A DNA stretch of 39,247 bases from Bacillus sp. ISL-45 (GTDB taxonomy: Bacteria; Bacillota; Bacilli; Bacillales; Cytobacillaceae): positions 1-39,247 of the forward strand of contig NZ_JAGGQQ010000017.1 of the NCBI RefSeq assembly GCF_018613195.1. Reading direction: 5' to 3'. The translations under genes were made by a program, and so were the position numbers. The notes below the pieces were generated by a model. That model saw only the letters and a program-made list of their open reading frames with translations, was not told the origin of the DNA and searched no databases. Shown piece after piece: positions 1-39,247 of the stretch. Position 1 is the first letter of the stretch. Each line of letters begins with the position of its first letter.

Positions 1-30
1 TCCTGAGCCAGGATCAAACTCTCCAAAAAA
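1..30 (-). rRNA. 16S rRNA, 5' end only (partial)
   Basis: The reverse complement reads GGAGAGTTTGATCCTGGCTC, the universally conserved start of bacterial 16S rRNA (the 27F primer site). The gene runs off the left edge. The mature 5' end is placed about six bases upstream of GGAGAG by analogy with B. subtilis, so it is approximate. Confidence 0.93.
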
Positions 31-172
31 GAGTTATGAGTTAGCTCATAAGTTAAAACGTTGGCTCATGTTCTTCTATAATAGAAGCCATGATAATTTA
101 TTGTTTGTTGACGCTTGTTTGTTTAGTTTTCAAAGAGCAAGTTGTGCGCGCCGCTCAGAAGCGACTTTAATA
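31..172 (-). promoter_or_regulatory. rrn leader with boxA antitermination site
   Basis: Transcribed leader between the rrn promoters and 16S. On the minus strand TGCTCTTTGAAAACT (125-139) is the boxA-type element typical of Bacillus rrn leaders, where the Nus complex assembles. The rest is the 16S precursor spacer, including a small hairpin near 72-92. Confidence 0.75.
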
Positions 173-201
173 ATTTATCATATCACAGCGTTAAAAGTCA
201 A
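173..201 (-). promoter_or_regulatory. rrn promoter P2
   Basis: Minus-strand -35 TTGACT (196-201) is followed after 17 bp by a weak -10, ATAAAT (173-178); GATAAA at 16 bp is an alternative. The position just upstream of the boxA leader matches the proximal promoter of tandem Bacillus rrn promoters. Confidence 0.6.
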
Positions 202-265
202 CAGCTTTTTTGAATTTATTTTTTTAACTTCAAAATGTTGTTAACCTGTTCGCGACTGTTTCTAT

Positions 266-294
266 ATACTATCATCGGACGTGCCCAGAGTCAA
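266..294 (-). promoter_or_regulatory. rrn promoter P1
   Basis: Minus-strand -35 TTGACT (289-294), 17-bp spacer, -10 TAGTAT (266-271). It lies about 93 bp upstream of P2, as expected for tandem growth-rate-regulated rrn promoters in Bacilli. Confidence 0.75.
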
Positions 295-353
295 CACGAA
301 TAACCCTTGAAATAATTGGGAAATATTTTGCTACTGCTTTTTCTTCTATATAT

Positions 354-389
354 AAAAACAGCCGGCCTCCATTCAGGAGACCGGCTGTT
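354..389 (-). terminator. Rho-independent terminator of ptsG
   Basis: The minus-strand hairpin AACAGCCGGTCTCC / GGAGGCCGGCTGTT ends in TTTTT. It starts about 10 bp after the ptsG stop and insulates ptsG from the rrn promoters. Confidence 0.85.
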
Positions 390-400
390 TAGTTTCAATC

Positions 401-2476
401 TTATTTAGAAATTGTAATGATATTCTCGTCCTTCACATCCACATTGCCTTTCTTGTTGATGACAATGCTTTCCCCTTCTGAAAGGTTAGTGAATACGATT
501 GGAGTGATAATGGATGTTGCGTTTTTCTTGATGTAATCAAGGTCAACCTTCAACAATGGCTGCCCTTTTTTCACAGCGTCATTTTCAGATACAAGTGTTT
601 CAAATCCTTGTCCCTTCAGGTTCACTGTATCTATGCCCACATGGATAAGGATTTCCCGTCCAGAGTCAGATAGGATTCCGATTGCATGCTTTGTCGGGAA
701 CAGGTTGACGATTTTTCCGTCTACTGGTGATACAATTGTACCTTCAGCAGGAACAATAGCAAATCCGTCTCCCATCATCTTTCCTGAGAATACCTGGTCA
801 GGGACTTCTGTGATTGGCAGGATTTCACCTTTAATAGGAGAAACGAATGCTTCTGCTGCAGAATCTGCATCATGATGCGTCTGCAATGCTTCCGGATTTA
901 CTTCTTCAATTTGCTGCTCAACCTCTGTTGCCTGGTTTGTTTCAACCGGACGAGGCCTTTTACCATTCATGATATCTCTCATCTGACCCTTAATCGTCTC
1001 TGAACGCGGCCCGAAAATGGCCTGGATGTTGTTGCCGACTTCAAGTACTCCGGCAGCACCCAGCTTTTTCAGACGATTTTTATCGACATTGTTAATGTCA
1101 TTTACAGATACACGTAGTCGAGTGATACACGCATCAAGGTGAGCGATGTTTTCTTTGCCGCCCATTGCGTCAAGAACTTCATATGGAAGGTCGCTAGCTT
1201 GGCCTTTTGTACCGCCTTCTTCCTGATCTTCTTCAACCGCTTCACGGCCAGGAGTCATCAGGTTAAACTTGCGGATCGCGAAACGGAAACCAAAGTAGTA
1301 GATTACCGCGAACACTAAACCTACCGGAATGACAATCCACGCATTTGTCTGAGGATTGATCAGTCCAAACAGAATGTAGTCAATAAGACCACCAGAGAAA
1401 GTCATACCGATTTTTACATCTAATAGATGCATCGTCATGAATGAAAGACCTGCGAAAATCGCGTGAACTCCGAATAGTACTGGAGCTACGAACAGGAATG
1501 AGAACTCAAGAGGTTCTGTGATACCTGTCAGGAATGAAGTCAAAGCAGCAGATACCATCAAACCGCCGACTACTACTTTTCTTTCCGGACGTGCTTCATG
1601 GTAAATCGCTAATGCTGCAGCCGGAAGGCCAAACATCATGAACGGGAATTTACCAGTCATAAATGTACCAGCAGTCAGGTTTTGAACATTGTCCGCAATC
1701 TGAGCCATGAAAATACGCTGGTCACCACGGACTACATTGCCTGCCTCAGTCGTATAAGAACCAAACTCAAACCAGAATGGTGAATAGAAAATGTGGTGCA
1801 ATCCGAATGGAATCAATGAACGTTCAACTACACCAAAGATAAATGCTGATAGTGTCAAGTTTGCGTGAACCATGTTTTGCGAGAATGCATTCAGTCCATT
1901 TTGGATAGGAGGCCAGATGACAAGCATGGCCAGGCCAAGCAAAATTGCTGTTCCTGCTGTGATGATCGGCACGAAACGCTTACCAGCGAAGAATCCAAGA
2001 TAAGATGGCAGCTCGATTTCAAAGAATTTATTGTAAAGAGCTGCGGCAATAATACCAACGATGATACCGCCGAAGACACCCGTTTGCAGGGTCGGAATAC
2101 CAAGGATGCTCTGGTAGTTAAGACCGTTCACATCCTCTGGAGTGATTTGAAGAACAGTACCCATTGTCACGTTCATGATCAGGTATCCGATGATTGCTGC
2201 CAGACCGGCAACACCTTCACCGCCAGCCAAACCAACAGCTACACCGACCGCGAACAACAACGGAAGATTTCCGAAGACAACGTCCCCGGCATTTTGCATA
2301 ACAGCAGCCACCATATCGACGCCGCTGTTATCTAAAAACGGAGCAAGCTCCAATAAAGCAGGGTTTCTAAGCGCGGCACCAAGAGCTAGCAGAATACCTG
2401 CTGCTGGCAGCAGTGCAACTGGAAGCATCAGCGCTTTACCTACTTTTTGAAGAACACCAAAAGCTTTCTTAAACAT
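401..2476 (-). CDS. ptsG: Glucose-specific PTS permease EIICBA
   Basis: Takes up and phosphorylates glucose at the membrane using phosphate from HPr. The 691 residues run EIIC (about 1-430, many membrane segments), EIIB (about 440-520, phospho-Cys at C450 in DACITRLR) and EIIA (about 560-691, phospho-His at H612 in LIHVGID). I use the ATG at 2474-2476, reading [10 protein letters not shown], because AGGAGG sits just upstream; the longer upstream frame would translate the leader terminator. The gene follows glcT and a RAT/terminator leader, so expression should depend on GlcT antitermination. Unlike B. subtilis, no ptsH or ptsI follows; a strong terminator closes the unit. Confidence 0.96.
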
Positions 2477-2534
2477 AGGAAGACCTCCTGAAATTTTTTC
2501 TCCTAAAGCGGTTACAAACAGTAAAAAAACAAAT

Positions 2535-2642
2535 AAAAAAGGCATGAGAAAGATGTCTCGAAAGAAGCATACGGATATATTACCCATAAAACTCCATTTC
2601 AATTACATTCTTTACTCATGCCTGATCGAATCAGTAACACGT
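2535..2642 (-). promoter_or_regulatory. GlcT-dependent RAT antiterminator and overlapping terminator
   Basis: On the minus strand the RAT-like segment (2615-2642, core GTTACTGATTCGATCAGGC) ends in GGCATGAG. That 8-mer can instead pair with CTCATGCC at 2541-2548, which is followed by six Ts, forming a terminator. This is the B. subtilis ptsG arrangement, where GlcT binding to RAT prevents termination. Sequence and layout support the call; binding is inferred. Confidence 0.88.
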
Positions 2643-2656
2643 AAGATATAACTGCT

Positions 2657-3499
2657 TTATTTAACTTTTTTCTGAAGCCTTTGCAAATGCATCGTCAGAT
2701 ACACGGCTTCAGCATCGCATACTTGTTTTTTCAAGGTCTGTTGCATCACTTTAATGAGTTTCCACGAAAGATTGTAGCACACTGGATATTCTTCTTTCAA
2801 GAGGATTGCAAATTTTTCTGGCTCCTCTACCGTTTCACCATTATTGACCCTTTCGATCGTAAAACGTATGTGGCGTATAAGCCTTGTGTAGTCTATACCT
2901 TCTTTATCGATGGTTATATCGAGATTTTCTTCAATTATCTGTACCAGTTTTGTCACAAGTTGCGAGTGTTTATTAACATCAGACAAATTTCGGTTCATTA
3001 CCGCACTGTGGATATGGAGAGCAACAAATCCGATCTCCCCATCAGGAAGTTCAATCCCTGACTTCTCTTTAATCAGCTGCACAACATCTTTCGCGATTTC
3101 AAATTCGGTAGGATACAGTGTTTTTGTTTCCACCAAAAAAGGGTTTTTGAATTCCATGCCTTGTGCGATCCTATTCACCGCAAACATTAAGTGATCTGTC
3201 AGGGCAACGTGGATGTGTTCGTTCAGCTGGCTGTCTGTCCTTTTCTTGATTAATTCAATAGAAGAAATGATGGCCTCATGCAGATCATTCTCAACAAAAG
3301 GCAAAAGCTTGATATAGTTCGCCTGCTCCTTTTCATCCTTAAGGACAAACATCTTCTCTGCCTGCCCCTCTTCAAGCCTGTCTCCTTTTTTTCGATTAAA
3401 GCCAATGCCCTTGCCGATCAGGATGACTTCCCCTAATGTTGGGTGGTTAGCAATCAAGACATTATTATTTAAACCTTTTTTTACTTCGATATTGTCCAT
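2657..3499 (-). CDS. glcT: PTS-dependent transcriptional antiterminator GlcT
   Basis: BglG/SacY-family RNA-binding antiterminator for ptsG. The 280 residues comprise a CAT RNA-binding domain (about 1-55) and two PRD domains (about 65-170 and 171-280) whose histidines (NEHIHVALTDH, ALHIHSAV) are the usual phosphorylation sites. EII(Glc) phosphorylation inactivates GlcT when glucose is absent, as known for B. subtilis. It lies directly upstream of ptsG in the same direction, with its RNA target between the genes. It has its own promoter at 3534-3562. Confidence 0.95.
   Translation of the reverse strand: MDNIEVKKGLNNNVLIANHPTLGEVILIGKGIGFNRKKGDRLEEGQAEKMFVLKDEKEQANYIKLLPFVENDLHEAIISSIELIKKRTDSQLNEHIHVALTDHLMFAVNRIAQGMEFKNPFLVETKTLYPTEFEIAKDVVQLIKEKSGIELPDGEIGFVALHIHSAVMNRNLSDVNKHSQLVTKLVQIIEENLDITIDKEGIDYTRLIRHIRFTIERVNNGETVEEPEKFAILLKEEYPVCYNLSWKLIKVMQQTLKKQVCDAEAVYLTMHLQRLQKKVK
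2658..2686 (-). promoter_or_regulatory. Probable ptsG promoter inside the glcT 3' end
   Basis: Minus-strand TTGCAA (2681-2686), 17-bp spacer and TAAATA (2658-2663). Only about 15 bp separate the glcT stop from the RAT element, so a dedicated ptsG promoter must overlap the end of glcT. Confidence 0.55.
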
Positions 3500-3533
3500 G
3501 CCGGATCCCCGTTTCAGCTTGTTCTATGGGAAT

Positions 3534-3562
3534 ATCGTATAAAAGGAAGATTTATAAGTCAA
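3534..3562 (-). promoter_or_regulatory. glcT promoter (sigma-A type)
   Basis: Minus-strand TTGACT (3557-3562), 17-bp spacer, TACGAT (3534-3539), about 35 bp upstream of the glcT ATG. Confidence 0.7.
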
Positions 3563-3598
3563 TCCGGAGTAATTAACACGACCTGTTCAATTTTTGCC

Positions 3599-3627
3599 AA
3601 AAAAAGATCCAGCGTCATCCGCTGGAC
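3599..3627 (-). terminator. Terminator of pbuG
   Basis: Minus-strand hairpin GGTCCAGCG-GATGA-CGCTGGATC (9 bp with one wobble) followed by seven Ts, immediately after the pbuG stop codon. Confidence 0.85.
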
Positions 3628-3634
3628 CTCCTTG

Positions 3635-4966
3635 CTATTCTGTCAAAAACACAAAGTAAAGAACGAAAATCACAAAGAACAGGTACATAATCGGGTGTAC
3701 TTCTTTTGACTTTCCTTTTACAATCATCGTGATTGGATAAAAAATGAAACCTGCTGCGATTCCAGTTGCAATGCTGGATGACAATGGCATCGCAATCATA
3801 GTCAGGAATGATGGTACCGCGATTTCAAAGCGGCCCCATTCGATTTTACCAAGAGAAGAAACCATCAGGACTCCAACAATAATCAATGCTGGCGCTGTTA
3901 CAGCAGAAGTAACGACTGAGAGCAGCGGGAAAAAGAATAGTGATAACAGGAAGAATCCAGCCGTAACAAGCGAAGCAAATCCGCTTCTTGCTCCTGATGC
4001 TACACCCGCAGAGGATTCAATATAAGATGTCGTTGTCGATGTTCCGAAAATGGAACCAACAAGTGAAGCGATTGAATCTGCAAACAATGCGCGGCCGGCG
4101 CGCGGAAGCTTGTTATCCTTCATTAAACCCGCCTGGTTGGCAACCGCCACAAGTGTACCGGCGTTATCAAAGAAATCAACGAACAGGAATGTCAGGATGA
4201 TCCCGAGCATGGTTGATGTATAGAATGATGGATCGCCGAAAGCGCTGAAAACTGCTCCAAAGGTTGGTGCAACACTTGGTACTGCTCCGACTACTTTTTC
4301 AGGTGTTTCAATAAGGTTGAAAATCATTCCGACAATGACGCTTAGGATAATTCCGAAGAATACTGCCCCATGAATCCCTCTTGTCAGCATAATGACTGTA
4401 ATCAATAAACCAAAAAGCGCTAGTAATGTATTGGCACTTGTCAGATCGCCCAGACCAACTAGGGTTGCTGGATTATCGACGATAATGCCCGCATTTTTCA
4501 ATCCGATAAATGTGATGAACAATCCAATACCGGCTCCGACTGCGTGCTTTAGTTCAACCGGGATGGCATTGATCAATTTTTCCCGCCAGCCTGAAATCGT
4601 CAGGATCAGGAAGAACACACTGGAGATGAACACTGCTGCAAGCGCATGCTGCCATGGTGCTCCGTGGCTTAGGACGACTGCGTAAGCAAAGAATGCGTTC
4701 AAGCCCATTCCAGGAGCAAGGGCGATTGGGTACTTACCGATCAGGCCCATGATGATGGAGCCAACAGCTGCGGCAAGTGCTGTCGCTACGAATACAGCTC
4801 CTGTATCCATCCTCAATGCTTCCGGAAGGTCGGGTACGTCTGCCAGTGTGAGTATATTAGGATTAACAACCAGGATGTAGGCCATGGCGAGGAATGTGGT
4901 CATTCCGCCAATGAATTCGCGGCGATAGTTTGTGCCGAGCTTTTCAAATTCAAAATACTTCTTCAT
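3635..4966 (-). CDS. pbuG: Hypoxanthine/guanine permease PbuG
   Basis: Proton-coupled purine base permease of the AzgA/NCS2 family, 443 residues, hydrophobic throughout with about a dozen membrane segments. The start MKKYFEFEKLGTNYRREFIG and motifs such as ALAPGMGLNAFFAY and FVDFFDNAGTLVAVA are characteristic. The chosen ATG (4964-4966) follows an AGGGGGAAAG ribosome site; upstream in-frame starts would lie within the riboswitch leader. It has its own promoter, a guanine aptamer (5104-5176) and a terminator (5004-5036), so uptake should shut off when guanine is plentiful. The gene lies downstream of guaA, as in B. subtilis. Confidence 0.95.
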   Translation of the reverse strand: MKKYFEFEKLGTNYRREFIGGMTTFLAMAYILVVNPNILTLADVPDLPEALRMDTGAVFVATALAAAVGSIIMGLIGKYPIALAPGMGLNAFFAYAVVLSHGAPWQHALAAVFISSVFFLILTISGWREKLINAIPVELKHAVGAGIGLFITFIGLKNAGIIVDNPATLVGLGDLTSANTLLALFGLLITVIMLTRGIHGAVFFGIILSVIVGMIFNLIETPEKVVGAVPSVAPTFGAVFSAFGDPSFYTSTMLGIILTFLFVDFFDNAGTLVAVANQAGLMKDNKLPRAGRALFADSIASLVGSIFGTSTTTSYIESSAGVASGARSGFASLVTAGFFLLSLFFFPLLSVVTSAVTAPALIIVGVLMVSSLGKIEWGRFEIAVPSFLTMIAMPLSSSIATGIAAGFIFYPITMIVKGKSKEVHPIMYLFFVIFVLYFVFLTE

Positions 4967-5003
4967 TTTTCTTTCCCCCTGAATAGAATTCAGGAAATAA
5001 GGC

Positions 5004-5036
5004 CAAAAAGAAAACGCCACGGGATACCGGGCGTTG
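5004..5036 (-). terminator. Riboswitch expression-platform terminator of pbuG
   Basis: Minus-strand hairpin ACGCC-CGG / CCG-GGCGT followed by TTTTCTTTTT, between the guanine aptamer and the pbuG start. Guanine binding is expected to favour this terminator. Confidence 0.8.
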
Positions 5037-5103
5037 ACTGAAGGTAATAGGAAAAATGATGGCAGCAATCGAGTATTAGTTTGATAGATCGCCAGCCATG
5101 ATT

Positions 5104-5176
5104 TATATACCTCGTAGTCAAGCCATTTACGGTAGCTCGGTAGAAACTTTTGGGCCATATCCCCAAGATTATACGA
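5104..5176 (-). promoter_or_regulatory. Guanine-class purine riboswitch of pbuG
   Basis: The minus strand carries the purine-aptamer signature in order: TATAATC, ATATGG, AGTTTCTACC, CCGTAAAT and TTGACTACGA. The base matching position 74 of the xpt aptamer (the C of GACTA) is cytosine, which specifies guanine/hypoxanthine rather than adenine. P1 looks short and imperfect. Confidence 0.93.
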
Positions 5177-5208
5177 CGAATTATGACAAATTATTAAGGT
5201 TCAGTTTT

Positions 5209-5237
5209 ATTCTAACAGGGCTTTTGACCCGAGTCAA
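5209..5237 (-). promoter_or_regulatory. pbuG promoter
   Basis: Minus-strand TTGACT (5232-5237), exact 17-bp spacer, TAGAAT (5209-5214), upstream of the aptamer and just after the guaA terminator. Confidence 0.82.
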
Positions 5238-5238
5238 T

Positions 5239-5268
5239 AAAAAAACGAACATTTTCATGTTCGTTTTT
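5239..5268 (-). terminator. Terminator of guaA
   Basis: Minus-strand hairpin AAAACGAACATG / TGTTCGTTTTT ending in a T run, 16 bp beyond the guaA stop. Confidence 0.87.
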
Positions 5269-5283
5269 AAAATCGTTCGGATT

Positions 5284-6831
5284 TTATTCCCATTCAATTG
5301 TTGCAGGCGGTTTGCTGGTGATGTCATAAACGACCCGGTTCACGTGAGCCACTTCATTGACGATTCTTGTTGAGATGATTTCAAGGACATCCCAAGGAAT
5401 CCTTGCCCAGTCTGATGTCATTCCATCAATCGACGTTACCGCACGGATTCCGATTGTGTAATCATAGGTTCTCGCATCACCCATAACGCCAACACTGCGG
5501 ATATCAGGCAGGACGGTAAAGTATTGCCAGATTTCACGGTCAAGACCGGCTTTCTTGATTTCATCGCGGAGGATGGCGTCTGATTCACGAACAATCTCCA
5601 GCTTTTCTTCGGAAATGGCTCCAAGGACACGGATACCGAGACCTGGTCCAGGGAATGGCTGGCGCCAGACGATTTCATCCGGTAGGCCAAGCTCTGTTCC
5701 GAGGGCACGCACTTCATCCTTGAATAATGTATTTAAAGGCTCGATCAATTTGAACTGCATATCCTCAGGCAATCCGCCAACATTATGGTGGGACTTGATC
5801 GTCTGTGCTGTCGCCGTACCGCTTTCGATAATATCGGTATACAATGTTCCCTGCGCAAGGAACTCGATGCCTTTCAGTTTTTCGGCCTCATCATCAAACA
5901 CATAAATGAACTCATTTCCAATGATCTTACGTTTCTGCTCCGGATCGGAAACTCCCTCAAGCTTGCTGAGGAAACGGTCCTTCGCATCGACTTTGATGAC
6001 ATTCATGTTGAAGCCATCAGCAAAAGTCTTCATGACTCCCTCTGCTTCATCTTTACGCAATAAACCGTGATCAACAAAGATACAAGTCAGCTGGTCGCCA
6101 ATCGCTTTGTGGATCAGCACCGCTACTACCGAGGAATCCACACCCCCGCTTAGCGCGCAAAGCACTTTCTTGTCACCGACCTGCTGGCGGATTTTCTCCA
6201 TCTCGATTTCGATGAAGTTTTCCATCGACCAGTTGCCTTCGCATTCGCACACTTTGAACACGAAGTTTTTCAAAAGTTCATTTCCGTAGATGGAATGGCG
6301 AACCTCAGGATGGAATTGGACTGCGTAAAGCTTGCGGCCCTCGTCACTCATTGCTGCAATTGGGCAAGATGGATTGACGCCATCCACTGAAAATCCCGAC
6401 GGTGACATTGTGACGAGGTCTCCATGGCTCATCCAGACAATCTGTTCGCCCGGTGTTCCTTCAAATAGTCTGTTTTGGTTATGCAGAGTCAGCAAGGCCT
6501 TTCCGTATTCACGGTTCTTTGCCTTCTCGACCTTGCCGCCGAAATGCATCGTCATCAGCTGCATTCCGTAGCAGATGCCCAAAATTGGCAAACCAAGCTC
6601 AAATATTTCTTCATCACATCGGAAAGCCCCTTCATCATAGACAGAGTTCGGCCCTCCGGAGAAAATGATTCCTTTTGGATTCATCTCCTTGATTTCAGCT
6701 GCCGTAACCGTATGTGGATGAAGCTCGCTGTAGACGCCAAATTCCCTGATCCTTCTCGTGATCAGCTGGTTATACTGGCTGCCAAAATCTAATACAATAA
6801 TCTTTTCCTGGTCTTGCAGCTCGGTTTTCAT
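5284..6831 (-). CDS. guaA: GMP synthase (glutamine-hydrolysing)
   Basis: Converts XMP to GMP with ATP and glutamine. The 515 residues match the family length. The N-terminal class I glutamine amidotransferase has catalytic C87 (GICYGMQ), H174 and E176 (FHPEV). The ATP-pyrophosphatase domain has SGGVDSS at 228-234, and the C-terminal dimerisation domain ends in the typical KPPATIEWE. The ATG follows a GAGGTGA ribosome site. A promoter, a guanine aptamer and one or two terminators precede it, so GMP synthesis is probably feedback-controlled at transcription. The upstream neighbour is yebA, whose stop codon overlaps the guaA -35 box. Confidence 0.98.
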
Positions 6832-6855
6832 AAAGTCACCTCATTTAAAAAATAG

Positions 6856-6913
6856 AAACGCGGAAACTCACATAAGCAGAAGGATGCAGATAGTATGGTT
6901 TGCCGCCGCGTTT
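6856..6913 (-). other. Second hairpin between riboswitch terminator and guaA
   Basis: Minus-strand AAACGCGG (6906-6913) can pair with CCGCGTTT (6856-6863); it is followed by CTATTTTTT just before the guaA ribosome site. The loop is about 42 nt. It could be a second terminator, an mRNA-stability element or chance pairing. Confidence 0.45.
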
Positions 6914-6952
6914 TTTGTACATACAGAAAAGCACAGGCAGAAGCTGGACAAT

Positions 6953-7004
6953 AAAAAAAGCCAGAATCCTGCCTCCAAAAAAAATAGGAAAGCAGGATTC
7001 CAGC
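6953..7004 (-). terminator. Riboswitch expression-platform terminator of guaA
   Basis: Minus-strand GCTGGAATCCTGC (6992-7004) pairs over 13 positions (two wobbles) with GCAGGATTCTGGC (6960-6972) and is followed by seven Ts. Confidence 0.88.
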
Positions 7005-7028
7005 CCGTTACGAACAAAAAGAAGCCTG

Positions 7029-7099
7029 CCTTCATAGTCAAATCATTTCCGGTGATTTGGTAGATACTTTCGAACCATATTATCGAGGATATATGAAGG
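7029..7099 (-). promoter_or_regulatory. Guanine-class purine riboswitch of guaA
   Basis: P1 is CCTTCATA (7092-7099) pairing perfectly with TATGAAGG (7029-7036). In between lie ATATGG, AGTATCTACC, CCGGAAATG and TTGACTATG. Cytosine in the GACTA segment indicates guanine specificity. The core varies from the commonest sequence (GTATCTACC and CCGGAAA instead of GTTTCTACC and CCGTAAA). Confidence 0.92.
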
Positions 7100-7121
7100 T
7101 TGATTCTATATAGTTGCAAAC

Positions 7122-7151
7122 ATTGTATCAGTATAATAATTTATCGGTCAA
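7122..7151 (-). promoter_or_regulatory. guaA promoter overlapping the yebA stop codon
   Basis: Minus-strand TTGACC (7146-7151), 18-bp spacer, TACAAT (7122-7127). The TGA stop of yebA (7148-7150) lies inside the -35 hexamer. Confidence 0.75.
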
Positions 7152-9364
7152 GCACTAACTTTCCGGATCATGAACTCCCAATACTTTTTCGCATCCTGCC
7201 ACATTTCTTCATCCATATCGCCGCGGTAAAGATACTCTTCATATTTTTCCGTTAGCCAGCGCATCTCGTTTGTAGAGAAGAATGAATCCACATAGTTGGC
7301 AAAGTCGCGCAATGTCTGGCCTTTCTCTCTCTTCAGGCCATATCTCCCTAGCTCTTTCAATAGGACGATATAGGCTTTCTCCAAGTACTTGTTTTGCTTT
7401 TTGTACTTATAGAGAAGGATATACACGATAGGGAGCCATTTTCCTCTCAATCTATATGAGATTGCGGTGAACACAGCAACTACGAGTAATGTGAGGAAAA
7501 TCTTCTGCAGGTTATCCTTCAGGAATGCTTCTGCATTTTTCAAGCCTTCTGAAAAAGAGGCCTCTGGCTTACCGACCATTGCCTGCTCCTCTGGCAGTTC
7601 AGGCTTCACCGGAGCTGCTGGTGTTGTATCTTCCTCTTCTCCTTGGCCCGTTTGGTTTTGTGAGCCATTTTTATTGTCATACTCAAATTGAACGTTATTT
7701 GAAAATCCTTGCGTCGGCTCAAATGGCACCCAGCCGACACCAGGGAAATAACCCTCTACCCATGAGTGGGCATTGTTATTGGTAACCTCATAAAGACGGC
7801 GGCCATTCCCTAGTGTATCGATATATTCACCTTCTGTATAACCCTTTACCCATCGCGCTGGAATGCCGACGGAGCGCATCATGACAACCATCGATGTTGA
7901 GAAATTGTCACAGTAGCCGCGCTGTGTTTCAAACAGGAATTGGTCGACATAATCCTGATCTTCATCTGGGATTGCCACATTCGATTGATCATAGACAAAT
8001 TCGTTCGACCGGAAGTACTTTTCAATCGCCTGTGCTTTTTCCAGCCACGTCCCTTTGTCTTTCGTAATCTCCTCGGCAAGCTCAACTACCCGCTCCGGAA
8101 GCTCTTCAGGTACCTGTGTATATTTTGAGAGAAAGGCAAACTCTGCTTCCACCTCTTCAGGTCCGGCTGCCTTAAGCTTTTCTACACTGTAGACCGGGTG
8201 ATCAAAAGTAAGCGAGTATGGTCCAATCGAACCCGCTTGTCCATCCGCCATTGACATAATTTTTTCGGTTGTCGGATCAAGGCTGAATTGGAGCGAGGAT
8301 TGCCCCGCAGATGCCTTGACTTGTGTCACCCCCAACGGATAGACAAGGTGAGGATAACCAATCTTGGGGATAACCTTGCTCGTCCGCTGTTCCGTTTTGA
8401 CTTCTTCTTCAAAAGGCTGCATCGGGATGGTCTGCTCAGGTGAAAATTCCACTGGCACAGCAGTCCCCTTGTCTGTAATCCACCCTTTACCTGTATAGAC
8501 GTCTTTGGTCTCGATCCGCCAGTAATGACGACCATCGGCTTCCGCAGTAAAAACGACCCGATCGTCTCCGATGAACGGCCCGCCAAGTGCGGAATCATCC
8601 GTTCCGTAACCGATTTTTTTAACCCCTCCGCCGCCTTCACCTGAATCCTCATTATATGAGGTGATGAACGGAACAGGGTCCGGCCAGATTGGGTCAGCCT
8701 TCGGGGCTGCATAGCCAATCCCTACGCTCAGGACAATCATGGCGACTAGCGGTACCATCCACCTTTTCGCACTTTTCAGGTTCTTATTTATCTCTTCCTT
8801 ATCTGCAATCCGGTAATACGCCAGAATCCCCATCACAGCAAAACCCGCAATCACGGTCCGGACGATCGCCAGGTCTGCTTCATAAGGAGTAAACGTATCC
8901 AGTACCGTAATATAAACGAGAGTCATGAAGAAAAACACGAAAATTTGTTTCCTGTTAATCAGCCAGTATTGAATCAGGTATGCCATCAGCCAAAGCAAGG
9001 TGAAAAACAGCAACGTCCTGAACACATTGGAAATTTCGGTCCATTCTGCATTCATGATAATCCCTGAATTAGCGACAACCTCATTGAACAACTGGCCAAA
9101 CCACTCCAGGCTAAAGAAAGTTCCCTCATAATACATAAAGTGGACGGAATATAGGATAATGATAATTTTTATGATAGATGACGGAAGAAACGGCATATTG
9201 AAGTAGAACATCATCAATGAAACAAACACAAAACCGAGAAACACACTTAGGTGTCCGGTATCTGTCAGTTCCTTCAATGGCCGAAGCCACTCCCACAGCA
9301 GCAAAAAGCTGAAAATATATAGCAAAAAGAAAGTGATGTCTTTTTTTGGATTATCGTTCCTCAA
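7148..9364 (-). CDS. yebA: Membrane transglutaminase-like protein (YebA/TgpA type)
   Basis: 738 residues. The N-terminal third has about six to eight membrane segments; an extracytoplasmic segment carries the transglutaminase core with C485 (RGYCDNFS) and H533 (NAHSWVEG), the acidic position being E in PFEPTQG; one further membrane segment and a cytoplasmic tail follow. Start is TTG at 9362-9364, overlapping the TGA of yeaD and preceded by GGAGGTGA. Third gene of a MoxR-DUF58-transglutaminase operon, a conserved trio linked to envelope functions; the substrate is unknown. In B. subtilis the same gene also lies next to guaA. Confidence 0.9.
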   Translation of the reverse strand: MRNDNPKKDITFFLLYIFSFLLLWEWLRPLKELTDTGHLSVFLGFVFVSLMMFYFNMPFLPSSIIKIIIILYSVHFMYYEGTFFSLEWFGQLFNEVVANSGIIMNAEWTEISNVFRTLLFFTLLWLMAYLIQYWLINRKQIFVFFFMTLVYITVLDTFTPYEADLAIVRTVIAGFAVMGILAYYRIADKEEINKNLKSAKRWMVPLVAMIVLSVGIGYAAPKADPIWPDPVPFITSYNEDSGEGGGGVKKIGYGTDDSALGGPFIGDDRVVFTAEADGRHYWRIETKDVYTGKGWITDKGTAVPVEFSPEQTIPMQPFEEEVKTEQRTSKVIPKIGYPHLVYPLGVTQVKASAGQSSLQFSLDPTTEKIMSMADGQAGSIGPYSLTFDHPVYSVEKLKAAGPEEVEAEFAFLSKYTQVPEELPERVVELAEEITKDKGTWLEKAQAIEKYFRSNEFVYDQSNVAIPDEDQDYVDQFLFETQRGYCDNFSTSMVVMMRSVGIPARWVKGYTEGEYIDTLGNGRRLYEVTNNNAHSWVEGYFPGVGWVPFEPTQGFSNNVQFEYDNKNGSQNQTGQGEEEDTTPAAPVKPELPEEQAMVGKPEASFSEGLKNAEAFLKDNLQKIFLTLLVVAVFTAISYRLRGKWLPIVYILLYKYKKQNKYLEKAYIVLLKELGRYGLKREKGQTLRDFANYVDSFFSTNEMRWLTEKYEEYLYRGDMDEEMWQDAKKYWEFMIRKVSA

Positions 9365-10578
9365 CCTCTATTCACCTCCGAGAAGGCTTCCGCGAACTGT
9401 CCGTCATGTACCATAACAAGATGGATTCCCCTTGCATTGGCCGAGGCTCTTAAATTTTTCTCCGTATTCGCCAGGGATTCCTGACGATTCTTGACCAGGA
9501 AAATGCTGACTGATCCGTTCCGTTGATTATAGAAGGCAGCTTTTTCAATCAACTCTTTTGTCAATTGTGCGGTTATCAGCATGATGGAATTGTTCTGCTG
9601 CGCTAAAAAGCTCTCTGCCTCAAGGACCCGGTTAAACGGGACTGGGGACTCATCCCGGATTTTAGCAAGATGGTAGAGCAACTGTTGCTGCTGACCTTCA
9701 CCGCCACGGGCAGGAAATGCCTTTCGCTCAGCACTTAGCGTCAATAAGCCTACCTGCGCGCCTTTTCGTAAAATCGCCCTGATGACTGAAGCAGTGAAAG
9801 ATACGACAACTTCAAAGCGCGGTTCAGGGGCACAGTCCATCAGAACGGTCACATCATGCGATTGCCTCTGTTCGAATTCCTTTGTCATAATGTCATTCCG
9901 CCTTGCAGTCGCCTTCCAGTTAATCCATGAGAACCGGTCTCCCGGCTGGTATTCACGGACACCAATAGCCATTGAAGTATCACGCTGGACACGCTCCTTC
10001 GAGGCCGTCATCCCCTGGTCAAAATGATGGGCGGCCGGCCTGTAAACCATATCCTGATACGCAGGATAAACCAGAATCTTGTTTTCAACCGGCAGCAGCT
10101 TTTCTTTTTCAATTAATCCGAGCGGATCCCCCGTTTTAAACTTGATGCCCTGTAATGTATGCTCACCGCGAGGAAGGTTTTCAATCGAGTAATCAAAGCC
10201 GAATACCCGGTTGAATCTTGGAAACAGCATAGTCCTCGCCTTTTGCAAATCCCGATGACCGGAAAGTGTATCCCCGACCACTTCTTCGCCAATCGCATAA
10301 AACAGCGGGAATATCCTTTTCCTTTCAAGTATGATGCTGGCTTTGAACTTCTCTCCAGCGTTAAATTCCTGTTTCGTATACACCCTTTCCGCCTTGATAT
10401 CTTTTATGGAATAAAAAGCGAGGCCTAATGCATACAGAGCGAATGGCAAGAAGCTGTAAAACAGGAACCAGCTGACAAATCCGCCCTGGAACATGGCATA
10501 AGAAAAGGTAATCAAAATCAACAATAGTAAAACGATGAGCTTCCAAACTTCTTTGAACTTTTGGAAATATTTTTTCAT
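9361..10578 (-). CDS. yeaD: DUF58 membrane-anchored protein YeaD
   Basis: 405 residues with two close N-terminal hydrophobic segments (about 10-55), then a soluble region with the DUF58 hallmark (GDRFSWINWKATAR) and a vWA-like fold. DUF58 proteins partner MoxR AAA ATPases. It starts 1 bp after the yeaC stop (TAATATG context) and overlaps the yebA start, so the three are translationally coupled. The biochemical role is not established. Confidence 0.88.
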   Translation of the reverse strand: MKKYFQKFKEVWKLIVLLLLILITFSYAMFQGGFVSWFLFYSFLPFALYALGLAFYSIKDIKAERVYTKQEFNAGEKFKASIILERKRIFPLFYAIGEEVVGDTLSGHRDLQKARTMLFPRFNRVFGFDYSIENLPRGEHTLQGIKFKTGDPLGLIEKEKLLPVENKILVYPAYQDMVYRPAAHHFDQGMTASKERVQRDTSMAIGVREYQPGDRFSWINWKATARRNDIMTKEFEQRQSHDVTVLMDCAPEPRFEVVVSFTASVIRAILRKGAQVGLLTLSAERKAFPARGGEGQQQQLLYHLAKIRDESPVPFNRVLEAESFLAQQNNSIMLITAQLTKELIEKAAFYNQRNGSVSIFLVKNRQESLANTEKNLRASANARGIHLVMVHDGQFAEAFSEVNRG

Positions 10579-10579
10579 A

Positions 10580-11533
10580 TTACTTCACGAGCCTTTGAAC
10601 CGGCACAGGCACTCTCGCCAACACTCTGTTGACAACATCCTCGGTTGTGATCCCTTCGAACCTGGCCTCTGATTTCAAAATGATCCTGTGGGCGAAAACA
10701 TATGGTGCAAGGTACTGAATATCATCGGGAATGACATAATCCCTTCCGTAAATAAATGCATATGCCTGGGCAGCCTTCATCAAGGCGATGGATCCACGAG
10801 GGCTGACACCAAGATATACACTTGAATGACCGCGAGTCCGGCTAGCCAGTTCTACGATATATCGCTTGATCGTATCATCTACCACTACTTCTTTAATGCT
10901 CTGTTGCAGGTCACGCAGATCTTCAAGCGTTACAACAGGCTGCAGGTTTTCGATCGGAAGATTCCGCTGCGCCCGATGCAAAACTTCCATTTCCTCCTCC
11001 AGAGCAGGATAACCCATCTTCATTTTTAACAGGAAACGGTCAAGCTGTGCCTCCGGCAATGGATAGGTACCCTCATAATCAATTGGATTCTGTGTCGCCA
11101 TGACGAAAAACGGCTTGCCAAGTATATGGGTCACACCATCAACCGTCACACTATGCTCTTCCATTCCTTCCAAAAGAGCCGACTGTGTCTTTGGAGATGT
11201 CCTGTTGATCTCATCAGCAAGAATGATATTTCCCATGATTGGGCCTGGCCTGAATTCAAACTCCATCTCTTTTGGATTGTATATCGAAACCCCTGTCACA
11301 TCGGAAGGCAGCAGGTCTGGTGTGAACTGGATCCTCCTGAACTTGGCGCTGACAGACTTCGCGAGCGCACGGACCATCATCGTCTTTCCGACACCGGGTA
11401 CGTCCTCAAGCAGCACATGTCCTCCGGCAAGCAATGCAATCAAGCTAAGCTCCGACACATTCCTCTTACCCGTCATCACCTTATCAATATTCGCTAATAT
11501 TCTTTCAACTATTGGATTCATATGATTCCCCAC
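10580..11533 (-). CDS. yeaC: MoxR-family AAA ATPase YeaC
   Basis: 317 residues. Walker A EDVPGVGKTMM near residue 45, Walker B ILADEINR near 110, sensor MATQNPIDYEG and the C-terminal lid SPRGSIALMKAAQ identify a MoxR chaperone-like ATPase. I use GTG at 11533 because AAGGGGG lies 8 nt upstream; the ATG at 11521 is an alternative. It leads the yeaC-yeaD-yebA operon. An ECF-type promoter (11660-11688) is the best visible promoter. Confidence 0.92.
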   Translation of the reverse strand: MGNHMNPIVERILANIDKVMTGKRNVSELSLIALLAGGHVLLEDVPGVGKTMMVRALAKSVSAKFRRIQFTPDLLPSDVTGVSIYNPKEMEFEFRPGPIMGNIILADEINRTSPKTQSALLEGMEEHSVTVDGVTHILGKPFFVMATQNPIDYEGTYPLPEAQLDRFLLKMKMGYPALEEEMEVLHRAQRNLPIENLQPVVTLEDLRDLQQSIKEVVVDDTIKRYIVELASRTRGHSSVYLGVSPRGSIALMKAAQAYAFIYGRDYVIPDDIQYLAPYVFAHRIILKSEARFEGITTEDVVNRVLARVPVPVQRLVK

Positions 11534-11659
11534 TGAAACTTCCCCCTTAAAATCTATTTATCTATTTAAACTATTACTTTTTTACTCTAATAAGTCTATA
11601 TTCGCTATTTTCTGCCAAAATCCTGTAATGTTCAGGGTGAAATTATTTCCACTTTGTGA

Positions 11660-11688
11660 TAGACGGAAGATTTATCAGGAATGTTTCA
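11660..11688 (-). promoter_or_regulatory. Candidate ECF-sigma promoter of yeaC-yeaD-yebA
   Basis: Minus-strand TGAAAC (11683-11688), 17-bp spacer, CGTCTA (11660-11665). TGAAAC with CGTC or CGTA is the pattern of B. subtilis sigma-W/sigma-M promoters. It lies just after the terminator of the preceding gene and about 130 nt before the yeaC start. Inference from motif only. Confidence 0.6.
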
Positions 11689-11690
11689 TC

Positions 11691-11725
11691 AAAAAAAAAT
11701 AACGGCCTCATCCCCGAGAAGCCGT
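11691..11725 (-). terminator. Terminator of the 124-residue hypothetical gene
   Basis: Minus-strand ACGGC..CTC-GGGGAT-GAG..GCCGT hairpin followed by a run of nine Ts after one A. Confidence 0.8.
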
Positions 11726-11749
11726 CATCAACACTTATATGAACTCTCT

Positions 11750-12124
11750 TTAACTTGCTGCCTTTGGTATCGCTCCCATGCCCTCAAGGATGATTTTCGC
11801 ATCCGTATTTAAGTAGGCTTCAATATCATTCCGTAAAAATAATAGTGAGTGGTCCCTGATGATTACCTTCAAGCCTCTCAAGTCAAACTTTGAAGCATAG
11901 CTGTTCACCGTATTGATGACCGCCATTTCTTTCCTCGTAAGCGGCTGCTGTCCAGCTTCCATCCTTTTCGTCAAAAATTCGAGCAATTCCCTCGCATTTG
12001 ATTTTAAACGGCTGCGATGTTCATTCAGGATTTCGATGTTCTCCTCCATATACATCCTTGCGCCAGCAAAATCGAGTTCTTCGACACAATTGTTGATTCT
12101 CGCAACCAAATCCAAAACATGCAT
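11750..12124 (-). CDS. Hypothetical helical protein, 124 residues
   Basis: I do not recognise the family. The protein has no signal peptide or membrane segment and appears mainly alpha-helical (MHVLDLVARINNCVEELDFA start, heptad-like stretches in residues 30-70). The coding call rests on a strong ribosome site (GGAGGAG 7 nt before ATG), a dedicated downstream terminator and unbiased core-like codon use. It is monocistronic, between the hydrolase gene and the yeaC operon. Confidence 0.8.
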   Translation of the reverse strand: MHVLDLVARINNCVEELDFAGARMYMEENIEILNEHRSRLKSNARELLEFLTKRMEAGQQPLTRKEMAVINTVNSYASKFDLRGLKVIIRDHSLLFLRNDIEAYLNTDAKIILEGMGAIPKAAS

Positions 12125-12274
12125 TACTTTCTCCTCCTGGTGTTCAAACTCTGCTTATCTTCTATATCGGACGGTAATCCTTCCACTCCATCATTTATGT
12201 ATAATTTAGTGAATAAGACTTAGTGGCAGAATTTGATTTTAGGTAGAACAGGCTATATTAGAAGTGGGGCTGCA

Positions 12275-12356
12275 TATGGGCACATTTCAGGGATAAATAC
12301 ACCCCTTTACATCGGATTTCCCTTACATAAGGGCACACTTTATGGATAAATGTACC
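12275..12356. repeat. Imperfect 29-bp direct repeat in the 12125-12422 intergenic region
   Basis: Two copies, 12275-12303 and 12328-12356, share GGGCACA, GGATAAAT and ACC in register with 53-bp spacing. The rest of this ~300-bp gap shows no gene. Confidence 0.7.
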
Positions 12357-12392
12357 AAGAAGCTCCGTCAAACCTCCCATTCTTAAGAAGCA

Positions 12393-12414
12393 GCAGCTGG
12401 TTTCCACCAGCCGC
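12393..12414 (-). terminator. Possible terminator of the secreted hydrolase
   Basis: Minus-strand GCGGCTGG / CCAGCTGC hairpin (8 bp with one wobble) just after the hydrolase stop, but the tail TGCTTCTT is T-poor. Confidence 0.4.
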
Positions 12415-12422
12415 CTCTTCCT

Positions 12423-13901
12423 TTATCTATGAGTCTTTCCATTTTCATCGACATAGATGGATTCAATAATGGTTCTTTCGAAAGGCTTCGCTTTTGCGTC
12501 TATTCCTGTTACTTCTGTTGTCAGGTTGTATACACCTGGCTCGGCAAGATCACCGTCGAGGACTTTGCCAGCTTTCGAACCTTTTCCTGCTTCCTTAAGC
12601 TTCTTTTTGCCATCATGCTCATATTTGATCCACTTTGTTTTATATGAAGCTTTCACACCTTGACTTACTTCCTTTTTCAGTTCAGCATCAAGCGGACTGT
12701 CAATGCTGACAACCATCAGGTATGAGGCGGCTGGCCCTGTCACTTTCCAATTCCCTGCCTCTGGATTTCCGATTTTAAAAGTATGGACCCATGCACCTTT
12801 GAAGAAGTCACCGGCATCCTGTTCGACTTTTGCCGCCTTATACTCCTGGCCATCCGGCCCCTTCAGTTTGAGCGAAGCCATCTTCTTTTCACTGAGGAAT
12901 GCCATTTGGAAGCTTTCTGCGCCTTCCTCGATCACGAAACTTTCTCTGATCGCTTTCTCAGCTTTGCCGCCTTTGACAATTCGATTTGTCTCAGGTTCTG
13001 CCATGCTCTCGGTAGCTGAGAATGTATTTGAAATGGCCGGCTGTTCTGACATTGTATATGGTTTGAATATGGAAAAAGTATATGAGCCTTCGCGAATGGT
13101 CGTATGGTTCCAGGCCCCTTCCCGGATGATTGATCCGCCAGGCAAACGGGAGCTGGAAACCGTGACAACGCCATCATTGGAACCATAGCTGCTTAAATAC
13201 AGACCTCCCCAATATAAAGCACTGCCGAATGAACCCCATTTGTATCCGCCTAACGTATAATAGCGGTTCAATTTTGCCTCAGCCTTTCCATCCGTAATGC
13301 TTCGGACATATCTCATATTCCCTGTCTGCAGTGAACGTGTCGCATCATTATTGTTTCCAAGCAAGGCTGCCAGCCACCAGGCAGAGCTGCTGTGGGCTAG
13401 GTCTGATAGCTGTGTGCCATGATGCGGTGATGAAAGAGTGATGACATTCGATACATACTGGTGCGCCCCGTAATGGACAAGCGCGGTCTGGGTATCGACT
13501 CCGCCTTTGCTGTGGCCAACCACGACCAGCTTCTTGGAGTCGAAATACTCATAAATTTGCCTTAGCTTTCCAGCCAGCATTGCCCCATTTTCCCACATAT
13601 CTTTTTCCGGATAAAGGTCGATGAATGCTGTTTGATAACCATTGGCCAAAGCGGTCTCATACATATCATTGCCGTCCCACCAGACTGAGGCCGAACTGTT
13701 GTAACCATGAATGAAGACGATCGGCGACTTGGCTGGATCTACCCATGAAGGGTTAGAACCTACATACCATGTTCCAGGAGTTCCGGAAGATCCCCCGCCT
13801 AAATCTCCAGCTTTTGCAGCAACCGGCACCATCAGCAATAAAACCATCAATAATGACATAATCCTCTTACTCCTTCGCAAACCCATACCCCCTTTTTTCA
13901 C
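12423..13901 (-). CDS. Secreted alpha/beta hydrolase (lipase/esterase-like)
   Basis: 492 residues counted from GTG at 13901. The N-terminus (GLRRSKR then MSLLMVLLLMVPVAAKA) is a Sec signal peptide. The lipase fold shows the oxyanion HG (65-66, FIHGYNSS), nucleophile S131 in GHSKGG, candidate acid D243 (SNDG) and H266 (WNHT). The C-terminal ~200 residues are beta-rich and may bind surface or substrate. The start is uncertain: ATG at 13886 gives a better signal peptide, although AAGGGGG is then too close. Substrate unknown; it appears monocistronic. No clear promoter seen in 13902-13998. Confidence 0.85.
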   Translation of the reverse strand: MKKGGMGLRRSKRIMSLLMVLLLMVPVAAKAGDLGGGSSGTPGTWYVGSNPSWVDPAKSPIVFIHGYNSSASVWWDGNDMYETALANGYQTAFIDLYPEKDMWENGAMLAGKLRQIYEYFDSKKLVVVGHSKGGVDTQTALVHYGAHQYVSNVITLSSPHHGTQLSDLAHSSSAWWLAALLGNNNDATRSLQTGNMRYVRSITDGKAEAKLNRYYTLGGYKWGSFGSALYWGGLYLSSYGSNDGVVTVSSSRLPGGSIIREGAWNHTTIREGSYTFSIFKPYTMSEQPAISNTFSATESMAEPETNRIVKGGKAEKAIRESFVIEEGAESFQMAFLSEKKMASLKLKGPDGQEYKAAKVEQDAGDFFKGAWVHTFKIGNPEAGNWKVTGPAASYLMVVSIDSPLDAELKKEVSQGVKASYKTKWIKYEHDGKKKLKEAGKGSKAGKVLDGDLAEPGVYNLTTEVTGIDAKAKPFERTIIESIYVDENGKTHR

Positions 13902-13998
13902 ATCGTTAAAAAGTATTATGTTTTGGTTTTATTTAGAAGGGTATTTTGGTTTATTTAGATTAGGAAAATAGTATTATCTGGTCAGTTGAACAAGAAAT

Positions 13999-14112
13999 GC
14001 GAAAGCGCCTTGGTCAGCCCCGACAAGCGTTGGAGGGCCTGACAGTGAAGTCGTTCTTTGACTTCATTGGCAGGACTGAAACGTCTCGAGGGGCTAGGCG
14101 CTGGAGCTGAAC
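13999..14112 (+). repeat. Dispersed structured repeat, copy A
   Basis: Nested inverted repeats: outer AGCGCCT/AGGCGCT, next AGCCCC/GGGGCT, inner TGAAGTC/GACTTCA. It is highly similar to copies at 19827-19938 (same strand) and 30319-30434 (opposite strand). Located between the hydrolase and the lipoprotein gene. Confidence 0.88.
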
Positions 14113-14153
14113 ATTTCTCGAAGTAAAATTTATACTTTCTTTTTTATTAATAA

Positions 14154-14178
14154 GAGCCTGCAAAAACCCTGCAGGCTC
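14154..14178 (-). terminator. Terminator of the substrate-binding lipoprotein gene
   Basis: Minus-strand GAGCCTGC / GCAGGCTC hairpin followed by TTATTAATA; perfect 8-bp stem but a modest T tract. Confidence 0.65.
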
Positions 14179-14185
14179 CACCCTA

Positions 14186-15184
14186 TTATTCTCCTACAAT
14201 TTTTGCATCTTTGATCATATCCTCAGTCAGCGTGATTCCTTCCTCTTCAGCGGCTTTTTTGTTGATGACCAATTCCAGGTTTTCCGGATAGCCAACCGGA
14301 ATATCGCCAGGCTTTTTGCCCTTGAGGATTTCGACTGCCATTTTACCAGTGGTGTAGCCAAGGTCGTGATAATCTAGTCCATAGGAAGCGAAGGCTCCTC
14401 GTTTTACAGAATCTCCTTCACCCACGAACATCGGAATATCTTTATCAATTGCAACTGTGATCACAGATTCGAGCGCTGCTACGACAGTGTTATCCTTGGG
14501 GATATAGAGAACATCTACACGGCCAACCAGGGATTCAGCGGCCTGCTTCACTTCAGAGCTGGCTGAAATAGTAGTCTCTACCGCTTCGAGTCCCTCTGCT
14601 TCCAAAGCTTCCTTTGCATTTTTCACATTTACGACAGAGTTGGATTCCCCATTGTTATAAATAATCCCGACCTTCTTGGCATTTGGGATGAACTTTTTGA
14701 TGGCAGCGATTGTATTCTGAATGGCATCCGGATGTGTATCTGTTGTACCCGTAGCATTTCCTCCTGGCTTCTCCATGGATTGGACCAGTTCAGCACCGAC
14801 AGGATCCGTAATGGCAGTGAACAGAACTGGAATATCCTTTGTCGCCTGGACCGCCGCCTGGGCACTAGGTGTCGCTATCGCTAAAATAAGGTCATTTTTA
14901 TCCGAAACGAACTTTTGCGCAATAGACGCATTATTGTTCATATCACCCTGGGCATTCTGGTAATCAAGCTTCAGATTCTTTCCTTCCTCATAACCTGCAT
15001 CCTTAAGCGCTTCAATAAATCCTTCCCTCGCTGCATCAAGAGACGGATGTTCCACAATCTGGGTAATCCCTATTGTGACTGTTTTCTCTTTCTTGTCACC
15101 ACTCGCCTGGTTACTGCCTCCGCCACCGCACGCAGCAAACAGGAGCATCGCACCGCTTAGTATAACTGCCAGACTCTTCTTCAT
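14186..15184 (-). CDS. ABC transporter substrate-binding lipoprotein (TrpX-like, ABC_sub_bind family)
   Basis: 332 residues. The lipobox LLFAAC places the lipidated cysteine at C19, followed by a Gly/Ser linker, so the mature protein is membrane-anchored outside the cell. The body (TVTIGITQIVEHPSLDAARE, AIATPSAQAA, VGIIYNNGESNS, MFVGEGDSV) matches the ABC_sub_bind family, some of which bind aromatic amino acids. Start ATG follows GGGGAGG. The usual permease and ATPase partners are absent on both sides, so this is an orphan binding protein or the remainder of an operon. Ligand not inferable. Confidence 0.85.
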   Translation of the reverse strand: MKKSLAVILSGAMLLFAACGGGGSNQASGDKKEKTVTIGITQIVEHPSLDAAREGFIEALKDAGYEEGKNLKLDYQNAQGDMNNNASIAQKFVSDKNDLILAIATPSAQAAVQATKDIPVLFTAITDPVGAELVQSMEKPGGNATGTTDTHPDAIQNTIAAIKKFIPNAKKVGIIYNNGESNSVVNVKNAKEALEAEGLEAVETTISASSEVKQAAESLVGRVDVLYIPKDNTVVAALESVITVAIDKDIPMFVGEGDSVKRGAFASYGLDYHDLGYTTGKMAVEILKGKKPGDIPVGYPENLELVINKKAAEEEGITLTEDMIKDAKIVGE

Positions 15185-15402
15185 CTTTTATCCTCCCCAA
15201 CTTTATGAAAATGGTTATGTAATGTCTTTGGTGAGTGAAAAGCCCCTCCTCCTCCTGTAAATATTTTTTATATTATTTTTAATATTCTGATATTAACACG
15301 TGTACTTAGGTTTGGACAATATAAACTTTCAAAATGTTATCTAAGGAAAAATAAAATATTTAGACCTTCTGGATTAATAAAAAAGCCAGAGATACTGAAA
15401 AC

Positions 15403-15431
15403 AAAAACGACCTATCCTCAAGGGACAGGTC
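15403..15431 (-). terminator. Terminator of copA
   Basis: Minus-strand GACCTGTCC-CTTGA-GGATAGGTC (one mismatch) followed by GTTTTTGTTTT, 13 bp after the copA stop. The remaining gap to 15184 holds the likely promoter region of the lipoprotein gene (weak TTGTCC-N17-TTAATA) and nothing else evident. Confidence 0.75.
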
Positions 15432-15443
15432 CTCATTTTTCCG

Positions 15444-17900
15444 TTATACTCTTGAAGGCTTGAAACCTTTTAATCTCAATGCATTCAACAATACTGATAC
15501 CGAACTTAGGCTCATGGCCGCACCGGCAATCATTGGATTCAGCAATGGTCCGCCGAACAGGTACAAAATTCCCATTGCGATTGGGATTCCTACGACATTA
15601 TAGGCAAATGCCCAGAACAGGTTTTGTTTTACGTTGCGGATGGTTGCTTTGCTTAATTCGATTGCAGTCGGTACATCCATCAAATCGCTCCTCATCAGGA
15701 CTATATCTGCTGACTCCATCGCAACATCTGTTCCGGAGCCAATGGCAATCCCGATGTCAGCCTGTGCAAGGGCAGGTGCGTCATTGATGCCGTCTCCAAC
15801 CATTGCCACCTTCTGGCCTTCGTCCTGGAGCTTTTTGACTTCATTTGCTTTGTCTTCTGGTAAAACTTCGCTCAAAACGCGGTCGATTCCGACTTGTCTG
15901 GCGATTGCTTCAGCTGTGCGTTTGTTGTCGCCGGTAATCATTGCGACTTCAATTCCCATTTTATGAAGCTTTTCAACAGCTTTGAGGCTTGTTTCTTTTA
16001 CCGTGTCAGCAACGGCGATGATTCCGGCAATTTTGCCTTCCTTTGCGATATACATTGGAGTTTTGCCTTCGTTAGCAAGTTGGTCAGAGATCTGTGCCAA
16101 ATCTGCAAGTTGTATTCCTCGGTCATCCATTAGTTTGCGGTTTCCGAGCAATAAATTCTGGCCTTCGATCGTCACCTCGATTCCGTGGCCGACAATTGCG
16201 TTAAAGCCTACTGTTTTTGCCAGGCTGAGACCTTTCACTTGCGCCTCCCTTACAATCGCTTCGCCCAGCGGGTGTTCGGAACCCTTTTCAGCGGACGCTG
16301 CAAGGGTGAGAAGCTCCTCTTCTGTGATGCCATTAACCGTGACAATATCAGTCACAACAGGCTTGCCTTCAGTGATCGTACCGGTTTTATCAAATACGAT
16401 AGTATCAACTTTGTGGGCCGTCTCCAGTGCCGCGCCGCTCTTGATCAATACGCCGTTCTCGGCACCTTTACCTGTTCCGACCATGATCGCAGTAGGAGTG
16501 GCCAACCCAAGCGCACATGGGCAGGCAATGACAAGTATAGAAATCGTGATTGTAAAGGCGAAGAGACCTGTCTGCCCTCCGAAATACCAGGCAAGACCCG
16601 TAAGAATTGCAAGTACTATGACGATTGGAACAAAAATCCCCGAAATGATATCCGCCATTTTCGCGATCGGCGCCTTTGATCCCTGTGCATCTTCAACCAG
16701 CTTAATGATTTGGGAAAGAGCTGTATCCTTTCCGACCTTTGTTGCTTCATAACGGACTGTCCCGGTTTTATTGATGCTGGCACCGATAATGTTAGAGCCA
16801 ACCGTTTTTTCGACCGGGATGCTTTCTCCTGTCAGCATCGCTTCATCTACAGAAGTCGTTCCCTCGACGACAATCCCATCTACAGGCATCTTTTCCCCTG
16901 GTTTTACGATAACGATATCGCCAACCCGGACTTCATCGACAGAGACTTCCACCTCTTCTCCATCTTTTAAAACAGTAGCTGTCTTCGGTGCAAGGCCCAT
17001 CAGCTTCTTGATTGCTTCAGATGTTTTACCCTTAGAAAGGGCTTCGAAGTATTTACCCAGCGTGATCAGCGTTAAAATAACCGCCGCCGATTCATAATAT
17101 AGATTCCCCGCGTAGCTTTCATCGCCAATGACAATCATGACTGTCGCGAACAGACTATAGAGAAATGCGGCACTTGTTCCCAAAGCAACAAGTGAATCCA
17201 TGTTAGGGTGCCGCTTAATCAGTGTCTTGAAGCCGACTGTGAAAAATGGCTTCCCTAAATACATCACTGGAATTGTCAGGATCAGCTGGACAATTGCAAA
17301 TGCAGCTGGATTTTGCATCGGGTCAATCACTTCTGGAAGCGGCATTCGGAGCATATGGCCCATTGATACAAGCAGCAATGGGATTGTAAATACACCTGAA
17401 ATCCAGAAGCGTCTCCACATTTCCTTGATATGCAATTCCTTTTTCTCTCTGTCTGCATCAGCAGAAATCTCAGCGCCAATATCCTCCTGTGCTTCATAGC
17501 CGGCATCGGCAACTGCATTCTTGATGTCAGCCACCGTAACAGAAGTCGGATCGAATTGGATCACCATTTTTTCTGTTGCCATATTTACATTTGATTCCAT
17601 GACTCCATCCAGTTTCCTTGTCGCTTTCTCAACCGACTGGACGCAGGATGAACAGGTCATCCCGTTAATAATGAAGGTCTTTTTTACAACATCTGTGATC
17701 GCCTTGTATCCCGCACCCTCTACAGCATCCTGGATATCTTTTATTGTCAGAGCATTTTCATCGAAATTAACCTTTAATTTTTCAGTCGCCAGGTTTACAC
17801 TTGCTTCCTTAATGCCTGGCAGCTTTTTCGCAGCCTTTTCAACAGACTGAGCACATGATGCACAGGTCATGCCTTCAATCGTCAATGTTTTTTCAGTCAT
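15444..17900 (-). CDS. copA: Copper-exporting P1B-type ATPase
   Basis: 818 residues. Two N-terminal heavy-metal-associated domains carry MTCASC (C13, C16) and MTCSSC (C83, C86). The membrane part has the C460-P-C462 motif for Cu(I) passage; phosphorylation is at D504 in [17 protein letters not shown] marks the hinge. Exports Cu(I) from the cytoplasm. Starts 1 bp after the copZ stop, with AAGGTGG in the copZ 3' end, so translation is coupled. Third gene of copY-copZ-copA, controlled by the cop boxes at 18630-18669. Confidence 0.97.
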
Positions 17901-17901
17901 C

Positions 17902-18132
17902 TTAAATCAGCCACCTTTTGGATGTGGATTCAGATTCATAACCAGCTTCACGGACCGCCTCATTCATCTTATCTATTGTTTGTTTGGAATCATCATATTT
18001 CACTTTTGCCGTACCCTTCTTTAAATCCACCTTGGCTACTTCTACGCCAGGGAGCGATTTCAAGGATTTTTCAACCTTTCCAACACAGTGTCCGCATGTC
18101 ATACCATCTATCTTCAATATAATCTTTTCCAT
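17902..18132 (-). CDS. copZ: Copper chaperone CopZ
   Basis: 76-residue single heavy-metal-associated domain with C13-x2-C16 in GMTCGHC. It carries Cu(I) to CopA. The start is ATG at 18130-18132 ([10 protein letters not shown]) after AAGGAG; an upstream in-frame start would run into copY. It lies between copY (20 bp away) and copA. Confidence 0.95.
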
Positions 18133-18151
18133 TAGTAAACACTCCTTTGAT

Positions 18152-18610
18152 TTAATGGCATTCCATATCATGATTTTCTTGGCAATGGCACTGACCGGGA
18201 ACACAATTGCAGACAATCAGCTCCACTGCTTCCTTTTTCTTTGACTGTAAAACTTTCTCAAGCATCGCAATATCGTCATGGCTCAGTGTCGCTTCTGCAA
18301 TGAGATCGGCGATTGTTTTTCCTACCGCCGTATTGCAGATGTGATTGAATAATCCAGCCTTCAGTGATTTAAGGCTTTCCTCCTCACTGACAGCCGCAGT
18401 GTATATAAATTTTTTTCCAGACGCCTCTGTGTTTAGGGCACCTTTTTTGACAAGGCGGCCAATGAAGGTTTTCGTAGTCGCAGGCTTCCAGTCTTTCTTA
18501 TCCTGCAGCACATCAATGATCTCTTTGCTGGTCGCCTTCCTGCGCGTCCAAACAACCCTCATAACTTCCCATTCAGAATCGGTAATCTCTAGATTTTCTT
18601 CTTTTTGCAT
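18152..18610 (-). CDS. copY: CopY-type copper-responsive repressor
   Basis: 152 residues: a BlaI/MecI/CopY winged helix (about 1-75, ITDSEWEVMRVVW, ATTKTFIGRLVKKG) and a C-terminal metal hook C134-x-C136-x4-C141-x-C143, the CopY signature. Zn-bound CopY represses and Cu(I) displaces Zn to derepress, as known for Enterococcus. The ATG at 18610 follows GGGAGGTG. First gene of the operon with operators in its promoter. Bacillus copZA is usually controlled by CsoR, so this is a less common regulatory set for the group. Confidence 0.92.
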   Translation of the reverse strand: MQKEENLEITDSEWEVMRVVWTRRKATSKEIIDVLQDKKDWKPATTKTFIGRLVKKGALNTEASGKKFIYTAAVSEEESLKSLKAGLFNHICNTAVGKTIADLIAEATLSHDDIAMLEKVLQSKKKEAVELIVCNCVPGQCHCQENHDMECH

Positions 18611-18629
18611 AGCCAGCACCTCCCTTGTT

Positions 18630-18684
18630 TACAATTGTAATCGATTTGTATTTACAGTTTACAACCGTAAACGATTATTGTCAA
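18630..18684 (-). promoter_or_regulatory. cop operon promoter with two cop boxes
   Basis: Minus-strand TTGACA (18679-18684), 17-bp spacer, TAAACT (18656-18661). TACAATTGTA (18630-18639) matches the CopY box TACANNTGTA exactly. A second copy on the plus strand, TACAACCGTA (18660-18669), overlaps the -10/spacer. The centres are 30 bp apart, about three helical turns, so two dimers could bind the same face. Confidence 0.88.
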
Positions 18685-18933
18685 CAGCTGAAATCCCAAA
18701 TATATTTTTGATGTTTTACAAACGATGATACCCGCTGCAGTATTAGGTAAACAGTCTTTAAATAATGACTTGTCCCTTTGCTGCTGAATCTCTTCGAATC
18801 TTAGATAGAGCAATAAATTGAAATGCAGGGGAGCTTTTTTCTATAAGCGGAAAGGCAAAAGAATTTATAAAATTAGCTCAATAAAAAAGTCCCCCGCCAG
18901 TTGTGTAAACTGAGAAGAGACCTGTATGGCTGA

Positions 18934-19062
18934 TTAGCAATATATAAGGTAATTGGTTTGATCCATTACTTCACCTAATTGAACCGGAGCAACCACGCCC
19001 CAAATCACAAATCCACTCGCAAGAACGAGAGAAATCCAGAACATATTTGATACCTTACTCAC
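18934..19062 (-). pseudogene. Stub of a BCCT-family (OpuD-like) osmoprotectant transporter
   Basis: A 42-codon reading frame from GTG at 19062 reads SNMFWISLVLASGFVIWG then VVAPVQLGEVMD, closely resembling the first ~40 residues of BCCT glycine-betaine/choline transporters, and then loses homology and stops. GGGGAG lies upstream. It is an N-terminal remnant only. Nothing else is evident in 18690-18933 and 19063-19290 apart from a possible weak promoter before the next gene. Confidence 0.65.
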
Positions 19063-19291
19063 TTCTGCCAACTCCCCATGATCGATTTCCAAATAAGATA
19101 TCGTTATGTTTCCCTATATCAATGCATCGATTCGCGAACACAACATAAGGGAGAAGAGCAAAATTCCCAAAATTCTGTACAAGTGTATATTATTACGTAT
19201 TTATTAAGTTACCAATAAGGAGTATGATAGTAAGTAAAAAGGAAGTTTCGAGGCATACGAAAAGGTCCTGAACAGAGAAAGAGGTTTCCAA

Positions 19292-19816
19292 ATGAATACA
19301 GCATATACTCCAACCAAAGAAACAACTAAAACAAAAGTTTTAGTCATTAATGCTCTATTTATTGCATTGACTGTCGTGGCAACCATGTTCATTAACATCA
19401 GGCTGCCAATTATGGGTAATGGAGGCCTGATCCATATGGGCAACATTCCCCTATTTATTGCCGCTTTCGTCTACGGAAGGAAAACAGGTGCAATAGCAGG
19501 AGCCTTCGGTATGGGCTTGTTCGACATCATCTCTGGCTGGGCGTTGTGGGCGCCGTTCACTTTCGTTATCGTCGGTGCAATGGGGTATGTAGCGGGATTG
19601 ATGGCTGAAAAAATGCCAGGCAAGAAAGTGATTGTTTATTCCTTGGCAGTTGTCGTTGCCCTTGTCATTAAAATCGTCGGCTACTATTTTACAGAAGTAA
19701 TCCTATACGGAAACTGGATCCAGCCATTTGGCTCTATCCCAGGAAATGTCATGCAGGTAGTGATTGCAGGTCTGATTGTCATCCCACTTGCAGGACGCAT
19801 GAAGAAGTTGTTATAA
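19292..19816 (+). CDS. ECF transporter S component (substrate unknown)
   Basis: 174 residues with five to six membrane segments. Features of ECF substrate-binding subunits are visible: hydrophobic NALFIALTVVATMF start, GGLIHMGNIPLFIAAFVYG loop, and a small-residue-rich helix AGAFGMGLFDIISGW. It would work with the shared EcfA-A'-T module encoded elsewhere, to import a vitamin or similar micronutrient. ATG at 19292 follows AGAGG. No riboswitch I could recognise lies upstream, so the substrate cannot be guessed. Monocistronic. Confidence 0.85.
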   Translation: MNTAYTPTKETTKTKVLVINALFIALTVVATMFINIRLPIMGNGGLIHMGNIPLFIAAFVYGRKTGAIAGAFGMGLFDIISGWALWAPFTFVIVGAMGYVAGLMAEKMPGKKVIVYSLAVVVALVIKIVGYYFTEVILYGNWIQPFGSIPGNVMQVVIAGLIVIPLAGRMKKLL

Positions 19817-19826
19817 CTATGAAAAG

Positions 19827-19938
19827 TGCAAGCGCCTTGATCAGCCCCGACAAGCGCTGGAAGGCCGCACAGTGAAGTCGCTCTTTGACTTCATTGGGTG
19901 GATCGAAGCGACTCGAGGGGCTAGGCGCTGGAGCTAGA
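19827..19938 (+). repeat. Dispersed structured repeat, copy B
   Basis: Same nested palindromic unit as copy A, starting 10 bp after the stop of the ECF S component gene. It keeps the outer AGCGCC/GGCGCT, middle AGCCCC/GGGGCT and inner TGAAGTC/GACTTCA arms. Confidence 0.88.
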
Positions 19939-19980
19939 CCCTAATCTTAGTGCAGAGATGCTATACTTTCTTATAAAGAT

Positions 19981-20016
19981 AAAATCCCCTATGGACCATA
20001 ATCCATAGGGGATTTT
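19981..20016. terminator. Bidirectional-looking terminator
   Basis: Perfect 15-bp hairpin AAAATCCCCTATGGA / TCCATAGGGGATTTT with a 6-nt loop; usable for the plus-strand ECF gene and for minus-strand transcription. From here to 20320 I see no convincing gene. Confidence 0.75.
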
Positions 20017-20320
20017 ATTATGTATTCATTGATCCGAGTTCAGTTAATATGGAAGTGCTAATTTTTTGTCGAATGCGTAATCATAAATTGTAGATATTTC
20101 TCGGGAAATTGTTGAATTTTGAAGGTGGGGTAATCGACACCTGGCTTTGCAGTCCGGAGGCATATTGAATGTATTTCGCATAGCGTATCGTCAGGCGATA
20201 TATCGTAAAGCTTTCTGAAACACACAAATACTCACTTTTAGCAGTGCTCTTGTTCATATCGGTCAGCAATACGCTCTGTTCTTCTTGTTTTTTCAGTTTA
20301 TTGAAGGTCTTTCATGCAAC

Positions 20321-21025
20321 TTATTTCCGGAAAATCGCGGAAAGCCAACCCCATTTTCTATTCTTTAATTCTACTTCTAAACGTTTATTGAAATCACTTT
20401 GGGAGTTCCACTCATTCTTTTGCTCTTCCCGCATTTTCTGAATCTCTTTTTGCAGGAGCTCACTTCTCTCTCTTTCCTGCTGCAGCAAGTCTTCGTAATG
20501 GGCATTTTGCTGTTCGAGGATTTTTTCAATCTTCGCATTTGTTCTTTGTGCTGAATTCCCAATGCTGGAACTGATCACATGATGGTCCTGCTGAAGCTGG
20601 GAAACACTTGTTTTCATCTGGGCCATATCGTTTTTCAGCTGCATATTCATTTCACGTGCTGCTGCCAGTTCATTGACCACGAAAAGCAAAACCTCTTTCA
20701 ATTGCTCAGGGTCCTGCGGTAAATTATTGCCATATGTATCGTTGATTGCAATCTCCGTGCTGCCTGATCCATTGAGCCTTTGTTTTTGCTCGGCCACAAG
20801 ATCTTTAGCTGTATCGTCCAGTGGCTTGTCTGTATCGCGCAGCGCTATAAGCGCTTTTATATCAGACTGGACAAAGATTCGGCGGTCGCCATCTTTCAAA
20901 AACTCGTAACCGTTGCGCTCCAGAATTTGTCCATACTTTCGGACAGTTGGAGTAGCAATTCCTACTTCCTCCGCCACTTCTTTCGTTGAGAATGCCTGTT
21001 CATTCGGCTGTATATCGTTTCGCAT
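20321..21025 (-). CDS. MerR-type HTH coiled-coil DNA-binding protein (DUF3967-like)
   Basis: 234 residues. The N-terminus (about 11-65, FSTKEVAEEVGIATPTVRKY, DGDRRIFVQSDI) is a MerR-like winged HTH. Residues about 125-215 form a long Glu/Gln-rich coiled coil, ending in KNRKWGWLSAIFRK, resembling DUF3967 tails with a possible membrane-touching aromatic end. The plan resembles RacA/KfrA-type chromosome- or plasmid-binding proteins, but orthology is not claimed. ATG at 21025 follows AGGAGGTG. Repeated YATATCGY motifs flank the gene and cover its start, suggesting autoregulation or multi-site binding. Confidence 0.8.
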   Translation of the reverse strand: MRNDIQPNEQAFSTKEVAEEVGIATPTVRKYGQILERNGYEFLKDGDRRIFVQSDIKALIALRDTDKPLDDTAKDLVAEQKQRLNGSGSTEIAINDTYGNNLPQDPEQLKEVLLFVVNELAAAREMNMQLKNDMAQMKTSVSQLQQDHHVISSSIGNSAQRTNAKIEKILEQQNAHYEDLLQQERERSELLQKEIQKMREEQKNEWNSQSDFNKRLEVELKNRKWGWLSAIFRK

Positions 21026-21127
21026 ATCGCACCTCCTATCTACAATATGACGAGTTTCAACAATATTTGCAAGAGTCATATCGTCTATATTTATATTTTA
21101 GCAGATATATCGCTATCCCTATATCGT
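21011..21127 (+). repeat. Five direct YATATCGY motifs over the start of the MerR-like gene
   Basis: Plus-strand octamers at 21011-21018, 21023-21030, 21077-21084, 21106-21113 and 21120-21127, all in the same orientation. Further copies lie beyond the 3' end (CGATATATCG at 20196-20205, CATATCGG at 20255-20262). Confidence 0.7.
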
Positions 21128-21214
21128 TTGGAGATTATCTTCTTCACTCTGAATAAACACAGAAAGCTGGCTTTATTGTGAATTTGTTTTTAACTTTGGA
21201 CCCTGTCTAGTTGT

Positions 21215-21245
21215 AAAAAAACCTCAGAGCCATTCCAGCTCTGAG
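21215..21245 (-). terminator. Terminator of the Tad/transglutaminase locus
   Basis: Minus-strand CTCAGAGC / GGCTCTGAG hairpin followed by seven Ts, just downstream of the broken transglutaminase gene. The gap 21026-21214 otherwise holds the YATATCGY motifs and no gene. Confidence 0.82.
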
Positions 21246-21252
21246 ATTTTTC

Positions 21253-23496
21253 TCAATACGATATTCCCGTTCTTGTATGTGTTTTTTCAAACTCGGCCAT
21301 ATTGGGATCAAAATACTTTTCATCGTATTTTGCCACAAACTTGCCATCATCTACATACCCGGAACCCCAGGTCGGATCCATGGTGATCCATTCACCGTCA
21401 ATTTTGGCTTCGACCCACGCATGTCTTGAAGGCCACCAGCCGCCGCGGGCCATGCCTTCAACGAACCGTGATTCAATATCGCTCGCTCTCAATAAAGCAA
21501 TTGCCAGCTAAGAATAGTCCTGGCAGACACCTGTTTTTAAATCAAGTGTTTTCAGTGCGCTATCATCCCACTCAAAATCATCCGTCTCCAGCTTTTCAAC
21601 ATCATAGGCAACAGTTTTGGCTACATACTCATAGATTGATTTAGCCTTATCCCTCTCCATGCTCTTTCCTGCGGTGATTTCACTTGCCAGCTGTCTGATC
21701 GGCTCTGAGTCGGATTGAACGCCCCTTGATGGCAGCAGGTCGCGCTGATCTTCACCTGTTGATTCAACCTCGAAGCGGGCAAACCCGTAAAATCGGAAGT
21801 AATCACTATTTTCTTCTTTTATCTCAGGCACGCTAAGTATAACCTCATATGTTCCGGGACCGAACCGCAGATAAAAGGAGTCATCAAATGTAAAGTCCTT
21901 AACCGGTATGACATCTAACGCTTCATCTTCTCCCTTTTTAGTCGTGATATAGATATGTGTTGTTTCTGGACCAAACTCGGCACTAGGATCAATTTTCCCT
22001 TTTATACTGTACATTCCATCCGTCTCTTCTCCGCCATCCAGGGGACTCGAGAGTAACGCCGCGCTCTAGGTATTGATCCATATACTCAATCGGCAGCATC
22101 GTCTTGTCTGACTCATTATCAATTAAAATAGTCGTAGCCGTCTGGTAGTAATTCTCACGTTCTTCATCCGGAACGAGAACCTCGAGTTCATGGACACCTT
22201 TACCGTAAAATAAAGGCACGTCATAGCTGAATTTGCCATCCTTGATCGGCATAATATGCTTCCAGCTCTCCATATCCTTAGTCAGCTGAAGCATGACGGT
22301 ATCTTCATCTGTCAGATTTCCAACTTCCCCTTCCAATCTAAAAAACTCGTTTTCTTTCACATAGCCAGATTCCATATCCAGCGCAACTTCCGCCTCTTGG
22401 CCAAACGGCGTCAGCACAAGATCACGCTGAATTTCAGGATTCACATTGTAGACATCAAAGGCGGTCGCTTCAAAATAATAATTCTCCGTTTCATCGCTAG
22501 GGATATGGACACTCACATGGTACTTGCCTTCCCCATTAAAAAAACGAATTGTCTGCTTGTACTTCCCATCCTTCAGCTTAGCGTAGTACTCATGCTGCTG
22601 TCCCGCAGGCCCTTCTTCATCTGCCGATACTTTGATCAATATATAATCCGACATCAAAGAAGAAAACTTGTCAATCTTCCCTTCGACAACAACCTTCCCG
22701 TTGACCGCGAATTCTTTATGCTCCGGACTGGAAAAAGTGGAGCCAATCTCCCCGGCATAGGAACCCAGTTCAAGCGGCTGAAGCTCAAGCTCCTTGTTTT
22801 TTTCCTTCACCAGCTTTTTGTATTTATCCTCTTGTTTCTTCTCAGCCTTTTATATTGACCCTTCCGTTCTGTCACGACATAGATGCGAAAATCCTCGGGG
22901 ATAAATGTCATTTGTTTTATTTTGTCATTCTGGTTTTCCTTTGCGAATTTTTCTGCTTCCTTACGGGCATCCGTCAAATTGTCCCTGACCGCCTTGCAGG
23001 CAATATCCCTAACGCCATCGTCATCAAAGAAGAACTTCATGGCTGTCTTTGCTTTGACTTCGACAGAATGATCCAGGATCCAGCTGAGCATATCGCCAGG
23101 CATATTCCGGCCATCATAATTGTCTTCCATCATTTCTACAAACTCTGCTAATAGTTCACTTTCAGAAGGAGGCGGCGGTGGTTCCTCTCCTTCCGCAGGA
23201 GGCTCTGAATCTGCAGAATCCTCCAGGAACTGTTCCCAGGCTTCTCCTAATGCATCCAGCTCTTCCTGGGTTTTCTCCTGCAGCGTTTCCTTCATCGTGT
23301 CCTTGGAGGACTTTGCCGCCGCCAAGGCCGCTGAGTCAGCGCCTGTTTGGGTCACCCGCTTATTAATGAATACATTTGAGAAATCAAAGAACATCAAAGC
23401 TATGAAAATAGCAGCTATAAGCATGCCAACCATGATGATCAGCATGCCGCTGCCTCTCTCGTTGTTAAGATAGTTTTTTAGATTCTTAATCGTCAT
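21253..23496 (-). pseudogene. Broken TadG-like surface protein with transglutaminase domain
   Basis: Three consecutive reading frames join into one ancestral protein of about 745 residues. Segment 1 (23496 to ~22850) begins with an ERGSGM...MLIIMVGMLIAAIF TadE/TadG-type membrane anchor and a Pro/Glu-rich linker. Segment 2 (to ~22041) has beta-rich Ig-like repeats. Segment 3 carries transglutaminase motifs GVCQDYS, then HAWVEA and MDPTWGSG. The lesions are a -1 shift in an A run near 22849, an extra C in the CCCC run near 22041, and an in-frame TAG at 21508-21510 right after the catalytic-Cys motif. GGAGGAAG precedes the ATG at 23496. Originally a secreted, membrane-anchored protein. Confidence 0.8.
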
Positions 23497-23744
23497 CCGG
23501 TTCTTCCTCCATTGGCATCACTGCATCCATCGCAAAGGAGAATTTCATTTCCGAAATCAGCGGAAGGGCCACGATTGGCGCCTGGACCTCCACCTTAACC
23601 CTGGCTTCATCAGAACCAGGACCACCTGATATATTTATAATTTTTACGCCATAGGCCGACTTTTTTGTGACATTTTCCCAGTCAGGATCATGTACAGAAG
23701 CTGCCCTTGCACCATCCCGGGCAGCCGATTCTGCTGCGTCTAAA
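23486..23744 (-). pseudogene. TadE-like pilus-assembly protein, 5' end lost
   Basis: About 85 C-terminal residues remain: ESAARDGARAASV resembles the small-residue helix-adjacent segment of TadE-type pseudopilins, followed by a beta-rich domain ending in EEEPDDD. The stop overlaps the ATG of the next Tad-like gene (23496), so the pair was translationally coupled. Upstream of about 23745 the reading frame passes without interruption into an unrelated P-loop protein, so the promoter, start and membrane anchor are missing. Confidence 0.7.
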
Positions 23745-24535
23745 TATATGACTTGATTGCTCCTAGATAATTGTTCCACATCACTTTCATCCTCAGGCGG
23801 GCGAAACGCTTCAAAGGCTAACCTTGTTTTACCTAAACCTGATAATCCTATAATTCGTGCAACCTTTCTAACACCAATAAAATGGCTTCTTAATTGAGAG
23901 ATATTAGAATCATTTGTATCATCCAAAACGTATGTGTAGTTATTTTCTTGATAACCACTCCACTCTTTCCAAGTCTTTGCACCATTCGGTAAGTGTTTAC
24001 CAACCCATTTCTAAACAGCAACAACCGCTGAAATTGATTCATTTGCCCAAGCCGCAATTTTACCAGCATCATAAATATGAATACATACGGATACGCTATC
24101 TACTTGTAGCGTAGACTCATCGATAGCTTTTCTAAATTGATCAATCCTCATCTGCTGTTGTTGTTCATTTAAGGTCTGATTATGGAAGAGAATATATGCT
24201 CCTTCCTCTTCTATTACTTCCTTAACCATTGGCTTGAGTTCTCTAGTGCTTGTTAATATTTCATCTTTACATTTCGAAGGAGGCATATCTGTTGCTTTGC
24301 ATTGAAACAGCGTAAATCGTTTTGGAAGCCAATTTGTTTTATCTATTTCTCCGGCCCATTTTATCCTTCCATCTTCACCACCATCTGGGACAGTAATATT
24401 AAGAGCTACTCCAACAGAATTAGCCGAAATCCCCCACTTTTCAGCTTCAAAGTACAACAACATTGATAATAGTTCTGTTAGTTGCCGATCCGATAATTTC
24501 TCTATATCCGTATTATCAACTCTTAAAAATTCCAC
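23745..24535 (-). pseudogene. Truncated nuclease-NTPase (PD-(D/E)xK/Mrr-like plus P-loop), defence-like
   Basis: It starts at ATG 24535. Residues about 1-130 contain VPDGGEDGR and FTLFQCKATD, a D...QxK arrangement typical of Mrr/PD-(D/E)xK nucleases. An in-frame TAG sits at 24011-24013; the same frame continues as KWVGKHLPNGAKTW and on to Walker A GLSGLGKTRLAFEAF. About 30 residues later it merges in frame into the TadE-like remnant, so most of the NTPase and sensor parts are gone. The plan fits STAND/Avs-like or other nuclease-NTPase defence proteins, but the family is not proven. AT-rich compared with flanking core genes. Confidence 0.65.
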
Positions 24536-24561
24536 TTTACTCTCCCCTTATTTGCGAATGA

Positions 24562-25134
24562 TTAATTCTGGACTATATAAGAAGTTCCAGTTTTTAAGCG
24601 ACCCTTTCTGATTTCCCCAGTTTGAGTATTTCTTACAACTTCCCTCAAATATTTTTGCATATTGGGATTTGTAGCATATACATAACAACCATTTATACCA
24701 CGTGACAGTAGTACGTAGTAAATACGTTTGATATAAGACTTTAATTCTTCATTGTTCATGTCAGTTCCTTTAATAGGAAGACCATTACGGTCTTTATATT
24801 TTTCAGGATTAACTATGATGTTTGCTTTACTTAAATCATAGCTGTCATCATCTTCACCAGCATAATCACAATCAATTTCCTCTCCCAATATAACACCAAC
24901 ATAATTTAGATCTGCACCTTGGGTAGTATGAATACAACCTATTTCTTCAACGCTATTTTCTAGGTTAATCCAACCTTTCGTTTTTGAGTTCCACTTAAAT
25001 TCATCACCTGTAATAGGATCTGTTATATCATGCAGATTTGCATCTTTTTGTGTAGCCCACTCCCAAGAAAAAATACGGACTATTAGGAATTCAACATCCC
25101 GAGGATGGACAAGTGAATTCTCAAGCTCCCGCCA
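24562..25134 (-). pseudogene. C-terminal fragment of a DUF2075 (schlafen group 3-like) DNA/RNA helicase
   Basis: An open frame without a plausible start runs from a stop at 25135-25137 to 24562. It contains VRIFSWEWATQKD, EEIGCIHTTQGADLNYVGVI, SYIKRIYYVLLSRGINGCYVY, the C-terminal helicase motifs of DUF2075 proteins (common in defence islands). The N-terminal motor with Walker A is missing. The frame ends where it meets the oppositely oriented CGNR gene. It lies 26 bp upstream of the nuclease-NTPase remnant on the same strand, probably once one operon. Confidence 0.75.
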
Positions 25135-25759
25135 TTAAGGCAACCTTGCAACCAAAATTCATATTTAATAACTATGGTTTTAGTGTTTTTGAGCCTATTG
25201 AATTATGGCAATGGCATATAAATGAAGTAAAAAAAATTTTAAAATTATATAATGCCGTCAGAAAAGGCAGTTCTGATGAGGTGATGTACAAAATTATTGA
25301 AATTAAAATGCATAGTGGAATGTTCGGAAGTCTAGCTGAGGATAGAACGATATCAGAAAGGTATTTTGTTCATTGGACCGATGGGGAAGCATTTCCATGT
25401 TACCTGAGTACCTAGAAGATAAAGACATACTCGAAATTGCGCAATATGCATTAGCCAAAGTTCTTGAGTTTCATATATCAGGAGGAATTAATATAGGTGT
25501 CGATGACCTTATCTCAAATCCTTCAACTAAAGGATTTAGGATTACAGAAAAAAGATATACTCGTTTTTTGCTTGCTGCAATTTATTATGAACTATGGCAA
25601 ACGATCAACGATGCTAAGAATGTGTACCTTTGTGAAAATAAGAAGTGCAGGAACCCCTTTGTAAAATCTGGACGTAAAAAAAAATATTGTAATGAGGCCT
25701 GCAAGCAAGGAGCATACAGAACTCGTTTAGAAGAAAAGGAAGGGAGAAATAACCTATGA
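25113..25759 (+). pseudogene. CGNR zinc-finger protein, frameshifted and probably 5'-truncated
   Basis: The first frame (25113-25415) reads IEIKMHSGMFGSLAEDRTIS... and the second (25373-25759) continues with YLEDKDILEIAQYALAKVLE and the C-terminal zinc finger CENKKCRNPF...KKKYCNEAC. Together they match the ABATE/CGNR plan. A one- or two-base indel near 25398-25405 splits them. The 5' end abuts the DUF2075 fragment, so the native start is likely lost. It overlaps the integrase start by 4 bp. CGNR proteins are putative regulators. Confidence 0.7.
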
Positions 25760-26967
25760 GTTATATATATAGACCACGTTGTAAATGTAATAGCAAGAAA
25801 TGTAAATGTGGAGCAAGTTGGGCATACATTGTCGATGTAGGGAAAGACCCTAAAACCGGCAAACGTAAACAAAAGAAAAAAAGCGGTTTCCGGACGAAAA
25901 AAGAAGCTGAAACAGCTGCCTCTATTCTTGAAAATGAAATAAATCAGGGCTTCTATGTTAAAGAAAGTGATATGACATTTGAAGACTTTGCTTACGAATG
26001 GTTATCCCTTTATGAAGGAACTGGGATTGTCAAAGTAAGCACTGTACGAATCCGAAGACATGAAATTAAACGGTTATTGGACTATTTTGCTAAGCTAAAA
26101 TTAAAAGACATCAGCAGAAGGCAATATCAAAACGCCTTAAATGATTTAAAGAAAAGAGGATATGCTCAGAACACAATTGACGGCGCCCATCGAACGGGCC
26201 GAATGATCTTTAAAAAAGCAGTAGAATTAGAAATTCTAAAAAAAGACCCAACTGAGTATACTCAGGTTCCTAAACAGCAAAAAACTATTGAAGAGTTGGA
26301 GGGACAAAAAAGGTTACCAAAATATTTAGAGAAAGAGGAACTAAAGCACTTCCTCCACATAGCAAAAAAGTTTGGAATAGACCAAGATTATCCAATCTTT
26401 TTATTACTGGCATATACCGGTGTACGTGCAGGCGAACTCAGCGCCCTTAAGTGGCGTGATATTGATTTTGATAAACACACAATAAGCATTTCAAAAACAT
26501 ATTACAATCCAACTAACAACAGAAAAGAATACATGCTTTTAACCCCAAAAACTCCAACAGCGGTACGGATTATTGATGTTGATGAAACTGTGATTAATGA
26601 GCTAAACAAGCATAATTTAGCTCAAAAACAAACAATTATGAAGCATCGAGATATTTACCATAATAATGATTTTGTTTTTGCAAGCATTGATGAGGAACTA
26701 CCTGGTTACCCGCTTTATATAAAAAAAATAGAGAACCGCATGAGACGTTTATTAAAAATGGCAGAATTAAATCCTGAGCTTACGCCACATTCATTACGTC
26801 ATACTCATACATCTCTTTTAGCTCAGGCAGGTGTAAGTCTTCCACAAATAATGGAACGATTAGGACACAAGGATGAAGATACAACAAAAAATGTATATCT
26901 ACATGTGACCAAAGAGATGAAAAAAGAGGCTTCCCAAAAGTTCAAAAAGCTTATGGAAAACCTTTAA
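25756..26967 (+). CDS. int: Tyrosine recombinase (phage/ICE-type integrase)
   Basis: 403 residues, full length. Catalytic residues are visible: R224 (TGVRAGE), H345 and R348 (HSLRHTHTS), H371 (LGHKDED), nucleophile Y381 (NVYLHV). The N-terminus has a Cys cluster (C9, C11, C16, C18), then an arm-binding domain and a SAM-like core-binding domain (about 72-170). Start ATG overlaps the CGNR stop. It is followed by its own terminator. Its last 44 bp are duplicated at 28483-28526. No excisionase, relaxase or phage gene is visible, so it may be a relic able to act only in trans. Confidence 0.95.
   Translation: MSYIYRPRCKCNSKKCKCGASWAYIVDVGKDPKTGKRKQKKKSGFRTKKEAETAASILENEINQGFYVKESDMTFEDFAYEWLSLYEGTGIVKVSTVRIRRHEIKRLLDYFAKLKLKDISRRQYQNALNDLKKRGYAQNTIDGAHRTGRMIFKKAVELEILKKDPTEYTQVPKQQKTIEELEGQKRLPKYLEKEELKHFLHIAKKFGIDQDYPIFLLLAYTGVRAGELSALKWRDIDFDKHTISISKTYYNPTNNRKEYMLLTPKTPTAVRIIDVDETVINELNKHNLAQKQTIMKHRDIYHNNDFVFASIDEELPGYPLYIKKIENRMRRLLKMAELNPELTPHSLRHTHTSLLAQAGVSLPQIMERLGHKDEDTTKNVYLHVTKEMKKEASQKFKKLMENL
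26920..26963 (+). repeat. 44-bp direct repeat, left copy (integrase 3' end)
   Basis: Integrase codons for KKEASQKFKKLMENL. It matches 28483-28526 at 42 of 44 positions. Candidate attachment-site or recombination repeat. Confidence 0.85.
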
Positions 26968-26991
26968 TAAATTTAGAATTTCACAAATAAT

Positions 26992-27016
26992 AGAGCTCAG
27001 ATTTGAGCTCTTTTTT
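26992..27016 (+). terminator. Integrase terminator
   Basis: GAGCTCA / TGAGCTC hairpin followed by TTTTTT, 25 bp past the integrase stop. Confidence 0.85.
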
Positions 27017-27069
27017 GGCTTTACAGAATGTGGGATTATCCAGCTCCCTTTCCCTGGAATAAAAATATT

Positions 27070-27519
27070 TTACCAATCCTCTAATTCAAATAGTTTTATA
27101 ACCTTTGATGCATCGTCATCTTCACCACTTTTGTACAAACATACATGATTTTCATCTACTGGGGAAATAAACAAAGAACATCGTTCAGTGTCGCTCATTC
27201 TACCTTCTATGCTACTTACATGTTCGTTAAACTCACCAATGTACTCCCATTCTCCATTTTTTTCGCGGTGAACTTTTACTACGAAATTTGCATCGTGTGT
27301 CCTCCTCGACCTTTTCTGATCGTGTTTGCCTGGCTCAAGTAGTGACTCAAGACTTTGCCCTTGGTCTGTATCATCACTCCATGTTAGGAATAGAGTTCTT
27401 CCATATTTCTCGTCCTTTCTATTAGTATTATTAGTAACAATTAAATATTGCCGAGGACGTCTAGTGTCCCACAAGGGTTCAGTTTTTGTTTTTTCTAAGT
27501 TATCAAATATGTTATCCAT
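27070..27519 (-). CDS. Hypothetical protein, 149 residues (cassette gene 2)
   Basis: No family recognised. It is a soluble, charged protein (FDNLEKTKTEPLWDTRRPRQ near the start, FLTWSDDTDQGQSLE, acidic C-terminus ELEDW) with no signal peptide or membrane segment. ATG follows GAGGAGC at ideal spacing. It lies 48 bp downstream of the duplicated-domain gene on the same strand, so the two form an operon between the 44-bp direct repeats. A functional partnership with that gene is inference from layout only. Confidence 0.75.
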   Translation of the reverse strand: MDNIFDNLEKTKTEPLWDTRRPRQYLIVTNNTNRKDEKYGRTLFLTWSDDTDQGQSLESLLEPGKHDQKRSRRTHDANFVVKVHREKNGEWEYIGEFNEHVSSIEGRMSDTERCSLFISPVDENHVCLYKSGEDDDASKVIKLFELEDW

Positions 27520-27567
27520 AAAAAGCTCCTCATTTCTATATTATTTGTACAACAAGAATTACAGAAG

Positions 27568-28248
27568 TTATTCAAAATAAATAGTAGCGCTCCAAGTTCC
27601 ACCACCATGTTTGCAACCATATGTTCCGGTGACTGTTTTACCATCTTCGCCAATGGTACCTGTGTATTCACAATCATTACCATCACTACTAAGTCCCCTG
27701 TAAATAGTAACAACGTTACCATGTCGATAAACTTTTAAAACAGCAGTTACATTTGGATGGCCGGTTTGTGTCCAAGTTGCATGAAATTTATTTGGATCAT
27801 CTTCCGATTTTTCCCATTTACCGCTCCATCCCATTTCCTCTTCGATCCAATATTTTCCCACATCCGTTTCCACCCAATGAATAGTTGCTTCCCAAGGACC
27901 TCCATCTCCGTCGTGATTATCACAATTAAAATGTCCTGATGCTGTTTTACCATCATCAGCAATTGTACCTGTGTAGTAACAATTATTATCATCACTGGAA
28001 TTTCTTCTTTGAATGGTTATATCATTATCATTTATTTCCATGGACAAATTAGCAGTCACTATCTCACCCCTACGTCTTGTCCATTTTGCAATGAAGCGGT
28101 TAGAGTCTCCCATTCTTCGCCATATACCAACCCAATCACCTTCATGCGTATGCCATTCGTTGCCTAAGTCCATAAGTTGTTCATTCTGTCCGGAAAACGA
28201 TACAGAGACCATATTATCGTTGTTCTGTATAGACTGTTCCAATTTCAT
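27568..28248 (-). CDS. Hypothetical protein with two tandem beta-rich repeats (cassette gene 1)
   Basis: 226 residues from ATG 28248, which follows AGGAGGTG; the longer frame lacks a ribosome site. Two homologous units (about 32-125 and 134-226) share W..W, F.A.WT, C.YTGTI..DGKT..G...C and a final W.ATI. Each unit has two Cys (90 and 109; 193 and 212). No signal peptide, so cytoplasmic unless exported another way. The fold is probably a small beta-barrel or sandwich; function unknown. It leads a two-gene operon inside the repeat-bracketed cassette and is AT-rich. Between 28249 and 28482 there is only upstream DNA without a clear promoter. Confidence 0.78.
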   Translation of the reverse strand: MKLEQSIQNNDNMVSVSFSGQNEQLMDLGNEWHTHEGDWVGIWRRMGDSNRFIAKWTRRRGEIVTANLSMEINDNDITIQRRNSSDDNNCYYTGTIADDGKTASGHFNCDNHDGDGGPWEATIHWVETDVGKYWIEEEMGWSGKWEKSEDDPNKFHATWTQTGHPNVTAVLKVYRHGNVVTIYRGLSSDGNDCEYTGTIGEDGKTVTGTYGCKHGGGTWSATIYFE

Positions 28249-28482
28249 ACCCGTAAGCACCTCCTGAATAAGAAAATTCTGCCGTTTATTTATTATCAAC
28301 AATAGATTGTGCAATGCATTAATAAGTTATTATTCATTCCTTTAAAGTCTGTCTATTTGTGAATTAAATGCGGAGCCTTTCTGGCAGAAAACTATTATTT
28401 TTCTGAATAACATACCATTGGATCATATCTATCCTTAGTCTGTTTTCTATAAAAATCTTGTTATTCAAACTCCAGAAGAAAT

Positions 28483-28526
28483 AAAAAAGAGGCTTCCCAA
28501 AAGTTCAAAGAACTTATGGAAAACCT
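28483..28526 (+). repeat. 44-bp direct repeat, right copy (orphan integrase tail)
   Basis: It reads KKEASQKFKELMENL followed by TGA, i.e. the end of an integrase gene whose body is absent. Two substitutions relative to 26920-26963. The following 28540-28580 carries GTTACC twice and one inverted GGTTAC, which could be recombinase-binding sites. Confidence 0.85.
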
Positions 28527-28599
28527 CTGATTTAGTCCTTATTCAAGAAAATGTTACCCTTTCGTTACCCATAGGTTACTAACCGGGTATCATAGGTCC

Positions 28600-28621
28600 A
28601 AAAAACCCCGAATGTATTGGG
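28600..28621 (-). terminator. Weak terminator of groEL
   Basis: On the minus strand a short CCCAA/TTCGGG-type stem is followed by GTTTTTT, about 15 bp after the groEL stop. The stem is only about 5 bp with a bulge. Confidence 0.45.
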
Positions 28622-28636
28622 ATTATAGGTGCATGA

Positions 28637-30280
<1,644 letters not shown>

Positions 30281-30318
30281 TCAGAATTTTAATTTATATT
30301 CACTACACCCTTGTTAGT

Positions 30319-30434
30319 GTCTAGCTCCAGCGCCTAGTCCCTCGAGACGCTTCGGTCCTGCCAATGAAGTCAAAGAACGACTTCACTGTCAGGCCCTCCA
30401 GCGCTTGTCGGACCTGACCAAGGCGCTTCCGCTT
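30319..30434 (-). repeat. Dispersed structured repeat, copy C (between groES and groEL)
   Basis: Reverse-strand copy of the element at 13999-14112 with all three nested arms. It occupies most of the groES-groEL gap, inside a co-transcribed operon, so it must be present in the bicistronic mRNA. Confidence 0.88.
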
Positions 30435-30436
30435 TT

Positions 30437-30721
30437 CTATTCCACTACTGCTAGAATGTCGTTTTCACGTAGGATCAGGTACTCAGTTCCCTGGTACTTT
30501 ACTTCTGTGCCTGCGTATTTTGAGAAGATAATGCGGTCTCCGACTGCAACTTCAAGAGCAACACGCTCGCCGCTTTCAAGAACTCGGCCAGTTCCAACAG
30601 CTACGACTTTACCTTCTTGAGGTTTTTCTTTCGCTGTGTCTGGTAAAACGATACCGCTTGCAGTTTTTTCTTCAGACTCAACAAGCTCGATAATAATGCG
30701 ATCTCCTAGTGGCTTGATCAA
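30437..30721 (-). CDS. groES: Co-chaperonin GroES (Hsp10)
   Basis: 94 residues from a TTG start at 30719-30721, placed 9 nt after AGGAGG; the product then begins M-IKPLGDR, as in other GroES proteins. An in-frame TTG at 30739 would make the Shine-Dalgarno site itself coding, so I reject it. The mobile loop ([12 protein letters not shown]) and GKVVAVGTG are present. It caps GroEL. First gene of the operon, with promoter and CIRCE operator upstream. Confidence 0.97.
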
Positions 30722-30761
30722 GTGAAACAACCTCCTCAAATTATATGTAGATTATTTTTTA

Positions 30762-30788
30762 TTAGCACTCGCCTCAATAGAGTGCTAA
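30762..30788 (-). promoter_or_regulatory. CIRCE operator (HrcA-binding site)
   Basis: Perfect TTAGCACTC-N9-GAGTGCTAA inverted repeat between the groES promoter and start codon. HrcA repression of class I heat-shock genes is established for this element. Confidence 0.98.
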
Positions 30789-30798
30789 CACAATTTAT

Positions 30799-30827
30799 AT
30801 AATAATGAATCTCCATTTTTTTTGCAA
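30799..30827 (-). promoter_or_regulatory. groES-groEL promoter
   Basis: Minus-strand TTGCAA (30822-30827), 17-bp spacer, TATTAT (30799-30804), 10 bp upstream of CIRCE, so HrcA would cover the start site. The 30828-31103 gap otherwise holds the upstream region of ydiL with no clear gene. Confidence 0.8.
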
Positions 30828-31103
30828 GCGTGAAGCCTAATTTTTTTTATAAATTTTAGCATTATAATCCGGCCTCTTTCCCTTCGACAGCATGTACTAT
30901 TTTTCACCTATTTGCGGGAACCTGGCTAAAAAAGACCACCCTAAAAAGTATGCCAGTTCACAGGAATTTTAACCAAAATATTCACGAGACACCCTGATAT
31001 TTGAACTTTCCCGATGATTACTAGTAAAATGGATAGATAGCATTCTTATAATAGCTTTTATGGCATACACATAGACCGATCCGAATAGAAGGAGATTATC
31101 ATA

Positions 31104-31835
31104 TTGAAAAAGGAATACTGGTACGTCATTATCGCCTATATCGCCATGCAGCTTTCAAGCTTGATCGGCATCCCGATTGTTGCCTTTATCGGAGCCGCAA
31201 TGGGAAAAAGCCTGGAGGAAATGGAGACCCTTTCGATTCCCTACTGGCTCGTGATCAGCTTTTCGCTGACACTTGTGATTGTGCTCCTGCTCCTAAGGAA
31301 AGAACGCAGGACAGGCGCTGACCTGCGTGATGCTTCATCACCGGCAAGCTCAGCTGTCTGGGCATTCGCAGGTGTATTCCTTGCTCTGTTCGCCCAATCG
31401 ATTGCTGCAAGCATCGAGAACATGCTTGGGATCGAAATGGGCTCGGAGAATACACAGGAAATCATCAAGCTGATTGAAATGTTCCCGATTGTCATTTTGG
31501 TCAGTTCGATTATCGGCCCAATTTTAGAAGAAATCGTCTTCCGAAAAATCATTTTCGGCAGCCTGCATAAGAAAATGAATTTCTTTTTCGCCGGACTGAT
31601 CAGCTCCGTCATTTTCGCGCTTGCGCATATGGAGCCGGAGCACGTGATCCTGTACTCAGCAATGGGGTTCACCTTTGCTTTCCTTTATGTAAAAACAAAG
31701 CGGATCATCGTGCCTATCATTGCCCATGTTACAATGAATACGATGGTTGTACTGATTCAATCCGTATTTAGGGAAGACATTGAGAGAATGATAAAAGAAG
31801 CAGAGAAAATTCAAAGCTTTATTGGGGGATTTTAA
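31104..31835 (+). CDS. ydiL: CPBP-family intramembrane protease-like protein YdiL
   Basis: 243 residues with about seven or eight membrane segments. CPBP/Abi motifs are present: EE at 142-143 with R147 (ILEEIVFRK), H175 (FALAHMEPEH) and H208 (AHVTMN), the presumed glutamate/histidine active site of Rce1-like proteases. Start is TTG at 31104 after AAGGAG. It is followed after 3 bp by ydiK, same strand. In B. subtilis the pair likewise lies beside groES. Substrate unknown. Confidence 0.9.
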   Translation: MKKEYWYVIIAYIAMQLSSLIGIPIVAFIGAAMGKSLEEMETLSIPYWLVISFSLTLVIVLLLLRKERRTGADLRDASSPASSAVWAFAGVFLALFAQSIAASIENMLGIEMGSENTQEIIKLIEMFPIVILVSSIIGPILEEIVFRKIIFGSLHKKMNFFFAGLISSVIFALAHMEPEHVILYSAMGFTFAFLYVKTKRIIVPIIAHVTMNTMVVLIQSVFREDIERMIKEAEKIQSFIGGF

Positions 31836-31838
31836 GTT

Positions 31839-32039
31839 ATGAAGCAATCGCCTATATTTTCAGGCATTGTCTATATCTTGTTAGGCAGCTTATTCACCTA
31901 TTTCGCCATCCAGAATGTAAATGAGACAGGCTGGGGATTCTTCAGCTATTTGCTTGTAGCCCTTGCCACGTTCGACTTTGGCTCTGGCATCAGGATGATC
32001 ATGTTCCATTTCAAACTGAAGAATATACAGAATAAATAG
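31839..32039 (+). CDS. ydiK: Small membrane protein YdiK (DUF4305)
   Basis: 66 residues with two hydrophobic helices (about 7-25 and 33-52) separated by a short polar turn, ending in a basic tail HFKLKNIQNK. Matches B. subtilis YdiK in size and position. Function unknown. Co-transcribed with ydiL and ended by a strong terminator. Confidence 0.87.
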   Translation: MKQSPIFSGIVYILLGSLFTYFAIQNVNETGWGFFSYLLVALATFDFGSGIRMIMFHFKLKNIQNK

Positions 32040-32067
32040 CTCCTTCATCGTGAAGGAGCTGTTTTTT
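32038..32067 (+). terminator. ydiK terminator
   Basis: AGCTCCTTCA-TCG-TGAAGGAGCT followed by six Ts; the T run reaches the stop codon of convergent rex. Confidence 0.9.
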
Positions 32068-32731
32068 ATTCTACCGATTCAGTTGTTTCAGTATCTGTTG
32101 GATAATGTTTTAAGAAATAAATCAATGACTGCAATTCAACCGCCAAATCAATGTGATGAATCCTGATAGATGCCGGCACATTCAGTCTCGCTGGCGTGAA
32201 ATTAAGGATTCCCTTGATATTCGCCTGCACCAATCGGTCTGTTATCGGCTGTGCTACTGCTGAAGGAACAGTCAGGATCGCGACCTGGATTCCTTCCTCG
32301 ACGACAACCTTGTCCAGGTCATCCATATGATATACTGCTACGTCGCCAATCTTCGTGCCGACCTTGTCAGGGTCAACATCAAAGGCTATCTCAATCTTCG
32401 TGTTATTGTTTTTGGAAAAATTATAATTCAAAAACGCTGTTCCCAGATTCCCGACTCCAATCAAGGCTACCTTCGTCAGTTCATCCTGATCAAGTGTCTT
32501 TCGGAAGAAAGTCAGCAGGTAATTCACATTGTACCCGTACCCTTTTTTACCCAAAGCTCCAAAGTAGGAAAAATCCCTTCGGATAGTCGCTGAATCCACT
32601 TTTACCGCTTCACTTAATTCCGCGGATGACACCCTTTGCTTCCCTGAAGAATGCAAGTTCAATAAGAACCGATAATATAGTGGCAAACGTTTTGCGGTTG
32701 CCTGCGGAATCTTCATAGCATCATTCGTCAT
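32066..32731 (-). CDS. rex: Redox-sensing repressor Rex
   Basis: 221 residues. The N-terminal winged helix (about 1-80: [24 protein letters not shown]) is followed by a Rossmann domain with G92-x-G-x2-G97 (GVGNLG). It senses the NADH/NAD+ ratio and represses anaerobic and fermentative genes. The ATG at 32731 follows GGAGGATGGAGA; an internal ATG five codons later is possible. Downstream of moaC (about 30 bp), as in B. subtilis ydiG-ydiH. The tatAy-tatCy genes that follow rex in B. subtilis are absent; ydiK is the immediate convergent neighbour. Confidence 0.95.
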
Positions 32732-32760
32732 TCTCCATCCTCCACCCTCTGTCCGTATTT

Positions 32761-33255
32761 CTATCTCAACTTTTCTTCTCGCTTGAAATCACCGTTTTTA
32801 CCGCCGGTTTTTTCAACAAGATATGTCTTGCCGATCACCATGCCCTTATCTACGGCCTTGCACATATCATAAACAGTCAGCGCACATGCTGAAGCTGCTG
32901 TTAGCGCTTCCATTTCCACACCTGTATTCCCTTTTGTTTTTACAGCTGCGGCGATGTTCAAAATATAGTCATTTTCATTTTGCTCCCAATCGAATGAAAG
33001 GTCAATGCCTGTCAATGGAATCGGGTGGCACATCGGGATGATTTCAGACGTCTTCTTCGCTGCCATGATGCCTGCTACCTGCGCGACAGCAAGTACATCC
33101 CCTTTTTTCATTTTATTTTCAGTGATTCTCACATATATATCTTCGTTCACGGTTATGCTTGAATGGGCGACTGCCGTACGGACCGTCTCTGGTTTTTCGC
33201 TGACATCGACCATCTTCGCTCTGCCCTCTTCGTTAAAATGCGTAAATTCTGCCAT
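32761..33255 (-). CDS. moaC: Cyclic pyranopterin monophosphate synthase MoaC
   Basis: 164 residues. Molybdenum-cofactor synthesis step forming cPMP with MoaA. Active-site motifs MCHPIPLTG (75-83) and [11 protein letters not shown] (112-122) and D130/K133 region are intact. Start ATG at 33255 ([11 protein letters not shown]) follows AAAGGAG; earlier in-frame starts have no ribosome site. First gene of moaC-rex, divergent from ydiF. No other Moa gene lies in the window. Confidence 0.95.
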
Positions 33256-33378
33256 AATAAAGCTCCTTTCTACCAAATGATACACTATTTTGTCAAACTT
33301 GTGTGTGAACTTTGTTTCAATGTTCTCAATAATATAGCGGAATTTTAATACCATGGGACCTATAGCAGGGCGCACATA

Positions 33379-33407
33379 TTGCCGTGCCTATATTATTGGG
33401 TTACACT
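33379..33407 (+). promoter_or_regulatory. ydiF promoter
   Basis: TTGCCG (33379-33384), 17-bp spacer, TACACT (33402-33407), 28 bp before the ydiF ATG. Confidence 0.7.
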
Positions 33408-33435
33408 ATCTCTAAGGCAATAGAGGTGAAAAATA

Positions 33436-35364
33436 ATGATATTATTACAAGTTAATCAGCTATCAAAATATTTTGCTGCTGATCTTATTTTATCGAATAT
33501 AAAGTTTGAAATACAGACTAATGACCGAGTAGCGCTTGTCGGCCGGAACGGGGCAGGAAAATCAACCCTGCTGAAAATCATCGCCGGGTACGAATCACAT
33601 GACGGCGGTGAGATCATCCGACCAAAAGGTACGACAATTGGCTATCTGGCCCAAAATACAGGGCTTGAATCCGAGAAAAGCATCTGGGATGAAATGCTGG
33701 GTGTTTTTGATCATCTGCACAACATGGAAAAAGACTTGCGCCGGCTGGAGGAAAAAATGTCGGATCCTGGAATCCTGTCTAATCAGACAGAATACGACAG
33801 AGTCCTCAAAGAGTATGACTTGCTGCAGGTTCAGTTCAAGGAAAAAGGCGGCTATCAATATGAAGCGGATATCCGTTCCGTCCTTCACGGCCTGAACTTC
33901 CATTCTTTTGATTATTCCACAAAGATATCCACTTTAAGCGGCGGACAGAAAACTAGACTCGCATTGGCGAAGCTATTATTGACGCGCCCGGATATTCTGA
34001 TTCTGGATGAGCCAACGAACCACCTGGATATTGACACGCTTTCCTGGCTTGAGCAGTATTTGCAAGGCTATAGCGGAGCCATCCTGATCGTCTCACATGA
34101 CCGCTACTTCCTTGATAAGGTCGTGAACCAGGTATATGAAATCTCCCGCCATCAGCTGACGAAGTTTCCTGGCAATTACAGCTCGTATTTAGAGCAGAAA
34201 GCCGCGAATTATGAGCGGGATTTGAAACTGTATGAGAAGCAGCAGGATGAGATCTCCAAGCTGCAGGACTTTATCCAGCGCAACCTGGCCAGGGCATCAA
34301 CAACTAAGCGTGCCCAGAGCCGACGGAAACAGCTTGAAAAAATCGACCGTATGGACAGGCCTAGGGGTGATGAAAAATCCGCCACGTTCAGCTTCCAAAT
34401 TGAGCGCCAGAGCGGGAATGATGTCCTGAAGGTGAATACACTTGCTGTCGGCTATCAGAATGACATCGTATCTGAAAATATCTCGTTCAATCTTTCCCGT
34501 GGGGACAGTACGGCACTGGTTGGACCGAATGGCGTTGGAAAATCAACTTTACTAAAAACAATCGTTGAGAAACTGCCCTCGATTAACGGCAATATTCAAT
34601 ATGGTTCCAATGTTTCGATCGGCTACTATGATCAGGAACAGGCAGAGCTCAGCTCGAATAAAAAGGTATTGAATGAACTTTGGGATGAATACCCCCTGAA
34701 GTCTGAAAAAGAAATCCGCACAGTACTTGGGAACTTTCTTTTCTCAGGTGATGATGTCTTAAAAATCGTCTCTACCCTGAGCGGTGGTGAAAAGGCCCGT
34801 CTGGCACTGGCCAAGCTGATGCTGCAGAATTCCAATTTCTTAATTTTGGACGAGCCGACAAACCACCTTGACCTGGACAGCAAGGAAGTTCTCGAAAATG
34901 CCCTGATTGATTATCCAGGCACCATCCTGTTCGTCTCACATGACCGCTATTTTATCAACAGGATCGCGACAAAGGTTCTCGAGCTCGACCGTGCTGGTTC
35001 AACTGAATACCTTGGCGATTACGATTATTACGTCGAGAAAAAGCTTGAGCAGGAAGAGCTGAAGGCATTGGCAGAACAGGCCGCCAAAGCATCTGGAAGC
35101 TTTGTGGACAACTCAAAGCAGGACAAAACCTCCTATCAGCAGGACAAAGAAGCGAAAAAACTCGAACGCCAGCGCAAACGCCGCATGGAAGAAGTGGAAG
35201 CGAAGATTGAACAGCTGGAATTAGAAGTTGCTGAATACGAAGAATTGCTCTGTGATCCAGAGGTTTTCCAGGATCACGAAAAAGCAGGAGAGATCAATAG
35301 TAAGATTGAAGCCGCAAAAAAGAAACTCGATGAACTGATGGATGAGTGGACAGAGCTGGCTTAA
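33436..35364 (+). CDS. ydiF: ABC-F family ATPase YdiF
   Basis: 642 residues with two ATPase domains and no membrane segments. Walker A motifs: GRNGAGKST (36-44) and GPNGVGKST (363-371). Signatures: LSGGQKTRLALAKLLL and LSGGEKARLALAKLML. A charged inter-domain linker and a C-terminal coiled coil (about 560-640) are present. ABC-F proteins act on the ribosome, mostly as translation factors; some confer antibiotic protection. Start ATG follows AGAGGTG. Its orthologue lies in the same place in B. subtilis, which argues for the housekeeping type. Confidence 0.94.
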   Translation: MILLQVNQLSKYFAADLILSNIKFEIQTNDRVALVGRNGAGKSTLLKIIAGYESHDGGEIIRPKGTTIGYLAQNTGLESEKSIWDEMLGVFDHLHNMEKDLRRLEEKMSDPGILSNQTEYDRVLKEYDLLQVQFKEKGGYQYEADIRSVLHGLNFHSFDYSTKISTLSGGQKTRLALAKLLLTRPDILILDEPTNHLDIDTLSWLEQYLQGYSGAILIVSHDRYFLDKVVNQVYEISRHQLTKFPGNYSSYLEQKAANYERDLKLYEKQQDEISKLQDFIQRNLARASTTKRAQSRRKQLEKIDRMDRPRGDEKSATFSFQIERQSGNDVLKVNTLAVGYQNDIVSENISFNLSRGDSTALVGPNGVGKSTLLKTIVEKLPSINGNIQYGSNVSIGYYDQEQAELSSNKKVLNELWDEYPLKSEKEIRTVLGNFLFSGDDVLKIVSTLSGGEKARLALAKLMLQNSNFLILDEPTNHLDLDSKEVLENALIDYPGTILFVSHDRYFINRIATKVLELDRAGSTEYLGDYDYYVEKKLEQEELKALAEQAAKASGSFVDNSKQDKTSYQQDKEAKKLERQRKRRMEEVEAKIEQLELEVAEYEELLCDPEVFQDHEKAGEINSKIEAAKKKLDELMDEWTELA

Positions 35365-35373
35365 TGATGAATA

Positions 35374-35403
35374 ACCGGACATGAGGGTGTCCGGTATTTT
35401 TTT
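35374..35403 (+). terminator. ydiF terminator
   Basis: ACCGGACA / TGTCCGGT hairpin followed by ATTTTTTT, 9 bp past the stop. Confidence 0.9.
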
Positions 35404-35441
35404 GTACTGAAAAATTGGTAAAAACTGAGGAATTTCCAATT

Positions 35442-35575
35442 CGCTATAAAAATGAGATTTTCGCTATATTATTAAGTTTTGCGCTATAAAAAATAAAATG
35501 GCGCTATATTATCCTCTGATTTGCGCTATAAAAAGTAAATTTGCGCTATATTATTCTAATTTATGTTATAAAAGT
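35442..35575 (+). repeat. Tandem ~20-bp array of CGCTATA units
   Basis: CGCTATA begins at 35442, 35462, 35482, 35502, 35524 and 35544, with a decayed unit near 35565. Units alternate between CGCTATAAAA and CGCTATATTAT, giving a ~40-bp higher-order period. It lies in the 500-bp gap between ydiF and tsaD, next to the DnaA-box cluster. Confidence 0.88.
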
Positions 35576-35672
35576 TTTTTAGCAAACCAGACTGAGCACT
35601 AAAAATCCTTTTACTTTAATTTAAAATGACATAAATATCATTTTTTCGACAATTTCTACGACAGAACTAAAA

Positions 35673-35892
35673 TAATCCACAAAAAAAGTCCCGAGTAAAA
35701 ACCGGGACTTTTTGTTCACATAGTTATTCACATAGTAAAGACTGATTTATAGCTTATCCAGAGAGTTTTCCACATCATCCACAAAAACAGCGGTTTTTAT
35801 CCACATTATGCACATTTTCGCATCTGAAACATCAACATATCCACAGAAGAGTCTGACAACATTTTTTTGCTTGCGACTTTAGTTGTGGATAG
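35673..35892 (+). promoter_or_regulatory. DnaA-box cluster
   Basis: Three exact TTATNCACA boxes: 35724-35732 (TTATTCACA), 35797-35805 (TTATCCACA) and 35806-35814 (TTATGCACA, abutting). One-mismatch boxes lie at 35673, 35712, 35754, 35766, 35775 and 35837, and one on the reverse strand at 35884-35892, inside the tsaD 3' end. This density is far above chance and resembles B. subtilis DnaA-box clusters outside oriC. Confidence 0.82.
35681..35713 (-). terminator. tsaD-side terminator
   Basis: Minus-strand AAAAAGTCCCG / CGGGACTTTTTTT hairpin with a 9-nt loop; it can work in both directions. It lies ~165 bp downstream of the tsaD stop, beyond most of the DnaA-box cluster. Confidence 0.82.
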
Positions 35893-36898
35893 TTATCTCC
35901 AGACCTGGATTTCCATTCAAAGTTAAATCCGCTCGCTGGCCCTTTTCATATAAAACGCTTCCTGCCGCGGCAATCATTGCAGCATTGTCTGTGCATAAAA
36001 ACAATGGGGGAATAACTATTTCCACATCCGAGCCTGTAAATTCTGCGGATAGTTTTTCTCTTAATCCTTTATTTGCTGCAACTCCTCCAGCAAGCAGTAC
36101 TTGTTTTACTCCGTATTCCTTAACTGCCTTCTGCGTTTTAGTGACAAGTACATCAATCACACTCTCCTGGAAGCTGGCTGCAAGGTCTTCAGGTGCAATT
36201 TCCTCTCCACGCTGCTGTGCGTTATGCACAACGTTGATCACAGCTGACTTCAATCCACTGAAGCTGAAATCATAGGAACCTTCCTCCAGCCATGCTCGAG
36301 GCAGATTGATTGTTGCCTTTCCTTCATGAGCCAGCCGGTCGATATGCGGACCGCCGGGATATGGAAGGTGCAATGTCCTTGCAACCTTGTCATAGGCTTC
36401 ACCGGCTGCATCATCCCGAGTCTCGCCAATCACCTCGAAATGACCGTGTTCCTTCATATAAACGAGCTCAGTATGTCCGCCAGACACGACAAGTGAAAGC
36501 AGCGGGAAGTTCATCTCCGCCACAAGCCGGTTCGCATAGATATGACCGGCAATATGATGGACTCCAACTAGTGGAATGCCATTCGCAAACGCCAAAGCCT
36601 TTGCAGCGTTCACTCCGATTAATAGAGCGCCAACCAGGCCAGGGCCTTCGGTCACTGCAATAGCATTCAAATCCTTAATATCCACATTAGCCTGAGCTAA
36701 TGCTTCCTCTAACACAAGCGTCACCTGTTCAACATGATGCCTGGATGCGATTTCAGGTACAACTCCGCCGAACCGCTTATGGCTCTCAATCTGGGAGGCA
36801 ACGACATTCGCAAGGATTTCACGTCCATTTTTTACGATTGCGACTGCTGTCTCATCACAGCTTGTCTCTATTCCCATTATTAATTGGTCTTTTGTCAT
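35879..36898 (-). CDS. tsaD: tRNA N6-threonylcarbamoyltransferase TsaD (Gcp)
   Basis: 339 residues. It transfers threonylcarbamoyl to A37 of ANN-decoding tRNAs, in complex with TsaB and TsaE. ASKHA-fold motifs [14 protein letters not shown] (9-22) and metal-binding H115-x3-H119 (HIAGH) are intact. I place the start at ATG 36898, overlapping the rimI stop by 1 nt (TAATG) with GGGTGA upstream; GTG at 36913 is the longer alternative. Last gene of tsaE-tsaB-rimI-tsaD, ending in the DnaA-box region. Confidence 0.95.
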
Positions 36899-37347
36899 TA
36901 TAAATTCACCCACATTACTATAGCGTCTTCCATATTGTCAGTATAATATTGTTTTCTTATAGCCCCTTCTTCGAAACCAAACTTGCGATAAAGATTCTGG
37001 GCCCTTTCATTGCTGACCCTGACTTCAAGTGTCATCCTAAATGCACCCATTTCCCGAGCCAGCTCCATGACCTTTGCCATAAGCGCCTCTCCAAGCTTCA
37101 TGCCTCTATATTCCGGAAGCAAGGCAATATTTGTGATATGTGCTTCATCTATGATGATCCATACTCCACAGTAACCAACTACCCTTTGATCCACTTCCAC
37201 TATCAGATAATGCGCAAACTGGTTCTTCGTCAACTCATTGAAAAAAGCTTCCTTGCTCCATGGAACAGTAAAGGATTTGAGCTCTACCTCCATCACTTCA
37301 TCCAGATCATCAACCGTCATATTGCGGAACGTTATCGTCTTATTCAT
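36898..37347 (-). CDS. rimI: Ribosomal-protein S18-alanine N-acetyltransferase RimI
   Basis: 149-residue GNAT fold. Acetyl-CoA binding segment [13 protein letters not shown] near residue 80, conserved [15 protein letters not shown] near the end. Named from its position between tsaB and tsaD, where RimI is conserved; the natural substrate in Bacilli is less certain. The ribosome site (GGGAAGAG) is moderate. The gene starts 13 bp after the tsaB stop. Confidence 0.9.
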
Positions 37348-37360
37348 TTTCTCTTCCCAC

Positions 37361-38062
37361 TTATTGTTTAGTCTCTTGTGCTTTCAGCCAATTAGCCTCT
37401 GCTTCTGCCAGGCGGATATAATTTGGGACGAATGTATGAAGGTCCACAGCCTCTTTATCCCGTCCCAATAATGCAAGCTCTGCCGGTCTAGGGTTCAGCT
37501 CCGTAATCTCTGCCAAGACAGCTTTGTCACCAAGCTCTTCCCTAATGACCTCTTCATGAAGTTTCAAATCATTGCTCGTGAACAAAACCCTGCTGTCCAA
37601 CTCATTCAATGTTTTTACCCAATCGGCTGACATGACAAGCTGATCCTTTTTTACCGCCTGCAACTTTTGATCTTCGAATTTATATAAACCTGTATAAATC
37701 TGTCCTCTCCTTGCATCAAAGAAAGGAGAAACATACCCGTCAAAATAACGTCCTGCCGATGCTGCAGCCACCTGAAGACTCGAGACACCTGACAGCGGAA
37801 TCTTCAAGGTCCAGGCCATGGTCTTCGCAATCGTCACGCCGATACGGACACCCGTGTACGATCCAGGTCCTTCAGCGACTACAATCTTTGATAGGTCTGC
37901 TGGCTTTATGTTGCATTCTTCCATCAATGTCTGGATCGCCGGCATGACCCGAACAGAATGATTCTTTTTTATATTGGAAATATACTCGCCCAAAACAGTC
38001 TCGCCATCAAGCAAACCAATACCCAAAACATAATTGGACGTATCAATCGATAATACCTTCAT
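37361..38062 (-). CDS. tsaB: t6A biosynthesis protein TsaB
   Basis: 233 residues, ASKHA-fold scaffold partner of TsaD. MKVLSIDTSNYVLGIGLLDG start and AEGPGSYTGVRIGV (about 63-76) are typical. It has no catalytic metal site of its own. ATG directly follows the tsaE stop (TAAATG), so translation is coupled. Confidence 0.95.
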   Translation of the reverse strand: MKVLSIDTSNYVLGIGLLDGETVLGEYISNIKKNHSVRVMPAIQTLMEECNIKPADLSKIVVAEGPGSYTGVRIGVTIAKTMAWTLKIPLSGVSSLQVAAASAGRYFDGYVSPFFDARRGQIYTGLYKFEDQKLQAVKKDQLVMSADWVKTLNELDSRVLFTSNDLKLHEEVIREELGDKAVLAEITELNPRPAELALLGRDKEAVDLHTFVPNYIRLAEAEANWLKAQETKQ

Positions 38063-38515
38063 TTAAAAAATCTCCTTACACAATTCTTCATACCGACTGC
38101 CCTTCGGCTCAGCAACGATTCTTCTAGCCCCATTTTCATCAAGAAATAATTGAAGAAGCAATAGCTCTTCAGGCAGCTGGGCTTTAATCAAATGAGCCCA
38201 TTCCACAACCGTCACACCATTACCTTCAAAGTATTCTTCAAAACCAAGATCTTCAAACGCATCCTCGACACGGTAGACATCCATATGGTACAACGGCAGC
38301 CTTCCCTGGTACTCCTTGATGATGGTAAACGTCGGGCTGTTCACATTCCTGGTGATGCCCAAACCTTCGGCAAGACCTTTTGTAAAAGTCGTCTTACCCG
38401 CACCTAAATCCCCTTCAAGGGCAATGACATCTCCCGCTTGAAGAAGACCAGACAGCCTCTTGGCAAAACCCTTTGTGTCTTCAGGCTGTTCTGAAATGTA
38501 TTGATAAGTCGCCAT
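38063..38515 (-). CDS. tsaE: t6A biosynthesis ATPase TsaE
   Basis: 150 residues. Walker A GDLGAGKT (35-42), SPTFTI (60-65) and VEWAH (104-108) identify TsaE (YjeE), the ATPase that regulates the TsaBD complex. Start ATG at 38515 follows AGGTGA; a GTG three codons earlier overlaps that site. First gene of the t6A operon. thiL, which precedes it in B. subtilis, is absent here; the tRNA/rRNA operon lies upstream instead. No clear promoter is visible in 38516-38627. Confidence 0.94.
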   Translation of the reverse strand: MATYQYISEQPEDTKGFAKRLSGLLQAGDVIALEGDLGAGKTTFTKGLAEGLGITRNVNSPTFTIIKEYQGRLPLYHMDVYRVEDAFEDLGFEEYFEGNGVTVVEWAHLIKAQLPEELLLLQLFLDENGARRIVAEPKGSRYEELCKEIF

Positions 38516-38551
38516 ATATATCACCTAACTAACAGTCAATTTTTTAATAAA

Positions 38552-38595
38552 AAGCGCAAGCACCTTGGTCAGCCCCGACTAGCTTTGGAGCCAGA
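38552..38595 (+). repeat. Dispersed repeat, copy D (internally deleted)
   Basis: Keeps the left end (GCGCAAGCACCTTGGTCAGC through CCCGACTAG) and a short right end (GGAGCCAGAC) but lacks the middle ~70 bp of copies A-C. Confidence 0.75.
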
Positions 38596-38627
38596 CACTT
38601 ATCTAAGTAAAACATCCTTTAAAAGAT

Positions 38628-38654
38628 AAAAAAACCTTAGGAAGCCTCCTAAGG
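38628..38654 (-). terminator. Second terminator after the rrn-tRNA operon
   Basis: Minus-strand CCTTAGGA / TCCTAAGG hairpin followed by seven Ts. Confidence 0.8.
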
Positions 38655-38731
38655 ATGAAGATTCTATATGTAGTTTACACGATTTATCAAAGACGAGCAA
38701 AAAAACCAGCTATTTTTCCAATTTAGACAAT

Positions 38732-38754
38732 AAAAAAAACGAAACCCTGTTTCG
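38732..38754 (-). terminator. rrn-tRNA operon terminator
   Basis: Minus-strand CGAAAC-AGG-GTTTCG hairpin followed by eight Ts, 28 bp after tRNA-Asp. Confidence 0.82.
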
Positions 38755-38781
38755 TCCTGAAAAACTACCAAACTATAAAAA

Positions 38782-38857
38782 TGGCGGTCCCGACCGGGAT
38801 CGAACCGGCGATCTCCTGCGTGACAGGCAGGCATGTTAACCGCTACACCACGGGACC
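38782..38857 (-). tRNA. tRNA-Asp (GTC)
   Basis: 76 nt including an encoded CCA. Acceptor GGTCCCG pairs with CGGGACC, discriminator G73; anticodon stem-loop CCTGC-CTGTCAC-GCAGG has anticodon GTC; T-loop GGTTCGATCC is standard. Confidence 0.96.
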
Positions 38858-38880
38858 AATATGTAGTAAAAGATGGATTA

Positions 38881-38954
<74 letters not shown>

Positions 38955-38991
38955 TCGATAATAATAATTAATCCATTAAATTGTTCAAACA

Positions 38992-39107
<116 letters not shown>

Positions 39108-39192
39108 CTATTTAATTGAAAGGAAAGTATTTATTCCTTCAAAACTAGATAATGTTGTAAGAAGAATTCAAGAAGAACGAGTAATCTATTTT

Positions 39193-39247
<55 letters not shown>

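Follow-up and report, generated by a model that had tools for sequence, protein, structure and literature searches.

The window, meaning the whole 39,247-nucleotide stretch of DNA analyzed here (Bacillus sp. ISL-45, contig NZ_JAGGQQ010000017.1, positions 1-39,247), contains a tyrosine integrase gene and, on the opposite strand, the host gene groEL, with two small genes between them. These two genes, referred to below as the cassette, lie between two copies of the 3′ end of the integrase gene, and the remains of other genes precede the integrase. The features, in order, are as follows.

23486..23734, minus strand: 3′ portion of a TadE-like host gene, joined to a PD-Lambda-4-like remnant (matches G011)
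23735..24535, minus strand: remnants of a PD-Lambda-4 A-like defense protein (PADLOC profile match)
24562..24888, minus strand: C-terminal remnant of an SLFN-g3/DUF2075-type helicase (PF09848, 1e-7, profile 296-353 of 354)
25113..25759, plus strand: integrase-proximal gene with a broken frame (a single frame in L172 and L173)
25756..26967, plus strand: tyrosine integrase, open frame, 403 aa, with arm-binding, SAM-like and catalytic domains (profile matches)
26920..26968, plus strand: left repeat copy, the last codons of the integrase gene, with a weakened antisense hairpin
26992..27011, plus strand: terminator-like hairpin for the integrase transcript (consensus match only)
27070..27519, minus strand: cassette gene 2, 149 aa (ORF)
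27568..28248, minus strand: cassette gene 1, 226 aa from its likely start, with two repeats of ~95 aa (ORF open from 28314)
28483..28531, minus strand: right repeat copy, an integrase tail without a body, with a strong hairpin and T run, the likely groEL terminator (folding)
28552..28559 and 28563-28570, plus strand: two direct repeats, TGTTACCC and CGTTACCC, likely integrase arm sites (motif in relatives)
28604..28624, no strand assigned: imperfect dyad between the arms and groEL (by eye, also in relatives)
28637..28654, plus strand: att core, the groEL 3′ end with its stop codon, sole copy in the window (junction copies in relatives)
28637..30265, minus strand: groEL, the host gene and integration target (ORF, comparison with relatives)

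The integrase matches the profiles Phage_integrase (5e-27), Arm-DNA-bind_4 (1e-17) and phrog_1 (4e-80), and the end of its gene is present twice. An earlier note on this DNA had reported that the last 44 bp (26920-26963) recur at 28483-28526 with two mismatches, and a search of the window confirmed this, returning two matches, where none arose in 100 shuffles. Without gaps the repeat extends to 49 bp at 92% identity, and with two single-base gaps to ~55 bp. The right copy is, as the note had it, an integrase tail lacking a body, and it is identical over 44 bp to the tail of the Paenisporosarcina indica integrase. Both changes between the 44-bp copies can be placed on the left copy, since the nearest relatives among integrase tails share the bases of the right one. 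Of 13 other listed tails, 12 have two fewer mismatches to the right copy than to the left, and G061 has one fewer. Read on the groEL strand, the right copy forms a hairpin with a T run behind it (-28.6 kcal/mol, z -6.3), and the antisense fold of the left copy is weak (-14 kcal/mol, z -2.4).

The note had also suggested successive insertions at one attachment site. The 44-bp repeats themselves are not attachment sites, since the junctions in relatives put the core at the end of groEL; our initial idea that attB was the groEL terminator was dropped for the same reason. At the left end of the G019 element, an integrase-tail relic is followed by the groEL end with its stop codon (the core) and then by the element, and in G003 this relic leads directly into groEL. 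Two or more copies of the core, marking element junctions, occur in 12 loci among the 152 counted as input, with one copy (L219) adjoining an N and so possibly an assembly effect. In phage GBSV1 (L300, record H21), the core lies 93 bp behind the integrase gene and is followed by sequence other than groEL, and among viral loci with enough sequence the core is within 160 bp of the integrase in 17 of 39. The window has a single core and none between the integrase and the cassette; the cassette thus has no att sites at its ends, and formation of a circle from the 44-bp copies through att recombination is not predicted. The motif of the two direct repeats to the right of the right copy also occurs next to the closest undisplaced integrases, to the left of the core, and these repeats are likely integrase arm sites. 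In these respects the window resembles other elements at the groEL end: a tyrosine integrase of this family adjoins groEL, and the core at that side has arm repeats close by. A further core copy (attL), which would lie at the other end of the element, is absent from the window.

The left side of the element is decayed. The second part of the frame at 25113..25759 has weak matches to a CGNR zinc finger and to PHROG profiles, and the PD-Lambda-4 A-like protein is represented by two pieces of its profile (3-167, E 8e-20; 220-255 of 1283, E 9e-5). The adjoining TadE-like part is 98.8% identical in protein to G011 from residue 65, and the match stops at 23734. The boundary 23734/23735 is therefore likely a deletion junction at which the element lost its left part together with attL, the alternative being that the fusion marks a chimeric contig. 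No marks of phage-inducible chromosomal islands (PICIs; a divergent regulator pair, xis, pri/rep) were recognized among the ORFs between 23486 and 28637, the left part having been lost. With attL missing, the neighboring genes broken, and full frames left only in the integrase and the cassette, the element in the window is probably immobile.

Relatives of the integrase occur behind groEL in other genomes, and some of them show the state without the cassette. In the genus set, where a groEL-side probe matched 20 of 21 genomes and the region downstream of groEL was read in 19 relatives, full-length relatives of the integrase lie behind groEL in two (G015, with two in tandem, and G019), with partial ones in G018 (a 104-aa C-terminal piece), G003 (a 28-residue match) and G008 (a relic seen by eye). 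The family set contains the integrase at E <= 1e-60 in 50 of 193 genomes, and 52 further stretches were taken from it. GTDB genomes, when scanned, yielded 80 named loci, spread over Bacillaceae, Paenibacillus and other Bacillota; with one integrase counted per locus, 62 integrases end within 260 bp of the core (52 of these with groEL in the locus), seven are displaced from it by 0.8-4.7 kb, eight have no core nearby and no groEL, and three stop at a contig end. We compared the window with six relatives: Peribacillus cavernae (its integrase 93% identical in protein, with a broken frame), Bacillus sp. OV166, a Halobacillus sp., an Alkalihalobacillus macyae MAG, Paenisporosarcina indica, and Fictibacillus barbaricus. 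In all six, the integrase lies directly at the core without a cassette, and the pieces of the window ending at 26963-26969 and starting at 28473-28476 map to one stretch, where they overlap by 52-60 bp. groEL is inside the fetched locus in five of them, and the Halobacillus locus (L174) contains the core only. The arrangement that the earlier note had proposed looking for, an integrase joined directly to the sequence past the second copy, thus exists, and because both pieces overlap on a single stretch, the cassette together with one tail copy is the added state.

A further property of the integrase tails became apparent on folding. We folded the antisense strand of the last 18 codons for 112 distinct integrase ends, each compared with 60 synonymous recodings. 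Of the tails within 260 bp of a core, 81 of 84 fold better than at least 95% of their recodings, with a mean of -20.9 kcal/mol vs -6.3 for the recodings. These last codons are thus under constraint at the level of nucleotides. Far from a core, 3 of 20 tails beat 95% of their recodings (L218, L244 and L248), all three with tails of the core-proximal type. Displaced integrases retain a significant antisense hairpin in five of eight cases (mean -11.9 kcal/mol), and the loss of constraint is accordingly partial. We infer that the hairpin terminates transcription of groEL. Integrases of the same family that use other sites have similar tails, so the device may be wider than groEL.

The window is one of eight loci in which one or two genes occupy the slot between integrase and core, the others being G019, G037, L183, L200, L211, L221 and L237; L218 and L248, which bear signs of tandem or relic elements, and G047, with an ISL3 transposase beside a decayed integrase, were left out. 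In all eight the minus strand carries the main cargo, and each slot as read contains at most one module. The cargo encodes Abi_2/AbiD proteins in G037 and L237, an SMEK_N protein with a PADLOC match (Aga-REase-like) in L200, PIN_12 in L211, and in G019 an S8 protease with weak subtilase/IetS matches together with a small DUF2129 ORF; no family match was found for the cargo of L183, L221 and the window. In every slot the cargo is separated from the arms, and so from groEL, by a hairpin (z -2.7 to -5.7). Duplication of the integrase tail beyond that seen in shuffles occurs in three of the eight (the window, G019 and L183) and, outside them, in L218, L248 and L219. The tail repeat of L237 only equals the best shuffle, and G037, L200, L211 and L221 have no tail duplication and use a different hairpin. 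Duplication is thus not a general signature of these slots. By eye, the arms beside the core in all eight slots look like the arms that accompany the closest undisplaced relatives of the displaced integrase, the match being exact or nearly so in six and similar, not exact, in L200 and L211; the nearest relative of the L183 integrase lacks the arm motif.

The cassette itself agrees with the description in the earlier note of AT-rich, two-gene cargo of no recognized family. Its DNA has ~35-38% GC against ~42-49% on the groEL side, and its two minus-strand ORFs encode proteins that do not reach any curated Pfam or NCBIfam cut-off. The ORF of gene 1 (27568-28314) spans 248 aa, and an ATG at 28248 behind GGAGGTG favors, by eye, the 226-aa form, whose repeats are rich in conserved Trp, Gly and Cys. 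Below threshold, the gene 1 protein matches phrog_4821 (E 0.017) and the gene 2 protein (149 aa) matches SURF2 (E 0.005); a search of solved structures, with gene 1 alone and with both profiles, gave no match better than E 0.33, the values reaching 1.6. Gene 2 has one relative among 192 other genomes of the family, in G134, where it corresponds to the C-terminal portion of a protein of 287 aa (40-41% over ~130 aa). Gene 1 has relatives in 13 of these 192 genomes and none in the 20 other genomes of its genus or in named phages or plasmids, and neither gene has relatives in the viral contigs. Weak Pfam matches are present among the 13 rows of gene 1 relatives (DUF4156 in 11, best 4e-4; DUF3617 in 10, best 1e-3) and absent from the window's own gene 1 protein. 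Matches to a sigma-70-like promoter number five, with 6.3 expected by shuffling, which leaves a cassette promoter unsupported, and Rfam gave nothing at the gathering threshold between 23000 and 31000.

What the cassette does can be approached from its location and from its relatives, and the two point in different directions. Small unrecognized cargo beside an integrase at a core-gene hotspot, as the earlier note described it, is supported, and this location suggests defense or fitness cargo. For the defense or fitness role that the note proposed, the slots speak in favor, with a PADLOC match in four of eight, and the two proteins themselves provide nothing, PADLOC giving no match to either and hence no defense model. 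The relatives of gene 1 suggest instead a host-surface or spore role. They resemble ordinary chromosomal genes, which counts against dedicated defense. A phage-exclusion or defense-type module is thus a tentative assignment, with the odds somewhat against it, and a host-surface or spore-associated pair is the main alternative.

Taken together, these comparisons favor, with a probability of roughly 0.7, a reading in which the cassette is cargo within one groEL-end element, situated between the integrase and the att arm, and in which the tail was doubled as a groEL terminator. The locus would be the right half of a decayed integrative element of phage or satellite type at the groEL 3′ end, and recombination takes place at the core formed by the last groEL codons and stop codon, as the junction copies in relatives show. 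In the usual layout, some 75-130 bp separate the end of the integrase gene from the core. The final integrase codons fold antisense into a hairpin that would act as an intrinsic terminator, so that an integrated element would supply groEL with a new one. In the window and the seven other loci, cargo fills the interval from integrase to arm, transcribed in the groEL direction and with a hairpin between groEL and the cargo. In the window this hairpin is the duplicate of the integrase tail, which would have been doubled because it also serves as the groEL terminator, and the left copy, less needed in that capacity, has drifted. The unit of the element would then be integrase, cargo, arm and core, with the two genes as a cargo module and no separate att-flanked unit. 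A bolder extension, which we regard as unlikely, is that the interval from integrase to arm is an exchangeable cassette site, where modules come and go, each accompanied by its terminator hairpin and in part through recombination of duplicated tails, under the sole rule that groEL keeps a terminator, and that the tail evolved to encode protein and stop a host gene on opposite strands. A possible exchange of cargo between G037 and L237 (AbiD-like cargo 54% identical, integrases 45%) is not decisive in this respect, since common descent within the slot would look alike.

The arrangement could also be the relic of two tandem elements, the first having lost its integrase body but kept tail and arms because the tail serves as the groEL terminator, and the second, inserted upstream, having lost its own arm and core, with cargo left between. 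Such successive insertions at one site, which the earlier note had suggested, do occur in relatives: two elements lie in tandem in G015, core copies separate tandem elements in G089, two integrase ends are present in 18 of the 80 GTDB loci (a count that includes fragments and the doubled end of L219), integrase tails without bodies occur in G003 and G008, and L248 is itself a tandem relic, with an arm also behind its left integrase; L218 has arms unlike those of its nearest relatives, and neither L218 nor L248 agrees with cargo carried by a single element. In the window, weak similarity continues for a few bases upstream of the right copy. However, the integrase of the window has neither arm nor core behind it, and this account would require two or more deletions in every one of the eight slots, the window included. 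In addition, the arms beside groEL fit the displaced integrase's own clade in all eight slots, the window included, which makes it more likely that the cassette lies inside one element, though selection for mobility could give the same result. The arm comparison thus weakens tandem relics as a general explanation, and for the window we hold the account to be improbable.

Alternatively, both genes may be foreign to the element, host genes of spore or surface type trapped between integrase and groEL by a rearrangement. In 12 of 12 neighborhoods read (of 13), the relatives of gene 1 are outside the groEL locus, with no integrase of the family in the fetched stretch and, in several, with the same neighbors, and they have Tyr/Pro-rich N-termini, which we take to be reminiscent of coat proteins. 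The window's gene 1 protein, however, lacks such an N-terminus and is only 29-45% identical to these relatives, the 20 other genomes of its genus contain no relative of it, and the position, strand and right-hand hairpin of the cassette are those of the seven other cargo slots; we consider trapping decidedly unlikely. That the adjoining integrase excises the cassette with the 44-bp copies as att sites is barely credible, for although direct repeats flank the cassette beside an integrase, the junctions of relatives fall at the groEL end, outside the repeat, no core lies inside, and four of the eight comparable slots lack any tail repeat. The cassette does not qualify as a CIME either, as the att core is not on both sides of the cargo. 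The integrase is not of the IntI type found in integrons, scoring 56 bits against TIGR02249 (cut-off 265); hairpins do bound the cargo in all eight slots, but an array of several modules is seen in none of those read.

Integration at groEL and defense cargo in phages are already known. In passages of PMC8125051, staphylococcal PICIs (SeCISE48) integrate at the groEL 3′ end, with an att site that overlaps the last 18 bp and leaves groEL unaltered. This is tyrosine-type integration at the same kind of site, but the present integrase belongs to a phage/satellite type spread across Bacillota, and those passages make no mention of an integrase tail as groEL terminator or of cargo between int and att. 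Geobacillus phage GBSV1 has an integrase 52% identical to that of the window and the same core in attP; it differs in being an isolated phage whose slot lacks cargo. As excerpted, the account of hotspots in P2, P4 and Bacillus prophages gives ~1-5 kb of variable, often anti-phage cargo between conserved parts (PMC9122126). One Bacillus prophage hotspot is near the integrase, and the hotspots are set between conserved genes (beside the cos site in P2 and P4), unlike the slot described here, which reaches from the integrase stop codon to the att arm and is bounded by the terminator of a host gene. According to PMC6092414, SaPI accessory genes are located at the element's 3′ end or in the interval from int to stl, which is similar in that cargo is at the element ends or near int, but the int-stl position is on the opposite side of int from the present slot. 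For PICIs at the end of fis, the relevant part of PMC10111431 describes an att identity block that spans the gene end and stop codon and can reach the rho-independent terminator behind it; that terminator is the target gene's own, whereas here it would be encoded by the last integrase codons on the opposite strand. The literature searched, with subscription journals mostly outside it, contained no account of integrase tails that terminate their target gene, and as far as these searches went the layout of cargo between integrase and arm and the dual use of the tail are undescribed.

For small cargo, the interval to read would be that from the integrase stop codon to the att arm, and three of the eight slots (the window, L183 and L221) hold proteins without a family match in this analysis. 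If the tail does end groEL transcription, then elements that land behind an essential gene would overcome this difficulty by carrying a terminator for their host within their own coding sequence, and the persistence of integrase tails behind groEL once the remainder of an element has gone would be accounted for.

Tandem pairs of integrases stand at groEL in 18 of the 80 GTDB loci, a count in which fragments are included, and in the relative G015 such a pair flanks a DUF3800 protein (L041:13258-17163). The upstream integrase of these pairs (G015, G072, G079, G137, G070 and others) ends in a different tail, behind which a GAAAGC...GCTTTC hairpin lies, and for the most part it does not have the antisense hairpin seen in integrases of the groEL-side type. 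In a further relative, G018, two copies of the att core, the groEL 3′ end with its stop codon, enclose a 2-kb unit with three small ORFs (8242-10295 of the oriented locus), where the integrase is represented only by a 104-aa C-terminus.

An ORF judged by eye to be serine recombinase-like adjoins the relative of cassette gene 2, the 149-aa gene between integrase and groEL in the window, in G134 (L169:5881-6744). At the left side of the window's element, positions 23486-23926 form a single ORF, in which a PD-Lambda-4 A-like fragment is joined to a host TadE-like tail at 23734/23735.

Downstream of groEL in G003, G006, G007, G008 and G012, integrase-tail-like hairpins persist where the integrase itself is gone, several of them accompanied by repeats resembling the likely integrase arm sites. 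The same tail hairpin occurs in family integrases of the viral contigs L265, L270, L275 and L281 with no groEL core nearby, which suggests that the dual-use integrase tail may also serve target genes other than groEL.
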